Shown piece after piece: positions 1-64,000 of a stretch of DNA of 64,000 nucleotides (positions are counted from its first letter, which is position 1; each line of letters opens with the position of its first letter). The stretch spans positions 1,550,001 through 1,614,000 of the forward strand of contig NZ_OX365700.1 of NCBI RefSeq assembly GCF_947241125.1. The letters run 5' to 3'. Under the pieces are notes generated by a model. It was not told the origin of the DNA. It saw only the letters and a list, made by a program, of their open reading frames with translations, and searched no databases. This stretch comes from Nitrospira tepida. GTDB lineage: Bacteria; Nitrospirota; Nitrospiria; Nitrospirales; Nitrospiraceae. The position numbers were made by a program, and so were the translations under genes.

Positions 1-546
1 CTCGCGGAGACTCAACGGCAACCGCCGGCGTTTTGGGAATCGGTGAGCCTCTTGAGGCACGGCACCAGGCCGGTCGTGGGCGTCACCTGGGATGATGCCG
101 CCGCCTACTGCACGTGGAGAGGGGCTCGGCTGCCCACGGAAGCCGAATGGGAGAAGGCCGCGAGAGGGACGGATGAGCGCCGCTACCCCTGGGGCAATCA
201 GAAGCCGACTTCGGACCTGGCCAATTTTGCGTTGGGCGCCCGTTTCAGTTACGACCAGGTTTTGCTCCCCGTCGGACAGTTCCCCAAGGGCAAGAGTCCC
301 TATGGCGTGCTGGACATGGCGGGAAACGTCTGGGAATGGGTCTCCGATTGGTATTTGGGGAATTATTACGAAATGAGCCCGGTGAGGAACCCGGCGGGGC
401 CCGAGCAGGGGCAATTCAAGGTCCTGCGCGGCGGTTCCTGGTCCGACTTGCCGAAATATCTCCTCACCTATGGCCGGTTCAAGCTGTCGCCGAACACGCG
501 AAACAGTTTCACCGGCTTTCGCTGCGCCAAATCGGCCGCGTCTTGA
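1..546 (+). CDS. SUMF1/formylglycine-generating-enzyme-like domain protein, 5' truncated
   Basis: The reading frame is open to the left edge, so only the C-terminal part (about 181 residues) is present; the in-frame GTG at 43 need not be the real start. The sequence shows the SUMF1/FGE signature: [55 protein letters not shown] and a terminal GFRC. This fold is found in formylglycine-generating enzymes, in EgtB/PvdO-like oxidoreductases and in many non-catalytic sensor proteins. Because the N-terminal part is missing, the partner domain and catalytic status cannot be decided. Family assignment is firm; exact function is open. Confidence 0.85.
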
Positions 547-623
547 GGCAGCTCTCGCCCATCGTCGTGTCGGACCATTCAAGGCAGCGGGGTTGCGGAG
601 GCGGGTGAATGGCAGCTTGATGG

Positions 624-1403
624 CTAGGACAGATGCCTGACCATCCACTCGGCGATCGCGCGCGTCATGGCGGTGAAATGTTCTCCGGCCGTGAATCCAT
701 GGTCGGCGCCCGGCACCACGAGCAGGTGCTTGGGGCCTGACAACGAATCGAGCAGCCGTTCGCTCTGTTGCACCGGCACCAATTCATCGCGGTCGCCGTG
801 GACGATCAAGGTGGGCACGGCGATCCCTGTGGCTGCGCAATATCCATCGTAGAGCCGGCACTCCTCGTAAAAACGATACCGGAGCCTGATGCGGCCGGAA
901 CCGCCGGTCACGTCGGGCATCGTGTTGCTTCGCCGCCATTCGTCCAACCCGTCTGAGCCGAACTCCAACTGCAACATGGACGGAAAGTCCGGCACCGGAC
1001 ATTTCAAGGCGAGACAGCGTAATGCCGGTTCACTTGAGGCGGCCTCGGAAGCGGCCAGCAGCGCGATGAGCCCGCCGAAGCTGGAGCCGACCAACCCGAG
1101 GCGACGAAAACCTCGTGCGGCCGCCCAGGCCAAGGCGGCCTTGGCTTGATCGAGGGCCAGGCCCACGGTGATGTCCTCGAACGGACCTTCGCTCTCCCCT
1201 TGGCCGAAAAAGTCGAACCGGAACGTGGCGATGTGTCGTTCAATCAGGAGCCTCGTGAGCGCCTTGTTCGTCGAGCTGTTCTTGCTGGACAGGAAGCCGT
1301 GGCAGAGCAGGGCCACTCGATCCGTCGGCGAGGAGGGAACGGTCAGGATGGCCGCAATCTTATGGCCGGCCTGGTCCGTGAAGAAGTGCGATGTTTCGTT
1401 CAT
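624..1403 (-). CDS. alpha/beta hydrolase (serine hydrolase)
   Basis: A 259-residue cytosolic protein with no signal peptide. Visible alpha/beta-hydrolase features are the oxyanion-hole segment LLCHGFLSSK near residue 33, the nucleophile elbow GSSFGG near residue 107, the acid in VHGDRDELVP and the catalytic His in GADHGF near the C-terminus. The arrangement resembles small peptidase- or esterase-like hydrolases (S9/YqiA-type). The substrate cannot be inferred. It is convergent with the SUMF1-domain gene and lies downstream of the membrane-protein gene on the same strand, with a gap of about 50 bp. Confidence 0.85.
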   Translation of the reverse strand: MNETSHFFTDQAGHKIAAILTVPSSPTDRVALLCHGFLSSKNSSTNKALTRLLIERHIATFRFDFFGQGESEGPFEDITVGLALDQAKAALAWAAARGFRRLGLVGSSFGGLIALLAASEAASSEPALRCLALKCPVPDFPSMLQLEFGSDGLDEWRRSNTMPDVTGGSGRIRLRYRFYEECRLYDGYCAATGIAVPTLIVHGDRDELVPVQQSERLLDSLSGPKHLLVVPGADHGFTAGEHFTAMTRAIAEWMVRHLS

Positions 1404-1455
1404 GGGTTGGGTGCAGGATGGCGGATCATGAATGGAATGGGACGACGGTCGCTCC

Positions 1456-2736
1456 CTATTCAGGGGGCCGGTGGCCCAGCAGCAGGCCGATCTTGACCGT
1501 CAGGATCGTCAGGCTGATCAACAGCAGGCCAAGCGTGATCCACATGGCCTGTTGGATTGGAGCCTCTGCGAGCGAATAGCGCCAGGTCAGGGATGCGACC
1601 AACAGCAGGCCGAGCGTGCCAAGGCAGAGGGTGGCAACCTGCAGGGCGTGCCATCGTTCCGTGACGGGAGTGAAGCTGGCCAGATAGGGCCCTCGCTTCT
1701 TGGCGCTGGCCAGTCGTCGGGAGGCCAGGATCTCCGGCAATAGAACGATCGAACCAGCAAACAGGGTCTGCGCGAAAAAACCCAGGAAGGCCAGGTGCGT
1801 GTAGGCGATCAGGTGCAGGCTGCCGAAGGGGGCCACCGGCTGCTCTCCCAGTGAATTGAGCGAGACCAGAAGCCCGCCCGCGATCGCGAGCAGCAGAAAA
1901 CAAGAGGCCAAGACCAGTTGATCCGCTGCCGCATGGCGCGGCTCCGACGCACTCTTCCAGAAGCGGATCATCGACCAGAGGTAGAGCAGGGCGCCGGCCA
2001 GCAGAATGGTCCCGGCTGTTATCTGAAGCGGGACCAGGGCCAGGCCGAACCCGGCGAGGAGGACGGCCATGCCTCCAAGGAACAAGGCCGAGCAGAGGCG
2101 CGAGAGCCGGTCGTGCCCCGCACTCTTTGTTGTTAGAAGCGGCGCCAGGTGCAGAGTCAGGCCGACCAGGGTGACCACGACAAACAAGGACAGGGTCAGT
2201 TGAATATGGGCGAACCGTACCCGAGCGACAAAGGCGGCCGGGATCAGGCCAAAGCAAATGGCCGCTCCCCCGCCGCTGCCGAGGAGCAGGCCTGCCAGCG
2301 AGGAGCCGTAGTAGAGCGACGGCGAGGGGAACAGGCCGTGATGGTTCTTGGCCAGACGCAGGGCGTCGCTCAGAAGAGTCAGCACCGGGATCAAGGCGAA
2401 CAGGCCTGCGATTCCGACAGCGACCCTGTGGGATAATCCAAAGCCGATCAGCATGCCCAGGGTTCCCCCATTGAGGAAAACATAAAGTCCCGGACGGGCG
2501 GCAGGGCGCTGCCGGCCGGACGGCAAGGTCGGCGGCAGCCAATGGAGCAGCGCGCCGATCAACATCTGGAGCAGGCCGCCGACCAGCGCGGCGTGGACGT
2601 GGATGAGACGGAGCGAGGCCGGCAGGGAGGTGCCGCGGACCAGTCCGATATAGAGCGCGAACCCGAGCAGCGCGGACAGCACCAGCCAGGCCAATCCGGT
2701 GAGCAGAAAGGCCAATGGCCCCAGCGCCCCCTTCAT
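1456..2736 (-). CDS. polytopic membrane protein, haem-copper oxidase subunit I-like / NnrS-like
   Basis: A protein of 426 residues with about 12 hydrophobic segments. Several helices carry histidines in a pattern reminiscent of cbb3-type oxidase subunit I or NnrS-type haem/copper membrane proteins (HVHAALVGG near residue 45, HIQLTLSLF near 185, YTHLAFLGFFAQ near 315). The full set of haem ligands was not verified, so electron-transfer activity is only an inference. Its start codon overlaps the thiD stop by 4 nt (ATGA), which implies translational coupling. An alternative is an uncharacterised transporter-like protein. Confidence 0.5.
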   Translation of the reverse strand: MKGALGPLAFLLTGLAWLVLSALLGFALYIGLVRGTSLPASLRLIHVHAALVGGLLQMLIGALLHWLPPTLPSGRQRPAARPGLYVFLNGGTLGMLIGFGLSHRVAVGIAGLFALIPVLTLLSDALRLAKNHHGLFPSPSLYYGSSLAGLLLGSGGGAAICFGLIPAAFVARVRFAHIQLTLSLFVVVTLVGLTLHLAPLLTTKSAGHDRLSRLCSALFLGGMAVLLAGFGLALVPLQITAGTILLAGALLYLWSMIRFWKSASEPRHAAADQLVLASCFLLLAIAGGLLVSLNSLGEQPVAPFGSLHLIAYTHLAFLGFFAQTLFAGSIVLLPEILASRRLASAKKRGPYLASFTPVTERWHALQVATLCLGTLGLLLVASLTWRYSLAEAPIQQAMWITLGLLLISLTILTVKIGLLLGHRPPE

Positions 2737-3542
2737 TGAGCGCCGTTCCCCTGAAGAAAGTAGAAGTGGTTGGTCGGCCCCTTGCCGTGACCGATGGCCA
2801 GACTGTGTCTGATGGCCTCCGTGACGTAGGTCTTCGCGGCTTGGACCGCGTCCGGCACGGATTTCCCCCTTGCCAGTTGCGCGGTGATCGCCGAGGCAAA
2901 GGTGCAGCCGGTGCCGTGCGTATGGGTCGTGTCGATGAACTCGCCCTTGTAGATCTGGAAGAACCGGCCGTCGTACAAGAGGTCCGTGCCCCGTTCTGCG
3001 ATCAGATGACCGCCCTTGATAAGGACGTGGTGGCAGCCGAATTGGGCAATGACCTTGGCCGCACGCCTGGCGTCGGCCAGGGTTTTGATCTCGATGCCCG
3101 ACAACTGTTGCGCCTCGTGAACGTTGGGCGTCACGAGCAGCGCCAACGGAAAGAGATCTTTGGTCAGGGCCTCCACGGCCTCGGGCTTCAACAGAGCCTG
3201 GCCGCTCTTGGAGATCATGACCGGGTCCACGACGAGCTGCCCGACTTGCTGCGGCTTGAGCAGGCGGACCACCGTGGAAATGACGGCCGCGGAGGACAAC
3301 ATGCCGGTCTTCACGGCCGCGATCTCAAAGTCGTCGAACACGGCATCCAACTGCGCGGCGATGATCGAGACGGGCAACTCGAACACGTCCGTGACTTCCT
3401 CCGTGTTCTGGGCCGTGACGGCCGTGATCACGGACAGGGCGAACACGCCGTTGGCGGACATGGCCTTGATGTCGCCTTGGATGCCGGCGCCGCCTCCCGA
3501 ATCGGACCCGGCGATGGTCAAGACCTGTTTCAACACGTTCAT
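2733..3542 (-). CDS. thiD: bifunctional hydroxymethylpyrimidine kinase/phosphomethylpyrimidine kinase
   Basis: ThiD phosphorylates HMP and HMP-phosphate to HMP-diphosphate for thiamine synthesis in the cytosol. The 269-residue length is normal. The N-terminus [20 protein letters not shown], the DPVMISKSG segment and the C-terminal anion-hole motif [10 protein letters not shown] are typical of the ribokinase-like ThiD family. AAGGA lies about 9 nt upstream of the ATG. The gene heads a two-gene unit with the following membrane protein (4-nt overlap). tenA, another thiamine gene, lies about 4.6 kb to the right on the same strand. Confidence 0.95.
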
Positions 3543-3663
3543 GGGCTGTAGTCCTTGGTGATCGAAACAGACGGTTGCGCGGTCGGATTATGCAGAGCAG
3601 GCCATGCGATGCTCGACCTTCCGGATACGCAGAATCTGAAGTTCCGAACGAGTATCAGGGCAC

Positions 3664-3691
3664 ATTATACTCAGCGATATCGCGCTGTCCA
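3664..3691 (-). promoter_or_regulatory. sigma-70-type promoter for thiD
   Basis: On the minus strand TGGACA (3691-3686) is separated by 16 bp from a perfect TATAAT (3669-3664). Predicted transcription starts near 3657 and leaves a leader of about 115 nt before thiD. I looked for a TPP riboswitch in this leader and saw no CTGAGA or ACCTGA core. Confidence 0.6.
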
Positions 3692-3701
3692 GCGGAGGCC
3701 A

Positions 3702-4196
3702 TCACGGTTCTCGCGCGATCTCGACCCGCAGAATCGTGTTGCCCAGATAATGCAGGCGGACCAACAGCCCTTCGCGGATCACGCCCCCTTGGCTGGCCGG
3801 TTGATGGTAGCCGCCGGACGGCACGAAGTCGGAGTAATGGAAGCCCGCGCCGTTAACGAAGAAGGACTCGAAGCCGTGCCCGTCGTGCATCCGAAACTCA
3901 TAGTTGGAGACATGGCCCTCCACGACCTGTGTCTGTTGCCTCGCCAGGGCCTGGGTCAATCGGTAATGGTCCAGCACCTGCTTGAGACACCAGAAGAGGC
4001 CCATGATCATCAAGGCGATGCCGACGACTCGCCAGGAACGGGAGCTGCGGCAGAAGCGAAGCGCGAGGACGACCGCGCCCAGGACGAACCCGGTGGCCCC
4101 CACGATCAGGACCGGCCAGGGAAACGTCTGCCACGAAATCTCGAAGACGGTTTCGTAGGGCATGGGGTCGGGGAATCGTGAAACGTTAAGCGTCAA
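3702..4196 (-). CDS. small inner-membrane protein of unknown function
   Basis: About 164 residues. There are two hydrophobic segments near residues 27-47 and 57-73, followed by a soluble C-terminal domain of about 90 residues rich in aromatic residues and glycine (MHDGHGFESFFVNGAGF, LLVRLHYLGNTILRVEI). I do not recognise the family; the C-terminal part resembles small beta-rich DUF domains that face the periplasm. The first start falls in or next to a heptamer repeat, and the internal ATG at residue 12 (MPYETVFEIS) is a plausible alternative start. Confidence 0.6.
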   Translation of the reverse strand: MTLNVSRFPDPMPYETVFEISWQTFPWPVLIVGATGFVLGAVVLALRFCRSSRSWRVVGIALMIMGLFWCLKQVLDHYRLTQALARQQTQVVEGHVSNYEFRMHDGHGFESFFVNGAGFHYSDFVPSGGYHQPASQGGVIREGLLVRLHYLGNTILRVEIAREP

Positions 4197-4320
4197 TCGT
4201 CATTGGTCGCTCGCAAGACGTGAGGCGTGAAACGTGAGACGTAAGAGGAAAGACCGCGCAGATACCCACAGAGCTTGCGTTGTTCCTCTCGCGTCTGACG
4301 TCTCACCTTTGACGCGACGG
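4175..4320. repeat. inverted heptamer-arm intergenic element A
   Basis: Degenerate 7-bp units (cgtgagg, cgtgaaa, cgtgaga, cgtaaga) at about 4218-4251 face near-complementary units at about 4283-4315 across a short core. The transcript could fold into a long imperfect hairpin. The element lies between the membrane-protein gene and the recombinase stop codon. Confidence 0.65.
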
Positions 4321-4321
4321 G

Positions 4322-6472
4322 TCAGGGGGTAGCTTGCGCGTCGGGGGCCGGCAATGTCTCGCGCGGCGGGAGAATAAAGTCGCGCGGTTGGTTCACGAGG
4401 CGCCGCAGGAGGCGGCGGCCCAACTCGATGATCTCCGAACGTTGAACCTCGTAAGCCCGCAGCGCGGTCATCAACGACAGCAGAAAGCTCACGCCGAGGT
4501 TCAACACGAACATCGTCGCCACGCCAGCCATAGCCTTGAGAAACCACCCTTCGCGATACCACTCCACGTCGAGGGAGGCGCTGGCGAGCGCCAAGGTGCC
4601 GGTGGACAGCGTGACGTGTCGGACGTCGAGCGGCAGGCCGAAAAAGGCGCCGAGGGCGGGCGTCATCCCCAGCATCATCCCGAGGGAAATGTTGGTGCCC
4701 CAGCCGCCGATGTTGTGGGCAATGTGGTCGGCCAGCCGCTGGAGGCGCACGGCGCCGAGGCGGCTGCCCCATCGATGTTCCGCCAAGGCTTGCGGCAGCC
4801 GGTGATACACGGCCCAGTTTTCAATCCATCCGCCGGCGAGGCTGGACAGCCACAGGATCACGCCGGTCAGGGCGGCAAACATCACCGTGCCGCTGTCGAG
4901 CGGGCTGAGCGTGTGGTACACGTGCTCGGCCGCGTCGAAGTCCAGCAGCGGCCGGCCGACAATCACGCGCCAACAGCCGACCAGCGCATAAGCCGCCAGC
5001 GACACGACCACGACGTTGCTGACGGCGGCGGCAATTTGGGAATGCGAGATCTTGGTCATGAAGTCCACGATGCGGTCCAGCCGGGCCGATCCTCGCTGAT
5101 CGCGCATGATCGTGGCCAGGGTCGCCGCCGTCATCGCCGGCTGTTTCGTGGCCAACATCAAGCCGAAGGTTTGCATGAGCATGAAACTGACGGCGTAATT
5201 CAGCCCGTAGGCAAACCCTTCCAGAAACGGAGCCAGCGCCAATCCAAAGATCAGCATCTTGAAGGCCGCGGTGAACGAAGTCAGGATACCTCCGCCGGCC
5301 GCGGCCACCCAGATATGCCGATACTCCTCGCGGTCCTGCGCGATGTAGTGCTCGCCAGTCTGGCCGGACCGATCCACGATCTTTTTATGCAACAGCCTGG
5401 TGCTGGCCTTCGCGAGGTAGGAGGCGCTGCAATCCTGCAGGCTGGCCTGGATCAGATCGGTGAGAAAGGTGTGAAGGGTCATGGCGTATTGGTTGTCATC
5501 ACGGGCGGTGATGATGTCCAGCATGTTGTCCATGCGGCGCAGGCAGTATTGCAGCACGTCCAGCCCATACACGATATCGACGCTGACGCCGGTGGTTTCC
5601 AAGTGGCGCTGAATCCATCGCATTTCGTTCCGGCAAGCGGACAGCTCGCGCCGCCATTCCAGCGCGAGGGCCTCAAGCTCGCCGCCCTGCTGCCATGCCG
5701 TCACAAGCTGTTCGCTGAGCTGCGCCAGCCGGTAGAAGGGAGAGAGCGTGACCTCGTCCGGACGATGGCTTCGAGCGCGCAATTTTTCCGAGAGGCCTTG
5801 GCCTTGCACCCGGATGGCCAACAGGCGAAACCCGTCGGCAAAGGCCTTGCGAAGCGCCTTCACCTGCTCCGGCGTGGACCGGGGCGTCAAGGCGCGAACG
5901 ATGCGGGCGAACAGCGGGGGCGGAATGTCCGAGAACCACTGGACTTCGACCGGGTGGCGATACTGGCGCTGGAGGAGATGCGAGAGGTCCCGGTCGTTGC
6001 GAAGCGTCGGGAGGATCTTCCGCACCACCCGGTCGGCGAATTCGACCACGAAGCCCCGGTCGCAGGGCAGGCCAGACTCGCCGAACAGGGTGACCGCATT
6101 CGTTTCCTGGAGGATGTTATCGATCGCGTCCTGGACGCGAGCGCGGACTTCCGGGACCCGTTCCAGCACGTCGAGCAGCAACTCCCAATAGAGGTAGGCC
6201 TCCCGCCACTTCATGCGGATGCCGAGGAGGCGGATGCTCGAACTAGTACCCAGGCGAGTCCAGTGAATCAGGCGGAGCCAGGCATCCAATCGCTCGGCCA
6301 GCGAGGGGGCGGTGACGAATGCCTGAAGGTGATCGGCCAACGCCCGCTTGGCCTCGTTTTCTTCGCTCTGCGGCCCGAAGAACGCAAGCACTTGCTCGCG
6401 CACCGACGGTAGGCCTGACGGTGGCGCCGCATCAGCGGAAGTGGTCGAAGACGAGGGCGATGAGGTCGTCAT
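4322..6472 (-). CDS. Gcr-type site-specific recombinase family membrane protein (PF10136)
   Basis: A protein of 716 residues matching in length and organisation the family annotated as site-specific recombinase after gonococcal gcr. The N-terminal 370 residues are soluble and helical, with segments such as LIHWTRLGTSSSIRLLGIRMKW and FVVEFADRVVRKILPTLRNDRDL. A polytopic part follows (hydrophobic stretches near 395-440, 485-510, 535-560 and 630-660), including GSRLGAVRLQRLADHI and NLGVSFLLSLMTALRA. No tyrosine or serine recombinase catalytic motif was found, so recombinase activity is family annotation only. It is the nearest candidate in the window for any role in DNA rearrangement. Confidence 0.75.
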   Translation of the reverse strand: MTTSSPSSSTTSADAAPPSGLPSVREQVLAFFGPQSEENEAKRALADHLQAFVTAPSLAERLDAWLRLIHWTRLGTSSSIRLLGIRMKWREAYLYWELLLDVLERVPEVRARVQDAIDNILQETNAVTLFGESGLPCDRGFVVEFADRVVRKILPTLRNDRDLSHLLQRQYRHPVEVQWFSDIPPPLFARIVRALTPRSTPEQVKALRKAFADGFRLLAIRVQGQGLSEKLRARSHRPDEVTLSPFYRLAQLSEQLVTAWQQGGELEALALEWRRELSACRNEMRWIQRHLETTGVSVDIVYGLDVLQYCLRRMDNMLDIITARDDNQYAMTLHTFLTDLIQASLQDCSASYLAKASTRLLHKKIVDRSGQTGEHYIAQDREEYRHIWVAAAGGGILTSFTAAFKMLIFGLALAPFLEGFAYGLNYAVSFMLMQTFGLMLATKQPAMTAATLATIMRDQRGSARLDRIVDFMTKISHSQIAAAVSNVVVVSLAAYALVGCWRVIVGRPLLDFDAAEHVYHTLSPLDSGTVMFAALTGVILWLSSLAGGWIENWAVYHRLPQALAEHRWGSRLGAVRLQRLADHIAHNIGGWGTNISLGMMLGMTPALGAFFGLPLDVRHVTLSTGTLALASASLDVEWYREGWFLKAMAGVATMFVLNLGVSFLLSLMTALRAYEVQRSEIIELGRRLLRRLVNQPRDFILPPRETLPAPDAQATP

Positions 6473-6708
6473 GGCTCAAGGAAGAACGAACGACTCGGCT
6501 ACGTTCCCGAAGTCGATATCGGCGGTTTGAGGTTACCATACTCGGCCGCCGGCAGGACAAGGGGTGGGCGGTGGAAACACACTCCTCCTAAACGCGCGGC
6601 AGAGGCTGGTGGGCGAACGCTTCAGTGAACAAGCGAGCAATGCAAGTTTGGTTCACGGTCAGCAGCAACGGCGAGACAGGCGGTGGCCTGCAATGGGCCG
6701 GGTGTGGC

Positions 6709-7974
6709 TCACGAGCGAGCCTGCATCACTTGTTGAATCCGCGTCAGCTCCCGCCGAGCCTGTTCTCGAATCTGCGGCCGAGTAAACCGCCTTTCTTCCT
6801 GTAGGGATTTCAGGAGAGCGTCCGCGACGATCTTGTTGCCGAGCGGGGAGAGATGGCCCCAGGTGCCGACCGTCAGGTCTTCCGTCTTGACCCGTCGGTC
6901 GTACTGAATAAAGGCATCGAGGACGTCGATGTGGCGATACCCCTTGGCCTTGAAGACATCGAGGAGCGGTTCATAGCGGCGCGGCGCTTGACGATGGTAT
7001 CGATCGAGATCGCCAAGGTCAGGATAAATCAGGATCACCGGGAGCGATTGGTGAGTTAAGGCCTCACGATAAAATGCGTCGAAGATCTTCACGGTCAGCG
7101 CAAATGCCTCTGAATGGACGTTGTACATGCCGTCGGCGCGGAAGATTCCATCCCATCGGGTGCTTGCGGCATGCCAAGCCATGCGGGCCAGGCGCACACT
7201 GCGAAGCCAATCGAAAGGGCTGGGGTGGTAGTGCGTTCGGTAGAAATAGTCATCATGCCCGATCTCCGCAAGCACCTCCCGATCATGAGTCAGTAGCCGC
7301 TCATATGAAGACACGGTCGAAAGAGGGTTCGGGAGCAGGACCAGTTCCGCCTCTCGCACGACAAACCGCGGCTTCGTGAAGAGGTGGGACCAATATAAGC
7401 GATGATAGAACGGGCGGAAGACGTTCACATTCCGGCGGATATTCTCCGACATGAACCCGATGACCACGATGTCGGAGCCGAAGCGGGCTCCCTCGGTGTG
7501 ATAGCGCAGGTAGGCTTGATCGAGGCCATAGGCGGGAACCGCGAAGTTCAACACCTCCAGTCGAGGATCACTGCGGCCGAGCTGCTCCTCCCAGGTATCG
7601 CGATCGAGGACCTCGCTGCCGAACGTAAACGAGTCCCCGAAGGCGGAGATCCGAAGGATATCGGGCGCCGGCTCTAGAGTGTATTCCCTCTTGCCCCGGA
7701 TTCCCTGACTGTTGCTCGTAAAGTCCTGCGTTGTGTTGGCCTTTGGCACAGTCCATCCCAAGGTTGGATGATGACTGCCGAACGTACCGGCCGTTCGGTA
7801 TTCGTCGAGGCGGAGGCGAAGGCGTGTCCGCTGTTCGTCGGACAATGAGGCGCTCAGGGGAGCATAGGAGATACCAAAGGTCGAGAGCACATAAAGCGCG
7901 AGGTACGACATGCCCTCAAGCGAAGCAAAAAGCAGCAGGCAGGTCAGGAGTGAGGTGGTGATTAGCCTTCGCAT
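6709..7974 (-). CDS. SGNH/GDSL-hydrolase-like protein with N-terminal membrane anchor
   Basis: The 421-residue protein starts with a hydrophobic segment (residues 5-33) that would place the rest outside the cytoplasm. Block I of SGNH hydrolases is visible as SAFGDSFTFGSEV near residue 110, with Ser as the presumed nucleophile. An Asn-containing block (NFAVPAYGLDQAYLRYH) follows, and a C-terminal GHLSPLGN gives the block V His. Such proteins often deacylate or transfer acyl groups on cell-surface glycans, but no glycan gene cluster is nearby. The gene is monocistronic in this window. Confidence 0.7.
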   Translation of the reverse strand: MRRLITTSLLTCLLLFASLEGMSYLALYVLSTFGISYAPLSASLSDEQRTRLRLRLDEYRTAGTFGSHHPTLGWTVPKANTTQDFTSNSQGIRGKREYTLEPAPDILRISAFGDSFTFGSEVLDRDTWEEQLGRSDPRLEVLNFAVPAYGLDQAYLRYHTEGARFGSDIVVIGFMSENIRRNVNVFRPFYHRLYWSHLFTKPRFVVREAELVLLPNPLSTVSSYERLLTHDREVLAEIGHDDYFYRTHYHPSPFDWLRSVRLARMAWHAASTRWDGIFRADGMYNVHSEAFALTVKIFDAFYREALTHQSLPVILIYPDLGDLDRYHRQAPRRYEPLLDVFKAKGYRHIDVLDAFIQYDRRVKTEDLTVGTWGHLSPLGNKIVADALLKSLQEERRFTRPQIREQARRELTRIQQVMQARS

Positions 7975-8040
7975 GCGCTGGTCGATAGGTCGACTCTACC
8001 TCCCTGGCCCTTGTTACGCTAAGGTTGGGACAGAAGGCTC

Positions 8041-8061
8041 GCGACGCGTCCGTTGCGTCGC
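8041..8061. terminator. candidate hairpin between tenA and the SGNH gene
   Basis: GCGACGC (8041-8047) and GCGTCGC (8055-8061) form a perfect 7-bp stem with a 7-nt loop. It lies about 87 nt downstream of the tenA stop on the minus strand and has no obvious T-run. It may be a terminator or a processing hairpin. Confidence 0.3.
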
Positions 8062-8147
8062 CACTCTAGGAGGTGTCCTTCCATGTCCCGTCATCCTGCG
8101 GCCTCTGCGAGCGCGCGAGACGATCCTGCCCTTACCCGTTCCACTCC

Positions 8148-8816
8148 TCAGACCGGCCATTCCTCCTCCGTCCATGCCATCTCCCAAAACATCCACTCAT
8201 AGCGCGAGCTGATCACGAAAGCTTCCTCCATGCGGCGACGTTCTTCGCGTCCGGCTGTCTTGGCCCATTGGTCCACCTTGGCCCGCATCCAGCGTTGCAC
8301 CTCCGCAAATTCGGGCGAGGCATAGAGCATCAGCCAGTTGCGATAGGGATGGCTCTTCTTGGGCGGGCCCTGTTTGAGCAGGTGCTGGCCGACCACGCAA
8401 TAGATCCAGGCGCAGGGGAGAGCGACGACCGCGATCTCGCAGGCGGAGCCGGCTGCCGCCACCGCAAGCATGTGGCGGGTATAGGCGTAATTGGTCGGTG
8501 CCATCGGCACGGAGGTCATTTGCGTAGCCGTCATCTTCCACTGTTTACCGTAACTTTCATGAAGGCTCCGTTCCACGACGATCGTCTCTTCCGACAGCTT
8601 GGTGAAGCGCAGAGCTGATTCCGAATCGGGAGCCCGTTGCGCGCCGGCCGCAAAGACGCGGGCGAGGTCGCTGAGAAACCGAGCGTCCTGCAGGATGTAG
8701 TAGCGGAACTTCCGCTCGGGCAACGTGCCGTTCCCCAACGCGACAACGAACGGATGGCGGAGTTGCGCTTTCCAGATGGGCTCGGCCAGTTTGCGCAAGT
8801 GAGCTGAAAACGACAT
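8148..8816 (-). CDS. tenA: TenA-family aminopyrimidine aminohydrolase / thiaminase II
   Basis: TenA salvages thiamine breakdown products by hydrolysing aminomethylpyrimidine to HMP, the substrate of ThiD. The 222-residue length is typical. The Cys of VVALPCAWIY near residue 142 matches the catalytic cysteine segment of TenA, and RYEWMFWEMAW near the C-terminus carries the conserved acidic residue. The start is an ATG at 8816 with an upstream heptamer stretch. thiD is nearby but not adjacent. No TPP riboswitch was recognised upstream. Confidence 0.9.
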   Translation of the reverse strand: MSFSAHLRKLAEPIWKAQLRHPFVVALGNGTLPERKFRYYILQDARFLSDLARVFAAGAQRAPDSESALRFTKLSEETIVVERSLHESYGKQWKMTATQMTSVPMAPTNYAYTRHMLAVAAAGSACEIAVVALPCAWIYCVVGQHLLKQGPPKKSHPYRNWLMLYASPEFAEVQRWMRAKVDQWAKTAGREERRRMEEAFVISSRYEWMFWEMAWTEEEWPV

Positions 8817-8823
8817 GAATGAC

Positions 8824-8856
8824 TCCCGCTTAACGAATGACGTTTGACGGTTTTAG
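8824..8856. repeat. single heptamer arm (element B)
   Basis: Units acgaatg, acgtttg and acggttt lie between the tenA start and the transhydrogenase stop. Only one arm is evident here. Confidence 0.5.
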
Positions 8857-10283
8857 ACTCGCGGCGCCCAGGGGCGTGGAAGCCGGTTCATGCCGTCCAG
8901 CGCGGCCACGCGGTAACATTCGGCCAGGGTCGGATAGTTGAAGACCGTATCGACGAAGTACTCGATCGTGCCCTTGAGCGCCATGACCGCCTGGCCGATG
9001 TGGATCAATTCCGTGGCCCCTTCGCCGATCGCATGGACCCCCAGCAGGTCTCGGGTCTTGGGGTGAAAGAGCAGTTTCAGCATGCCGGTTTCATCCCCGA
9101 TCAATTGGCCCCGCGCGATCTCGCGATAGCGGGCGATCCCCACGGCGTAGGGAATGCCCGCCTGGGTGAGCTCATCTTCATTCCTCCCGACCATGGAAAT
9201 TTCCGGGATGGAATAGATGCCGTAAGGCAGCAACGTGGTTTCCACCTGACTCGGCAATCCGAACGCATGGCAGGAGGCCAGCCGTCCCTGTTGCATGGAG
9301 GTCGAGGCCAGCGCCGGGAACCCGATGATGTCGCCGACCGCATAGATGTGCGGCACCTCGGTTTGAAAGTACTTGTTGACCTTGATCCGGCCCCGGTCGT
9401 CCGGCGTGATCCCCACCGACTGGAGATTCAGTCCATCGGTCGCCCCCATGCGGCCCACGGAATAGATGACGGTGGAGGCCGGGATCTCCTTTCCGCTTCG
9501 GAGCCGCACGATGACTTGCTCGTCGTCTTGTTTGTCGATGGCCACGACTTCTTCGTTCAGCCGCGGCCAGACCCCGATGCTGCGCATGTGGTACTGCAAG
9601 GCTTCGATAATCTCGGCGTCCACGAATTCCAGCAGCCGCGGCCGCCGCTCGATGAGCACGACGTGAATGCCCATGGCCGCCAGGATCGAGGCGTATTCGG
9701 TGCCGATCACGCCGCCGCCGATGATCGTGAGCGATTTCGGGAGGCGCTTGAGCGTCAGCAGGCCGTCCGTGTCGATCACGGTCTGGTCATCAAAGGGAAT
9801 GTGGGACGGTCGGGCCGGCTTGGTTCCGACCGCGATCACGATGAAGTCGGCTGTGTGTTCGAGCGGATCGCCGGGACCCGGTGATCCCGGCGGTCCGCCG
9901 GCCTGGTGAATATGCAGGCAGTGGTCGTCGAAGAACCGCGCGGTCCCGAAGATCATGTCCACGCGGTTGCGCTCCATCTGATTCTGAATGACCTCCACCT
10001 CGCGCTTGATGACGTAGTTGGCGCGGAAGGTCAGGTCCTCCATCGTGATGTCGTGCTTGACGCGATAACTCTGCCCATAGAGCCCGCGCTGGTGGAAGCC
10101 GGATAGGAACAGCACCGCTTCGCGAAGGGATTTGCTCGGAATCGTGCCGGTGTTGAGGCAGACCCCTCCCACGACCTCGCGTCGGTCGATAAGGCCGACT
10201 TTTTTCCCGAGCTTGGCGGCTTGGATCGCGGCCTTTTGCCCGGCCGGCCCGCTGCCGATCACCAGCATGTCGTAGTGCGCCAT
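8853..10283 (-). CDS. sthA: soluble pyridine nucleotide transhydrogenase (Si-specific NAD(P)+ transhydrogenase)
   Basis: A flavoprotein of the pyridine nucleotide-disulfide oxidoreductase family, 476 residues from the ATG at 10283 (MAHYDMLVIGSGPAG, FAD dinucleotide fold). The region that carries the redox disulfide in lipoamide dehydrogenases reads VCLNTGTIPSKSLREA, with Thr in place of the second Cys. This is the hallmark of SthA-type transhydrogenases, which exchange hydride between NADPH and NAD+. A second nucleotide fold (LTIIGGGVIGTEYASILAAMG) and a C-terminal dimerisation domain follow. A longer frame starts at a TTG at 10310 inside a heptamer repeat and is unlikely to be used. Confidence 0.9.
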   Translation of the reverse strand: MAHYDMLVIGSGPAGQKAAIQAAKLGKKVGLIDRREVVGGVCLNTGTIPSKSLREAVLFLSGFHQRGLYGQSYRVKHDITMEDLTFRANYVIKREVEVIQNQMERNRVDMIFGTARFFDDHCLHIHQAGGPPGSPGPGDPLEHTADFIVIAVGTKPARPSHIPFDDQTVIDTDGLLTLKRLPKSLTIIGGGVIGTEYASILAAMGIHVVLIERRPRLLEFVDAEIIEALQYHMRSIGVWPRLNEEVVAIDKQDDEQVIVRLRSGKEIPASTVIYSVGRMGATDGLNLQSVGITPDDRGRIKVNKYFQTEVPHIYAVGDIIGFPALASTSMQQGRLASCHAFGLPSQVETTLLPYGIYSIPEISMVGRNEDELTQAGIPYAVGIARYREIARGQLIGDETGMLKLLFHPKTRDLLGVHAIGEGATELIHIGQAVMALKGTIEYFVDTVFNYPTLAECYRVAALDGMNRLPRPWAPRV

Positions 10284-10303
10284 AACGTTCCCGGCGGGAT
10301 GCT

Positions 10304-10391
10304 GCGTCAATCGTCATCCGTCAATCGCATTGCGACGAAGGGAATCGCCGCTCCGCCACGTTGACGACTGACCCATGACGAGTGACGAGGA
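10304..10391. repeat. inverted heptamer-arm intergenic element C
   Basis: The left arm (10304-10337) carries cgtcaat, cgtcatc, cgtcaat, cgcattg. The right arm (10358-10391) carries the complementary-type units acgactg, acccatg, acgagtg. The core is about 20 bp. It fills the gap between sthA and tpx. Confidence 0.7.
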
Positions 10392-10395
10392 CCCA

Positions 10396-11079
10396 TCAGC
10401 TTGCGTTGATCAGCGAGCGCGCGTATCGGAATGCTTCATCCATGTCGGGGAGCTGGCCCAGGTCCGGCGTCAACTGGAGATGGCGGACGGTGTTGTCCTT
10501 GTCCACGACCATAATCGCCCGGGTCAGGATGTGCGGATCTTTCAGAAAGAGGCCGTGGGCCTTGCCGAACGCGGCCTCTCGGTAATCGGACAAGAAGGTC
10601 ACATTGTTGATCTTGGCCTCCTCCGCAAAACGCTTCTGCGCGAAAGGGGTATCGACGCTGATCGTGATGAGCTCGATCATGCGGTCCAAGCCGTTGTTCT
10701 TTTCGCTCAGGTAATGGGTTTGCTGTTCACAGACCTTGGTGTCGAGCGACGGCACCACGCTGATGATGCGCACCTTGCCCTTTCCGTCCGTGCCGGCTAT
10801 ATGGACCAGCGACAGGTCCGGCTTGGTGACCAGCGCGTCCCGCAGTTTATCCCCCGCCTTGATCTCCGGACCGGACAAAGGCATGGCCTTTCCGAACAGG
10901 GTGACGCTGTGTCCATCCCCCGCCATGGCCGAGGCTTGGGATACCGGCAAGTTCTTATACATGAATCCCGAGTCCGCGGATTTGCCCATCCCTGCGCATC
11001 CGGTACCGGCCATGAGGAACCCGGCCGCGATCAAGGATACAGGACGAAGGTATGCAGGCACGATCATGATCCGTCGCAT
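10396..11079 (-). CDS. tpx: lipoprotein thiol peroxidase (Tpx family), resolving Cys absent
   Basis: Starting at the ATG at 11079, preceded by AGGAGG, the protein has 227 residues. A lipoprotein signal (FLMAGTGC lipobox) is followed by a Tpx domain: FGKAMPLSGPEIKAGDKL, the peroxidatic-Cys motif VPSLDTKVC and ITISVDTPFAQKRFAEE. Canonical Tpx has a resolving Cys in the RFC position of the last segment; here it is Ala, so a 1-Cys mechanism or an external thiol partner is expected. Membrane anchoring is also unusual, since E. coli Tpx is periplasmic or soluble. Likely role: removal of peroxides outside the cytoplasm. Confidence 0.85.
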   Translation of the reverse strand: MRRIMIVPAYLRPVSLIAAGFLMAGTGCAGMGKSADSGFMYKNLPVSQASAMAGDGHSVTLFGKAMPLSGPEIKAGDKLRDALVTKPDLSLVHIAGTDGKGKVRIISVVPSLDTKVCEQQTHYLSEKNNGLDRMIELITISVDTPFAQKRFAEEAKINNVTFLSDYREAAFGKAHGLFLKDPHILTRAIMVVDKDNTVRHLQLTPDLGQLPDMDEAFRYARSLINAS

Positions 11080-11125
11080 AAGCTGCCTCCTCTTCAATTG
11101 GTCAGGTGGAACCGGAACCGATCCC

Positions 11126-11155
11126 ATACTGTGACGGGGTTCCGCATCATGTCAA
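11126..11155 (-). promoter_or_regulatory. promoter candidate for tpx
   Basis: A consensus -35 TTGACA (11155-11150) overlaps the stop codon of the upstream hydrolase gene. CAGTAT (11131-11126) lies 18 bp downstream as a weak -10. The position implies separate transcription of tpx. Confidence 0.4.
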
Positions 11156-12087
11156 GATTTCAGAAACGCGCGGATCGCGTGGTTGACGGTCTCCGGTTGT
11201 TCCCATTGCGGGATGTGGCCGGCGCGCGGAACCAGCACGAGGCGCGATCCGGTGATCGTCTCGGACAACGTCCGTCCGACTGCGGGCGGGAAGATCCGGT
11301 CCTCATGGCCCCAGATGATCAGCGTGGGCTGCCGGATCTCGCTCAGGCGGGGCGCGTACTGTGACTCCCACTCCGGCAAGGTCTTGCCGATGGCCAGTAT
11401 CGGTCCGATGATCCCCGGCTGCCGCCGGTTGCGACCGGATCGATCGAGCACGGCGGGGGTAATCATCGACTGGTCGTAGATAATCTCCCGCAGGACTCTT
11501 TCACCGACGGAGGAGCCGAAGAGCTTGGCGCCCAACTCGGCGAACCAGGTCGGAACCGAGGAATCCAGCCCCTTGCGCACCAACGGACTGGCGAGTTGGC
11601 CCTTGATGTCGGCCGGCAAGCCGCCGATGAGCACCAATCGCTCCACCCGTTCCGGCGCGGTCAGCGCCACGGCGAGCGCCACCCCGGCCCCCATGGAATT
11701 GCCGATCAACGTGGCCTGCGGAATATTCAACTGGTCCATAAAGCCCAGGAAAAACCGCAGTACCTCCTCCGGGCGGTACTCCAACGCCGGCTTGTCGGAA
11801 AACCCGGAGCCCAGGAGATCGACCGTAATGACGCGATAGCCGTGGTGCGAGAGGACCTGCTGGTATTCCCATTGCCACAGCGATCCGCCGAATCCGTGGA
11901 TCAGGATCAAGACCGGTCCGGTTCCCTGGTCAAGATAGGCCAGCCGGTACCCGTCGACTTCGACGGTCTGCACGGGTATGCGGGAGAAGGCTTCGAACCA
12001 CTGGGGGATCTGCGGACTGGAACAGGATGCGAGCAAACAGAGGGCCAGGAAGGGGCAGAGGGTCAGAATGAGGGTCGGCTGGTTCAC
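11152..12087 (-). CDS. lipoprotein alpha/beta hydrolase
   Basis: The 311-residue protein begins with a lipoprotein signal peptide ending in LLASC (residues 18-22). The alpha/beta-hydrolase fold shows the oxyanion motif LIHGFGGSLWQWE near residue 63, the nucleophile elbow GNSMGAG near 128, the acid in IWGHEDRIFPP near 254 and His in AGHIPQWEQPE near 289. The sequence class is close to the MhpC/haloalkane-dehalogenase-like hydrolases. The substrate is unknown. It ends where the tpx promoter begins. Confidence 0.85.
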   Translation of the reverse strand: MNQPTLILTLCPFLALCLLASCSSPQIPQWFEAFSRIPVQTVEVDGYRLAYLDQGTGPVLILIHGFGGSLWQWEYQQVLSHHGYRVITVDLLGSGFSDKPALEYRPEEVLRFFLGFMDQLNIPQATLIGNSMGAGVALAVALTAPERVERLVLIGGLPADIKGQLASPLVRKGLDSSVPTWFAELGAKLFGSSVGERVLREIIYDQSMITPAVLDRSGRNRRQPGIIGPILAIGKTLPEWESQYAPRLSEIRQPTLIIWGHEDRIFPPAVGRTLSETITGSRLVLVPRAGHIPQWEQPETVNHAIRAFLKS

Positions 12088-12126
12088 TCGACGAAATCGA
12101 GCGGGGATCGCTGTATGCCCGTGGCG

Positions 12127-14073
12127 CTATTCCAACTGGACGAGCGTTTCGTCCGTCTTGACGTTGTCGCCCTCGGCGGCATGGACCGCGGTGACGCGGC
12201 CGTCGATCGGGGCGGGCACCCGGCTCTCCATCTTCATGGCTTCGATGATCAGCAGGGGATCGCCGGCCTTGACAACATCGCCCACCGACACGAGCACCTT
12301 CACGACCCGGCCTGGCATGGGGGGCGCCACGTCCCCCGGCTTGAGCGGCTTGGGGCGCTTCGGTGTTTTCGAAGGTTGGCTGTCGGCCGCCTCGGGCACG
12401 CCGGCCAGCACTTCCTGGAGCGGCTCCAGCGTCACTTCCTCCAGCTTTTCATTGACGCGGATGTAATAGGGGCGCTTCCCGTCCACCTTGCGGCCGGAAC
12501 CCGAGACGTGGATGTGATAGGTCTCGCCATGGACGGTGACCAGGAACTCCGCCGGCGCCAGGTGCAGCTCCGCCGCGGCGCTCGGTCCTTTTTCTGAGCG
12601 GGGCGTCAACTCCTCCGGTTTGAGCTCGCCCCGCGCCCGTTCTTCGAAGAACTCCCGCGCGATGGCGGGGAAGAGGGCGAACGACAACTGGTCTTCGAGC
12701 GTGGCAGCCGTCTCCGGCATTTCCTCGGCGAGCTTCTCCAACTCCGGCTCCAGCCGATCGGCGGGACGTCCGCGAATCGGCTCCTCGTCGCCGATGGCCT
12801 TGGCCTGGATCTCGCGATCCACGGGACCGGGGGCCTTGCCGTAGAGACCGAGGAAATAATTCTTGGTCTCGTTCGTGATGACTTGGTACCGCTCGCCGGT
12901 GAGGACGTTCAGCGTGGCCTGGGTGCCGACGATCTGGCTCGTGGGCGTCACCAGCGGCGGATAGCCCATCTCCTTCCGCACGCGCGGCACCTCGTCGAGC
13001 ACTTCCTTCATGCGGTCCAGCGCGTTTTGTTCGGTGAGCTGAGCGGCCAGGTTCGACAGCATGCCCCCGGGAATCTGGGACGTGAGGATCTCGGCATCCA
13101 CGCCCGTGAAGTCGCTCTCGAACTGCTGGTACTTCCGACGCACCGTCCGGAAGTGGTCGGCGATCGGCTCCAGACGGCGCAGATCGAGCCCGGTGTCGTA
13201 TGGCGTCCCGCGAAGGGCGGCTACCAGCGTTTCGGTCGGCGGATGAGACGTGCCACCGGCCAACGGAGAGATGGCCGTGTCCAGCATGTCCAACCCGGCC
13301 AGGATAGCCATGAACGAGGCCATGGAAGCCATGCCGGAGGTATAGTGCGTGTGCAGATGGATCGGGACGCTGACGGAAGACTTGAGGCGCTTGACCAGCC
13401 GATAGGCCTCCAGCGGGGCCAGCAACCCCGCCATGTCCTTGATGCAGAGGGTGTCCGTCCCCATGTCCTCGAACCGCTTGGCCAGGTCCACGAAGCGGTC
13501 GAGGCTGTGGACCGGGCTGACGGTGTAGCAGATCGCGGCTTCCGCATGCTTGCCGTTGGCCTTGACCTCGCGAACCGCGCGATCGACGTTCCGCACGTCG
13601 TTCAACGCGTCGAAGATCCGAAAGACGTCGATGCCGTTGGCTGCGGACCGTTCGATGAATTTCTCCAGCACGTCGTCGGCGTAATGCCGGTACCCGACGA
13701 TGTTCTGTCCCCGCAGCAGCATCTGGAGCCTAGTGTTCGGCATGGCTTCCCGCAACGCGCGCAGCCGTTCCCAGGGATCTTCCTTGAGAAAGCGCAGGCA
13801 GGTGTCGAAGGTCGCCCCGCCCCAGACCTCCAGCGACCAGTAGCCGACTGCGTCGAGCTTCTGGGCGATGGAGAGCATGTCTTCGGTCCGCATCCTGGTG
13901 GCCAGCAAGGATTGGTGGCCATCGCGCAACGCCACGTCCGTGATGTGCAGGGTCTTGCCGGGAGCGGCCTGGACGCGGAGCGGAGCGGCCTCTTCCTTGC
14001 GCGGCCGGCTTGGCCGCGCGCTGCGCGGGGTCGGACTCGGACGGGACGCCTTCTTCTTCGATGCGCGTGCCAT
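12127..14073 (-). CDS. pycB: pyruvate carboxylase subunit B / oxaloacetate decarboxylase alpha-type carboxyltransferase with biotinyl domain
   Basis: The 648-residue protein carries a carboxyltransferase TIM barrel (ITDVALRDGHQSLLATRM, residues about 44-320) with the metal-binding HLHTHYTSGMA segment, a conserved carboxylase domain, and a C-terminal biotinyl domain with EAMKM (lysine biotinylated). It transfers CO2 from carboxybiotin to pyruvate to give oxaloacetate. Residues 1-32 are a Lys/Pro/Ser/Arg-rich extension not needed for the fold. pycA lies 22 bp upstream on the same strand, so the two form the split form of pyruvate carboxylase. No sodium-pump subunits are next to it, which favours carboxylation over decarboxylation. 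Confidence 0.9.
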   Translation of the reverse strand: MARASKKKASRPSPTPRSARPSRPRKEEAAPLRVQAAPGKTLHITDVALRDGHQSLLATRMRTEDMLSIAQKLDAVGYWSLEVWGGATFDTCLRFLKEDPWERLRALREAMPNTRLQMLLRGQNIVGYRHYADDVLEKFIERSAANGIDVFRIFDALNDVRNVDRAVREVKANGKHAEAAICYTVSPVHSLDRFVDLAKRFEDMGTDTLCIKDMAGLLAPLEAYRLVKRLKSSVSVPIHLHTHYTSGMASMASFMAILAGLDMLDTAISPLAGGTSHPPTETLVAALRGTPYDTGLDLRRLEPIADHFRTVRRKYQQFESDFTGVDAEILTSQIPGGMLSNLAAQLTEQNALDRMKEVLDEVPRVRKEMGYPPLVTPTSQIVGTQATLNVLTGERYQVITNETKNYFLGLYGKAPGPVDREIQAKAIGDEEPIRGRPADRLEPELEKLAEEMPETAATLEDQLSFALFPAIAREFFEERARGELKPEELTPRSEKGPSAAAELHLAPAEFLVTVHGETYHIHVSGSGRKVDGKRPYYIRVNEKLEEVTLEPLQEVLAGVPEAADSQPSKTPKRPKPLKPGDVAPPMPGRVVKVLVSVGDVVKAGDPLLIIEAMKMESRVPAPIDGRVTAVHAAEGDNVKTDETLVQLE

Positions 14074-14095
14074 GACGGGGTTCGGGGGAAGTCGA

Positions 14096-15514
14096 TTAGA
14101 GTCCTTCGTGGGCGGCGATGGCGGCGGAGATGGCGAGCACCAGATCCTCCGGCTCGATCGTTTCCTCGTAATCGAGCAACTGGGGATGGGTCTCGATGTA
14201 GGAGGTATCGAATCGTCCTTCCCGGAAATCCGGGTCCTGCATGATCGCCTTCATATAGGGGATCGTCGTTTTCACGCCGCGGAGCACGTACTCCTCCAGC
14301 GACCGGTGCATGCGGCTGACGGTTTCCTCCCAGGTCCGTCCCCGGACGGTCAACTTGGCCAGCAGCGGATCGTAATAGGGGGAAATGGTGTAGTCCTTAT
14401 AGACTGCGCCATCGATCCGCACGCCGATGCCTCCGGGGGAGAGATAGGCGGTCACGGTCCCGGTGCAGGGCCGGAAGTTGTTTTTCGGGTCCTCAGCATT
14501 GATCCGGCATTGAATGGCGTAGGCGATGAAGTGCACGTCCGATTGAGTCACGTCGAGCGGCTCGCCGGCGGCGATCGTGATTTGCGCCCGCACGATGTCG
14601 ATGGCCGTGATCTGCTCCGTGACCGTATGCTCCACCTGCACGCGCGGATTCATCTCGATGAAATAGTAACGGCCCTCCTGATCGAGCAGAAACTCGACGG
14701 TCCCGGCATTGTCGTAATCCACCGCCTTTGCCAGTCTGGCTGCCGCGGCGCCCATTTCTTCCCGAAGAGCCGGCGTGAGGACCAGAGACGGCGCGATCTC
14801 GATCAGCTTCTGGTGGCGGCGCTGGATCGAACAGTCTCGTTCACCGAGATGAATGATGTTGCCGTGACGATCGCCCAAAATCTGAAACTCGATATGGTGG
14901 GGGCGCTCGATGTACTTTTCGATGAAGATGCTGCCATCCCCGAACGAAGCCAGGGCTTCGCGCGAGCAGGTGTCCATCTGGTCGCGGAGTTCGTCGTCGG
15001 AGCGCACCACCCGCAGCCCTCGCCCTCCTCCGCCGGCGCTGGCCTTGATGATCACGGGATAGCCGATCTTTTGCGCGAAGCGCAGCCCCTCGCGAACGTC
15101 CGAGATCCCTCCCTCGGTTCCCGGCACGATCGGCACGCCCACGCTCTCCGCCAACTTGCGGGCTTCGACCTTGTTCCCCATCAGATGAATCGCCTGGGGG
15201 GACGGTCCGATGAAGGTGAGGTCCGAGGCTTGGCACAGGCTGGCGAATTCGGCGTTCTCGGCCAGGAACCCGTACCCCGGGTGAATGGCATCCGCGCCGA
15301 CCCGTTTGGCCAAGGCCACGATCTGGGGCCCGTCCAGAAAGCCTTTGACCGGTCCCGGTCCGACCTGGTAGGCCTCGTCGGCCTTTTTGACATAGATGCC
15401 GGTGGAATCGGCTTCGGAATAGATGGCGACGGTCGGGATGTTCAGTTCGCGGCACGCGCGGATGATGCGCATGGCGATCTCGCCCCGATTGGCCACCAGG
15501 ATCTTCTTAAACAT
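14096..15514 (-). CDS. pycA: biotin carboxylase subunit of pyruvate carboxylase (PycA/AccC family)
   Basis: An ATP-grasp biotin carboxylase of 472 residues from the ATG at 15514 (MFKKILVANRGEIAMRIIRA). The glycine-rich ATP-binding loop KASAGGGGRGLRVV near residue 158, the HHIEFQILGD segment, EMNPRVQVEHTVTE near 290 and HPGYGFLAEN near 80 are all intact. It loads CO2 onto the biotin of the following subunit. A longer frame upstream (to 15568) lacks family similarity. Distinction from acetyl-CoA carboxylase AccC rests on the neighbouring pycB. Confidence 0.9.
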   Translation of the reverse strand: MFKKILVANRGEIAMRIIRACRELNIPTVAIYSEADSTGIYVKKADEAYQVGPGPVKGFLDGPQIVALAKRVGADAIHPGYGFLAENAEFASLCQASDLTFIGPSPQAIHLMGNKVEARKLAESVGVPIVPGTEGGISDVREGLRFAQKIGYPVIIKASAGGGGRGLRVVRSDDELRDQMDTCSREALASFGDGSIFIEKYIERPHHIEFQILGDRHGNIIHLGERDCSIQRRHQKLIEIAPSLVLTPALREEMGAAAARLAKAVDYDNAGTVEFLLDQEGRYYFIEMNPRVQVEHTVTEQITAIDIVRAQITIAAGEPLDVTQSDVHFIAYAIQCRINAEDPKNNFRPCTGTVTAYLSPGGIGVRIDGAVYKDYTISPYYDPLLAKLTVRGRTWEETVSRMHRSLEEYVLRGVKTTIPYMKAIMQDPDFREGRFDTSYIETHPQLLDYEETIEPEDLVLAISAAIAAHEGL

Positions 15515-15718
15515 CTTGAACCAATAGAATATCTCTGGACGGCCCGCCGATGCGCAGGTGCCGCCCAATCTGGAAAAAAACCGGCGTAAGGTAGCATACC
15601 GGGGTAGGGAAGTCGAGAAGTTGAAGCACGGAAGAACCGATGCGGAGCGAAGGAAATTGACTGGCGGGATCGCACGTGGGAGGGCCGGACGCCGGACCCT
15701 CCCGCCAACCGGGCATCG

Positions 15719-16180
15719 TTACTTGCTGAGGATGAGGACGCCCTTGGATTGGGCGCTGCCCCCGCCCGCGACAACGACCACGAAGGTCATGCCGTTCTTC
15801 ATGTCCGGGACGGTCGCCTCGATGGTCGAGTCGTTCACGAGGGTATATTTCACGTCGGATTTGGAGGCGGCGCTGAAGGACACGCCGTGGAAGCATTCCT
15901 TCGTGCCGAAATTCTCCCCCTTGATGGTCACCTTGTCGCCGGGCTTGACCTCGTCCGGCTCGACTTTCATGATGCGGGGCCGTTTCGATCGATCGCACAC
16001 CGGGTCTTTTTGGACCTTGTTCTCATCGAACCCTTTGATCGATTCCACGTCGAACAGGGTGAAGCCCGCGCCTTCCGTCATTTGTCCCTCCTTTTCCTGC
16101 TCGGCACCCAACAGGAGCGAGGGAGCGATGAGGAGTCCTCCGAGCACCGGTCCGGCTAATGTCAAGAACATGCGCCGCAT
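15719..16180 (-). CDS. secreted IPT/TIG-domain protein
   Basis: A protein of 153 residues with a signal peptide (MRRMFLTLAGPVLGGLLIAPSLLLGA) and one IPT/TIG-like immunoglobulin fold of about 75 residues: PRIMKVEPDEVKPGDKVTIKG, ENFGTKECF, then a closing strand VVVVAGGGSAQSKGVLILS. Such domains mediate protein or glycan contacts outside the cell. There is no catalytic motif. It lies next to the binding-protein gene on the same strand, with only 17 bp between them, so co-transcription is likely. Confidence 0.75.
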   Translation of the reverse strand: MRRMFLTLAGPVLGGLLIAPSLLLGAEQEKEGQMTEGAGFTLFDVESIKGFDENKVQKDPVCDRSKRPRIMKVEPDEVKPGDKVTIKGENFGTKECFHGVSFSAASKSDVKYTLVNDSTIEATVPDMKNGMTFVVVVAGGGSAQSKGVLILSK

Positions 16181-16197
16181 ACGAATTCCTCCTTGCG

Positions 16198-17124
16198 TTA
16201 TGATTTCGGTCGAGCACCGAGCGGAGTATAGAGTTCGTCGATGATTTTCTGGCCGGCCGCCGAGAGACAGAATTCCTCGAAGGCCTGCACGAGCGGCGGA
16301 GCCTCTTTCGCCGACAGGAGGAGCACAGGCCGACGAAGTTTGTAGCGGCCGTCCTTGACGGTCGGCTCTTCAGGTTCGACCTTGTCGATAGCCAGCAGAC
16401 GGATGGCTACTCCCGAGTGCACCGCGGCCAGCGCCTGTTCCAGGGAGACATAGGAGACGGCCGAGTTCGGCGGGAGAGTGCCGACCACCTTCTTGATCAC
16501 CTTGTCGTCGCGGCTGATGGTCGTGGCCGAGCTGGGAATCTTGCCCACGATGCCCAATTGCTCCTCGAACGCATCGCGCACGTTCTCGTATTTCGGCCGG
16601 TCGATCAGGAGAATTTTGGTGTCCGGCCCGCCCAATTCAGACCAGAACGAGTACTTTCCGCTGAAGAGTTCGCCGATTTGCTGCCAGGTCATGTCCTTGG
16701 TCGTGTTGGACAGATGCACGACGATCCCGATCCCGTCCCAGGCGATTTGAGTGGAGCGCAGATCCGGATCGGCCGTTCCCGTGACGGCCACCTGCGCTTC
16801 TCCGCTCCGGACGATTTCGGCGGGTTTGGAGTTTTTGTCCCAAAGCAGATCGACATAGACGCCCGGATACTGCTTCTCGAAAGCCCGGGCCAATGATTCG
16901 AACAACGGCTGCTCCGGGCCGTTGCCGGCGATGGTCAGGTTTCCGCGCAAGTCCGCGGCCAGGCCCGGCGTGATCGAGGAGACGGCAAACGATGCGAGGC
17001 AAATCAGCGCCGCAATCAGGGGGAATAGGCCGTGGCCGAAAAAGGGAAACCAGGGTACAGGGCGGCGCCTCCGCCGGAGCCCCGAGGAGCAGGTCGGACC
17101 ATGCTGCATGTCGTGCGGCGTCAT
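16198..17124 (-). CDS. PstS-like extracytoplasmic substrate-binding protein
   Basis: A protein of 308 residues with an N-terminal membrane segment or signal (residues 27-56, ending near GLAADLRG). The PBP-like domain starts LTIAGNGPEQPLFESLARAFEKQYPGV and continues with VAVTGTADPDLRSTQIAWDGIGIVVH and LSAAGQKIIDELYTPLG, typical of PstS/ModA-like proteins that bind oxyanions. No ABC permease is adjacent, so it may be an orphan binding or sensing protein. The start overlaps the fmdB-like stop by 4 nt. Confidence 0.75.
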   Translation of the reverse strand: MTPHDMQHGPTCSSGLRRRRRPVPWFPFFGHGLFPLIAALICLASFAVSSITPGLAADLRGNLTIAGNGPEQPLFESLARAFEKQYPGVYVDLLWDKNSKPAEIVRSGEAQVAVTGTADPDLRSTQIAWDGIGIVVHLSNTTKDMTWQQIGELFSGKYSFWSELGGPDTKILLIDRPKYENVRDAFEEQLGIVGKIPSSATTISRDDKVIKKVVGTLPPNSAVSYVSLEQALAAVHSGVAIRLLAIDKVEPEEPTVKDGRYKLRRPVLLLSAKEAPPLVQAFEEFCLSAAGQKIIDELYTPLGARPKS

Positions 17125-17450
17125 CCCCCGGTCGGCGTGGAATTCGGTGCACTGCTGGAGCCGGAATCCGACTCATACGTCACGTTGGGGGCCGGCATAT
17201 CGCGCATTCCGGACACGGGAGGCAGCTTGGCGAACTTGGCCATACGCTCATTCAGCATGTCGTACGCCTTCATTTCCTTGAATCCGGGCTTATGCGTGCC
17301 GACAACCTTGGAGGCGAATGAGGACATCAGGCGTGTGGCGCGTTTCACTTTGCACTTCGGACAGGCCGTGTCTTCCACCCGCGCCCAAGTCGGCTGAACG
17401 GCTTCGAATTGTTCCTGACAATTCTCACAACGATATTCATAGAGCGGCAT
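17121..17450 (-). CDS. FmdB-family zinc ribbon protein
   Basis: A 109-residue protein beginning MPLYEYRCENCQEQFE with a second CPKC pair near residue 34, the four-cysteine zinc ribbon of the FmdB/CxxC_CxxC_SSSS family. The C-terminal 50 residues are Ser/Pro/Thr-rich and probably disordered. The family is described as putative regulatory, but its function is not established. It is translationally coupled (ATGA) to the binding-protein gene. Confidence 0.85.
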   Translation of the reverse strand: MPLYEYRCENCQEQFEAVQPTWARVEDTACPKCKVKRATRLMSSFASKVVGTHKPGFKEMKAYDMLNERMAKFAKLPPVSGMRDMPAPNVTYESDSGSSSAPNSTPTGG

Positions 17451-17547
17451 GGACGGCCTCGTGTCGTATTGCTTGGCGATGAGCTGGGCGGTTATGGAAG
17501 CGGTTCGGGTAAACGTTTCATGTCGGTGCTTGCTGGTCTGAACCGGC

Positions 17548-17577
17548 TTGACCCTGCCTCAAGAATTGCACTATTGT
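17548..17577 (+). promoter_or_regulatory. sigma-70-type promoter
   Basis: TTGACC (17548-17553), an 18-bp spacer, then TATTGT (17572-17577). Predicted start is about 17584, which drives the two small plus-strand genes that follow. Confidence 0.5.
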
Positions 17578-17592
17578 AGCACACTTTATGCA

Positions 17593-17608
17593 CAGGGGGA
17601 GCCCCCTG
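17593..17608 (+). promoter_or_regulatory. perfect GC hairpin in the 5' leader
   Basis: CAGGGGG and CCCCCTG are separated by 2 nt, so a 6-bp stem with a 4-nt loop is likely, followed by TTT. Only about 9 nt after the predicted transcription start, it could act as an attenuator or a stabilising 5' hairpin. Confidence 0.35.
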
Positions 17609-17642
17609 TTTCACAGTCGATGAGCGAAGGAGGAGTGCGTCC

Positions 17643-17819
17643 ATGCCAGTCTTGATTCGGCGGTATAAGGCATCCGGCGGGTTCATGCAAGAGGAGCGGA
17701 TCGATGACGAGGATCGCATCGAGCGATATATGAGGCTCTTCGACAAAGAAGACGTGAAGAAACTGGAAACGGGCGTCAAAGTTCATATCGAGAAGGACGA
17801 ATGGCAGTTGCTCCCGTAA
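17643..17819 (+). CDS. 58-residue hypothetical protein
   Basis: Start ATG is preceded by GAAGGAGGA at good spacing. The product (MPVLIRRYKASGGFM at the start, WQLLP at the end) is charged: the middle is rich in Asp, Glu, Lys and Arg, consistent with a small helical cytosolic protein. A promoter and leader hairpin lie upstream. I do not recognise the family. Confidence 0.65.
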   Translation: MPVLIRRYKASGGFMQEERIDDEDRIERYMRLFDKEDVKKLETGVKVHIEKDEWQLLP

Positions 17820-17853
17820 TCGACTCTCCTGATGTTGTTCCGGAGGGTTCGCC

Positions 17854-18057
17854 ATGATGTATTGGGTCCACATTGCCCGTTCGATTGATCGAACCACGCT
17901 CCATCGGGATCGGTGCGCCGAAGTGCCCTCCACCCCGCTGAAGTCGGACTTTTGGGAAGGGGGATGGTTCGACTATCCGGACAAGGAACGTGCGCTGCTG
18001 GCAATGGAGCAGGCCGGGACCACGTTCACCCGGCGCTGCACGCTGTGCAAGCCGTAG
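17854..18057 (+). CDS. 67-residue hypothetical protein with C-terminal CTLC motif
   Basis: Start MMYWVHIARSIDR lies 34 nt after the previous stop, with GGAGG upstream, so it is probably co-transcribed with the 58-residue gene. The protein has a WEGGWFDYPDKERALLAMEQ segment and ends RRCTLCKP, where the CxxC might bind metal together with Cys21. Function unknown. Confidence 0.6.
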   Translation: MMYWVHIARSIDRTTLHRDRCAEVPSTPLKSDFWEGGWFDYPDKERALLAMEQAGTTFTRRCTLCKP

Positions 18058-18093
18058 CCGGCGTGCCTGCCGCATGCCGGACATGTCGGGGTC

Positions 18094-18966
18094 ATGCCGC
18101 AGTTAGCGCTTCTGGCGACGACCCTTGTGTGGGGGGCGACCTTTCCCGCGACCAAGGCGGCCCTCGCGCAACTTCCCCCGCTCTCCTTTCTTTTCCTACG
18201 GTTTCTGCTCGGCGCGCTGCTGGCGGTCGCCGCCGCCTTGGCCCTGGGCTATCGTCTGGAGAGGAACGCATCGGTGCTCCGGATGGGCGCGATCGCCACC
18301 ATCTGGCTGAGCCTCGGGTACTTGTGCCAAACGGTCGGATTGCGCTACACCACCGCCTCCAACTCGGCCTTCATCACCGTGCTTTATGTCGTGTTCGTGC
18401 CGATTTTTCTTCGTCGGTTCGGCCTGCTCACCTGGATCGCCGTCGGCCTCGCCCTGGTGGGGTTGCTCTGTTTGGTCAAGCCGACCGTCTCGATCAACCT
18501 CGGCGATGTGCTCAATCTCGCCTGCGCCGCGGCGTTCGCGGCACACATCGCCTGCCTCGAACAGTTCACCAGAACCGGACAGTCCGTCTCATTGTTTCTC
18601 TGGCAGATGATTCTGATGAGCCTGGTGATGGCGCTGGGGTCGGTGGGCGAGTCGCCGGCGCCGGAGGCCTTCAGGCCCTCGCCGGTATTGCTGACGGGCC
18701 TCGCCGTCACCGGAGTGTTGGCGACCGGCGCCTTCGCCGTGCAGATGTGGGCGCAGCGCGTCGTGCCGGCTCACCAGGTCGCGCTGATCTTTGCCTTGGA
18801 ACCGGCCTGCGCCGCCTGGCTGTCCTCGCTGTTCCTCGGGGAGCAGTTGGATAGCCTGGGATGGATCGGGAGCGGATGTATCCTGGTCGCGACCCTGTTG
18901 GGAACGATCTGGGGGCACGAATCCGGCCCGACGAGAGCAACGGCTGCCGGTGCGCCGCCGTCATAG
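18094..18966 (+). CDS. EamA/DMT-family transporter
   Basis: A 290-residue protein with ten predicted membrane helices in two EamA repeats; the first begins LLATTLVWGATFPATKAAL and the second includes VPAHQVALIFALEPACAAW and ends with LDSLGWIGSGCILVATLL. Members export amino acids, nucleotides or other small metabolites; the substrate cannot be read from sequence. It follows the two small genes in the same direction. Confidence 0.9.
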   Translation: MPQLALLATTLVWGATFPATKAALAQLPPLSFLFLRFLLGALLAVAAALALGYRLERNASVLRMGAIATIWLSLGYLCQTVGLRYTTASNSAFITVLYVVFVPIFLRRFGLLTWIAVGLALVGLLCLVKPTVSINLGDVLNLACAAAFAAHIACLEQFTRTGQSVSLFLWQMILMSLVMALGSVGESPAPEAFRPSPVLLTGLAVTGVLATGAFAVQMWAQRVVPAHQVALIFALEPACAAWLSSLFLGEQLDSLGWIGSGCILVATLLGTIWGHESGPTRATAAGAPPS

Positions 18967-18980
18967 ACGCAGGGAGACCG

Positions 18981-19448
18981 ATGGCGCAAAAATTCGGAAA
19001 CGGACGGTGGGTGCGTGAGGGCTTCCTCAACAATCGTGTCCCCGGACTTGTGACCGGTCGGATCTACCTCGCGGGAATCGAGTGGGTTGATCTCTGTCTT
19101 GCGGGGGACTTCAAGGGCGAGATCGCCGGCTGCGCGATCCGGCTGAGGAACAGCCGGTATGAGGACGATGGCATGGCGGAGCAGGTCCTGGCTGATTTTG
19201 AGGTGCCGCAAGTCGGGACAGTGAGCTTGATCTCGTTCGATCCCCATCCGCTTCTCCAGCCCCATCCGTACATCGAATGGTTTTCCGATCGCAAGAATCA
19301 CTACCGGATCGAACTGCAGGTTGGCGATGCCTGGGTGGTGACGCCGGAAGAAGCCGCCGGGCTCGACGCCGAGAGTCAACGGATACGGGACAGCCTGGGC
19401 GCATCCCGCCGCGCAGGCGGCGCAGAGGATGAAACCGATTGGGTGTAG
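18981..19448 (+). CDS. 155-residue hypothetical protein
   Basis: The chosen start is the ATG at 18981, 14 nt after the EamA stop with GGGAG upstream; an earlier start overlaps the transporter gene and is rejected. The sequence (MAQKFGNGRWVREGFLNNR, LAGDFKGEIAGCAIRLRN, WFSDRKNHYRIELQVGDAWV) is probably beta-rich and cytosolic with no signal peptide. The family is not recognised. Confidence 0.6.
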   Translation: MAQKFGNGRWVREGFLNNRVPGLVTGRIYLAGIEWVDLCLAGDFKGEIAGCAIRLRNSRYEDDGMAEQVLADFEVPQVGTVSLISFDPHPLLQPHPYIEWFSDRKNHYRIELQVGDAWVVTPEEAAGLDAESQRIRDSLGASRRAGGAEDETDWV

Positions 19449-19487
19449 ACCGTCGATGGGCGACGAAACGGAATGGGACAGGAGACG

Positions 19488-20453
19488 CTAGACCGCGACC
19501 GCCTCTTCCTGCGGCCGTGAATCGCGGACATGGGCCGGGACCGGCCGCAGATCCCAAATCAATCCGCACCACGACATCGCCTTCAGAATGTAATAGGAGA
19601 TATCGATTTCCCACCAATAGAACCCCTGCCGGGCAGAGGCCGGATAGTAGTGATGGTTGTTGTGCCAGCCTTCGCCGAAGGTAATGAGCGCGAGGAAGAA
19701 ATTGTTCCGGCTGAAATCGCCCGTCTCATACCGTCGGGAACCCCAGCGGTGAGCGAGCGAATTGATCGTATAGGTGCAGTGGCTGACCAGCACGGTCGAG
19801 ATAAAGAACCCGACGATCAGCATCTGCATGCCCGACGTGCCCAGCCCCGGCCACAGGGCGTTCAGGCCGACGCCCAGGAAGAAGGTGAGCGTGCCCAGCG
19901 CGATCGGGATGACGAGGTCGAATCGATCGAGCCAGCGGAGTTCAGGGAACTTGGCGAGATCATTGACAGCTTTGACATCGGTCGGCGCGTTGATCGGGGC
20001 GAGGAACCATCCGGTGTGGCTCCACAGAAAACTGTTGGTGATCGGCGAATGGACGTCCGACTGTTGATCCGACACGCGGTGATGTTTGCGATGGTGCGCC
20101 GCCCACCATAGAGGGCCTCGCTGCACGGCCGAGGCTCCGGCCAGGCCGAACAGGAACTGGCACAGGCGCGAGGTCTTGAACGTTTTATGGGAAAAATAGC
20201 GGTGATAGAAGCCGGTGATGGCGAACATGCGCAGCCCATATAAAAACATCGCCACCAGCACGGCCGGCCAGCTCAGGCCCACCCAGAACACGCCGAGGCA
20301 CATGAGGTGCATGGTAATAAAGGGCACGGCTTGAACCCAATCGACACGGTAGGGGTCCTGGTTCGGATTCGGATGCTTGGGTTGCCACGAGTCAAACAAA
20401 TACACCGGAATGCGAAGGACCGACCAGATACGTTGCGTGAGCTGTGTGATCAT
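19488..20453 (-). CDS. acyl-CoA/acyl-lipid delta-9-type fatty acid desaturase
   Basis: A membrane di-iron desaturase of 321 residues. All three histidine boxes are present: HRYFSH near residue 84, HRKHH near 121 and HNNHH near 266. Hydrophobic segments lie near 40-75 and 180-225. The family introduces a double bond into saturated acyl chains in the membrane using O2 and electrons from ferredoxin or cytochrome b5. The gene is monocistronic and divergent from the haem cluster. Confidence 0.9.
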   Translation of the reverse strand: MITQLTQRIWSVLRIPVYLFDSWQPKHPNPNQDPYRVDWVQAVPFITMHLMCLGVFWVGLSWPAVLVAMFLYGLRMFAITGFYHRYFSHKTFKTSRLCQFLFGLAGASAVQRGPLWWAAHHRKHHRVSDQQSDVHSPITNSFLWSHTGWFLAPINAPTDVKAVNDLAKFPELRWLDRFDLVIPIALGTLTFFLGVGLNALWPGLGTSGMQMLIVGFFISTVLVSHCTYTINSLAHRWGSRRYETGDFSRNNFFLALITFGEGWHNNHHYYPASARQGFYWWEIDISYYILKAMSWCGLIWDLRPVPAHVRDSRPQEEAVAV

Positions 20454-20938
20454 TCGTTCTCTCCCATGCTCTCTTATTCAGACAGAGGCACAACCCGACT
20501 CGCACGCTGTTATACAGGGGCGCCAGATCTGTGGCGATGGGCCCGATCAATCAGGGGGGGCCACGTAACGGGCAGCGGTCACCTGGATGTGGTGAACGGC
20601 GGTCTTCGACACAATTGGGGCATTTATACAGGACGGTAGGCTGAAGTCAATCCCCTTCCCCCCTGTTTCGACGAAAAAAGTACGCATAGCCTCCTATGCG
20701 AAGCGTCTGTCAGAGGGAGGGGCTGGACCCAACCTTCGCTCCGGATTTCATCATACCATGAATCGGATCGGATGTGCGTCGGCCTATTCCGGGCTTTCTA
20801 GCGAGCATAGGACGACGGAACAAGTTGAGCCAGCAATATGTGAGAACCAACCGACGCGGCGGAACTCTCTTCGCGCTTGTTCCAGAGCCGGCCCTGCCAG
20901 CTTGGAACCTGCCCATTGATCGGGAGCTGCCCATTGAA
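20454..20938. other. intergenic region between the desaturase and hemE
   Basis: About 485 bp without a supported gene. Short frames exist, but none has family similarity or a convincing ribosome-binding site. It includes a GC-skewed stretch near 20550-20680 and ends in the hemE promoter. Confidence 0.5.
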
Positions 20939-20968
20939 TTGACTCGCCGCCGGCTCCCTCTCTAGAAT
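20939..20968 (+). promoter_or_regulatory. sigma-70-type promoter for hemE
   Basis: TTGACT (20939-20944), an 18-bp spacer and TAGAAT (20963-20968), with a predicted start about 25 nt upstream of the hemE ATG. The short leader suggests no riboswitch. Confidence 0.6.
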
Positions 20969-21000
20969 GCGCGCGGGATCTAGCGGACGGTGCACGAGCT

Positions 21001-22026
21001 ATGAATGATCGATTTTTGAAAGCCTGTCGCCGCGAAGCGGTCGATTGTACTCCCGTCTGGTTTATGCGCCAGGCGGGGCGATACATGCCCGAGTATCAAA
21101 GGATCCGGGCCAAACATTCTATTCTGGAGGTGTGCAAGACGCCGGAGTTGGCCGCCGAGGTCACGCTGCAGCCGATCGAGCGGTTTCCGCTGGACGCCGC
21201 CATTATCTTCGCCGACATCCTGCTGCCGTTGGAGGCGATGGGCCTGTCGCTCGAATTCGCCGAAGGAGAAGGACCGGTCATCCATAATCCCGTCCGCGAC
21301 CGCAATGGGGTGGATCGGCTCCGCGTCACCGATGGACAGGCCCTGGCCTACGTGGCGGACGCCGTGCGGGTGGCGCGCCGGGCGCTCAATGACCGGGTCC
21401 CCTTAATCGGATTCGCCGGGGCACCCTTCACGCTGGCCAGTTACGCCATCGAGGGAGGTGGCTCCAGAAACTACATCCTGACCAAACAGTTCATGTACCG
21501 GGAGCCGGAGGCCTGGCACCGACTGTTGGACAAGTTGGCGCGGGAGGTCACCGGGTACCTGCGGCAACAGATCCGTGAAGGGGCCCAGGCCATTCAACTT
21601 TTCGACAGTTGGGTCGGCTGCCTCTCCCCGGGCGATTATGCCGAATACGTGCTCCCGCATGTCCGGGTGATCTTCGAAGGATTGAAGCGGGAGAGCGTGC
21701 CGCTCATCTATTTCGGAACCGGGACCAGCACCTTGCTCCGGCTGATGCGGGACGCGGGGGGGACGGTGATGGGGCTGGACTGGCGCATCCCGCTGGATGA
21801 AGGATGGGAGAGGCTTGGACACGACGTTGCGGTACAGGGGAACCTGGATCCGGTGGTGCTCTTTGCACCTCTGGGCGAAATCGAGCGTCGGGTGGAAGAC
21901 ATCCTTCACCGAGCGGGAGGCCGCCCCGGCCATATCTTCAACCTCGGCCATGGGATCCTGCCGGGCACGCCGATGGACCATGTCGCCGCCGCGATCGACA
22001 TGGTGCATAAGCTGAGTCAGCAATAA
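21001..22026 (+). CDS. hemE: uroporphyrinogen decarboxylase
   Basis: HemE removes four carboxylates from uroporphyrinogen III to give coproporphyrinogen III. At 341 residues it is normal length. The signature PVWFMRQAGRYMPEYQ near residue 19, ADILLPLEAMG near 71 and the C-terminal GHGILPGTP are characteristic. First gene of a hemE-hemH-hemG cluster on the plus strand. Confidence 0.95.
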   Translation: MNDRFLKACRREAVDCTPVWFMRQAGRYMPEYQRIRAKHSILEVCKTPELAAEVTLQPIERFPLDAAIIFADILLPLEAMGLSLEFAEGEGPVIHNPVRDRNGVDRLRVTDGQALAYVADAVRVARRALNDRVPLIGFAGAPFTLASYAIEGGGSRNYILTKQFMYREPEAWHRLLDKLAREVTGYLRQQIREGAQAIQLFDSWVGCLSPGDYAEYVLPHVRVIFEGLKRESVPLIYFGTGTSTLLRLMRDAGGTVMGLDWRIPLDEGWERLGHDVAVQGNLDPVVLFAPLGEIERRVEDILHRAGGRPGHIFNLGHGILPGTPMDHVAAAIDMVHKLSQQ

Positions 22027-22037
22027 CGAGCGGCAAG

Positions 22038-22120
22038 CGTCAACCGTCATTCGACAACCGGACAGGTCTAAATATTGTCGTCCTGTATCGAATGACGAAT
22101 GACCATTGACGAATGACGAG
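22038..22120. repeat. inverted heptamer-arm intergenic element D
   Basis: The left arm (22038-22060) carries cgtcaac, cgtcatt, cgacaac. The right arm (22088-22120) carries gacgaat, gaccatt, gacgaat, gacgaga. The AT-richer core is about 27 bp. It separates hemE from hemH, and a false longer hemH start lies in the right arm. Confidence 0.75.
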
Positions 22121-22129
22121 AGGTTCGCA

Positions 22130-23074
22130 ATGCCGGGACCACAACAATCGATCGCGATCCTCCTCATGGGGCTGGGTGGGCCCGATTGCCTGGAGAACGT
22201 GGAGCCTTACCTCAAGGAAGTGCGAGGGGGCCGTCCGACGCCCCCGGAATTAGTCGAGGAGATCCGCGAACGGTATCGGGTAACGGGCGGACGTTCGCCG
22301 GTGCTCGATGTCACGCGTGAGGTGGCCGGGCGGCTTGAGGACCGGCTGAACCAGTTGGGCGGATCACCGTATCGCGTCTACGTCGGGCTTCGACATTGGC
22401 ATCCCTTCGTCAAGGACACCTTTGCGGCATTGCTGCGCGATCGACCGGAGCAGGTCATTGCCGTCTGCATGGCGCCCCAATATTCCAGCCTCAGCATCGG
22501 CGCCTACATTCACAAGGTCGAAGAGGCCAGGGCATCCCTGGGCGCCGACTGTCCGGTCAGTTATGTGAAGAGCTGGCATCGGCATCCCCGGTTGATCGCC
22601 GCCATCGCCGAGAATGTGGAGTCCGGCCTGAAAAACTTTCCGATCGAGCGCCGCGGAACAGTACCGATCCTGTTCACCGCACATAGCTTGCCGGAGCGGA
22701 TTCTGGAGATGAAGGACCCCTATCCCGACGAGGTGCAGGGTACGATGAACGAAGTCTGCGCCCTGATACGCCAGCCGGTCGTGCGATTGGCCTACCAAAG
22801 CCAGGGGCGGACGGGCGAGAAATGGCTGGGACCGTCGGTCGAGGCGGTTGTGGAGGAGTTGTGCGCCGCCGGCCATCGCGATCTGCTGGTGGCGCCGATC
22901 GGTTTCCTGTGCGACCACGTCGAAGTGCTGTTCGATCTCGACATCGAGTTGAAACACGTGGCCGCCGCGAAGGGAATGCGCCTGGAGCGGATTCCCATGT
23001 TGAATGCCTCCCCGGCCCTAGTCGATACGCTGGTCTCCGTCGTGCAGGATCACCAAGCGGTAGCGGCAGCCTGA
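22130..23074 (+). CDS. hemH: ferrochelatase (HemH family)
   Basis: HemH inserts Fe2+ into the porphyrin (or coproporphyrin) ring. From the ATG at 22130 (GAGAGG upstream) it has 314 residues. Motifs: ILLMGLGGPDCLENVEPYL, the VCMAPQYSSLSIGAYIHKV region, catalytic His in FTAHSLPERI near residue 187, and PIGFLCDHVEVLFDLDIE near 263 with the metal-site acid and His. The next gene begins 8 nt after its stop, indicating tight coupling. Confidence 0.95.
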   Translation: MPGPQQSIAILLMGLGGPDCLENVEPYLKEVRGGRPTPPELVEEIRERYRVTGGRSPVLDVTREVAGRLEDRLNQLGGSPYRVYVGLRHWHPFVKDTFAALLRDRPEQVIAVCMAPQYSSLSIGAYIHKVEEARASLGADCPVSYVKSWHRHPRLIAAIAENVESGLKNFPIERRGTVPILFTAHSLPERILEMKDPYPDEVQGTMNEVCALIRQPVVRLAYQSQGRTGEKWLGPSVEAVVEELCAAGHRDLLVAPIGFLCDHVEVLFDLDIELKHVAAAKGMRLERIPMLNASPALVDTLVSVVQDHQAVAAA

Positions 23075-23082
23075 TCCTCTCC

Positions 23083-24534
23083 GTGACACTCGGTCCTCAG
23101 ACAGTGGCGGTTGTCGGTGGAGGGATTGCCGGTCTTGCCGCCGCCTTCGAACTCACCAAGCTGGCGTCGGACCGCAACCTGCTCCTTGCCTGTCGGGTGC
23201 TGGAATCCGCCCCGACCTGGGGCGGTAAGATCGTGACCCATCGGGCCGGAGGCCTGCTCATCGAGGCAGGACCCGATTCCTTTCTCTCTCAGAAGCCCTG
23301 GGCCTTGGATCTGTGCCGGGAACTCGGGCTCGGCGACCAACTGATCAACACCAACGACGAGCACCGCAAGACCTTCGTCTATTCGCGGGGGCGGCTTCGC
23401 GAATTGCCCGAGGGGTTGGTCGTGATCGTCCCGAGCAAGTTGGGGCCGTTTCTGCGGAGCGGCCTCTTGTCTTGGAGCGGGCTGGCCCGCATGGGACTGG
23501 AATGGGCCGTGCCAAGGCGGCGGATCGGCGCCGATGAATCGCTGAGGGGGTTTTTTCAGCGCCGGTTCGGACGGGAAGCGACGGATCGCCTGATCGAGCC
23601 GTTGATGGCCGGGATCTACGCCGGTGATGCGACGCAGATGAGCATCCAGGCGACGTTCCCGCGGTTTCCCGAACTGGAGCAGCAATGCGGCAGCCTGATC
23701 CGTGGCCTGCTGGCCAAACGATCGTCCGGACCGGAGCCGGCCAATGGACGTCCGAAGCCCTCGCTGTTTGTGACGCTCCGTCACGGGTTGAGCGGGCTTG
23801 TGGACGCCCTGGTGAAGCGGCTCGCCACAGCCGGAGTCGGCTTGCAGACGGGCGTCGGGGTCGAGGCGCTGCGGGTGCGGTCCCGCGAGGCGGGGCGATG
23901 GGTCTATGATCTCATGCTGTCCGACGGGAGCCGCATCGCGGCCGATGCCGTGATCCTGGCCGTCCCGGCCTTTGCGTCCGCCGACCTGGTCCGGCCCCTG
24001 AGCCCGTCATCCTCAGCCTTGCTGGAGCAAATTCTCTATGCCTCGACGGCGACGATTGCGTTGGCCTATCACTCGGATGATGTGCGGCCGGCCATTCAGG
24101 GATTCGGCTTTGTCGTGCCTCGCGTCGAGCAGCGGCCATTGCTGGCTGCGACGTGGACCTCGCTCAAGTGGGCGGACCGAGCGCCGGCGGGACAGGTGCT
24201 GGTCCGATGCTATCTTGGAGGAATCGGCAGGGAGGCCAGCCTGGCCGGGAGCGACGAGGATCTCGTCAGCCGTTCGCGGGAGGAGTTGGCCGCCCTGGCC
24301 GGAATCAAGGCGCCACCGACCTATGTCGAAGTGAACCGATGGCCTCGCGGAATGCCTCAATACACGGTGGGGCACCTGGACCGGCTGACGCAAATCGAGG
24401 CAGGCTTGAGCCGCTATCCCGGCCTCGTGCTGACAGGAGCGGCCTATCGCGGTGTCGGGATTCCCGATTGCATCCGCGAAGGACAGGCGAGCGCGGGGCG
24501 GATTGCAGATTATCTTGCCGGCAAGCGGAATTGA
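23083..24534 (+). CDS. hemG: protoporphyrinogen/coproporphyrinogen III oxidase (HemG/HemY type)
   Basis: A flavoprotein of 483 residues beginning at the GTG at 23083, just after hemH. The FAD motif VAVVGGGIAGLAAAFEL, the GGKIVTH and LIEAGPDSFLSQKP segments, and the C-terminal GAAYRGVGIPDCIREGQASA are typical of oxygen-dependent PgoX/CgoX (HemY). It oxidises proto- or coproporphyrinogen. Gene order decarboxylase-chelatase-oxidase occurs in both the protoporphyrin and coproporphyrin pathways, so the branch is not decided by order alone. Confidence 0.9.
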   Translation: MTLGPQTVAVVGGGIAGLAAAFELTKLASDRNLLLACRVLESAPTWGGKIVTHRAGGLLIEAGPDSFLSQKPWALDLCRELGLGDQLINTNDEHRKTFVYSRGRLRELPEGLVVIVPSKLGPFLRSGLLSWSGLARMGLEWAVPRRRIGADESLRGFFQRRFGREATDRLIEPLMAGIYAGDATQMSIQATFPRFPELEQQCGSLIRGLLAKRSSGPEPANGRPKPSLFVTLRHGLSGLVDALVKRLATAGVGLQTGVGVEALRVRSREAGRWVYDLMLSDGSRIAADAVILAVPAFASADLVRPLSPSSSALLEQILYASTATIALAYHSDDVRPAIQGFGFVVPRVEQRPLLAATWTSLKWADRAPAGQVLVRCYLGGIGREASLAGSDEDLVSRSREELAALAGIKAPPTYVEVNRWPRGMPQYTVGHLDRLTQIEAGLSRYPGLVLTGAAYRGVGIPDCIREGQASAGRIADYLAGKRN

Positions 24535-24600
24535 CCATCGTTTGGTCAGTTGGGCATATGCAGAATGAGGAGATGGCGAGATCAAGGAGTGGAGTGACCC

Positions 24601-25008
24601 ATGGCTGAACCGTTCGGTATTCTGAATGTCAGTGGCCCCTTTCGAGAACCAAGAGAGCCCGTGTTTTCCTATGACTATTCGATTCAACGGCCGACCTGGC
24701 CGACGCCCCATGCCGTCCGGGTCAAGATTGGCATTCCCAACGAACTGGACCCGATCAAGCAACGGCTGCTGGGAACCATCCAGGGCACGGCGGGCCAACA
24801 GGTTGTTGTAAATGCCGTGCTCACGCGCCGGATCGCTGACTTTAAGCTCCAGCTTGCCAACGAAGAGGGGTTGTTGGGAGGGCGGCAGGATGCATTGGTG
24901 GCGCCGTTCAGCGGATCCCTGGCGCATCTGCTTCCGAAACTGGAAACCTGGGCAATCGAGCAGCAGCAGGCCCTGCGAGAGGAAATCCGGCAGCGGGCGA
25001 AATTATAG
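24601..25008 (+). CDS. 135-residue hypothetical protein
   Basis: Starts MAEPFGILNVSGPFREPREP, 66 nt after hemG in the same direction. A central IGIPNELDPIKQRLLGTIQG segment is followed by a helical C-terminal half ending in a Gln/Glu-rich helix (IEQQQALREEIRQRAKL). There is no signal peptide, and I do not recognise the family. It converges with the membrane-anchored gene on the other strand. Confidence 0.55.
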   Translation: MAEPFGILNVSGPFREPREPVFSYDYSIQRPTWPTPHAVRVKIGIPNELDPIKQRLLGTIQGTAGQQVVVNAVLTRRIADFKLQLANEEGLLGGRQDALVAPFSGSLAHLLPKLETWAIEQQQALREEIRQRAKL

Positions 25009-25020
25009 GTATACGGTCTT

Positions 25021-25698
25021 TCAGAAGATCGGCTTGTAATTTTTCGAATGGACCCCAGATTCGTCGGCAAACCCCAATGAGGCCCGGTCCGGGTGATCGC
25101 TGTTGTTCAGGTTGATCTGGTACCGACCGCGAACCCGCTCCATGGCTTCTTCAAATGGAACGGCCGACGGATAGAGGCCGCCGGGGGCATGGGCGCCGAG
25201 GGCCAGGGTGCCAACCACTTCCGGCGCGGCGTAGGTCGGGTCGCTGAACAGGTAGATGTCGGCGATGGCATGGTCTCCAAGCGTATTGCCGGGCGTGGTG
25301 GCCGGAAGCAGGCTGGTCAGGCTGTTGTCCATCCGCTTGGCGTGAAAATCCTTTAAAAGGCTGATGATCTGGCTGTTGGTCGCCTCCGGCGGAATAATCA
25401 GGCTGATAGCCTTATATTCCGGTACCGTGGCATGGACGCGGAAAATAACCGCGCTCCCCTCGTCGTCCAGATGACTGCTGCCGATTTCCGGTTTGCCCAG
25501 CGACGCATCCGGCCGGTCCCGTTTATTTCCCGGCGCGAAGACGAAGAAGATCAGAATCCAGAGTCCGAAGATGACAGAAAAGATCACCACGAGCGGATGG
25601 GCGCCGGCCCGCTTGCCTTCCTCATAATGGTTGAGGCCCAGCGGGGACGGGGAATCCTCCGGACCGCGCGGTTCGGCTTGTTTCGGTTGGTCCGTCAT
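25021..25698 (-). CDS. membrane-anchored hypothetical protein
   Basis: A 225-residue protein with one transmembrane segment (about residues 35-55, PLVVIFSVIFGLWILIFFVF) and a domain of about 150 residues predicted outside the cytoplasm, containing SLIIPPEATNSQIISLLKDF and IADIYLFSDPTYAAPE. The family is not recognised. The start overlaps the mazG stop by 4 nt (ATGA), so it is translated with mazG. Confidence 0.6.
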   Translation of the reverse strand: MTDQPKQAEPRGPEDSPSPLGLNHYEEGKRAGAHPLVVIFSVIFGLWILIFFVFAPGNKRDRPDASLGKPEIGSSHLDDEGSAVIFRVHATVPEYKAISLIIPPEATNSQIISLLKDFHAKRMDNSLTSLLPATTPGNTLGDHAIADIYLFSDPTYAAPEVVGTLALGAHAPGGLYPSAVPFEEAMERVRGRYQINLNNSDHPDRASLGFADESGVHSKNYKPIF

Positions 25699-26615
25699 AA
25701 CGCCGTGCCTGAGGGGCGAGGGGCTGCCATGGGGGTGCGATCCTCGGCCTGTGCTGCCTTCTTTGCTTCGGCCCAGAGCCGATCCATTTCTTCAAGGGTC
25801 ATGCTGTCCAGCGACCGGCCGGCGCGCCGGGCCTCCGCCTCGATGTAATGAAACCGATCGACAAACCGTCCCGTGGCCAGACGAAGCGCATCCTCCGGGT
25901 TCACGGCGAGCTTGCGCGCGAGATTGACCAGCGAAAACAACACGTCGCCGAATTCCGCCGTGATCTGCTCCTGCGAGCCGGCCCGCGCGCGATTGTCGCC
26001 GCCCAAGTCTGCGGAGGCCGCCGCCCGCAGTTCGCGGCATTCTTCCTCGACCTTGTCGAGCACCTGCGCCGTCCCTTCACGCGAATCCGGCCAGTCGAAC
26101 CCCACGCGCGAGGCGCGCGCCTGCACTTGGTAGGCGCGGAGAAGCGCCGGAAGGGTATTCGGCACTCCATCGAGCACCGACTGCGTCCGGCCCGCCGCTT
26201 CCCGTTCCTGCTTCTTGATCTGTTCCCACTTGCCGTAGACCTCTTCCGGGCTCAGGCTGTCTTGTCCGGAATCGGGCCTATTGAACACGTGCGGATGCCG
26301 GCGGATCAACTTGTCCGCGAGCAAGCCCATGACATCTTCGATGGTAAATCGTCCCTGCTCGGCGGCAATCTGAGCATGGAACAGGATCTGGAGCAGCAGG
26401 TCGCCCAATTCCTCCCGCAGCTTGGCCATGTCCTGCTGATCAATCGTCTCCAGCACTTCGTAGGTTTCTTCGAGCAGATAGGGTTTGAGCGAGTCGTGGG
26501 TCTGCTTGCGATCCCAGGGGCAGCCGTCGGGCGCGCGCAGAGCGGCCATGATCTGGACCAGACGGTCGAAGCCGGTCTGTGCCGGAACAACCTGATGATG
26601 AAGCGGCTGGTTCAT
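25695..26615 (-). CDS. mazG: nucleoside triphosphate pyrophosphohydrolase MazG
   Basis: MazG hydrolyses (d)NTPs to monophosphates and is linked to (p)ppGpp-dependent control and nucleotide-pool cleaning. From the ATG at 26615 it has 306 residues with two MazG domains. The first contains CPWDRKQTHDSLKPYLLEE and the metal site EELGDLLLQILFHA. The second contains VEEECRELRAA and EFGDVLFSLVNLARKL. A longer frame to 27053 overlaps the divergent DUF1844 gene and is not supported. Confidence 0.9.
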   Translation of the reverse strand: MNQPLHHQVVPAQTGFDRLVQIMAALRAPDGCPWDRKQTHDSLKPYLLEETYEVLETIDQQDMAKLREELGDLLLQILFHAQIAAEQGRFTIEDVMGLLADKLIRRHPHVFNRPDSGQDSLSPEEVYGKWEQIKKQEREAAGRTQSVLDGVPNTLPALLRAYQVQARASRVGFDWPDSREGTAQVLDKVEEECRELRAAASADLGGDNRARAGSQEQITAEFGDVLFSLVNLARKLAVNPEDALRLATGRFVDRFHYIEAEARRAGRSLDSMTLEEMDRLWAEAKKAAQAEDRTPMAAPRPSGTAL

Positions 26616-26772
26616 AAACAGGTGGCAGGAGCTTATACCGAGTCCGGGGGGCGCTGCAATCGTTTGCGGCGGCTCGCGGTCGTCTTGCGACTCTCTATGG
26701 CCTATGCTACCGTACTGCCCGCTGAATTGGGCCGTTGATCGAAGCAGGAAGAGCTGAGTCGAGGGAGCGAGC

Positions 26773-27213
26773 ATGAGCGCTGAGGAAGAACGGGGGTTCG
26801 TGATCCGGGATCGTCGGGGCGAGAAACCGGCAGAGTCGTCAGGAGCGGCTTCTGAAGGGCCGGCGGCTTCAGGCCGGGCCCGCGCGGAGCCCCCAACCGC
26901 GGCCGCGTCCCGCGCCGCAGGAGCTTCCGAAGGCCATGCCGGCCACGCACCGGTTCCAGTGACGTTTTCGACCTTTGTCTTTTCGCTCGGCACCTCCGCC
27001 CTGATGTTGATGGGTGAGCGGTTGGACCCTGGCCAGCAGGAACTGCCCGTCAATTTGCCTCAAGCCAAGGAAATCATCGACATCCTTTCGCTGCTCGAGA
27101 CCAAAACCAAAGGGAACTTGACGTCGGACGAGCAGTCGGTCCTGACCGATATGCTCTATGCGTTGCGGATGAAATTCGTGGAACTGACCTCGTCCGGCTC
27201 CGCTCCGCGATAA
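26773..27213 (+). CDS. DUF1844-family protein
   Basis: The 146-residue product has an Ala/Gly/Ser-rich, low-complexity N-terminus (residues 1-60) and a conserved domain VTFSTFVFSLGTSALMLMGE, LPQAKEIIDILSLLETKTKGN and LTSDEQSVLTDMLYALRMKF, which is DUF1844. The family is widespread in Nitrospirota, Acidobacteria and Deltaproteobacteria; function unknown. Divergent from mazG. Confidence 0.8.
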   Translation: MSAEEERGFVIRDRRGEKPAESSGAASEGPAASGRARAEPPTAAASRAAGASEGHAGHAPVPVTFSTFVFSLGTSALMLMGERLDPGQQELPVNLPQAKEIIDILSLLETKTKGNLTSDEQSVLTDMLYALRMKFVELTSSGSAPR

Positions 27214-27394
27214 GCCCGGTAAGCCCGGCGGTTCGTTCTGGTCTTGCCTGTCGGCTATGTCGCCGCTCTTCGGGCGCCAAATCGTTTGATTCCCTTCACT
27301 GTTCCGGCTACTCTGAAGAGCGAAGCGTTGTCCGAAGGAGCCCTGGAACAGGAGAGGCGCCTCGGGCGAACCCTATCGTCCTAGCAACATTTCC

Positions 27395-29677
27395 ATGCCT
27401 GAATCCAACAGCCTGCCCACAACCGGGACGTCGATCCGCCCGATAACCGGAGCCGCTCCTTCCACGGAAGGCCGGCCGCGCCACCTGCGCCCCGTCTGGT
27501 TCGTGCTGCTCCTGCTGATCCCCTGCCTGGCGCTGACGCTGTATTACTATCAATACGGGGTCCTGACCGAGAGCAGCGGCGGGTCGTTGGTGCCCAGCAC
27601 CAGCTACGCGTTCGTGCTCCTGCTGATCAACCTGGATCTGATCGGGCTGGTGGTCTTGACCCTGTTGCTCTCACGCAACCTGATCAAGGCCTATTTCGAG
27701 CGCCGGCACCGGCTGGTGGGCTCGGGCTTTCGGGCCAAGCTGGTCGCGGCCTTCATCGGCTTCTCGTTGATTCCGACCGTGCTGCTGGCCTTCGTGGCCA
27801 GCCGCGTGGTGGACAAGGCCGTGGACGTGTGGTTCAGCGACCAGATCGATCATGTCATGCGCGATTCGTTTGAAGTGGCCAAGATGCACCATGCAGGCCA
27901 CATGACCGTGGCGGTGAACAGCGCCCGGGCGATCAGCCAGGAAATCTTTCGCGAAGACTTGATGGCGCCGACGCAGCGCGACCTCTTGATCGCGGCCATG
28001 GCGAGGGCGCGCGCCGACCATAACGTGGCGGGGGTGGAAATCTATTCGGCCAAGATGGAGACCTTGACCAAGGCCCTGGCCCCGGAGGTGCCGGGCCAGG
28101 TCATCGACCTGCCCATCGGGCAACTGGTCCTGCAGGTCATCAACACCAAACAGGAGATGACCTCCGTGCAGGAGGCCTCGAACGGCCGGCTGATCCGGGC
28201 CGGCGTGCCCATCCTGTCGAGCGCCAACCGCTCGGAGGTCGATGGGGTCGTGGTCGTCGATTCATACCTGCCCGAATCGCTGCTGGCCAAGATGGAAGGC
28301 ATCGGCCAGCGGTATGCCGAATACAAGCAGATGCGCGCGATGAAGAACCCGATCAAGGCCGGGGCCTATCTCTTCGTCGCGGTCGTCACCGTGATGATTC
28401 TCTTCGGCGCCACCTGGTTCGGCTTTTACGTGGCCCGCAGCATCACGGTGCCGATTCAGCGCTTGGCCCAGGCCACCGAAGCCATCGCCCAGGGCGACTT
28501 GGACGTGCACATCGAGGCGAAGGCGACGGACGAGATCGGCACGCTGGTGGAATCCTTCAACCGCATGACCGCAGACCTTCGGGCCGGCAAGGCCGAGATC
28601 GAGTCGGCCAACGAATCCCTCCGCCGATCCAACGTGGAGATCGAGCGCCGCCGCGCCTACACGCAGACCGTGGTGGATACCATTGCCGCCGGCCTGCTCT
28701 CCATCGACCGGCAGGGGAGGATCACGACCTTCAACCCCTCGGCCGAGCGGATACTCGGCATCTGGGGCGACCGCGTGGGGAACCGGGCGGCGAACGAGGT
28801 CTTCAAAGAGTTCAAGCTGGATCTCTTTCAAACGGCCTACGACCGCATGCTCGCCGACCAGCGGGACACCCTGTCGCTCGAAGGACAGGTCGAAGCGCAG
28901 GGCAAGGTGCTGACCATCGGCCTCAGTTGCTCGCGCATGAAAGACGAAGCGGGCCGGGATCTCGGGTTTGTGCTGGTCTTCGAGGACCTGACGGATCTCA
29001 TCAAGGCGCAAAAGGCGGCGGCCTGGCAGGAGGTCGCGCAGCGCATCGCGCACGAGATCAAGAACCCGCTGACGCCGATCCAGTTGTCGGCCCAACGGCT
29101 CCGCAAAAAGTATTTCGAGCAAGCCCCGGACTTCGACAGGATTTTCGACGAGGGCACGCAAGTCATCGTCAACGAGGTGGGCAGCCTCAAGAATATGGTC
29201 GATGAATTCTCCAAATTCGCCCGCATGCCGGCTCCGCAAATGGCAGAAGGATCCTTGCACGATGTGCTGCGCGAAGTCATCGCGCTGTACCAGGGAGCCC
29301 ATAAGGACGTGGAATTTCTCGCGGATTTCGACGAGGTGCTGCCTTCGGTCCGATTCGATCGGGAGCAGATCAAGCGCGTGCTGGTGAACCTCTTCAACAA
29401 CGGGGTTCAGGCGATGAATCAAAAAGGCCGCCTATGGGTGACGACCCGGTATGACGGCAAGCGCCGGCGGGCCGTCGTCAGCGTGGCCGATGAAGGAACG
29501 GGCATCAGTTCCGAGGACCACGAGAAGCTGTTCATGCCCTACTTCTCGCGAAAACGAACGGGGACGGGGCTCGGCCTTGCCATCAGCCGGCGCATCATCA
29601 CGGACCATGAGGGGCAGATCTACGCGGCAAACAATCAGCCGCGCGGCACGGTCTTTACCTTCGAGCTGCCGGTGTAG
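27395..29677 (+). CDS. ntrY: NtrY-like membrane sensor histidine kinase
   Basis: A protein of 760 residues. Membrane helices lie at about 34-52, 70-92 and 113-135, then a sensor region, a fourth helix at about 325-350, HAMP (about 350-400) and a PAS domain (about 425-520). The HisKA phospho-acceptor is in IAHEIKNPLTPIQLSAQRL (His near 553), and the HATPase domain ends in the G2 box GTGLGLAISRR near 725. This is the NtrY layout. It would phosphorylate the response regulator encoded next. Candidate signals are nitrogen status or redox; no ligand site is evident. Confidence 0.9.
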   Translation: MPESNSLPTTGTSIRPITGAAPSTEGRPRHLRPVWFVLLLLIPCLALTLYYYQYGVLTESSGGSLVPSTSYAFVLLLINLDLIGLVVLTLLLSRNLIKAYFERRHRLVGSGFRAKLVAAFIGFSLIPTVLLAFVASRVVDKAVDVWFSDQIDHVMRDSFEVAKMHHAGHMTVAVNSARAISQEIFREDLMAPTQRDLLIAAMARARADHNVAGVEIYSAKMETLTKALAPEVPGQVIDLPIGQLVLQVINTKQEMTSVQEASNGRLIRAGVPILSSANRSEVDGVVVVDSYLPESLLAKMEGIGQRYAEYKQMRAMKNPIKAGAYLFVAVVTVMILFGATWFGFYVARSITVPIQRLAQATEAIAQGDLDVHIEAKATDEIGTLVESFNRMTADLRAGKAEIESANESLRRSNVEIERRRAYTQTVVDTIAAGLLSIDRQGRITTFNPSAERILGIWGDRVGNRAANEVFKEFKLDLFQTAYDRMLADQRDTLSLEGQVEAQGKVLTIGLSCSRMKDEAGRDLGFVLVFEDLTDLIKAQKAAAWQEVAQRIAHEIKNPLTPIQLSAQRLRKKYFEQAPDFDRIFDEGTQVIVNEVGSLKNMVDEFSKFARMPAPQMAEGSLHDVLREVIALYQGAHKDVEFLADFDEVLPSVRFDREQIKRVLVNLFNNGVQAMNQKGRLWVTTRYDGKRRRAVVSVADEGTGISSEDHEKLFMPYFSRKRTGTGLGLAISRRIITDHEGQIYAANNQPRGTVFTFELPV

Positions 29678-29691
29678 CGGGGTGGTCAAAG

Positions 29692-29780
29692 GTCATTCGT
29701 CAATCGTCAATCGGTTGGGAATGCAGTTCGGTCACTCCACGTTTGACGGATGACGTGTGACGGGTAACGATTGACGGGGG
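29692..29780. repeat. inverted heptamer-arm intergenic element E
   Basis: The left arm (29692-29715) has gtcattc, gtcaatc, gtcaatc. The right arm (29739-29780) has acgtttg, acggatg, acgtgtg, acgggta, acgattg. The core is about 23 bp. It sits between ntrY and ntrX within an apparent operon. Confidence 0.75.
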
Positions 29781-29784
29781 GTCA

Positions 29785-31176
29785 ATGGCGGAATCGATTC
29801 TGATTGTGGATGACGAGGCGGCGATCCTCAATTCCCTCGGGCAGATTCTGGAGGACGAGGGGTATGAGGTGCAGGTAGCCAAGAGCGGGGTTGATGCCTT
29901 GAAGCTCATCGCCGGCGACCAGCCGGACCTGACGATCCTGGACATCTGGATGCCCGAGATGGACGGGCTCGAAACCCTGCGCCGGATCCGCGAGCAGTTT
30001 CCGAAGGCGCAGGTGATGATGATGTCGGGCCACGGTTCGATCGAGACGGCCGTCAAGGCGATCAAGCTCGGCGCCTACGACTATATCGAAAAGCCGCTGT
30101 CGCTCGAAAACGTGACCCTTCGGGTCCGGCATGCGCTTGATCAGCATCGGCTCGAAGCGGAGAACCAGTCGCTCCGGACGAAGGTCGAGCGCAGATTCGA
30201 GTTGATCGGGCAGGCCCCCGCCATGCAGCGGCTGCGCGAGTTGATTGCGACGGCGGGGCCGACCAACAGCCGGGTGCTGATCGCGGGCGAGAACGGTACC
30301 GGAAAGGAGCTGGTCGCGCGCGCCATCCATCAGCACAGTCCCAGAGCCGACCGGCCCTTTGTCGCCGTCAACTGCGCCGCCATTCCGGAAACGTTGATCG
30401 AAAGCGAACTGTTCGGGCATGAGAAGGGGGCCTTCAGCGGCGCGACCTCTCAGAAGCGGGGCCAGTTCGAACAGGCGGACGGCGGAACCCTCTTCTTGGA
30501 CGAGATCGGGGACATGAGCCTCGCCACGCAGGCCAAGGTGCTGCGCGCCCTGCAGGAACAGCAGTTCAACCGCGTGGGTGGGACCAAGACGATCAAGGTG
30601 GACGTGCGGGTATTGGCGGCCTCCAACAAGGACCTGGCCAAGGAGATCGAGGCGGGGCATTTCCGCGAAGACCTGTACTACCGGTTGAACGTCTTGCCGG
30701 TGACGGTGCCGCCGCTTCGATCGCGCCGCGACGACATTCCGCTCCTGGTCCGTCACTTCATGCAGATCCATTCCGAAGAGCAGGGCCTGAAGACCAAGCA
30801 GCTCACCCCTGCGGCCATGGAGCAATTGCAGCAGTACGACTGGCCGGGCAACATCCGAGAGCTGCGCAACCTCACCGAACGGCTCATGATCATGGTGCCG
30901 GGCTCCCAGATCGACGTCGACCATGTGGCGGCCGCGCTACAGGTAAGGCCGGCCATGCCGAGCGCGGCGCAGGCTCCGGCGCAGCCGTCGCTGGTGCTGA
31001 AGGAGTATGATTCCTTGCGCGAGGCGCGGAACGCCTTCGAGAAGGAATACATCACGCGGAAGCTCAAGGAGAATCGCTGGAATGTCTCGCGCACGGCCGA
31101 CGAATTGCGGATCGAACGGAGCCACTTGCACCGGAAGATCAAGCTGCTGAACATCGATCTCAGGCCGGAGATCTGA
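29785..31176 (+). CDS. ntrX: NtrX-like sigma-54-dependent response regulator
   Basis: A 463-residue regulator. Receiver domain (residues 1-120) with phospho-acceptor Asp in ILDIWMPEMDG near 53; AAA+ domain with Walker A GENGTGKE near 168, the sigma-54-contact loop ELFGHEKGAFSGA near 210-220 and Walker B GGTLFLDEIGD; C-terminal Fis-type helix-turn-helix (WNVSRTADELRIERSHLHRKI). It would activate sigma-54 promoters after phosphorylation by the upstream kinase. The receiver and GAFSGA motifs appear intact. GGGGG precedes the ATG. Confidence 0.92.
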   Translation: MAESILIVDDEAAILNSLGQILEDEGYEVQVAKSGVDALKLIAGDQPDLTILDIWMPEMDGLETLRRIREQFPKAQVMMMSGHGSIETAVKAIKLGAYDYIEKPLSLENVTLRVRHALDQHRLEAENQSLRTKVERRFELIGQAPAMQRLRELIATAGPTNSRVLIAGENGTGKELVARAIHQHSPRADRPFVAVNCAAIPETLIESELFGHEKGAFSGATSQKRGQFEQADGGTLFLDEIGDMSLATQAKVLRALQEQQFNRVGGTKTIKVDVRVLAASNKDLAKEIEAGHFREDLYYRLNVLPVTVPPLRSRRDDIPLLVRHFMQIHSEEQGLKTKQLTPAAMEQLQQYDWPGNIRELRNLTERLMIMVPGSQIDVDHVAAALQVRPAMPSAAQAPAQPSLVLKEYDSLREARNAFEKEYITRKLKENRWNVSRTADELRIERSHLHRKIKLLNIDLRPEI

Positions 31177-31239
31177 CGATCGACGCGCCGCCGGCCCTCG
31201 TTCCTTTTTCAGCGATGTCTTCAGCCGCAGAAAGGCTGG

Positions 31240-31252
31240 TGTTAGACTAACA
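31240..31252. promoter_or_regulatory. palindromic operator-like site
   Basis: TGTTAGACTAACA is a perfect 6+6 palindrome about a single central base, 33 nt upstream of the dioxygenase start. It is a candidate repressor or activator site; the cognate regulator is unknown. Confidence 0.3.
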
Positions 31253-31284
31253 GTAATGTCGGAACGTCCAGCAGCCTACCGTCT

Positions 31285-32493
31285 ATGCGTCAAAATGCCG
31301 CAGTCATAGAGTTGACCCACTTCGAGGTCTCGGCGGATCGCGGATTTCTCCCGGTGCGGGACCCCCTCGCCACCTTTCCCGGCTTGCAGGATTCCCCGCT
31401 CGAAATCTTGACCCGCGAGCTGCCCAAGCTGCTGGCCGCGCGCCGGTTGCGTGACTATGTGAACAGCCACCTCGTGAGCGGGCCGGACGAGCAGGGCCGG
31501 TGGAATGAGGACGAATACCGGGCGGCGGCCCGCATCCTGTCGTTCACCGGGCAGGCCTACGTGTGGGAGCATCCCCAGCATCCGGCTAAGAAACTGCCCG
31601 CCCACTTGGCCAAGCCCTGGCATCGAGTGTTGGCGCAATTGGGAAGGCCGCCGGTTCTCTCCTATGCCTCCTATTGTCTGGATAATTGGCGGCGGCTCGA
31701 CCAAACTCGCCCGATCGAGTTGGGCAATCTCTCGCTGCTCCAGAATTTCCTCGGTGGAGTGGACGAAGAGTGGTTCGTGCTGGTGCATGTGGAAATCGAA
31801 GCGAGGGCCGGCGCCGCCCTTGCCGGGCTCGCGCGGGCGCTCCAGGCGACGCAACTGAATCAGTCGGACGAGGTGCTGCAAGGGTTGGAGGGCGCTGCGG
31901 CCGCCATGGAGGGGATGTGCCGAACTCTCGACCGCATGCCTGAGCAATGCGATCCCTATATCTATTTCAATCGCGTGCGGCCTTACATCCACGGATGGAA
32001 GGACCATCCCGCTCTGCCGGAGGGGCTGCTCTATGAGGGCGTGGAAGCCTATGGCGGCAAGCCCCAGCAGTTCCGGGGAGAGACCGGGGCCCAGAGTTCC
32101 ATCGTGCCGACGCTGGACGCCGCGCTCGGCGTGGTGCATGCGGATGACCCGCTGCGGCAGTACCTGATCGAGATGCGGACCTACATGCCGCCCCGGCATC
32201 GCGCCTTCATCGAAGCCTGGGAGCAGTTGCGAGATCGCCAGGGACGCTCACAGTTGTATCGATATGCCCTGGACAGACGGCAGGGCGAGCCTCGGCTCTG
32301 GGACCGATTTCGCGCCTGCGTGCAGGGACTCTGCCGATTCAGGCAGACGCACCTGGACTATGCCGATCGGTACATTCAGCGGCAGAGCCAGCGGACATCG
32401 AGCAACCCCACCGCAGTCGGAACCGGTGGAACCCCCTTCATGGCCTACCTGAAGAAGCACCTGGACGAGACCGCCGCGCTTATTGCAGAGTAA
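31285..32493 (+). CDS. indoleamine 2,3-dioxygenase-family haem protein
   Basis: A 402-residue protein of the IDO fold (PF01231). Diagnostic segments are VRPYIHGWKDHPALPEGLLY near 230-250, FRGETGAQSSIVPTLDAALG, the proximal haem-ligand region FRQTHLDYADRY (His near 356) and the C-terminal GTGGTPFMAYLKKHLDET. The family opens the indole ring of tryptophan with O2 to give N-formylkynurenine. No kynurenine-pathway genes are adjacent, so physiological use is uncertain; some bacterial homologues have weak activity on tryptophan. Preceded by a palindromic site. Confidence 0.85.
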   Translation: MRQNAAVIELTHFEVSADRGFLPVRDPLATFPGLQDSPLEILTRELPKLLAARRLRDYVNSHLVSGPDEQGRWNEDEYRAAARILSFTGQAYVWEHPQHPAKKLPAHLAKPWHRVLAQLGRPPVLSYASYCLDNWRRLDQTRPIELGNLSLLQNFLGGVDEEWFVLVHVEIEARAGAALAGLARALQATQLNQSDEVLQGLEGAAAAMEGMCRTLDRMPEQCDPYIYFNRVRPYIHGWKDHPALPEGLLYEGVEAYGGKPQQFRGETGAQSSIVPTLDAALGVVHADDPLRQYLIEMRTYMPPRHRAFIEAWEQLRDRQGRSQLYRYALDRRQGEPRLWDRFRACVQGLCRFRQTHLDYADRYIQRQSQRTSSNPTAVGTGGTPFMAYLKKHLDETAALIAE

Positions 32494-32576
32494 CGTTCCG
32501 CGGTTCTATCCCCTTGGTTCAATCGTGGTCCTGCGCATGGGGCGACGCCCATGTGACGGGACGGAGGTCTGTCCGG

Positions 32577-33872
32577 ATGGGCGAGTCGGTCGTCGTGGAC
32601 ATCGAAAAACTGGTGCAGGGTGGCTATGGGCTGGCCCGCCTCGAAGGACGCACGCTCTTTGTCCGAGGGGCGGCTCCAGGGGAGCAGGTGGAGGTTCGGC
32701 TCGGTCCCGCGCGGGGACAATATCAAGAGGCCTGGGTCCAGCGGGTGGTCAGGGCCTCGGCGGATCGCGTGGCGGCTCCTTGCGAGGTCTACGGCCGCTG
32801 CGGGGGCTGTCAATTCCAGCACCTGCACTACGGGAGCGAGCTGCATTGGAAAAAGGAAATCCTGCTGGAGACGCTGAAGCGGGTCGGCAAGATCGACGGG
32901 CTGCCGATGCCGGAGGTCGTGCCTTCTCCGTCGGAATACGGGAGTCGCGGGGTCGTGCGGTTCGGTCTGTTGCGCCGGGGCAACGGCTTTGCGCTGGGGT
33001 TTCACGAGGAAGGGTCGGTCCGGCTGGTTGCGGCGACGGATTGTCTTCTGCTGACGACCGTCCTGCGGGAACAGGTGCGCGTGATCCAAACTCGACTCGG
33101 CGCCATGGCCTCGCTGGGCTGCCTGGTGCATTCGATCGAACTGCGGGCCTCCTCGACGTTCGATCAGACGCTGATGATTGTCCGTACCGATGCCGCTCAT
33201 CAACGGGCCATCGGCCGCGTGACGGACCTGGCTCAAGACCTGCCCGACCTGGTGGGGCTTGTGGTACTCGGTGAGCGAGGCGGGCGGGAGCAACGGTGGG
33301 TGGAGGGGCAGGATTGGATCGCCGAACGGTTGGACGACCTGCTGTTCCGGATCGGCGATCGCTCGTTCATGCAGTCAAACTGGGCCGTCACCCAATCCTT
33401 GGTCCAAACGGTCATCGAATGGACGGAGCCAACGGTCGGCCTGCGGGTCCTGGAACTCTTTGCCGGCATCGGCACGCTGGGCTTGCCGCTGGCCAAGCGG
33501 GGTTCGTTGGTCACCATGGTGGAGAGCAATCCTTGGGCCTCGGCCGACGCGAGAAGGGCCGCCAAGGGCAATCACATCGGGCGCTGCCGGTTTCGGGTGG
33601 CGCCGGTTGAGCAATTTCTGACCGCGGAACCATCGATGGAGTACGACGTGATTCTGCTCGATCCTCCCCGCACGGGCCTGAACCGGGATTGTGTGCAGGG
33701 TCTGCTTCGCGCCGACCATGCGCGGCTGCTCTATGTCTCCTGTGATCCGCCGACGCTCGCGCGGGACCTGCGGCGCCTGCTCGACGGAGGGTATCGAATT
33801 GTCCGCCTCCAATCCTTCGACATGTTCCCCCGCACCGCCCATCTGGAGACGTTGGTGGAGTTGGCGCGTTAG
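32577..33872 (+). CDS. rlmD: 23S rRNA (uracil-C5)-methyltransferase RlmD/TrmA family
   Basis: From the ATG at 32577 (GGAGG upstream) the product has 431 residues. It shows an N-terminal TRAM-like segment (VVDIEKLVQGGYGLARLEGRTL), the Fe-S ligand cysteines in PCEVYGRCGGCQFQHL and ATDCLLL, an SAM-binding LELFAGIGTLGLPLAK and the catalytic Cys in LLYVSCDPPTLARDL. RumA/RlmD methylates U1939 of 23S rRNA; RlmC-like specificity cannot be excluded. A larger frame starting upstream overlaps the dioxygenase and is rejected. Confidence 0.88.
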   Translation: MGESVVVDIEKLVQGGYGLARLEGRTLFVRGAAPGEQVEVRLGPARGQYQEAWVQRVVRASADRVAAPCEVYGRCGGCQFQHLHYGSELHWKKEILLETLKRVGKIDGLPMPEVVPSPSEYGSRGVVRFGLLRRGNGFALGFHEEGSVRLVAATDCLLLTTVLREQVRVIQTRLGAMASLGCLVHSIELRASSTFDQTLMIVRTDAAHQRAIGRVTDLAQDLPDLVGLVVLGERGGREQRWVEGQDWIAERLDDLLFRIGDRSFMQSNWAVTQSLVQTVIEWTEPTVGLRVLELFAGIGTLGLPLAKRGSLVTMVESNPWASADARRAAKGNHIGRCRFRVAPVEQFLTAEPSMEYDVILLDPPRTGLNRDCVQGLLRADHARLLYVSCDPPTLARDLRRLLDGGYRIVRLQSFDMFPRTAHLETLVELAR

Positions 33873-33875
33873 AAT

Positions 33876-33968
33876 CGTCGATGGTCCATCGTCATTTGTC
33901 AATGGTGGAATGGCGAGATGATCGATTCCCCTTTCTGTTACGAATGACTGATGATGTTCAGTGACGCT
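33876..33968. repeat. inverted heptamer-arm intergenic element F
   Basis: The left arm (33876-33912) carries gtcgatg, gtccatc, gtcattt, gtcaatg. A looser right arm (33940-33968) carries cgaatga, ctgatga. It lies between rlmD and purM. Confidence 0.6.
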
Positions 33969-34015
33969 CCATATGCGTTGACCGGATAGATTCCCTCCGT
34001 TAAGATGCGCCTCCC

Positions 34016-35053
34016 GTGGCCACGTACCGACAAGCAGGTGTCGACATCGAGGCGGGCAACGAGTTTGTCCGCCGGATCACGCCGCTGGTCCGCTCGACCT
34101 TTCGCCCGGAAGTCCTGACCGATCTTGGGGGATTCGGAGGGCTGTTCCGGTTCGATCCATCGCGGTATCGGGAGCCGGTGTTGGTGTCCGGTACGGACGG
34201 CGTGGGGACCAAGCTCAAGATCGCCTTCCTGATGGACAAACACGACACGGTCGGGATCGATCTCGTGGCCATGTCGGTGAACGATATCGCCGTGAGCGGG
34301 GCCGAGCCGCTGTTCTTTCTCGATTACTTTGCCACGGGAAAATTGGCGATCGGTGTCGCGGAGACGGTGGTGCGGGGAATTGCGGAAGGGTGCCGGCAGG
34401 CCGGGTGCGCGCTGATCGGGGGCGAGACGGCGGAGATGCCCTCGTTCTATCCCGATGGAGAATACGACCTGGCCGGGTTTGCCGTGGGCGTGGTGGACCG
34501 GCAGAAGATCATCGACGGGCACGATATCGTGCCGGGAGACCTGTTGGTCGGCTTGGCCTCGACCGGTCTCCACAGCAACGGATTTTCGCTGGCGCGCCGG
34601 GTATTGCTTGATGACGCCGTGCTGACTGTGTCGAGTCGAGTGGATGATCTCGCTCACTCGCTCGGCGAAACGTTGTTGACCCCGACGCGCATCTATGTCC
34701 GAACCGTCTTGAAACTGATCGCGGCGCACCGGATCAAGGGCATCGCTCATATCACCGGAGGAGGGATCACGGAAAATCTCCCGCGTGTCTTTCCGCAAGG
34801 CAGGCTCGGGCTCATCCGACGGGGTTCTTGGGCCATCCCGCCGATTTTCCCGCTGATTCAGCGCCTCGGCCGGGTGGAAGAGGAGGAGATGTATCGGGTC
34901 TTCAATATGGGGATCGGTCTGATTCTTGTGGTCCCGGCAGAGGAGGCCGAGAAGGTAGTCATGTCGGCCAGGCAGGAAGGAGAAACGGCTTGGATCATCG
35001 GCGAGGTGGCGCAGGGAAGCGCAGTCGAGCGGAGAGTGGACTATGTCGGTTAA
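34016..35053 (+). CDS. purM: phosphoribosylformylglycinamidine cyclo-ligase
   Basis: PurM closes FGAM to AIR in purine synthesis. The 345-residue product starts at a GTG ([18 protein letters not shown]) and shows [15 protein letters not shown] near residue 56, [31 protein letters not shown] and [14 protein letters not shown], all typical. The stop lies 11 nt inside purN. Confidence 0.95.
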
Positions 35054-35720
35054 CGGAAAGAGCCAGCGGGTCAGGATTGGCGTGCTCGCGTCCGGGCGCG
35101 GGTCCAACCTGCAGGCGATCATCGATGCCATCGAAGCCGGCACCTTGCAGGCGCACATCGTTGTTGTGATCAGCAACAAGCGGGATGCCCAGGCGCTCGA
35201 ACGGGCGCGCCGGCATGGCCTTCAGGATGTATTCGTCGATCCCAAACCCTTTGCGGGGCAACCGGACAGCCGCGAAGCCTACGATCGGGCGTTGCTCGAT
35301 GTCTTGCACAAGCACGAGGTCGAGTTGGTGCTGCTGGCCGGCTACATGAAGATCGTGACGCCGGTGCTGACCCAGGCCTATGAGAACCGGATGATGAACA
35401 TCCATCCGTCGCTCCTGCCGGCCTTTCCCGGATTGGATGTGCAGAAGAAAGCGCTGGAATGGGGCGTCAAGGTGGCGGGCTGCACCGTGCACTTCGTCAC
35501 GCCGGGGGTCGATGAAGGCCCGATCATCGTCCAGGCCGCCGTTCCGGTCTTGGAGCAGGACACGCCGGAGACGTTGGCCACGAGGATTCTAGCCGAAGAA
35601 CACCGGATCTATCCCAGGGCGGTGCAACTCTATGCGGAGGGCCGGTTGCGGGTGGAGGGCCGGCGGGTTCATGTGGAGGGGGCGCCGGCGGCGGCAGTAA
35701 CTTCCCTGTTGAATCCCTAG
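35043..35720 (+). CDS. purN: phosphoribosylglycinamide formyltransferase
   Basis: PurN transfers a formyl group from 10-formyl-THF to GAR. It has 225 residues, with [17 protein letters not shown] near 13, [16 protein letters not shown], the catalytic [10 protein letters not shown] (Asn and His around 115-117) and [16 protein letters not shown] with the essential Asp. Overlaps purM by 11 nt, so the pair is an operon. Confidence 0.95.
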
Positions 35721-35954
35721 CCGTGAGACACCTGGGGCTGAGCAGGTAGAGAAGATGAGGCCTAGAGAATACCTGACAGGCCGACCCAGGTTTCGGTAGC
35801 GGCAAGCCTGATCGGTCGTGTATAATCCGTTCACGAAAATAACGCACCGAGTGCCGATCTTCCTCCCCGTCTCCTCCGCAGTTCTGGTCGCCGCGGCAAT
35901 TCAGCCTCGGCCGTGCCTGCGGTCAAGAAGGACGGCACTCGGGCATCCCAAGGT

Positions 35955-36030
35955 GGGGGGCTAGCTCAGTTGGGAGAGCACTACGTTCGCAACGTAGGGG
36001 TCGCGGGTTCGACTCCCGTGCCCTCCACCA
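35955..36030 (+). tRNA. tRNA-Ala(CGC)
   Basis: The full cloverleaf is readable: acceptor GGGGGGC paired with GCCCTCC (one G-U), D-arm GCTC/GAGC, anticodon stem CTACG/CGTAG with loop TTCGCAA (anticodon CGC, codon GCG), T-loop TTCGACT, and encoded CCA; 76 nt. It marks the left border of the CRISPR island. Confidence 0.95.
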
Positions 36031-36326
36031 TACCGCACTTCGTGAGACCCGGCGCCTCATCGGCGATAGCCCTCTTCCTTGCGGCGCCGGATAAACACCT
36101 TCAGTGAATCCGTTCTCTTGGTTTAACTATCAACCTTCGCTTGAGCCGCGGGGCTATTCTTGAATTTATCGTCATTGCGCCCCGCGAAGAGATCCTTCAG
36201 CGTTTGTCTTCTTATTATCCGCACTTCGTGTGCCATCGGCTCTTCAGGCGTAGCCTTCTTCCTTGCGCCCGCGGATAAAGACCTTCATTTCCCCTGGTTG
36301 CGCCGTATCACGATTGGGCTTCGCAC
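36031..36326. repeat. imperfect direct repeat between tRNA-Ala and the CRISPR array
   Basis: Two diverged copies of a segment of about 70 bp: one at about 36034-36103 and one at about 36219-36288. Both contain ccgcacttcgtg, then cttccttgcg, then ccggataaa or gcggataaa, then accttca. No coding frame with family similarity spans them. They lie at the trailer end of the array. Confidence 0.6.
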
Positions 36327-39300
36327 CTTTCAGTTCCCTCTTCATCGGGAAGGACTCTTCACGGCATGCAGCATCTCTGAAAGACAAGCTGAAACAGCCT
36401 TTCAGTTCCCTCTTCATCGGGAAGGACTCTTCACGCCTTAAACGGCCGCCACGGCAAGCCGGCGGGCCATGCTTTCAGTTCCCTCTTCATCGGGAAGGAC
36501 TCTTCACGTGCGGCCGTATTCCAACAATCCGTATCTCAGCGGAGTCTTTCAGTTCCCTCTTCATCGGGAAGGACTCTTCACGTTCGCCCCACGGTTGCAG
36601 AGCGTGGAACAGAGAGAGGCTTTCAGTTCCCTCTTCATCGGGAAGGACTCTTCACGCGCGTACCAGGAATGATTGACCTTTCCATCTGACAGCTTTCAGT
36701 TCCCTCTTCATCGGGAAGGACTCTTCACGTGGGACGAGGTTGGCTTGCCGGAATAGTTGATTGCCTTTCAGTTCCCTCTTCATCGGGAAGGACTCTTCAC
36801 GGGAGGATCGCATGGGGACAACCGCCTACAAATCGTTCTTTCAGTTCCCTCTTCATCGGGAAGGACTCTTCACGGTCGATGGTGCTGGCGTGGGCGCAGA
36901 TGCCGAAGTTCTTTCAGTTCCCTCTTCATCGGGAAGGACTCTTCAACCGAAATGCTGGCCCCAGAAGTGGCTCCGGGACCGGCCTTTCAGTTCCCTCTTC
37001 ATCGGGAAGGACTCTTCACGCGTAGATCCACTCGGCTCATTCGGCCAGGTTTGTGCTTTCAGTTCCCTCTTCATCGGGAAGGACTCTTCACGGTTGTCGT
37101 TTGCATGCTGCTATCCGGCATGCTCAGCCTTTCAGTTCCCTCTTCATCGGGAAGGACTCTTCAACCGACGAGACGTGTTGCTGGTCTGAGATGTTGATCC
37201 ACTTTCAGTTCCCTCTTCATCGGGAAGGACTCTTCAACTCGGCTGCGGACTGGGCGACAGGCCCAAGTCCGTGCTTTCAGTTCCCTCTTCATCGGGAAGG
37301 ACTCTTCAACGCCGGATATGCGGCCAGGCCCACTCAAACAGCTTGTCTCTTTCAGTTCCCTCTTCATCGGGAAGGACTCTTCAACACCCTCAGCGGTGAG
37401 ACTAGCCGCAACGGTGAGACCTTTCAGTTCCCTCTTCATCGGGAAGGACTCTTCAACCCAGTCAGTCTTTGCTCAAGCCGGGGGCATTGTCTCCTTTCAG
37501 TTCCCTCTTCATCGGGAAGGACTCTTCAACGTTATGAAGGAATATCCACAATCTGGATTTTCAGGAACTTTCAGTTCCCTCTTCATCGGGAAGGACTCTT
37601 CAACGCCGGAATGCGCGGCAGGACGATGCGCGCGAGCGTCCTTTCAGTTCCCTCTTCATCGGGAAGGACTCTTCAACGATTAAGTGGGCCAGGAAGGATC
37701 GCGGGCTCACCCAACCTTTCAGTTCCCTCTTCATCGGGAAGGACTCTTCAACGAGTCGAGGAGCCCTGGGGGGATGCGCCGATCAATCCTTTCAGTTCCC
37801 TCTTCATCGGGAAGGACTCTTCAACCGATAGATCGGAATACCCGCCTTGTCGGCTTCCGGCCTTTCAGTTCCCTCTTCATCGGGAAGGACTCTTCAACGG
37901 CGGCTGACTTGGTCCGCGCCTATCACGCTCGCATCCTTTCAGTTCCCTCTTCATCGGGAAGGACTCTTCAACCATGTGACGTATCAACGCCATCCAGATA
38001 TATCGCTACTTTCAGTTCCCTCTTCATCGGGAAGGACTCTTCAACGGCTGCTCTATGTCGATACAGATTCGGTGTTCGTGCCTTTCAGTTCCCTCTTCAT
38101 CGGGAAGGACTCTTCAACCGTGGGAGCTGGGTTGGGGCCACGTGCCGTGACGATCTTTCAGTTCCCTCTTCATCGGGAAGGACTCTTCAACGGGCAGCAG
38201 CTCACGCTCCACCTGCCGGAGGTAGATCCTTTCAGTTCCCTCTTCATCGGGAAGGACTCTTCAACTCTGTTGCCGAACGTGCGCGGCACGGTATCTTGAA
38301 CTTTCAGTTCCCTCTTCATCGGGAAGGACTCTTCAACCGGGTGTGGGCGGCTGCGAGCCGTGCCAGCCTGAAAGCTTTCAGTTCCCTCTTCATCGGGAAG
38401 GACTCTTCAACGATGGTGCAGAGAATGTCAGAACGGAGGGCTGCGTCTTTCAGTTCCCTCTTCATCGGGAAGGACTCTTCAACTTCGAGCCGATCGTGAT
38501 GGTCGGGGTAAATTCGACCGCTTTCAGTTCCCTCTTCATCGGGAAGGACTCTTCAACTGCCAGCCGGGGAAAGAGGCCGAAGACCGGATTGCGTCTTTCA
38601 GTTCCCTCTTCATCGGGAAGGACTCTTCAACGACCCGGCGACGTGGGAAGGGGAATCCGAAGTCGATCCTTTCAGTTCCCTCTTCATCGGGAAGGACTCT
38701 TCAACTTCTCGCCTCTCGCTCCGCTCCGAAAGCAATTCCTCTCTTTCAGTTCCCTCTTCATCGGGAAGGACTCTTCAACTCGGATCAGGTGGTAGACATC
38801 ACCTACTTCCTCGCGTCTTTCAGTTCCCTCTTCATCGGGAAGGACTCTTCAACCACCCCAGATAGGCCCTTCCCTAGAAGGACACCTACTTTCAGTTCCC
38901 TCTTCATCGGGAAGGACTCTTCAACAAGGTGACGCGGAGCAGCTCGCGCCGCGCCTGAGACCTTTCAGTTCCCTCTTCATCGGGAAGGACTCTTCAACAA
39001 TTTATTGCGTGGTTGTCTGATGGGTCCGACTGTTCTTTCAGTTCCCTCTTCATCGGGAAGGACTCTTCAACATCGGATGACGCATGTAGGGATGGTCCAT
39101 GTTGGTCCTTTCAGTTCCCTCTTCATCGGGAAGGACTCTTCAACGAAGAACTCATCAACCAAGCGTTCCTTGCGCTGGACTTTCAGTTCCCTCTTCATCG
39201 GGAAGGACTCTTCAACTATAGCGGGGCCATCGTGGGCGGGTCGTACTATCTCTTTCAGTTCCCTCTTCATCGGGAAGGACTCTTCAACTGTCGGCGTTGA

Positions 39301-40451
39301 ATGGCCGCGTCAGGAGAATCCCTCTTTCAGTTCCCTCTTCATCGGGAAGGACTCTTCAACAGGAAGCCCTTACGGATTTCTCGCACTGGATTTTCACTTT
39401 CAGTTCCCTCTTCATCGGGAAGGACTCTTCAACTTCGAGCCGATCGTGATGGTCGGGGTAAATTCGACCGCTTTCAGTTCCCTCTTCATCGGGAAGGACT
39501 CTTCAACCGTAGGCGTACCAGTGATCCCGAGGCAGGTCATCCATCTTTCAGTTCCCTCTTCATCGGGAAGGACTCTTCAACTACCAACATGAACGAGACA
39601 CCGAAATTTATTGTGCTTTCAGTTCCCTCTTCATCGGGAAGGACTCTTCAACACCTCAAGAAGGCCCACCTGGAAGACATGCGGAACACTTTCAGTTCCC
39701 TCTTCATCGGGAAGGACTCTTCAACTTGAAAAATCCTCATTTACCATAGGATGCCGAGCCCCTTTCAGTTCCCTCTTCATCGGGAAGGACTCTTCAACTG
39801 CCTTGTTACTTGCGTTAGTGTGGCTAATCATACCTTTCAGTTCCCTCTTCATCGGGAAGGACTCTTCAACGGGGACAAGACGTTCTGCTACCTCACGCGA
39901 CACCACACTTTCAGTTCCCTCTTCATCGGGAAGGACTCTTCAACGTGGAACAGTGGGGCGAAGGGAAGGTGCTGCTGGTCTTTCAGTTCCCTCTTCATCG
40001 GGAAGGACTCTTCAACCGGCGCGAATACACCATCAAACGCTTGATACACATCCTTTCAGTTCCCTCTTCATCGGGAAGGACTCTTCAACTGTCCACCTTC
40101 CCCGGAGCCACAGAGAGTTTCTCCCTTTCAGTTCCCTCTTCATCGGGAAGGACTCTTCAACTTCCCATCCACGATCGCGCACCACTCGGTTGTAGCTTTC
40201 AGTTCCCTCTTCATCGGGAAGGACTCTTCAACAAAGTCACCATTGATGCCCCACTTTCTCAGTTCACCTTTCAGTTCCCTCTTCATCGGGAAGGACTCTT
40301 CAACCGGGATCAGGTGGTGGACATCACCTACTTTCTCTCTTCTTTCAGTTCCCTCTTCATCGGGAAGGACTCTTCAACCGCGAAGGAGATCATCGCGTCC
40401 GTTCACCAGGCCGTCTTTCAGTTCCCTCTTCATCGGGAAGGACTCTTCAAC
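36327..40451 (-). CRISPR. CRISPR array, 57 repeats of 37 bp and 56 spacers of 34-38 bp
   Basis: Repeats start every 71-75 bp from 36327 to 40415. On the plus strand each begins ctttcagttccctc and ends ggactcttcaac; the reverse complement starts GTTGAAGAG and ends GGAACTGAAAG. The latter has the usual orientation, giving an 8-nt crRNA 5' handle ACTGAAAG, so transcription runs on the minus strand from a leader at 40452 or beyond. Repeats 1-8, 10 and 11 (36327-37092) end cacg instead of caac, as expected for the old trailer end; repeat 9 has the standard ending. The spacer at 38484-38520 recurs exactly at 39434-39470. The I-B and III-B effectors nearby probably both use this array. Confidence 0.98.
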
Positions 40452-40640
40452 CGCTCACGAAGCCCTTAATAAACAATGACAATTCAACCAGGCGCCAAGT
40501 CGATTCATCGAAAACCCCTCGATTGTCGAAAAACCTGGGTGGTTTGCGAAAACCCACTTCGCGCAATCCGCGACCCGTGATCCGCTTCCCGAGCCCCGCC
40601 TCCGTCAGCGGAAACCGGACAACGGTCTGCGGACTGCCGC
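40452..40640 (-). promoter_or_regulatory. CRISPR leader
   Basis: The 189 bp between the last repeat and the cas4 stop. The half next to the array (40452-40555) is relatively AT-rich with A-runs (tcgaaaac, tcgaaaaacc), suitable for leader promoter and integration-factor sites. The distal half (about 40555-40640) is occupied by CCG-type heptamers (ccgcgac, ccgtgat, ccgcttc) and their inverse (agcggaa, acggtct). Confidence 0.65.
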
Positions 40641-41243
40641 TCAAAACACATCCCCGCAGTAATTCCGATACTCGCAATCGGTGCAGCGCGAGCTGACCTC
40701 CGTGGCGGCCGGGACCCGTTGCGACAGAATCATTTCACGAATCCGATCGAGCGCCACGACGGTCTTCGCTCTGAGCTCATCGGTCATCTCCACCGGTTCG
40801 ATACTGTTCGTCGGAATCAGATAAATGAATCCGCGCGGAACCGGATGGTGATACGCCTCTTCCACAAGCATGGCGTATCCGCAGAGTTGCAGCAGATGGT
40901 TGGAGCGCACCGGCCCCGTCGTTTCCTTGAAATCCACCGGATACCGCCCCGTGGAGGATTCAATCAACAGGTCCAGCTTGCCGGACAGTCCGAGGACCGA
41001 GGAACTGAGCCACACATGAAAGCGGCGCTCTCCATCAGGCAATCCGTATCGCTGCACACCTCGCCGTTGCTCGAGCATGTCCAGGCGGGCCTCCGCCGAC
41101 TTCCCATGCTCCATCTTGAAGGTCGCCTTTCGCTCGACGGGCATCACGTACTGGTAATAGACGACACGAGGGCAGTACTCATACTGCTTCAGATCGTTCA
41201 CCCGCAGCATCAGCTTCGCCGGATGCGGATTCGGTCTCGGCAT
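40641..41243 (-). CDS. cas4: CRISPR adaptation exonuclease Cas4
   Basis: About 200 residues. RecB-like nuclease motifs: LSGKLDLLIE, PVDFKETTG and a downstream QLCGYAMLVEE. The Fe-S cluster cysteines are in YEYCPRVVYY near residue 23 and in the C-terminal CTDCEYRNYC. Cas4 trims prespacers and sets PAM and orientation with Cas1-Cas2. The start overlaps cas2 by about 65 nt; the internal ATG at 41210 (MLRVNDLKQYEYCP) is an equally plausible start. It is the gene nearest the leader. Confidence 0.95.
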   Translation of the reverse strand: MPRPNPHPAKLMLRVNDLKQYEYCPRVVYYQYVMPVERKATFKMEHGKSAEARLDMLEQRRGVQRYGLPDGERRFHVWLSSSVLGLSGKLDLLIESSTGRYPVDFKETTGPVRSNHLLQLCGYAMLVEEAYHHPVPRGFIYLIPTNSIEPVEMTDELRAKTVVALDRIREMILSQRVPAATEVSSRCTDCEYRNYCGDVF

Positions 41244-41496
41244 CGTCGTTCTCCACGCGCAATCCGACCCGGATGTCTTTCTCGCACACGGGTTGAAGAA
41301 GGATTTTTCCCGGCCGTTCGCCTAGCGTGTCGCGTAACCGGAGGAACAATTCTTCTCGTTTATTGCGGGTCAGCGTACCCGCAAAGGCACTGAATTGGAT
41401 GCGCGCCAACCCGTAGTCTTTGCACACCTCGGCAATCTTCGTTCGCACCGCATCATCGGGAATATCGTACAAAACATACGTGGTGATTTCCTCCAC
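41179..41496 (-). CDS. cas2: CRISPR adaptation protein Cas2
   Basis: A 105-residue protein with a ferredoxin-like N-terminal domain (TTYVLYDIPDDAVRTKIAEV, with the conserved Asp) and IQFSAFAGTLTRNKREELF. The C-terminal 25 residues are acidic, Glu/Ala/Ser-rich and overlap the cas4 start. It forms the integrase with Cas1. It is separated from cas1 by a 5'-truncated non-cas gene and heptamers. Confidence 0.93.
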   Translation of the reverse strand: MEEITTYVLYDIPDDAVRTKIAEVCKDYGLARIQFSAFAGTLTRNKREELFLRLRDTLGERPGKILLQPVCEKDIRVGLRVENDDAETESASGEADAAGERSEAV

Positions 41497-41862
41497 GGTC
41501 CGTTATCCGTTATCCGCCGTCCGCTATCCGCTGCCCGCCCGCCGCGTTTTGCTTGGTGCAGGTTTGCGGTGGGGTTCAAGCCGTGTGATGAATCGGTAAA
41601 TCATCGCTGCCAGCTTATCCCCTGCGTCGAGCAAGTAATCCAAATTCCCGACTCCATCGGAGAACAGTTTAAGCCGCCTCGCCAGCTCAAGACACGTCAC
41701 CACCTCATGGACGGAGTGATAAGCGTACCAAAGAAAGCGCCTGAAGTCGGTTTCTGAATCGCAGCCCGCTCCTTCAGCGATGTTCAGGTTCTGGCCCCTC
41801 TGCGCATCCATGCCCGTCTCATGTTGCCGACAGCGGGTTGCGGACAGCGGTCTCACCACTTG
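41496..41862. repeat. inverted CCG-type heptamer arms around a gene remnant (elements H and I)
   Basis: Units ccgttat, ccgttat, ccgccgt, ccgctat, ccgctgc at about 41501-41535 face inverse units (acagcgg, gttgcgg, acagcgg) at about 41829-41852. The four-helix-bundle remnant is the stretch between the arms. Confidence 0.6.
41524..41811 (-). pseudogene. four-helix-bundle (S23/IVP family) protein, 5' truncated
   Basis: The remaining 95 residues contain LNIAEGAGCDSETDFRRFLW, HSVHEVVTCLELARRLKL and a last helix LAAMIYRFITRLE, the C-terminal two thirds of the S23-type four-helix-bundle family (PF05635). The expected first helix, about 40 residues ending just before NIAEG, is missing in all frames and is replaced by heptamer sequence next to the cas1 stop. 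Function of the family is unclear; it is often found inside rRNA introns and mobile regions. It interrupts cas1-cas2. Confidence 0.7.
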
Positions 41863-43070
41863 AACCCAAACGGCTGATAGGCGCCTTCCCGGCGCAGGAA
41901 CGTACAGAGACTGCGCGCCTGCATCTGGATGATCGACTTGATCTGGTATTTCTTGCCTTTCACGGTCTCGGTGGACTCCAGCCGTTCGAGAATCTTGGCC
42001 GCGTAGCGCGAGCGGGTCTCTTCATCCAACATGCCGGCCTTCAAGGTCACGGCCTCCCCGAGATTGATATGAGCGATCACGGTCCGATCGACCACCGGCT
42101 GCCGAAATTCCTCGACCAGATCCAGCACCAATGAGGGCTTGCCGGGACGATCGACGTGGAGGAAGCCGGCGAAGGGCTCCAGCCCGGCATTGAGCACGGC
42201 GCCCCAGACCTGGGAATAGAGGATGCCGTAGCCGTAATTCAACAGCGCGTTCACGGCGTCGGTGGCGCCGCGATGTTCGCGTCCCATGAATTCGCCGCGT
42301 TGGCCGATAATCTCTTTGACGCCGTCCCAATAAAGCCGTCCTCCGGTGCCCTCGTAGCCCATCAACGAATCCCGGACGTCGTCGATGCGCTGACCCGCGA
42401 TCCGCTGGACTGCCGGCCGCAGCTCCGCAATCTGATCCGCGAGCCGATCCACGCGCGCGAATCGTTCCGGATCAGCCTGCTTGAGATATTTGCCGAAATA
42501 GCGGAGCAGCCGTTCCTGGTTCGTGAGCTTCCCGGTCACAATCAACTTGGCGAACTCGACCCCCCGTTCATCCGCAATGGCCGCCAACTGTTCGCGACGC
42601 GAGATCACCGTGGCGGTCAACATGGGAGAACTCAGCATGGCATAGGGCTTCCCACCGCCAGTGAGAAAGCTCAGGCGAATGCCGCGCTGGCACAGTTCCT
42701 CGATCAAATCCGAAGACAACGACACCCCACGTGAGGCCACCACGACTTCGCTCAAGCGAAACAAGGGAAACTCGTAAACCACCGTCTTCCCTTGCCGTAC
42801 CAACAGCCGCTCGCTCTTCTTCGAGAGATACATGCCGAAGCCGGACAGCACCACCTGCGAGGTATCGCCGGTTTTCACCATCCGAATGCCCTCATCGATG
42901 ATCCGCTCCTCGCCATCGGGTGGCTCGGTCTCGATCGGCACGACCACCGCTTCCGGCTCTCCAGTGAAGAGGTTGATCTGCGCAGGCGGCAGTTCGCGTG
43001 CGGCCTCAGGCGCCGCGACTTCGGGATGGATACGGGGCAGGGGATTAGGTTCAGGCGCTGGTGGGTTCAT
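41853..43070 (-). CDS. cas1: CRISPR integrase Cas1
   Basis: From the ATG at 43070 the product has 405 residues. The Cas1 fold begins near residue 67 (VVLSGFGMYLSKKSERLLV). Catalytic metal ligands are visible in MGYEGTGGRLYWDG (Glu), GFLHVDRPGKPSLVLDLVEE (His, Asp/Glu). Residues 1-60 form a Pro/Glu/Ala-rich extension (LPPAQINLFTGEPEAVVVP) absent from typical Cas1 of about 330 residues. Cas1 integrates new spacers with Cas2. The rightmost upstream bases carry an earlier in-frame start (43190) without similarity. Confidence 0.95.
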   Translation of the reverse strand: MNPPAPEPNPLPRIHPEVAAPEAARELPPAQINLFTGEPEAVVVPIETEPPDGEERIIDEGIRMVKTGDTSQVVLSGFGMYLSKKSERLLVRQGKTVVYEFPLFRLSEVVVASRGVSLSSDLIEELCQRGIRLSFLTGGGKPYAMLSSPMLTATVISRREQLAAIADERGVEFAKLIVTGKLTNQERLLRYFGKYLKQADPERFARVDRLADQIAELRPAVQRIAGQRIDDVRDSLMGYEGTGGRLYWDGVKEIIGQRGEFMGREHRGATDAVNALLNYGYGILYSQVWGAVLNAGLEPFAGFLHVDRPGKPSLVLDLVEEFRQPVVDRTVIAHINLGEAVTLKAGMLDEETRSRYAAKILERLESTETVKGKKYQIKSIIQMQARSLCTFLRREGAYQPFGFKW

Positions 43071-43468
43071 AGCCGCGCTCCAACTTGTGCCGCGTCCAAG
43101 AAATTGACCGCGACTTGTAGATTGGGTACGTTCTGGGTCAAGAAAGGAACGCAATGTGCGCCAAACGTAAACCAGTTCCTCCAGATCCAATTACTGCAGC
43201 TACAGGATTCCTCAAGGGCGAATGCTCGCTAACCAAGGATCTCCGCTGTGAGCACCAGAACGAGGCGCGTCGTAAATCCGGTGCTGATCCTCCTGCCAAG
43301 CGCCTCGCTGGCGCTTCCAGGAAGGTCCGCAAGGAAAGCATGCGGGTCAATGCCGGCTTCGCCGCCATCGAGCATGAGCCAGACGCCTGAGCCCCTTTCA
43401 AGAACCTCTGCCCAGTCTCCACCAGCGGCCGCACCGCACCGTCGAAAGCAAGCGTGTACAGCCAAACC
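43071..43468. other. region between cas1 and the vapC remnant
   Basis: About 400 bp. A plus-strand frame 43154-43390 (78 residues, starting MCAKRKPVPPDPITAAT, with AAAGGA upstream) and overlapping minus-strand frames exist, but none resembles a known family. Possibly remnants of a gene upstream of cas1; nothing firm. Confidence 0.35.
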
Positions 43469-43666
43469 CTAATCGTGTCGCTTAAGGTGAGCCTTGAACG
43501 GATTGATGACGGTCATGCCAGGAATCTTTTTGAAGTCCCTCTCATTCTCGGTCACGATACTGCCGATGCCATGCTCCAGCATGCAGGCGGCTATCAAAAC
43601 GTGAGGTGGCTCCGCTTGTTTGGACAGAATCTTTCAGTTCTTAAGTGGCGCCTCGCGGTGTTTTGC

Positions 43667-44497
43667 CTACGCGGCAGTGTGCCGTGCGGGCAGGTTGTCA
43701 AAGTACACGCGATCCGGCGTCCGCCCGTCAAGAGCCCGATGGGGTCTCGTCTGGTTATAGAAAGTCAGGTAGCGTCCTAACCCCTGTTGGGCCTTGGTAA
43801 CGGTCTCGTAGGCGTGGAGATAGACCTCTTCATATTTGAGGCTCCGCCACAGCCGTTCGACGAACACATTGTCGCGCCAACGCCCGGTTCCATCCATACT
43901 GATCTGAATGCCGTGGGCTGTCAGAAGCCCGGTGAATTCCTGACTGGTGAACTGACAGCCTTGATCGGTGTTGAAGATCTCCGGGCAACCATACCGGGTG
44001 ATCGCCTCCCGCACGGCTTCCACGCAGAAGTCCGTCGTCAACGTATTGGACAGCCGCCACGCCAGCACCCGGCGACTGGCCCAGTCCAGGATCGCACAGA
44101 GATAGACGAAGCCGCGCTGCATCGGGATGTAGGTGATATCCGCCGCCCACACGTGGTTCGGACGCGTGATCGTGAGCTGGCGCAGCAGATAGGGATAGAT
44201 CCGGTGGGCGGGATGCCGGTGACTGGTGCGGGGTTTGCGGTAGACTGCCGTGATCCCCATGCGCCGCATCAGCGTCGCCACATGGCGCCGTCCGACTCCA
44301 TGGCCCTCGCCCCGGAGGACATCCCGGAGCATCCGGGCGCCGGCAAACGGATACTGCAGATGCAGTTCGTCAACCCGGCGCATCAGGGCCAGCGTCTCCG
44401 ACGACACCGGCACGGGCTGGTAGTAGACCGTGGACCGGGCCAGCTTCAGCAGTTGGCATTGCCGCCCGATTGGTAATTGATGCGTGCGATCGATCAT
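43667..44497 (-). CDS. IS3-family transposase OrfB (DDE)
   Basis: A 276-residue integrase-like protein with an HTH-type N-terminus (RQCQLLKLARSTVYYQP), the rve core with DDE residues in WAADITYIPM, FNTDQGCQFTS and ERLWRSLKYEEVY, and a C-terminal FYNQTRPHRALDG. The start overlaps orfA by 4 nt (ATGA), so it may be made by coupling as well as by frameshifting. Intact. Confidence 0.93.
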   Translation of the reverse strand: MIDRTHQLPIGRQCQLLKLARSTVYYQPVPVSSETLALMRRVDELHLQYPFAGARMLRDVLRGEGHGVGRRHVATLMRRMGITAVYRKPRTSHRHPAHRIYPYLLRQLTITRPNHVWAADITYIPMQRGFVYLCAILDWASRRVLAWRLSNTLTTDFCVEAVREAITRYGCPEIFNTDQGCQFTSQEFTGLLTAHGIQISMDGTGRWRDNVFVERLWRSLKYEEVYLHAYETVTKAQQGLGRYLTFYNQTRPHRALDGRTPDRVYFDNLPARHTAA

Positions 44498-44793
44498 CGC
44501 TTTGCGCTCAGCAAGCCCGCCTTGATGAGCGCGCCTTCTAAAAAATCATTCTCCAACGCCAGTTGCCCGATCTTCGCATGAAGCGTCTTGAGATCCGGTG
44601 CCTCCGACGACGGTTTCGTCCCGCCAAACACGTCCGCCGCCCGGCCCACCAGTTGCTGCTTCCATTCGGTGATCTGAGTGGGGTGGACGCTGAATTGCTC
44701 GGCCAACTCGGCGAGCGTCTTGTCGCCTTTGACCGCGGCCAATGCGACCTGCGCCTTGAAGGTGGCGCCATGATTCCGTCTCGTGCGTTTCAT
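44494..44793 (-). CDS. IS3-family OrfA (HTH protein)
   Basis: From the ATG at 44793, preceded by GAGGAG, 99 residues. HTH of the transposase_8 type (ATFKAQVALAAVKGDKTLAEL, FSVHPTQITEWKQQL) then a leucine-zipper-like helix (LKTLHAKIGQLALENDFLEGAL). It directs binding of the transposase to the ends. Confidence 0.9.
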   Translation of the reverse strand: MKRTRRNHGATFKAQVALAAVKGDKTLAELAEQFSVHPTQITEWKQQLVGRAADVFGGTKPSSEAPDLKTLHAKIGQLALENDFLEGALIKAGLLSAKR

Positions 44794-45193
44794 TGCCTCG
44801 CTCCTCTCGTCGGCCACCTCGCGGTGGCGGTGGTGAAGCCAGGCTACCACTTACCACACTGTCCGAATTTCCGGAGCCCCCTCTGCGTCCCAGAAGGAGG
44901 CACGATGGAGTATAACCAACTCGATGGCCTGGACAACGGTTCCCGGACGCCGATCCAGGACGCGCCACTTCGTCGAACCGAGGATTTCTTTCACGATGCG
45001 TCCAGCCTGATCAACCGGCATGGGGCGTTCGATCTTGCTCGTCGCAACAGCGAAGAACTCGCACAGGTTTTGTATGGTTGTGAGCCCGCCGCCGTCATTC
45101 CAAATGGCGAGGACAAGGGCTTGCGCGACAGTCTGCTTTCGTGCGTCCAAATGCACGTAGGCGTGAACCAGAACAGTGGTATCAATAAGCCGC

Positions 45194-45412
45194 TCACCAG
45201 CGGTCATAAAGTTCCTCGCGGCGGCGGTAGCGCAGCCTTCCACCCTTATGCGGGTGCTTCAACAGTTCAATCTGGCGCTTCGTGATCTCGTTGTCTTTTG
45301 CGGCCTGATCGAGCGGCTTGATCTCGACTAGAGCCTGACACTCATCCGGCAAGTCAGGCCTCTCTTCTAAGACAATCGTGTTGCCTTTGATGACTCCTCT
45401 GTAAACTTTCAT
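45194..45412 (-). CDS. vapB: VapB-like antitoxin
   Basis: From the ATG at 45412 (GGAGG upstream), 72 residues: MKVYRGVIKGNTIVLEERPD resembles the AbrB/DUF104-like antitoxin N-terminus, followed by a charged helical C-terminus (HKGGRLRYRRREELYDRW) for toxin binding. Overlaps vapC by 14 nt. Intact although its toxin is split. Confidence 0.7.
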   Translation of the reverse strand: MKVYRGVIKGNTIVLEERPDLPDECQALVEIKPLDQAAKDNEITKRQIELLKHPHKGGRLRYRRREELYDRW

Positions 45413-45438
45413 CGTTAGGTTCCTCCACGGCAATAAAC

Positions 45439-45654
45439 CTATTCTCTATCCTCATGCAGCTCGTCTCGCTTCCGATACTGGAGCTTCCCCATCGCAAATC
45501 CAGTTTCCAGCATGGCTTTTTGGCGGTTGATGATGTCCTGTTCTTCTTCCTCCGTGGCCTTCACGAGCACGAGGGCCTCAGTCCCGTCGCCACATCCAGT
45601 TTGTCCTTGAGCACCACCGTGTTGCCTTTCACGATGCCTTTGTACGTCTTCATG
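45439..45654 (-). pseudogene. second vapB-like antitoxin, frameshifted
   Basis: Starting at the ATG at 45654 the frame reads MKTYKGIVKGNTVVLKDKLD then stops after 30 codons. A single-base shift near 45581 restores EALVLVKATEEEEQDIINR and LQYRKRDELHEDRE to a TAG at 45439. The restored protein parallels the intact vapB from end to end, so this is a decayed tandem paralogue. No second toxin gene follows it. Confidence 0.75.
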
Positions 45655-45770
45655 GCCTGTTCTCCATTGTCATCTCCAGCGCATGCCCAGCATTATCGCC
45701 AAATGCCGGCTGTTGGTCATCTCATTCCGCATGTCTGAAAGACCGCCGCCAGAGTTCCAGAAGCAGCAGC

Positions 45771-45820
45771 GCCTGTCTGCCTGCCCGCAGCCCTGCAGGC
45801 AGGCCAGGGCATAGGCAGGC
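45771..45820. repeat. palindromic CTGCC-rich element downstream of cas3
   Basis: TGCCTGC (45778-45784) pairs with GCAGGCA (45795-45801), with further ggcaggc units to 45820. It lies about 40 bp after the cas3 stop and could end the cas8-cas3 transcript, although no T-run follows. Confidence 0.35.
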
Positions 45821-45859
45821 CGCTCGGAGAAAGCGAGGAGTACTGAAATCTCCCAAAGA

Positions 45860-48259
45860 TTAGTTCAATTTTAGCCCATGGATCGAATCATAGGGCACAT
45901 CCACAACAATAGGATCTGCGCCAGATGAGCTTAACACCTTATCGGCTCGTCGAAGTTGCCAGAATTGGCCAGAGGAGATTGGAACAAGGAGTTCACCGGA
46001 ACGCAATGGGTCCTGGTCGAGTGCATTTTCGTACTCCGTCACAAGTACCTTTGGCAGCACTTCTGTGCCATCGAACATCTTGTCGAATGCTTCCGCCAAC
46101 TCATCGCTCGATTGGAAAGCGCGAAGGTTTGCCAGGCATGCTACGGCAAACTCCTCCTGGCAGTCTGATACTTCCTTAGCCCATTTTTCGTGAATAGCGC
46201 CAGCATATATTCTGTCGAGCCAGGGACCAATCTGCGACTCATTAATAATTGTATTGGCGTTTTCTTCCAGTATCCGAAGCGAACCGGCAACATACTCTTT
46301 CTCATAGACACCTTGACCCCCCAGAGGCTCTGTTACGACATGAACGTCACACGAAGTATGACGACGACCTCTGTTTACTCGCCCAAAACGCTGAATCAGT
46401 GATTCAAGAGGCGCCGGCTCTGTGAAGATTGTGTCAAAGTCAATATCCAGACTGACCTCAACAACCTGAGTAGCGACAAGGACTGCCGGGGTCGCTGTTT
46501 GCTGTCGATTGCGGGTTCCCATCTTCATAAGAAGATTTTGTTCTTTGCCAAATCGATCTCGGGCGTTAAAGCGGCCATGGATAAGCTCAGACACAATAGC
46601 GATCGATGAGAGTGGTTCACTAAGAGCGCGATGAACATTGATTGCAGTAGCAACTGTATTGCAGACAACCAGTACTGATTCACCTCCGGACGCACGCTGT
46701 GCGATTTGTTCTAGAACGGCGGGTTCTGTGATCCTGCCCTTCACAATTCTTATGGTATGACGGGCGAATTGTTTAAAGAGGGCATCTCCTGCACTGACAT
46801 GCACGACCTCTCCAAGAACTCGGTGAAGAACTCCGGCGAGTATCGACGGAAAGGTTGCCGACATAATCAAGAATCGGCCTCCAAGATTTCTTCGAAGATG
46901 TTCAATCATGCCTAAGATCATGCCCAGCCGCTTTGGTTCATAAGCATGGATCTCATCAAAGATGAAAAGACCATCAACCGCGTCTGTGAGCAGTGCTTCG
47001 TAGCCTTTCAATCGAAAGGCTCCACGGAGAAGTTGATAGGGAGTCAGAACCCGTATCGGATGATGACAGAGACGAGCAAGAGCCTGTTCGCGGTGCGCGA
47101 CGATCTCTGCCTTCTCTGGGACATACCCTTTCTCCAAAAGGTTTCGATAAAGAGCCTGAAGTGCGCGGGAGTGCTGGAGTGAAACGCTTTCAGGAAAATG
47201 GCGAGAGAGCCGAGCGTGCATGGCATTGAGACTAGCTTGATAGGGGAGGAGATAATAGATGCGTCCACGGCAATCACCGTTCGCCTTTTGATTGACGCTC
47301 CAGAGAATCGCGGCTTCCGTTTTCCCACTCCCCGTTGGAGCAACGAGCAGAGCATGCCCAGAGCGCGATGCTGCCTCCCGTTGGTGTGGAAAGAGTGCAT
47401 CTGTGCGGCCCAGGCCCAAGATCTTCACCATTTCCTCTATATTCTTAAACGGGAGATCTGCAGGGCGTACATGAGCAGAAGCAGTGTGGTCTGCGAGAAG
47501 AACGAGTCCGCGAAGGACAAGGGCGGTGAGGTTTTCGGATGACGAGGAAGGTTGCTCTCCAAGTTTCCGGACAAGCCGTCGGTAAGCCTTTAATGCATTG
47601 TGAATTCTCGAGACTGCAAGTTCACGAAAATTGGCTGCGGGGTGTGCTGGCAGGTCAGGAAAGACTTCAAGCTCTGGCAGTTTGTTCTTCCTTGCTAATT
47701 TAGAAGAATCTATTGCTATCCAGTTCGCAACAGCTTCCACTATGGGGTCACTCACCTCTGCCAACAGAGAGGAGACAGGGTCGTCTTCGGAATCATCAAG
47801 TTCAGAGTAAAGTCGAGTGATGTCACTGATGTCCCGATGATGCGAGGCAATACCGGCTGCAACCCATGGATGGTCGCCTTCATTGCCATCAGGCAGAGCC
47901 CATTCAATAAATGCTAGCGAGAGGATTTCATGGCGTTGCCCCCATGATTCTCCACCCGGGCGGAGTTGAGCTTGGAACCCTTTCGCGATTTTCCCCATAT
48001 CATGCAGAACGCATGCCCAGAACGCTCGATGCCACAGGCGAGGCTCGCCCACTCGCTCGGCAAGGTTAGGAAATAGTTCGTGAAGATCGCCTAAGCGAGC
48101 TACGACCGCAGCGGTATGGCCTATAAGGGTTTCTCCTCGAGTCGAACCAGGCCGTGGACTTTTAGCCCAAATTTCCGCCAGGGTTGTCTTGTGGTCAGTG
48201 TCCACTGTTTTATGAACTACCTGTGAAACTGTGAAACCACACAATTCTATGGGTTCCAT
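45860..48259 (-). CDS. cas3: CRISPR type I nuclease-helicase Cas3 (HD domain fused)
   Basis: From the ATG at 48259 (ACCTCC complement, a good ribosome site) it has 799 residues. HD nuclease: IGHTAAVVARL, VLHDMGKIAKGFQ near 85 and ASHHRDI. Superfamily 2 helicase: Walker A APTGSGKTEAA near 308, DEIH in IFDEIHAY near 435, SAT in IMSATFPS and motif VI LIQRFGRVNR near 625. It degrades DNA recruited by Cascade. The start lies 50 nt inside cas5, so it is co-translated. All catalytic motifs are present. Confidence 0.95.
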   Translation of the reverse strand: MEPIELCGFTVSQVVHKTVDTDHKTTLAEIWAKSPRPGSTRGETLIGHTAAVVARLGDLHELFPNLAERVGEPRLWHRAFWACVLHDMGKIAKGFQAQLRPGGESWGQRHEILSLAFIEWALPDGNEGDHPWVAAGIASHHRDISDITRLYSELDDSEDDPVSSLLAEVSDPIVEAVANWIAIDSSKLARKNKLPELEVFPDLPAHPAANFRELAVSRIHNALKAYRRLVRKLGEQPSSSSENLTALVLRGLVLLADHTASAHVRPADLPFKNIEEMVKILGLGRTDALFPHQREAASRSGHALLVAPTGSGKTEAAILWSVNQKANGDCRGRIYYLLPYQASLNAMHARLSRHFPESVSLQHSRALQALYRNLLEKGYVPEKAEIVAHREQALARLCHHPIRVLTPYQLLRGAFRLKGYEALLTDAVDGLFIFDEIHAYEPKRLGMILGMIEHLRRNLGGRFLIMSATFPSILAGVLHRVLGEVVHVSAGDALFKQFARHTIRIVKGRITEPAVLEQIAQRASGGESVLVVCNTVATAINVHRALSEPLSSIAIVSELIHGRFNARDRFGKEQNLLMKMGTRNRQQTATPAVLVATQVVEVSLDIDFDTIFTEPAPLESLIQRFGRVNRGRRHTSCDVHVVTEPLGGQGVYEKEYVAGSLRILEENANTIINESQIGPWLDRIYAGAIHEKWAKEVSDCQEEFAVACLANLRAFQSSDELAEAFDKMFDGTEVLPKVLVTEYENALDQDPLRSGELLVPISSGQFWQLRRADKVLSSSGADPIVVDVPYDSIHGLKLN

Positions 48260-48968
48260 GTTTTGGAGGTGATTGGGGGTCAATCCAAAGCTCCAAAGGC
48301 TCGTTTTTGATGTGCAACACCTGTCGGGAGCCAAACAGGTTGCCTTCTTCGACTGACGAGTAGTAAACAATATCCCGGAGAAGGATGAAGCGATCGAAAA
48401 CTGGTTCTCTCTGTGGTGGGGGACCGATATAGCGCGGCATCAAGACGGTGGTGCCGCGTGCGGTTCGCCTGCGGAAATGAGAAGGCAGAATCGTTGCCTC
48501 GAAGTATCCACGGTCTGACCGTTCAAGTGTGGCTTCTTCAACTTTGCTATAGCAGGCCAGGTCCTGCGAGCGTCCCAAGACGACCGGAAAGCGGGGTTGT
48601 AAGAATGCATCAGCGAGGTCTATTCGGTTCAGATAGAGAACAAGCCTGGCTCCCAAAAGAAACTCCCGACGAGTAGGCTGCACGGTAGCATTAAGAACAG
48701 TTGAGTGTGTTTCTCTCCCAACTTGAAACCGTCCTCCAGCAGGAACCACAATCTGCTGATTTTCCAAATCCTCCCCTTTGCCAAGGGCCGTAAACCAATA
48801 AGCAAACTGGAGACTTGTTGAGTCCGGCCATTCTCCCAAGGCGCTGGCAATATGGCCAAATATTGTAGAGGGAGGAGGCATGTCAAAGCTTAACTGGCGT
48901 CCAACCAAGAAGTGGGGGTAACGAAAGGAGCAGGTTGGCGCTTCTATCTCAATGCGAAGGACTCGCAT
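48210..48968 (-). CDS. cas5: Cascade subunit Cas5 (type I-B, Cst5t-like)
   Basis: A RAMP protein of 252 residues: MRVLRIEIEAPTCSFRYPHF, then PPPSTIFGHIASALGEW (typical Cas5 P-P-S-T-hydrophobic-G-h-h segment) and a G-rich C-terminus. In type I-B it holds the crRNA 5' handle. One base separates it from cas7, and it overlaps cas3. Confidence 0.9.
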   Translation of the reverse strand: MRVLRIEIEAPTCSFRYPHFLVGRQLSFDMPPPSTIFGHIASALGEWPDSTSLQFAYWFTALGKGEDLENQQIVVPAGGRFQVGRETHSTVLNATVQPTRREFLLGARLVLYLNRIDLADAFLQPRFPVVLGRSQDLACYSKVEEATLERSDRGYFEATILPSHFRRRTARGTTVLMPRYIGPPPQREPVFDRFILLRDIVYYSSVEEGNLFGSRQVLHIKNEPLELWIDPQSPPKHGTHRIVWFHSFTGSS

Positions 48969-48969
48969 G

Positions 48970-50067
48970 TCAGTCGTACCATTTCTTGTTATTGCTTTGT
49001 TTGAGTTCTTCTGCCAGAGCGATCATTGCCTCCCGCGGGTGCCCCCACCGGAATTTAATGCTAGATCGCTCAGCATCGCTCAGCAATTCGACGGCCTGCC
49101 GATGATCATCCAAGTAACCCTTAGCCCATCCCACAAATACATCAGAAAGAAGTTGGTCCTTGTAGACCTTCAAAATTTCTTTTAGCGCATCGAGACTGAT
49201 CGCAGGTTGACCATTACTATTGGCGCAGACGATTCGGTAAAAGGGATGGTTGCCAGATCGCGTGACGGCAGCAAAAATCAGACTCGGTGTTACGTCAGTA
49301 TAGTGGAGCGTCAACTTAGCGCCACCTTCCATCTCGCCGATCGCACGTATCAGGGATGCGACACGTTTAGCTCGGTCTTGGTGGGATAAACGGAAAGCAG
49401 GTTGTCCATAAACTGTTGCCTCTTGAAGGTGCCGTTCCCTAGCAATTTGAATGCGGTTTTCATCAAGATTCCGATAACCAACTCGCCCTCCGTTGAAAAA
49501 TGTGCCGGCAGTGGTCAGGTTGAGCGAAAAGAGTCCTTGGAGGGTCGCTCTATAGAATTGGTGCTGATAGAGAACGGGGTCTCCATCATGCCGAGCCATT
49601 GTTCCCCAATCTTCGACAAGCTTTACTGGCCCAAGAGAGACCAGAGTACCAACCCTAAATGGAGAGATTCGCGTTATACTGACTTCCTTCCCTTTCTTTT
49701 CTTCCAGCGGCGTTAGCTTTTGATAATTTGGATCTTTCTGGCGACGATCTTTAGACTTGGAATCTGGTGCGCGCATGTATCCAAACAAATCGTCATCCCA
49801 ATACTCGATCGGGTTGCTGGCTGGATAGGCAAGGTTTTCGTTTTCCTTGTACGTTGGTGCCATTGCCCAGGCAGCATCGTTTTTCGAAAGAGTTTCTCTC
49901 AGCCAATATCGAACCGCCTGTGCCGACACATATGGAATTGGCCCAGTTGGCGTGCGTATAAATTTCACAGCCATTGCATTTTCAACCCGTGCTGTCTCGT
50001 CCTTCCCAGCATTGTTCAGCGCCGATGCTGGAGCATCGATTAACATCATTCCAGTGACAAAAGCCAT
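48970..50067 (-). CDS. cas7: Cascade backbone Cas7 (Cst2/DevR family)
   Basis: A 365-residue protein beginning MAFVTGMMLIDAPASALNNAG, followed by VKFIRTPTGPIPYVSAQAV and RYWLRETL, the Cst2/DevR Cas7 signature. Six or so copies line the crRNA in type I-B complexes and the subunit also cleaves target RNA in some type III relatives. AAGGAGGAG lies ahead of the ATG. Gene order cas8-cas7-cas5-cas3 fits the Tneap (Cst) branch of I-B. Confidence 0.92.
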   Translation of the reverse strand: MAFVTGMMLIDAPASALNNAGKDETARVENAMAVKFIRTPTGPIPYVSAQAVRYWLRETLSKNDAAWAMAPTYKENENLAYPASNPIEYWDDDLFGYMRAPDSKSKDRRQKDPNYQKLTPLEEKKGKEVSITRISPFRVGTLVSLGPVKLVEDWGTMARHDGDPVLYQHQFYRATLQGLFSLNLTTAGTFFNGGRVGYRNLDENRIQIARERHLQEATVYGQPAFRLSHQDRAKRVASLIRAIGEMEGGAKLTLHYTDVTPSLIFAAVTRSGNHPFYRIVCANSNGQPAISLDALKEILKVYKDQLLSDVFVGWAKGYLDDHRQAVELLSDAERSSIKFRWGHPREAMIALAEELKQSNNKKWYD

Positions 50068-50117
50068 GTCTCGCTCCTCCTTTTCCTCAAAAGCGGATTC
50101 CCTGTTTGCAGGGATAC

Positions 50118-50492
50118 TTATGATGCTGCCAGATTTGCAGCTTCATCTTCGGTTTCTAGTTCCTGAAGCGCATCGGGTTGTTTGCCAAACCAGCCCTGCC
50201 GATGCAATTCTTCAATGACCCGAATCAACACCAGGTCTCTGGCCAGCGTCCAGTCTGTTCTGGCCAATTCCTCTCCTTCTTCAAAGACGAGCAGGAACTC
50301 ATCCAGCCCCAGTAAAGGAGGTTGTCCCTTCTTGAGACGGACGTTGGAGGCTTTGATGAGCAGATTCCTCAAGATCACATACCGATTGGCCCGATAAAGT
50401 CCCTGAAAAAGGCGTCGGTCGTTGTCCAATGCGATGTGTTGAGCGACCCGATCGCCAAGTGAACGGATCGCCTCAATCCGGCTCTTTTCCAT
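50118..50492 (-). CDS. cas11: internal Cas11 small subunit within cas8
   Basis: An in-frame ATG at 50492 is preceded by AAGGAGGTGATT (50507-50496), a near-perfect complement of the 16S anti-Shine-Dalgarno, with 8 nt between GGAGG and the ATG. The 124-residue product (MEKSRIEAIRSLGDRVAQHI at the start) is predicted all-helical and has the size reported for Cas11 made by internal initiation in type I-B, I-C and I-D systems. No separate cas11 gene is present in the operon. Confidence 0.7.
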   Translation of the reverse strand: MEKSRIEAIRSLGDRVAQHIALDNDRRLFQGLYRANRYVILRNLLIKASNVRLKKGQPPLLGLDEFLLVFEEGEELARTDWTLARDLVLIRVIEELHRQGWFGKQPDALQELETEDEAANLAAS

Positions 50493-51629
50493 TCCAATCA
50501 CCTCCTTCAGAAATAGGCGTGTTATGTCCCAGGAGACGAGATCGAATTGCCGGGTTAAGTGATAGTCCCGGCGCGGGTCGCTCTCGCGTGCGAACCGATG
50601 GGCTTGACGAAGAAAATAGGTGCGGACAAAGCGGGCTGCATTGGCTGGTAGATCAAATAGGTCATCATAGAGATAGTTACGATTCATTTCAGGGTTCCAG
50701 GGTTTCTCTCCGTGCGTGTTTGTAGCTTGTTTGTGTTTCTTTCTCCCCTTGCTTTTCTTCTGCTTGTCATCCTCTGAAGTTCTCTCTCTCGCCGAAGACT
50801 GTATCTTTTGCCAAACCTGACTCGTACCAGCTCGAGATACTGCGCGGATGAATTTGACGACCTCAGAAGGAAGTTGGAAAAGATCAATATCAGGGCCTTG
50901 ACCGGAATTGGTCAGGTGATACACCGTGACTGATGGTGCCGGTTCGTCCTCACTCCATTCTCGGCGCTCGTGTTCAATTTCTAATAGAACATGGACAATT
51001 AAGGTTTTCGGGGCCTTTGCATCGAGATATTTTTCTTTAGACTTGTCAGTTAAAAGGAGGAGCTTTCGATTATCGTTGAGGAACCGGTGAGCGAAGGCAT
51101 AGGTAAGCTTCGGATCATCGGGACAATGAACTGCCAAGGCCCGCCCGTAACAACGACGAGCGCCCATAGGGAAAGCTTGGATTGCCAGAAGATAGGCACC
51201 TGAAATAGGCAGGCCGCCGGTGCCTGCAGGGAAAAAGTTGAGAACGTCCTCCCCCGTGATCATCGGCACGTGTTGTCTGTAGACGATCCGGCTAGCTGGT
51301 TCACCAGAGAATATACAGCGAAGGCCTGATGCGTGAGGATCAGGTGGTTCCTGAAATGCATAGAGGACTTGTCGTTTAAATTGCGCGATATTTTCGGATT
51401 TCATTTTTATTTTTGCACCGGGCTGCGCACCTGGTTGAACATAAGCAGCGTTCGGAAAGACACAGGTGAGATATGAGAGCAGTTTCCCCGAGAAGTATTC
51501 CTTCTCCAGAAAGTTTGCCACCTTAAGCAGATCTTTCTTGGTTAAAGTCGAAGGATCAGGTTTCTCGCAGAACGCCGATAACGTTGCCACGCCGACATCG
51601 GCAATTGGATGACCTGTATATCGCAGCAT
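50118..51629 (-). CDS. cas8: Cascade large subunit Cas8 (Cst1 type)
   Basis: I place the start at the ATG at 51629 (MLRYTGHPIADVGVATLSAF), giving 503 residues that match the Cst1/Cas8b family. A cysteine-containing LRCIFSGEPASRIVYRQ segment near 120, a charged low-complexity linker near 300-325 and a helical C-terminus follow. It recognises PAM. The frame stays open upstream to 51710 with residues copied from the end of Cas6 (VGKYAVWGNGRYE), so a longer hybrid product is possible but probably not the real N-terminus. The last 124 codons probably also encode Cas11. Confidence 0.85.
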   Translation of the reverse strand: MLRYTGHPIADVGVATLSAFCEKPDPSTLTKKDLLKVANFLEKEYFSGKLLSYLTCVFPNAAYVQPGAQPGAKIKMKSENIAQFKRQVLYAFQEPPDPHASGLRCIFSGEPASRIVYRQHVPMITGEDVLNFFPAGTGGLPISGAYLLAIQAFPMGARRCYGRALAVHCPDDPKLTYAFAHRFLNDNRKLLLLTDKSKEKYLDAKAPKTLIVHVLLEIEHERREWSEDEPAPSVTVYHLTNSGQGPDIDLFQLPSEVVKFIRAVSRAGTSQVWQKIQSSARERTSEDDKQKKSKGRKKHKQATNTHGEKPWNPEMNRNYLYDDLFDLPANAARFVRTYFLRQAHRFARESDPRRDYHLTRQFDLVSWDITRLFLKEVIGMEKSRIEAIRSLGDRVAQHIALDNDRRLFQGLYRANRYVILRNLLIKASNVRLKKGQPPLLGLDEFLLVFEEGEELARTDWTLARDLVLIRVIEELHRQGWFGKQPDALQELETEDEAANLAAS

Positions 51630-51669
51630 CACATCACTCTTATATAGTTTGTCTTCCAAAGACCGCACT

Positions 51670-51722
51670 AACTCATACCGCCCATTTCCCCATACTGCAT
51701 ACTTCCCCACGTGAGTGTACTG
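51670..51722 (-). pseudogene. cas6 3'-end fragment, copy 2
   Basis: About 44 of 53 positions match the end of the intact cas6 (53821-53873). On the minus strand it encodes QYTHVGKYAVWGNGRYE in frame with cas8. It is joined on the other side to a heptamer array. Confidence 0.8.
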
Positions 51723-52085
51723 CGTATCCGTTTACCGTGAACCGTCGTCCGCAGTCCGCGAACCGCAATTCGCGAGCCACCGCCTGCGAACTGTTATCGG
51801 TCGATGGAGAACCGTCCGCCCTTGTCGTGCACAGGACCTTGTATCCGCACGATGTATGGAGCGTGGTGTGCACTGGTGGCCCATCAGGTATCACGCCCAT
51901 GTGACATCCGAGGTCACAACGCTGAAGACTGTGACCCGCCATCCGCACACCGCTTCCCGCTCTCGGCGTTCCGCTGACCGGTTAGCGTAAACCGCGGCCC
52001 GGAATCCGTGACCTGTCATTGGTCGACGGATAACGGAAGACGGGCAACGGAAAACGGGATACCGGAGTCCCGTTTGACCGTTTAC
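51723..52085. repeat. CCG-type heptamer array J
   Basis: Units such as ccgttta, ccgtgaa, ccgtcgt, ccgcagt, ccgcgaa lie at about 51728-51800. A more degenerate centre follows (51800-51990, with a GTGAC/GTCAC inverted repeat near 51900). Reverse-oriented units (acggata, acggaag, acgggca, acggaaa) lie at about 52016-52045. No gene is supported in this 400-bp stretch. Confidence 0.75.
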
Positions 52086-52125
52086 GGCCAGTGCTGGTAG
52101 CATCTCTTTGCCTTAGAGTGCCTCC

Positions 52126-52377
52126 ATGAGCGAAAAAGAATCGCTTCATCCCCCTCGATTTGTCCGGAACGAACAGGGTGAGATTATCGACGTCATTGTG
52201 TCCTATGACGATTATCGGCAATTCCTTCGGACCCTTGCCGCTCATGCTGATTGGGAAACACTGCCTCCCTATCTTCAGGATGCCATTGATCACCTGCTTG
52301 CTGAAGAAGCCAAGGCTGAACCTGGATCATCACAGCCCATCCGTGCAGTTCTGGGCAAACCTGGCAAGACTGCCTGA
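52126..52377 (+). CDS. antitoxin of a RelE-type module
   Basis: An 83-residue acidic protein. FVRNEQGEIIDVIVSYDDYRQFL in the first half is typical of Phd/RelB-like antitoxins (beta-strands followed by helix), then a helical tail ending in KPGKTA. The stop overlaps the toxin start (TGATG). The only plus-strand genes in the island. Confidence 0.75.
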   Translation: MSEKESLHPPRFVRNEQGEIIDVIVSYDDYRQFLRTLAAHADWETLPPYLQDAIDHLLAEEAKAEPGSSQPIRAVLGKPGKTA

Positions 52378-52634
52378 TGGTCTACCAGGTTCTGCTCCGA
52401 CCTGCCGCGGAACGCGACCTCGCTAAGCTTCCTCCCGATATTCGCACCAGGTTGGCCGATGTTCTGTTTGCCCTCGAAAACGATCCTCGCCCTCATGGCG
52501 TGACCAAGCTGGCGGGAGGCCACGATGTGTGGCGCGTCCGCGTCGGCGACTATCGCGTTCTTTTCGAAATCGACGATTCTGCCCAAACCATTCTCATCCT
52601 TCGTATCGCCCACCGCCGGGATGCTTACCGCTGA
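52377..52634 (+). CDS. RelE/ParE-family toxin
   Basis: An 85-residue protein: YQVLLRPAAERDLAKLPPDI, LAGGHDVWRVRVGDYRVLFE and ILRIAHRRDAYR are the usual RelE signatures (Arg-Val-Gly-Asp-Tyr-Arg core). RelE cleaves mRNA in the ribosome. Intact. Its 3' end abuts a cas6 fragment and heptamers. Confidence 0.88.
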   Translation: MVYQVLLRPAAERDLAKLPPDIRTRLADVLFALENDPRPHGVTKLAGGHDVWRVRVGDYRVLFEIDDSAQTILILRIAHRRDAYR

Positions 52635-52645
52635 TGCCATTCCAT

Positions 52646-52683
52646 AACCTCATACTGTCCGTTTCCCCACACCGCGTACTTCC
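52646..52683 (-). pseudogene. cas6 3'-end fragment, copy 3
   Basis: On the minus strand it encodes RKYAVWGNGQYEV, matching the last residues of Cas6, and runs directly into a heptamer array. It lies 12 bp after the relE stop. Confidence 0.75.
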
Positions 52684-52689
52684 TATTGT

Positions 52690-52885
52690 CCGTGAACCGT
52701 TCACCGCTGCCCGCAATCCGCGAGCCGCTCACCGTGAGCCGTGTTCCGTGATCCGTTTACCGCTATCCGCATCCCGCTGACCGTCTACCGCTGCCCGCAA
52801 ACCGCTTTCAACAGCCCGTGATCGGTCGACGGGCAACGGAAGACGGGCGACGGAGAACCGGAGTCCGTTCGCCGTGAGCCGTCGA
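52690..52885. repeat. CCG-type heptamer array K
   Basis: Units ccgtgaa, ccgttca, ccgctgc, ccgcaat, ccgcgag and similar run from about 52691 to 52807. Reverse-oriented units (acgggca, acggaag, acgggcg, acggaga) at about 52830-52857 follow a central atcggtcgacgg that is shared almost exactly with array J (near 52010). Confidence 0.75.
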
Positions 52886-52889
52886 ACCT

Positions 52890-53564
52890 TCATCGCTCCT
52901 TCTCCAAGGATCGGGCAATCAGTTCTCTCGCCAGGGATTTATAGAAGGACGCTATTGCCACTGGATCATAGGGCTTGAGCATCGGCAGCTCGCCTTGCGA
53001 CGGAAGGTCTTCCAGAAATCTGCCTTTGAGGATATGGTCGATGCCTGTGACGCCGAATTTCCGCTGAGTCTGCTGGATTGCGTCCCACAGGCTGATTGTC
53101 GGAAACTCGCGAAGCAGAAAATAGACGTCGAGATAATCCTTGAAATCCTTTCGATCCGTGAGCGCCATGAGTTTGTTGGCCAGGATGTCTCGCCAACCGT
53201 CAACCTGGACGCCTTCGACGGCCAGGCGCGGCTCAAGCGGGGGAAACGGATATTTCGTGAACTCCACTTTCATGGTCCGCTGATTGTAATCATGAAGCAG
53301 GAACAACCGGCGATCGTATTTCCGCTCATGCTGAATATTGGCGACGTGTGGAATCGCTCGAAGGAAACCGAGGACGGACTCCAGATCGACTTCCTGCTCG
53401 GTAAAGAAGTCGAGATCTTCGGAGTGCCGATGCCGAAGATAGAACGCCGACAGGGCCGTTCCACCGGTCAGGTAAAAGTGCTCGCGGAGCGGGGAGTTCC
53501 GGAAGCGTACAAGGAGGGTTTTTTGTTCCTCCGTCAGAATTGAATTGTCGGTAATCGAGTTCAG
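52890..53564 (-). CDS. abiEii: AbiEii-type nucleotidyltransferase toxin
   Basis: The frame carries the PF08843 core HFYLTGGTALSAFYL, HRHSEDLDFF (nucleotidyltransferase GG and D-x-D motifs), then VANIQHERKYDRRLF and DILANKLMALTDRKDFKDYL. No ATG, GTG or TTG lies before the core; a CTG at 53564 that overlaps the upstream stop (CTGA), with GGGAG 7 nt ahead, is the best start and gives 224 residues. AbiEii-type proteins transfer NMP to a cellular acceptor and act as abortive-infection toxins. Confidence 0.8.
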   Translation of the reverse strand: MNSITDNSILTEEQKTLLVRFRNSPLREHFYLTGGTALSAFYLRHRHSEDLDFFTEQEVDLESVLGFLRAIPHVANIQHERKYDRRLFLLHDYNQRTMKVEFTKYPFPPLEPRLAVEGVQVDGWRDILANKLMALTDRKDFKDYLDVYFLLREFPTISLWDAIQQTQRKFGVTGIDHILKGRFLEDLPSQGELPMLKPYDPVAIASFYKSLARELIARSLEKER

Positions 53565-53776
53565 GGATGGGTCTCCCAGGCGCGATGATATTCTTCAATC
53601 AGCGCTTTCGTGGCTCCATCGACCTTCAGTCGATCGCGATAGGTATAGAGAAGAGCCACCGTGTCACGGTCTTTCCCGTAGAGAGGGAAAAAGTCTGCGA
53701 TCCGCTGCAAACGCCACAACAGATCCTGGGGGGGCTCTCGATAATCCCACAGCAACTCTTTGGGGACAGCAATCAT
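53561..53776 (-). CDS. small partner of the AbiEii-type gene
   Basis: A 71-residue protein (MIAVPKELLWDYREPPQDLL at the start, IEEYHRAWETHP at the end). Short proteins with the PKELLWD motif (DUF6922-like) commonly precede PF08843 nucleotidyltransferases and are presumed antitoxins. It overlaps the toxin by 4 nt (CTGA). Confidence 0.65.
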   Translation of the reverse strand: MIAVPKELLWDYREPPQDLLWRLQRIADFFPLYGKDRDTVALLYTYRDRLKVDGATKALIEEYHRAWETHP

Positions 53777-53807
53777 CTCGCTTCGCTCTTTCGAGAGTCG
53801 GCGACCA

Positions 53808-54854
53808 TTATATAACTCTCACTTCATATTGCCCATTTCCCCAAACCGCATACTTTCCCACATGGGTGTACTGGCCAAGGATCAGCAACGGCAGGAACTC
53901 TTCGAAGTCGCCCTCATACGTCACTTCGCCCACGAAGCCGCCCATGTCGTGGGCCTGACCGGTCTTCCAGGACCGGCGGTCGCGGTCTTCCCATCTGATC
54001 TTGCAACTCACGGTTCGGATGGCTTCCGCCCGTTCGCCGAAGGCTTTGAAGTCTACGTCGAGCGTGTCGTCGCAGTAGAAATGGCCGAGCGCGTTGATGC
54101 GGTCGCGCAGGCGCTTGATCAGGTGCTGGAACTCGGGGCGCTCAACAATCCTGCCGTCGGCTTTGAGGAGCGTCGGGGTGAGGAAGCGCACCGCTATCCG
54201 TTTTCGGTTATCCGTCGTCCGCGATCCGCGGTCCGTTGGCTGTAAGCTGTTCCCCGTGAACCGTTCAGAAGCGAGACGGCGGCAGTCATCGAAGGTTAAG
54301 CGGAATGAAGAGGGTCGAACCAATTGTGTTGCGGAAGAGTAAACCTCTTCTCCCTCAGGAGCTTGCTCACGGGTAACGGAAAACGGATGACAGGCAACGG
54401 CCTCGCGTAGCGCGAGCGCGCGAGCTAAAGCGTAGCGCCCTCGGCCGAGCCCGATGCCTTGGTCGCCCAACTCCCGGAACGTGACCGCAAAATAGGGAAA
54501 GTAGTCGAGCGCTCTGCCGATGAGGATCAGGTCGAAGGACAGGGCCTCGCCCGGTCCAGCCACCGTCTCAAGCCCGTTCGGCGGCCGGAACACGAAGGGC
54601 CGCGGAATGTCCTGATTCAGGCTCAGCCGGTCGCTGCCGGGCGGAGGGCTCGGCTCAAAGATCTGCCCGTACGGGCAAGTGGCTTTCATCGCGCAGGTCT
54701 GGCGGCAGTCGGCCGGCGTCGGACAGACCAGCCGTTTGAACGTGGCGCCGAAGGCGCCGCGGAGGGTGTTGCCGGGATTGCGCGGATGAAGGGCCAGGCG
54801 ATCTACCGCCTCTAACTCGAACCTGAAGTGGGCGAGGGAGAATGAGTTCAGCAT
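53808..54854 (-). CDS. cas6: CRISPR RNA endoribonuclease Cas6
   Basis: About 348 residues from the ATG at 54854 (MLNSFSLAHFRFELEAVDRL). Features of the Cas6 (PF10040) family: cysteine cluster CPTPADCRQTCAMKATCPYG near 45-60, a first glycine loop GIGLGRGRY near 137 and a C-terminal glycine-rich loop GQYTHVGKYAVWGNGQYEV. It cuts the pre-crRNA upstream of the ACTGAAAG handle and is the only Cas6 here, so it probably serves both I-B and III-B. Two stretches (residues about 150-163 and 203-222) consist of heptamer-derived codons. The earlier ATG at 54866 is also possible. Confidence 0.88.
   Translation of the reverse strand: MLNSFSLAHFRFELEAVDRLALHPRNPGNTLRGAFGATFKRLVCPTPADCRQTCAMKATCPYGQIFEPSPPPGSDRLSLNQDIPRPFVFRPPNGLETVAGPGEALSFDLILIGRALDYFPYFAVTFRELGDQGIGLGRGRYALARALALREAVACHPFSVTREQAPEGEEVYSSATQLVRPSSFRLTFDDCRRLASERFTGNSLQPTDRGSRTTDNRKRIAVRFLTPTLLKADGRIVERPEFQHLIKRLRDRINALGHFYCDDTLDVDFKAFGERAEAIRTVSCKIRWEDRDRRSWKTGQAHDMGGFVGEVTYEGDFEEFLPLLILGQYTHVGKYAVWGNGQYEVRVI
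54185..54425. repeat. two heptamer clusters inside the cas6 reading frame
   Basis: At 54188-54245 plus-strand units such as atccgtt, ttccgcg, gtccgcg, gtccgtt encode QPTDRGSRTTDNRKRIAV on the minus strand. At 54371-54403 units gggtaac, ggaaaac, ggatgac, aggcaac encode CHPFSVTRE. Both keep the frame open. Confidence 0.6.
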
Positions 54855-54892
54855 GGTACACAGCATTCAGAACAGACCCAGCGAATCATCTT

Positions 54893-56170
54893 TTACGCGT
54901 GCTCGAAAACTTTAAGTTCTTGAGGAAGCTGGTGCACGGTGACCTCACTTCTTTCGGATCGTGGAATACTTGCTAAAGCTTGCCGACAGAGTATGAGTCC
55001 AACGTTACCTTTGTTCTGCCACCGGGCTGAATCAATTGGTTCCAGTCCGTGTGCAAGGATGGAGGAGTTCCGCACCCCTAAGAAGTCTTGGACCTTGGAT
55101 TTGTTCTCGGCAAACCAGGCCCCAAGATGGTCGTCGTGCAGCTCTTGGAGAAGAGCCCACGAGGGAAACAAGGGAATTTGGATTTTGCCGGTGTCTGAGC
55201 GGTGACGTTCAAATGAAGCCCGACGCTGTGCCGGGATCTTCTGCAAGTCAACGTTCGAAGTGTCAATTCCGTGTTTCGCCCTCAGCCGCACTTGAGCTAT
55301 CAATTCCAGCGCTCGATAGATCCGTGCGGCTGCATCGTCATAGCGACCTTGAATCGCTCGCCGCTCTGCATTGAGAAACAGATCTTCAACTCGAAGATAG
55401 GGGTCTCTCGGCTCTACTCGGCAGAGATCATCCAGCATGATGCTGGACTCCTTGAGATACGGCCGGTATGGTTGCAATAGGGTCCGTGCTTCATCGTGAT
55501 TGAACCTGTCCCATGCATCGAGGCCTCGGCAGATCGCTAACCCGGCCCGCACCTTGTCCGAAAAGGATTCGCTGATTGGCATCTGGCCAATTCTTTCCAG
55601 CATAGAGGCTGCTCCCGCATAATCGAAGCGGGATAGGCGGGCCTGAACCTCTTCGAGCTTTCTTCTGCCTCTCAGGTCCCACACGGCGATGGGTCTGGAA
55701 AACTGGCTCCGATCTCTCACCTTTTCAAGGTCCGTGCGGGTCCCTGCAATCAAGTTCAATTCGCACCACTCCGAATCCACGGCCGCCAGAGCCAAGCCGG
55801 CGGTCATGGACTTGGTTCCCCCTGTATAGTCAGCGATAAGGCGGGCGTGAGGCTGCTCATGATGCAGCTTGATGAGAATCCGGATGGATTCGAGGTAACA
55901 CGCTTCGAGATTATCGAAGTGCTCAATCTTCACCACGTCAAATTGGTCGGGGGACAAACCAACCTGCGTTGGAATATTTGGAAGGTCGGGTTTGTCCAAT
56001 TTAGGGTCGCTCTTGATGATCTTGCCTTCGCCGATGACTTGCACGTACGAGCCCTTGGCGGTAGGGGTCTCGTCTGAGCACAAGAAAACCACTCGGTCCG
56101 GCTTCAGCGTTTGGATTGCCGTCACCAGTGGTTGATGTGACCCGCCCACGGTCAAAACGAGGATTGTCAT
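54893..56170 (-). CDS. CARF-HEPN Csm6-like protein (TIGR02710 family)
   Basis: From the ATG at 56170 it has 425 residues. The CARF domain starts MTILVLTVGGSHQPLVTAIQ and contains the ligand-site segment DYTGGTKSMTAGLALAAV near 113. A helical middle follows, and a C-terminal HEPN-type motif RNSSILAHG near 366 supplies the Arg and His of an RNase site. It would be activated by cyclic oligoadenylate made by Cas10 and degrade RNA nonspecifically. It lies 5 nt after cmr6 in the same operon and ahead of cas6. An earlier start to 56248 overlaps cmr6. Confidence 0.85.
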   Translation of the reverse strand: MTILVLTVGGSHQPLVTAIQTLKPDRVVFLCSDETPTAKGSYVQVIGEGKIIKSDPKLDKPDLPNIPTQVGLSPDQFDVVKIEHFDNLEACYLESIRILIKLHHEQPHARLIADYTGGTKSMTAGLALAAVDSEWCELNLIAGTRTDLEKVRDRSQFSRPIAVWDLRGRRKLEEVQARLSRFDYAGAASMLERIGQMPISESFSDKVRAGLAICRGLDAWDRFNHDEARTLLQPYRPYLKESSIMLDDLCRVEPRDPYLRVEDLFLNAERRAIQGRYDDAAARIYRALELIAQVRLRAKHGIDTSNVDLQKIPAQRRASFERHRSDTGKIQIPLFPSWALLQELHDDHLGAWFAENKSKVQDFLGVRNSSILAHGLEPIDSARWQNKGNVGLILCRQALASIPRSERSEVTVHQLPQELKVFEHA

Positions 56171-56175
56171 GGCTC

Positions 56176-57138
56176 TCACACGAAGTATCCGTAACCGGCG
56201 GCTGTCTTCGCTCCGGCTCCCAGGGTTTTCAGGCCCTCGATGAGCCAAGCCTTGGCTTTGTTGAGAGCATCCTTGGCTTCGTTAGTTCGCGTCCGGCACA
56301 GGAGGGCAAACTCGAATTCAACACCAGGTGAGACGGTCAAGAAAAAGATGGGGTTCGGACTCTGATCGTCAGATGGAGCCAACGCTTTGCCTTGCTTGTC
56401 TTTCTTCTGTTGGTACCAGTCGGGATAATGGGGGTTCATGATATCCACTTCGATCCAATTCTTTCCGGGCGGTGAGATGGGGATGGCATCCAGGACATCA
56501 ACCAGCCCCGCGGCCTTCTGTGTGCCGAAGATTGTTTCGTGTTCACCGTTGGACCTCGCGACTGCCAATGCCAGCCCTTTCAATCCTGAGCCTGGCAGCA
56601 TGGGGACGCCGTAGAGACGGTGAAATACGATGTTGGTTTCAAGCGGGCTCGCCCCTGCCAGCCCGATGGCCAAACGCCAATCAGTCTTGGCGCGGAACCG
56701 GCAGGCCAGCCCTTGTTGCTCTAACGGCTTGAGCCACGCTTCACGGCGAGCACGCCACTCAGTGGCTAACTTGCGAACTGGCTCAACATTGGCCGCCCTT
56801 GCCGCATGGTCGAGGTTATCCCGTTTGCGGTCTTCTTCTTTCTGTTTTCCGCTGCGGGTAGTGGTTACTACTTTGAAGTCCCACTGATTTGGGCCTTGAC
56901 GCACTGGTCCCCACCGAACAAACCGGGTGAGCCAAAGGCCTGGATGCACAGGGTGTTGAAGGCGGCGCAGCACTTCTTCTGCAACCTTGTCCTTGTGGGG
57001 GAGTGGAAGCCGGCTTAATTGAGGCGGCCCAGCTTGGCTGCCCGGCGAGCCTTGATGAGTTGGAGGCGGTCCAGGCCTCCCAGGTCCCCTGGGTGATGAC
57101 GAACCCGGCCTACTGCCTCTGCGATCCCAGGTTGGCAT
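56176..57138 (-). CDS. cmr6: type III-B RAMP protein Cmr6
   Basis: A 320-residue protein. The first 45 residues are Pro/Gly/Ser-rich and probably disordered. The RAMP signature is VFHRLYGVPMLPGSGLKGLA near 175 and the glycine-rich loop GAGAKTAAGYGYF closes the protein. It caps the 3' end of the crRNA in the Cmr complex. Three bases after cmr5. Confidence 0.92.
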   Translation of the reverse strand: MPTWDRRGSRPGSSSPRGPGRPGPPPTHQGSPGSQAGPPQLSRLPLPHKDKVAEEVLRRLQHPVHPGLWLTRFVRWGPVRQGPNQWDFKVVTTTRSGKQKEEDRKRDNLDHAARAANVEPVRKLATEWRARREAWLKPLEQQGLACRFRAKTDWRLAIGLAGASPLETNIVFHRLYGVPMLPGSGLKGLALAVARSNGEHETIFGTQKAAGLVDVLDAIPISPPGKNWIEVDIMNPHYPDWYQQKKDKQGKALAPSDDQSPNPIFFLTVSPGVEFEFALLCRTRTNEAKDALNKAKAWLIEGLKTLGAGAKTAAGYGYFV

Positions 57139-57141
57139 ACT

Positions 57142-57543
57142 TCATCCTCGCGCTGTTCCACGTTCGGGTTTTTCGATGGCGGCCTCGGCGAAGCGCTTGA
57201 GCCATTGCAGATAGGCTAAAGCTTCGGTTGTTGCCATACGGTAGCCTCGGCTGTCACCGTCCATCAGCGCTTTGAGAACTCCGTCCTTCCCTTTGGCGTA
57301 GTCAAATCGCTCGAGCCACTCCTCCAGATCGGCAAGAGCCATGGCGTGGTGACCTTTCCCCTTGCTGGCAAGAAAGGCCATGGTCTGACCAAGCCCGCAC
57401 TGTTGGATCATGGCAGGAAGCCCCATCACAAGCTGGCGATACTCGCCGGCAAGTTTTCCATTAGTCTCTCCACCGGCGTCCCGGTTTTTCTGGATGCGAT
57501 CATGCGCGAACTTGGCGCGATCCTGCTCAGCGAGCCTTCCCAT
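57142..57543 (-). CDS. cmr5: type III-B small subunit Cmr5
   Basis: From the ATG at 57543 (GGGAGG upstream), 133 residues, helical: LAEQDRAKFAHDRIQKNRD, YRQLVMGLPAMIQQCGLGQT and ALAYLQWLKRFAEAAIEK are typical of Cmr5. It lines the inner filament. Overlaps cmr4 by 17 nt. Confidence 0.9.
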   Translation of the reverse strand: MGRLAEQDRAKFAHDRIQKNRDAGGETNGKLAGEYRQLVMGLPAMIQQCGLGQTMAFLASKGKGHHAMALADLEEWLERFDYAKGKDGVLKALMDGDSRGYRMATTEALAYLQWLKRFAEAAIEKPERGTARG

Positions 57544-58456
57544 CGTTGCCTCCCCCGAAACGCACCAACGCGAACCCTCGTCCGGTGGTCTCGTCTCCAC
57601 CTACTTGGATTCGTTGGCCGTCAAAGGTCTTGATCTTTTGAGACACCCACGCGGCGGTCCAACTGGCCTGCTTGTTGTCGGCCATTGGATCTTGAAGCAA
57701 GACTAGCGCGCAGAAGGCGCTGTCGCTCGGTACGTGTTCCTCCGTCCAGAGTGCACCTGGCTGAACGGTCTTCGTGTTCTCATCCAAACGGACACGCGTG
57801 ACAATTTCTGTGGCCGTCTTTGCGAATTCGCGGAACTCATTATCTGGAAGAACCACGAGGTCGGCAGCAAGCTTGGTTTTCCAGAAGCCAAAGGCCGCGT
57901 CGTTTGTGAACAGTTGTCGGCTCAGCCAGTCGCCTAACTGCTTAATGTCCTGATTCGCCTCCGCAGTATAGGAGAATTCTTCGAGGATGATTGGACCCTG
58001 CTGTGCAGAACCCGAAAGAAGTGCTGAACCAGTGGGGACAAGCGCACCGTCCTTGGCCGGTGGAGCCGGCACATTAGGCAGACCGTCGAGGCCGCAGTGT
58101 GTAAGGTCGCGTCTGAGCCGTGCCAACACATGAGGGCAAGTCGTCCAAGCAAAGACGGTCCCAATCGCCCTCACAGGGAACAGGAGGATACGTGCGTCTG
58201 TGAACGAAATCGCGCCAGCATGTTTATCGGCTTCGCCAGTCTCAGGCCCGAACATCGCCGCGATTTCGTCAGACTGCCAGTTGCACTCCCGTGCTAGAGA
58301 TCGAAAGACACCCTTGAGGCTCGATCCCTGGATGATGGGATAGTCTGTGTAGCGTTCGCGCTGAATCGGAAGGTCAACCGTCCCCACCTGCGCTCCTGTT
58401 CCCGGATGCAAGGGGGTCTCGGTATAGAGAAAAAGCGGAATTGCGAGCTTTGCCAT
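57527..58456 (-). CDS. cmr4: type III-B backbone nuclease Cmr4
   Basis: From the ATG at 58456 (GGGAGGT upstream), 309 residues. Cas7-like RAMP: LFLYTETPLHPGTGAQVGTVD (the conserved Asp and His of the RNA-cutting loop), IIQGSSLKGVFRSLA and a closing IQVGGDETTGRGFALVRF. Repeated copies cut target RNA at 6-nt intervals. Overlaps cmr5. Confidence 0.93.
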   Translation of the reverse strand: MAKLAIPLFLYTETPLHPGTGAQVGTVDLPIQRERYTDYPIIQGSSLKGVFRSLARECNWQSDEIAAMFGPETGEADKHAGAISFTDARILLFPVRAIGTVFAWTTCPHVLARLRRDLTHCGLDGLPNVPAPPAKDGALVPTGSALLSGSAQQGPIILEEFSYTAEANQDIKQLGDWLSRQLFTNDAAFGFWKTKLAADLVVLPDNEFREFAKTATEIVTRVRLDENTKTVQPGALWTEEHVPSDSAFCALVLLQDPMADNKQASWTAAWVSQKIKTFDGQRIQVGGDETTGRGFALVRFGGGNDGKAR

Positions 58457-58458
58457 GC

Positions 58459-59634
58459 TTACCACCTCCCAACGAGGGCGAGCCCAAAACCGAACTCGGC
58501 TCCCCAATCCGTCATCGTCTGACCGTGGACTGAGAACACGTCCTCTCCTGGCCCATCGATGAGTTCAAAGAAATACACGCTTCCTGCAGGCACGGTCGGC
58601 CGCATCGGGCGAGGCTGCCCGCCACGGCCACCTCTCCCAAGTTCCCAGCCGCTGACTCTGAGCGGCGAGCCGATGGCTGCCGCAACCAGACGGACACGGG
58701 TTTTCGCTCCGGGCAGTGTCCCGGTGAGTTGATCTCCCAAGAAGCTCGGCTTCCATGTCCATCTAGCCGTGTCACTGCCAAATAGGGCGGGTGAAACGAA
58801 GTAAAGGAGAAAACGACGCTCTCGTCCGATATGTTCAGCAGGCAACGCCGGCCATTGAATATCTGAGATAGTCTGATAGTGTCCCGCTCGACCTTCGCCG
58901 CCAATGTCCAGAAATCCCTGCACCGGCAGGCTTGGTAATCCGGTGAAGGAGATAGCAAGCCCCCAGTCATCCTGGAGCCGAAGAGCGTCCACGATGAAGA
59001 ACTGACCGGACTGTGCCGTCCTGCGGCCTCGCTGCAAACCGATTCCGACCCTGGGTTCCTCGACGAGGATTCCGTTTTCTCCACGCGTGCGAGTTGGGTC
59101 GAGACCTTGGAGAATTTCACCTTCCAGGAGCGTTTGAAGCGTAGGAGCATCCACCCACCCTTCAAGGTGTTCCACCGGCTCTGCTCCGGCAACACCCAGC
59201 GGACGGAGGCCGGCAGGAAGCCCTGTCACCTCAGCTCCCTGCTGGGGACAAAGGAAATGCCAGCTTGTCTTCCCCTTGACGCGGACCACGTGTCTAGGGA
59301 GAGGGAAGTAGGTGGTAAGTGAACCTTTTATCTGGTGGGCCGGCAAAACATAGCGAAGGCGAAACGGTCCGGGATTGCCGGGAGTGCCAACTTCCTGGCG
59401 GAGGGGACACTCGGGCACTGAACCACACTTCGGGCAAGCCGGACCACCATCACGTTCAGCGTACTTGTCCAGGTTGCCGCAGTTTTCCACCAGCACTTTG
59501 GATCGCAACGCGCCTTGAACAGTGAACGGCGAAGGAGGGAAGACCGACTTGGCATGATGGTCCTCGCCCGCTGAGAATGGACGACCATCCCGGAAGACCC
59601 ACACATCGAGCGGTTCTAGAAAGATGGTCCTCAT
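58459..59634 (-). CDS. cmr3: type III-B subunit Cmr3
   Basis: From the ATG at 59634 (GGGGAGGA upstream), 391 residues. Cas5-like RAMP: MRTIFLEPLDVWVFRDGRPF near the start, PPSPFTVQGALRSK, and a four-Cys insertion CPKCGSVPECPL near 70-80 that may bind zinc. It binds the crRNA 5' handle beside Cas10. Overlaps cmr2 by 4 nt. Confidence 0.92.
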   Translation of the reverse strand: MRTIFLEPLDVWVFRDGRPFSAGEDHHAKSVFPPSPFTVQGALRSKVLVENCGNLDKYAERDGGPACPKCGSVPECPLRQEVGTPGNPGPFRLRYVLPAHQIKGSLTTYFPLPRHVVRVKGKTSWHFLCPQQGAEVTGLPAGLRPLGVAGAEPVEHLEGWVDAPTLQTLLEGEILQGLDPTRTRGENGILVEEPRVGIGLQRGRRTAQSGQFFIVDALRLQDDWGLAISFTGLPSLPVQGFLDIGGEGRAGHYQTISDIQWPALPAEHIGRERRFLLYFVSPALFGSDTARWTWKPSFLGDQLTGTLPGAKTRVRLVAAAIGSPLRVSGWELGRGGRGGQPRPMRPTVPAGSVYFFELIDGPGEDVFSVHGQTMTDWGAEFGFGLALVGRW

Positions 59635-62360
59635 CGTCCTCCCCGCGCTAAAAATACCGCGGCCTCCAAGGCTGCAAGCCATTCTTCGCGGCATGGCGTC
59701 TGGTTCCGCAGTTCCCAGATTGCAGATCGCACAGTGTCCTGAGAGAGTTGAGTCTTCTCGGCCTGGCCATTGTCCCAGTGACGGCCCAGTTCACGTTTGA
59801 CAAGTAGTTGAATTGCCTCCGGCGGAAGCTGTTTGGCCTCTGGCCGTTCAAGCAAACCTTTCAGGATCGAAAAGAATCGCGGAGAGAGCGCTTTTTCTCG
59901 CACCGCTGTGGTAATCGCGGAAAGGTCGTGAACGGGATCGGCACTCCGGTCCTTATTCGTCCAGCGAATCCGGCAGTGGGTGGGCTGGCCGCTCCGGCGC
60001 ATGATCCGTACGGCCAGCACATCTTTGCTATCGGTGGACTTCGCCCACTCTTCAGCACGCCGTGATTCCTCCACTGCGACTTGAAGCGGATACTTGTGGT
60101 GGAAGATCACGAGGCTGCCGGACAAGCCCGCTCGGCTCCCGAATGTCTGGATTAACTCACCGTTGATCCAGTAAAAGCCTCGCCCTTTGCTGAACCCTGG
60201 AATTTTCTTGCTGTCTTCGACTTCCATGTGGCCACCAAAGGCCAGTCGTATGTCGTGGGCTAGCTCTAAGGCGTCATTGAGCGACACCAACGCGAGGACA
60301 TCGTCGCCTCCGGCATAGATCAAGTATGCGAGCTTCTCGCGGACCAAAGTCGGCACCACGGTCAGGGCAAAGGCATTGCAGGCCCGGCTAATCGCCGCGT
60401 GGGTGGCTGGCGTCATCCGGCGTTGCTTTTGCCACAAAGGGTGATCTGTGGGAAGTAGTCCACGAAGCCAATCGCCTATGTCAGGATGCAGTGTTTGATC
60501 CAGCAGGACTGATCGGTCTCCACCAAGCCATTTCCCCATGTCATCGCCGTCCATTCGAAGCAGGGCGAGATATTGGAATGGGGGAGCAATGTCCAGATGC
60601 TCTGCTTCCCGAACAAGGGCGCGAGCAGCTTTCGCCATTTCGGGAGCGACACGAATTTCTTCAAGCTCATGTTCCGGCTCGGTGGAGACCCAGAAACATT
60701 CGCCGTCAATCCGGGCGAAATCTTGTGCGTGTCCGCGATCGGATTCGGGTAGCCACTTGGTCGCTTGCCAGACCTTCGAGAGAGTCCATGCGTCCAGGTT
60801 CCCATCTGCCTTGGCAGTATCAACCAACGCTTGAATGGCCGGTTTTAGACGAGAAAAGGTTCCACTCTGTAAGACTGCGAACTTGAAGGGAGCGGCGGCA
60901 ATTTCGCTCGTGGATGGCACGCCGTGAGCTTTATTGAGTTCGCTTGTGAGAATTTCTGGCCCTAGACGTTTCACGAGGCATACCGCACACAAGGCCTCTC
61001 CTTTCTTGACGCGGATAGCTTTTGCGTCGCCAAGCTTCCTCCACCAGCCTTTACCCTCGTGCGTTGACGGATGAATCACCCCCCGATGACCGCACAGGCT
61101 GCACTTCAATCCCGGCTCTTCGCCCGATTCAAAGACGCGGGTTGCTTTGGCTCCACCCAGTGTAAGATCCACGGCTCGGTATGCGGCTCCATAGAAAGCC
61201 CCCGCGTTTGGGCGGTACTCGCGGATCCCATCAAGGTTAATCGTTGAAATACTCGGCAGACCACATAGACGTGTCTTGAGGATGGTTTCACATCGGGTAA
61301 GATCGCTCGGCCATGGGAAGGCCGCCCAATAGGCCTCCAGGTGCGCCGGGATCTGGCGGTCAAAAAATGCCGCGATGTCATCGGTGGATGTATTGGTGTA
61401 CCTGGCAAACTCCTGATACGCATCCTGTCCAAGCTTCTTCCATGCCTTATGAAGGGCTGAGACACAGTCCTCGGCAATCCCCTTGGCCTTATCCTGTGGA
61501 ACGACCGCGAGAAAACGGTTCGGGAGCGAAGCTTCCCGACCAGGGTCTCGTGCTCCGGGAATCGGTAAATGGAGTGGTTCTTGTTGGAGCCACTGATCCA
61601 AGAGGGGCTGCCGCCAGAGAGCGGGGAACAGCACCGCGTCCGGACCGAAGGCTTGCGCGAGAGGAAGAATCGCCCGGCTGGCAAGCCAGGACAGGATGAA
61701 CGAACCGGCCCAGAGATCCGCAGTGCGGCGGGCAGTTCCGATGAATCCCTGCACGGGGCCGAACGACACGAGCAGTAACGCAGGTTCTTGCTTCTGCCAC
61801 AAGATCGGTGCAAGCGCCGACACCAGCCGTTGGTGGTCCCAGATCGAGTGGTCCGGCATTCTCGTTTCAGCCGGTAGATACTCCCATAGAATTCCCATCC
61901 GGTCGCGGCCTTCTCCGCCCTTTGCCAGATATTCGGGCAACAGTCGCCAGAGAGCCCAGAATCTCCGTTCCGACGTCGTTGACCCGCTACCATCCAGTGC
62001 ATCAAGAAGCTGCTTCACAGCGTGGTCAACCTCAGCACGGGCTTTGTCGGGTTCAACTCCAATCCATCCCCACTGGCCTAGATCAATTGCGTCCCCGGAC
62101 AAAGGATGGCGCAATACTGGCTTATTGCTCCACCGAAGGTCCGGAGCGCCTCCCAGGAACTTTTCCCGGTCGGCGGCAGAAGCCAGATGATCGGCTTCCT
62201 TAATTGCATCTTCGGCTCCTTGCGGAGCCGGGCCTACAAGCCGCTCAGCCAGTTCTCGTCCGCGCGCTGCGTGCCCACCTTCAAACAAAATCAGTGCCTT
62301 CTCAGGCGGATCGTGCAGAAACGCGTGGACTTTCAGACGCCACACTGCCTCGTCGGTCAT
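59631..62360 (-). CDS. cmr2: type III-B large subunit Cas10/Cmr2 with polymerase and HD-like motifs
   Basis: From the ATG at 62360, 909 residues. An N-terminal HD motif VHAFLHDPPEKALIL near 9-20, the Cmr2 segment LLVSFGPVQGFIGTARRTADLWAGS near 220, zinc-finger cysteines CSLCG near 418 and CAVC near 458, and the palm motif YAGGDDVLALV near 683. The intact GGDD predicts cyclic oligoadenylate synthesis after target RNA binding, feeding the CARF proteins. Translationally coupled to cmr3. A longer frame upstream overlaps cmr1 and is rejected. Confidence 0.95.
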   Translation of the reverse strand: MTDEAVWRLKVHAFLHDPPEKALILFEGGHAARGRELAERLVGPAPQGAEDAIKEADHLASAADREKFLGGAPDLRWSNKPVLRHPLSGDAIDLGQWGWIGVEPDKARAEVDHAVKQLLDALDGSGSTTSERRFWALWRLLPEYLAKGGEGRDRMGILWEYLPAETRMPDHSIWDHQRLVSALAPILWQKQEPALLLVSFGPVQGFIGTARRTADLWAGSFILSWLASRAILPLAQAFGPDAVLFPALWRQPLLDQWLQQEPLHLPIPGARDPGREASLPNRFLAVVPQDKAKGIAEDCVSALHKAWKKLGQDAYQEFARYTNTSTDDIAAFFDRQIPAHLEAYWAAFPWPSDLTRCETILKTRLCGLPSISTINLDGIREYRPNAGAFYGAAYRAVDLTLGGAKATRVFESGEEPGLKCSLCGHRGVIHPSTHEGKGWWRKLGDAKAIRVKKGEALCAVCLVKRLGPEILTSELNKAHGVPSTSEIAAAPFKFAVLQSGTFSRLKPAIQALVDTAKADGNLDAWTLSKVWQATKWLPESDRGHAQDFARIDGECFWVSTEPEHELEEIRVAPEMAKAARALVREAEHLDIAPPFQYLALLRMDGDDMGKWLGGDRSVLLDQTLHPDIGDWLRGLLPTDHPLWQKQRRMTPATHAAISRACNAFALTVVPTLVREKLAYLIYAGGDDVLALVSLNDALELAHDIRLAFGGHMEVEDSKKIPGFSKGRGFYWINGELIQTFGSRAGLSGSLVIFHHKYPLQVAVEESRRAEEWAKSTDSKDVLAVRIMRRSGQPTHCRIRWTNKDRSADPVHDLSAITTAVREKALSPRFFSILKGLLERPEAKQLPPEAIQLLVKRELGRHWDNGQAEKTQLSQDTVRSAIWELRNQTPCREEWLAALEAAVFLARGGR

Positions 62361-62379
62361 GAATTTCTCCCTCTCATGT

Positions 62380-63381
62380 TCATCGTCTTGGACCTCGACT
62401 AAAGCTTGGTTGTGGCGCGCTGGCTGTCTCAAAACCTTGTGCGAAGTTGCCCACCACTTCAGCCTGACGAACTTCCCCTTCGCCGGATTTGATCCAATCG
62501 ACAAACGGTCGTTTAATCACGACGAGAAGCCAACGAAACTTTTGGCCGTCCGGAATCACTTTCAGCATCGCTGGAGAAGCCAATCGTTCACTGTCATGAC
62601 CATCCACAATAATCTTGTCCCCATTGGCGCCCCGGTATTTCATGATGGGCCATCCGAGACCTGGCAAAGCCATGCGGCCTTTGTTCTCCTTCACCTTGGT
62701 GCGTTGCCCTCTGTAATGGTTGCCAGCAGCTTTGACTGCGTCTTGCCACTTTGCGAAAGACTCTGAGCCGACAACAAGCTCAATTGGAAGCGACTTCCGA
62801 GCATCACCAAGGGTCCTTTCAATATTCGTCTTGCCAGCAGGCATGCTGCTGCCTGAGGGCAATTGCGACGAAAACCACAGTGATCCCGCACATCGCCGAC
62901 TCCTCATACCAATTGAGCCAAACAGGACCCATTGGGCGACCAGATCGTCCAGTTGCCTTAGAACTTGTTCCCCATTCTGGATAGATGGGGGAACGATCGC
63001 CTCCAGTTTGAAACTGGTTCCTGCCGCGAGTGCCGGCCGTGTGATCGGTTGGCTTGAGTTTCTCTCCGGCCTCAATGGGAACCAGAGATACTGATGGTCA
63101 AACGGGAGGTCGCGATAGCTCGGGGTTTCTGCCTTCAAAGGACCATCCGGGCGAATCCTCAAGATCAAACGTTGTCCTTTATCTGTCGAACCAAACAAAT
63201 CTGATTCCTTCTTCCGAATCTGTTCCAATGAGGTGCCTGCTCCATGTTCCGCAAGACGAAACCACCAACGGAGACAACCTCGGATGCTAGGCACGCGCAA
63301 CTCAGGCTGTTGTTGATCTGCGCCGGCCAGGAATGCCGGGGTCACGAGCTTGATCTCATACGACCGCCGATTCAGGTTCAT
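62380..63381 (-). CDS. cmr1: type III-B RAMP protein Cmr1
   Basis: A 333-residue protein starting MNLNRRSYEIKLVTPAFLAGA. RAMP signatures are LRVPSIRGCLRWWFRL near 28 and LFGSIGMRSRRCAGSLWF near 153. It binds the crRNA 3' end and target. First gene of the cmr operon in this window, 19 nt ahead of cmr2. Confidence 0.93.
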   Translation of the reverse strand: MNLNRRSYEIKLVTPAFLAGADQQQPELRVPSIRGCLRWWFRLAEHGAGTSLEQIRKKESDLFGSTDKGQRLILRIRPDGPLKAETPSYRDLPFDHQYLWFPLRPERNSSQPITRPALAAGTSFKLEAIVPPSIQNGEQVLRQLDDLVAQWVLFGSIGMRSRRCAGSLWFSSQLPSGSSMPAGKTNIERTLGDARKSLPIELVVGSESFAKWQDAVKAAGNHYRGQRTKVKENKGRMALPGLGWPIMKYRGANGDKIIVDGHDSERLASPAMLKVIPDGQKFRWLLVVIKRPFVDWIKSGEGEVRQAEVVGNFAQGFETASAPQPSFSRGPRR

Positions 63382-63461
63382 CAGCTCTCTCCTTTCACGG
63401 CCAAACTATCATCGAAGGAAGGGCGAAGAAAGCTTGGCAACCTTGCCGGCAACATTGTTAT

Positions 63462-64000
63462 CTACCGTATGCTCAGAAGCCGTGGATCAAGCCGGATGCC
63501 GTAGCGAACTCGGTCTGCGTCAGGCGGCCGGAGCGAAGCTATGGTGTAAAGCGCCGGCCATGTTTCCCCACTTAAGCCTCGCTGGATCTTCCGGTTCAGA
63601 CGACTCCTGACCTCGCGGAACCGTTTCTCCGGATCGGTGGGCTCTCTGGCTCCCCAGCCTCGCAGTTCCTCGAGTCGAGCATCCTTGGCCTTTAGGCTTC
63701 GCAGGGCTTGGCGCACCCGCGTGACTCCTTCTTCCCCGAGAAAGTCTGAGGCCGCAAACGTGCACTTGGTGCATCCAGGACATCCGGTCTTGCCACAAGA
63801 GCTGCGCCGGGCTTCGGCAAAGAGCACATACACGGCGGTTTCGAGAGGAGACAGGCGAATACGGCGGCCATTAACCAGCAGACTGAGTGCTCGTGTATCC
63901 ACCACGGCTTGCGGCGGTGTGTTCAAGAGGGCATAGTCTTGCTGAGCACGCCTGACTAGGTCGCTGTAGGGCACTTCGCCCGTGTCGAGAGCGGGAAGCT
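63462..64000 (-). CDS. C-terminal part of a CARF ring-nuclease-like protein (NE0113/TIGR02584-like), cut by the window edge
   Basis: The frame is open to the right edge (LPALDTGEVPYSDLVRRAQQ), so about 179 C-terminal residues are seen. DTRALSLLVNGRRIRLSPLE, TAVYVLFAEARRSS and a Cys cluster SCGKTGCPGCTKCTF follow, then a charged helical end. The segment resembles the C-terminal part of NE0113-type CRISPR proteins, whose N-terminal CARF domain cleaves cyclic tetra-adenylate. The CARF half lies outside the window, so the call is tentative. Confidence 0.5.
   Translation of the reverse strand, partial: LPALDTGEVPYSDLVRRAQQDYALLNTPPQAVVDTRALSLLVNGRRIRLSPLETAVYVLFAEARRSSCGKTGCPGCTKCTFAASDFLGEEGVTRVRQALRSLKAKDARLEELRGWGAREPTDPEKRFREVRSRLNRKIQRGLSGETWPALYTIASLRPPDADRVRYGIRLDPRLLSIR

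Follow-up and report, generated by a model that had tools for sequence, protein, structure and literature searches.

The 64,000-nucleotide window, that is, the whole stretch of DNA that was analysed, carries at 38009–62504 a mixed locus. It comprises a CRISPR array with 34 or more 37-bp repeats, cas4, cas2, cas1, an IS3-type transposase gene, the genes of a type I-B effector, and cas6, after which come a CARF gene (TIGR02710) and a Cmr module of type III-B that includes Cas10; the cas genes of this locus lie on the minus strand. The type I-B part of the locus, cas6 included, consists of the following genes:

45860–48370, minus strand: cas3 (HD and helicase), TIGR01587 E=2e-72; ORF as listed, with an uncertain start
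48210–48968, minus strand: cas5b, assigned by TIGR02593 and below the TIGR01895 cut-off
48970–50067, minus strand: cas7 (Cst2/DevR), the next effector gene after cas8, with its own Shine-Dalgarno (SD) AAGGAGG; TIGR02585 E=4e-45
50118–51629, minus strand: cas8, type I-B, Cst1/TIGR01908 branch, 503 aa; most likely start ATG 51629
53808–54866, minus strand: cas6, upstream of cas8; Pfam PF10040

The order cas8, cas7, cas5b, and cas3, with these neighbours, fits a type I-B effector operon. The initial annotation had assigned Cas8 to the Cst1 family, and this call was right, as the protein scored 52.9 bits against TIGR01908, above the curated cut-off of 19.4, with a match covering residues 131–311 only. 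The PADLOC Cas8b profile PDLC01387 matched residues 28–521 of a longer cas8 ORF (E=3.7e-147), which reaches back to a GTG at 51710 and runs into a copy of the cas6 3′ tail. No separate cas11 was recognised in the ORFs that were examined near the cas genes of the locus.

The cas6 3′ tail, encoding KYAVWGNGQYEV, was present in three places (51673–51722, 52650–52699, and 53824–53873), one copy being in cas6 and two being decayed, and the decayed copy at 51673–51722 lies just upstream of cas8, where it spuriously extends the cas8 ORF. Between the copies are a gene for a ParE-like toxin, preceded by a small partner ORF (52126–52634), and an AbiEii-like gene (52890–53306), and the insertions are bordered by runs of degenerate 7-base units (nnCCGnn, e.g. 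ACCGTTCACCGCTGCCCGCAATCCGC) at 51730–52060, 52690–52890, and 54200–54450. It looks as if the modules entered downstream of cas6 and its tail was duplicated in the process. In one related locus (L002), an ORF taken for a cas6 abutting cas8 was rejected as wrong, the ORF there being a WYL regulator.

Within cas8, three further features on the minus strand were located:

50497–50507, minus strand: internal Shine-Dalgarno AAGGAGGTGAT, coding Lys-Glu-Val-(Ile) of Cas8
50490–50492, minus strand: internal start ATG, Met380 of Cas8 as counted from ATG 51629; a conserved start-codon column
50118–50492, minus strand: predicted cas11b, the 124-aa C-terminal part of Cas8, an all-helical bundle by model and fold match

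Read on the minus strand, AAGGAGGTGAT occupies 50507–50497 and is followed by the in-frame ATG at 50492–50490, with a spacing of 8 nt from GGAGG to this ATG. The sequence around the internal start reads ctgAAGGAGGTGATTGGaATG, a longer read over both the SD and the ATG is ctgAAGGAGGTGATTGGaATGGAAAAGAGC, and the SD stretch is also given as AAGGAGGTG. The frame from ATG 50492 is shared with cas8, encodes 124 aa, and ends with the TAA at 50118. Reading of the sequence therefore confirmed the SD, the in-frame ATG, and the 124-residue frame that had been described for this site.

All 11 bases of AAGGAGGTGAT match the canonical anti-SD, which was used because no 16S was found in a search of this organism's genome. 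Among all in-frame ATG, GTG, and TTG codons of cas8, the internal site has the strongest SD, with a pairing energy of −19.9 kcal/mol vs. −6.2 kcal/mol at the likely cas8 start and −11.6 kcal/mol at cas7. The mRNA accessibility gave no support to the site, as the predicted local fold showed the internal SD mostly paired (mean unpaired probability 0.23) and the internal-start region not more open than other parts of cas8.

The strength of this site had been described as far beyond chance expectation, which was an overstatement for one gene alone. When the peptide was fixed and the codons were redrawn according to the usage in cas8 itself, 4.8% of draws matched the SD in strength (p=0.048), so the internal site in the window's cas8, taken alone, is mildly unusual once the peptide is given. 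The exact 11-mer AAGGAGGTGAT occurs once in the window, where four matches with at most one mismatch were found vs. 1.1 expected, and it has seven copies in the 4.73-Mb genome. Only the cas8 copy of these seven has an ATG 2–9 nt downstream, while by arithmetic about 0.8 such downstream ATGs are expected among seven copies, which alone is not significant; genome-wide rarity of an SD plus ATG was therefore rejected as evidence, with one site seen vs. about 0.8 expected.

Relatives were then collected by scanning 84,980 species, one genome each, with a four-sequence alignment, which yielded 60 loci from Nitrospirota, Chloroflexi, Deltaproteobacteria, Firmicutes, Bacteroidota, Poribacteria, Methanosarcina, and other archaea. 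The resulting alignment held 61 Cas8 sequences including the window's, with protein identity down to about 20–25%. At the Met380 column, the codon was ATG in 58 sequences, and GTG (L010), TTG (L051), and ATT (L030) in one each. In L030 the aligned internal start, at 2468, is ATT (Ile), the only such relative, and its SD is retained; a rare start codon in use and a lost start are both possible there. Met380 was the one column of the whole gene where at least 70% of the sequences showed a start codon. One of the two search patterns had demanded a Met at the internal start, and a bias check was run accordingly: the Met-requiring pattern fits only 7 of the 61 sites, and the other 54 comprised 51 ATG, 1 GTG, 1 TTG, and 1 ATT, indicating that the conservation of the start codon was not produced by the search.

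The SD lay in a register of 8 or 9 nt from the start in 54 of the 61 relatives. It was weak at the internal start of L053 and L038, and two metagenome-assembled genomes, one of Altarchaeum (L054) and one of Bacteroidales (L069), kept the ATG without an SD; Bacteroidota make little use of SD sequences. The check by aligned relatives that had been proposed for this site thus came out in its favour, as both the SD and the start codon are kept at the aligned position down to about 20–25% identity. Two other genomes from the same taxonomic order, L006 (1486–3480) and L007 (424–2436), encode longer Cas8-like proteins of 664 and 670 aa, respectively, in which no conserved internal SD plus start was found; in their C-terminal part a motif like YxxERGxxRFxxxVLxRxRRxEIGxxW occurs twice, which may reflect two small-subunit-like domains that were fused.

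Selection on the SD was quantified in 33 sequences with pairwise identities below 60%, in which the 20 nt upstream of the start were paired with the anti-SD. The summed pairing energy was −391.9 kcal/mol, vs. −192.8 ± 18.4 kcal/mol in synonymous redraws (z = −10.8), and the lowest of 2000 redraws reached −260.2 kcal/mol. In a scan of 431 alignment columns, one peak only was found, at residues 377–382 (z −8.7 to −11.0), while the columns outside residues 374–386 had a mean z of 0.0 with a standard deviation of 1.1 and a minimum of −3.6. Codon usage at the internal SD was shifted, with AGG making up 40 of 51 Arg codons (78%) vs. 320 of 2304 (14%) elsewhere in the same genes, and GAG for Glu (28/31), AAG for Lys (25/29), and GTG for Val (30/45) being all enriched. 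The peptide at the SD varied, being LRKV in 15 sequences, LRRI in 11, LKEV in 6, LEEV in 5, LRRV in 4, LTEV in 4, and others, including LWRI, in the remainder, and the GGAGG core is placed one base earlier in the LRRI type than in the LKEV type (spacing 9 vs. 8). On a rapidly built tree that left out the SD columns and in which some branches are weak, the SD class changed at least 12 times. Mean SD energy in the relatives was −11.8 for the internal site, and −10.8 and −11.1 for the best candidate starts of cas8 and cas7 in the same loci. As judged from this sequence comparison, the SD at the internal start is under selection as nucleotides, beyond the protein sequence, and conservation across the relatives lifts the site far above what chance would give.

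The predicted product was evaluated by its length and its modelled structure. In 58 of the 59 other relatives the C-terminal fragment is 109–131 aa long, the exception being L065 (65 aa) at a contig end. AlphaFold2 modelled the fragment from 60 sequences as an all-helical bundle (mean pLDDT 88.3, pTM 0.82). Foldseek with the fragment gave no significant match, its most probable row being 7tr6_D, a type I-A Cascade chain. A second structural aligner placed 9crq_N of type I-A Cascade at the top (Z 9.5, rmsd 2.6 over 93), followed by 7tr6_E of type I-A (Z 6.5) and by the type I-C matches 8dex_J (Z 4.2) and 7kha_I, residues 494–605 (Z 3.8), with Cmr5 at Z 2.9 and unrelated proteins at most at 4.0. 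These Z values are below the about 13 under which, by the aligner's own warning, a match may be chance for helical bundles, and the fold evidence rests on one functional class filling the top rows. The short type I-A chains 9crq_N and 7tr6_E, which are unnamed in the match table, would be the small subunit, judging from their size and place. PDB sequence searches with the fragment and with its profile returned nothing significant, so the tie to solved small subunits is by predicted fold only; no real Pfam family was found for the fragment, and the absence of the Synechocystis Cas11b chain from its fold list is not evidence of absence.

The model of full-length Cas8 (pLDDT 89.2) showed a helix at 367–378, a break, and the first bundle helix at 382–402, which puts Met380 at the domain junction; L374 and M380 are nearly invariant in the Cas8 alignment. 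The type I-A chain 7tr6_C aligned with the full model over residues 1–379 (Z 8.4), and hence the part of Cas8 that resembles the type I-A large subunit extends exactly to the internal start. It was followed by the type I-B chains 8ip0_J (Z 6.7) and 8h67_L (Z 6.5) and then by type I-C chains aligned through residues 479–484, and the best matches were all Cascade chains of large-subunit size. Structure prediction, which had been suggested as a further check, thus gave type I-A and I-C Cascade chains as the best solved matches of the fragment fold and a type I-A chain as the counterpart of residues 1–379.

Could the motif be kept by the protein rather than by the ribosome? If Leu-Lys-Glu-Val…Met were needed to end the helix 367–378 and form the loop, the SD would be a by-product of the codons; Leu, Val, and Met are indeed conserved around the site, and in single genes a fairly strong SD often follows from the peptide sequence (mean synonymous energy −6.0). 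However, codon choice is skewed to the SD in the 33 diverged genes (z −10.8; AGG 78% vs. 14%), the SD persists while the peptide varies freely (LKEV, LRRI, LRKV, LEEV, LTEV, and LWRI), and where Met is replaced, the residue is Val (GTG), Leu (TTG), or Ile (ATT). A protein-driven origin is thus very improbable. It has been proposed that ribosomes slow down at internal SD-like sequences, and with the stretch located exactly at the Cas8 domain junction, it might serve as a translational pause that aids folding of the two domains, not as a start. Such a pause needs no start codon at a fixed 8–9 nt, whereas ATG, GTG, or TTG stands there in 60 of 61 sequences, in the sole such column, and free Cas11 is needed in related systems (PMC13199841, PMC11899642); we give this explanation an equally slight chance.

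Proteolysis of Cas8 could also release a free small subunit, with the internal start unused or minor, and fragmentation was the first interpretation for the Cas8b of C. thermocellum and M. maripaludis (reported in PMC11899642). This leaves the selection on synonymous codons upstream of Met380 unexplained, and in Haloferax an internal start at M545 was identified as the origin of the short protein (PMC11899642), which makes proteolysis the least credible of the three, with hardly any probability left to it.

The internal start in cas8 is therefore very probably real and would yield Cas11b by internal translation, as suggested by the comparative sequence data and the models; the interpretation put forward in the initial annotation, an internally translated Cas11, is supported by the SD and start of the relatives and by the predicted fold. 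The cas8 mRNA would be translated from two starts. Initiation at the 5′ start would give full-length Cas8 (about 503 aa), composed of an N-terminal large-subunit part (1–379) and a C-terminal helical domain, while other ribosomes would load at the internal SD 50507–50497 and start at ATG 50492 to make the free Cas11b (124 aa). By analogy with solved type I-B Cascade, several free Cas11b and the C-terminal domain of Cas8 may lie along the inner belly of Cascade and keep hold of the non-target DNA strand, and a strong internal site vs. a weak cas8 start would put Cas11 in excess over Cas8. We infer accordingly the use of the start in the cell, the joining of the product to Cascade, its stoichiometry or copy number, and a role in R-loop stabilisation.

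Among the type I subtypes, I-B is described as the most abundant and the most diverse; its Cas8b variants number over a dozen and do not make up a single group (PMC13199841). Anyone building tools from these systems needs to know whether Cas11 must be supplied separately. For the Cst1 branch, an exact start codon, nucleotide-level selection evidence, and a domain boundary are now available. When such a Cascade is expressed from recoded genes, Cas11 should be added as its own gene. Moreover, the synonymous-codon SD scan over an alignment is a general test that could reveal other hidden internal starts.

Internal translation of Cas11 is a known mechanism, and the sequence comparison newly supports it in the Cst1 branch. 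No paper showing it for a Cst1-type Cas8 was found in a literature search that did not include the founding study. McBride et al. 2020 is the founding paper on internal Cas11 translation. The earlier statement that this mode of translation is established in other type I systems held, with precedents in Synechocystis I-B, Haloferax I-B, I-C, and I-D. It has been shown for Synechocystis I-B and Haloferax I-B (PMC11096372, PMC11899642). In the Synechocystis Cascade, one Cas8b is accompanied by seven Cas7 and three copies of Cas11b; these copies, together with the C-terminal domain of Cas8b, form a belly supporting the non-target strand (PMC11096372). The N-terminal part of our model resembles the chain 8h67_L of Synechocystis sp. 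PCC 6714 type I-B (8H67) over residues 1–279 (Z 6.5), but the Cas8b of that strain is of another family (Myxan/Cmx8, formerly Cmx8), not Cst1, and the fragment-family profile found no PDB chain with confidence. In Haloferax volcanii type I-B, the short protein Cas11b, which starts in frame within cas8b and was studied by an M545A mutant, is important for interference (PMC11899642); this system is archaeal, with a weak SD (GGATG) and another Cas8b.

In Thermotoga maritima I-B1, Cas11 corresponds to the Cas8 C-terminal part and Cas8 did not co-purify without Cas11, and the predicted internal start was judged suboptimal and gave no Cas11 in E. coli (PMC13199841). By analogy, this silence in E. 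coli would count against an internal start here, with the proviso that the Cas8b families differ: T. maritima Cas8b1 belongs to the TIGR02556/TM1802 family, and TIGR02556 matches T. maritima and not the genome of the window, while TIGR01908 matches the genome of the window and not T. maritima. Type I-C Cas8c/Cas11c (Desulfovibrio vulgaris and others) likewise has the small subunit within cas8, and the type I-C Cascade chains 8dex_I, 8dfo_I, and 8g9t_K were the best Foldseek matches of the full model, at low identity (7–13%). Type I-C systems are not known to have Cas6.

In type I-A, the large and small subunits are separate genes (PMC13199841), and 7tr6_C, resembling Cas8 1–379, and 9crq_N/7tr6_E, resembling the fragment, would together equal the two halves of the window's Cas8. 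As a tentative reading, to which we give rather less than an even chance, Cst1-type Cas8 may be a fusion of a type I-A-like large-subunit gene and a downstream cas11, the internal SD and start being the retained original cas11 start, kept by selection while the encoded peptide drifted. If so, a short stretch of cas8 would be read both as protein code and as a ribosome-binding site.
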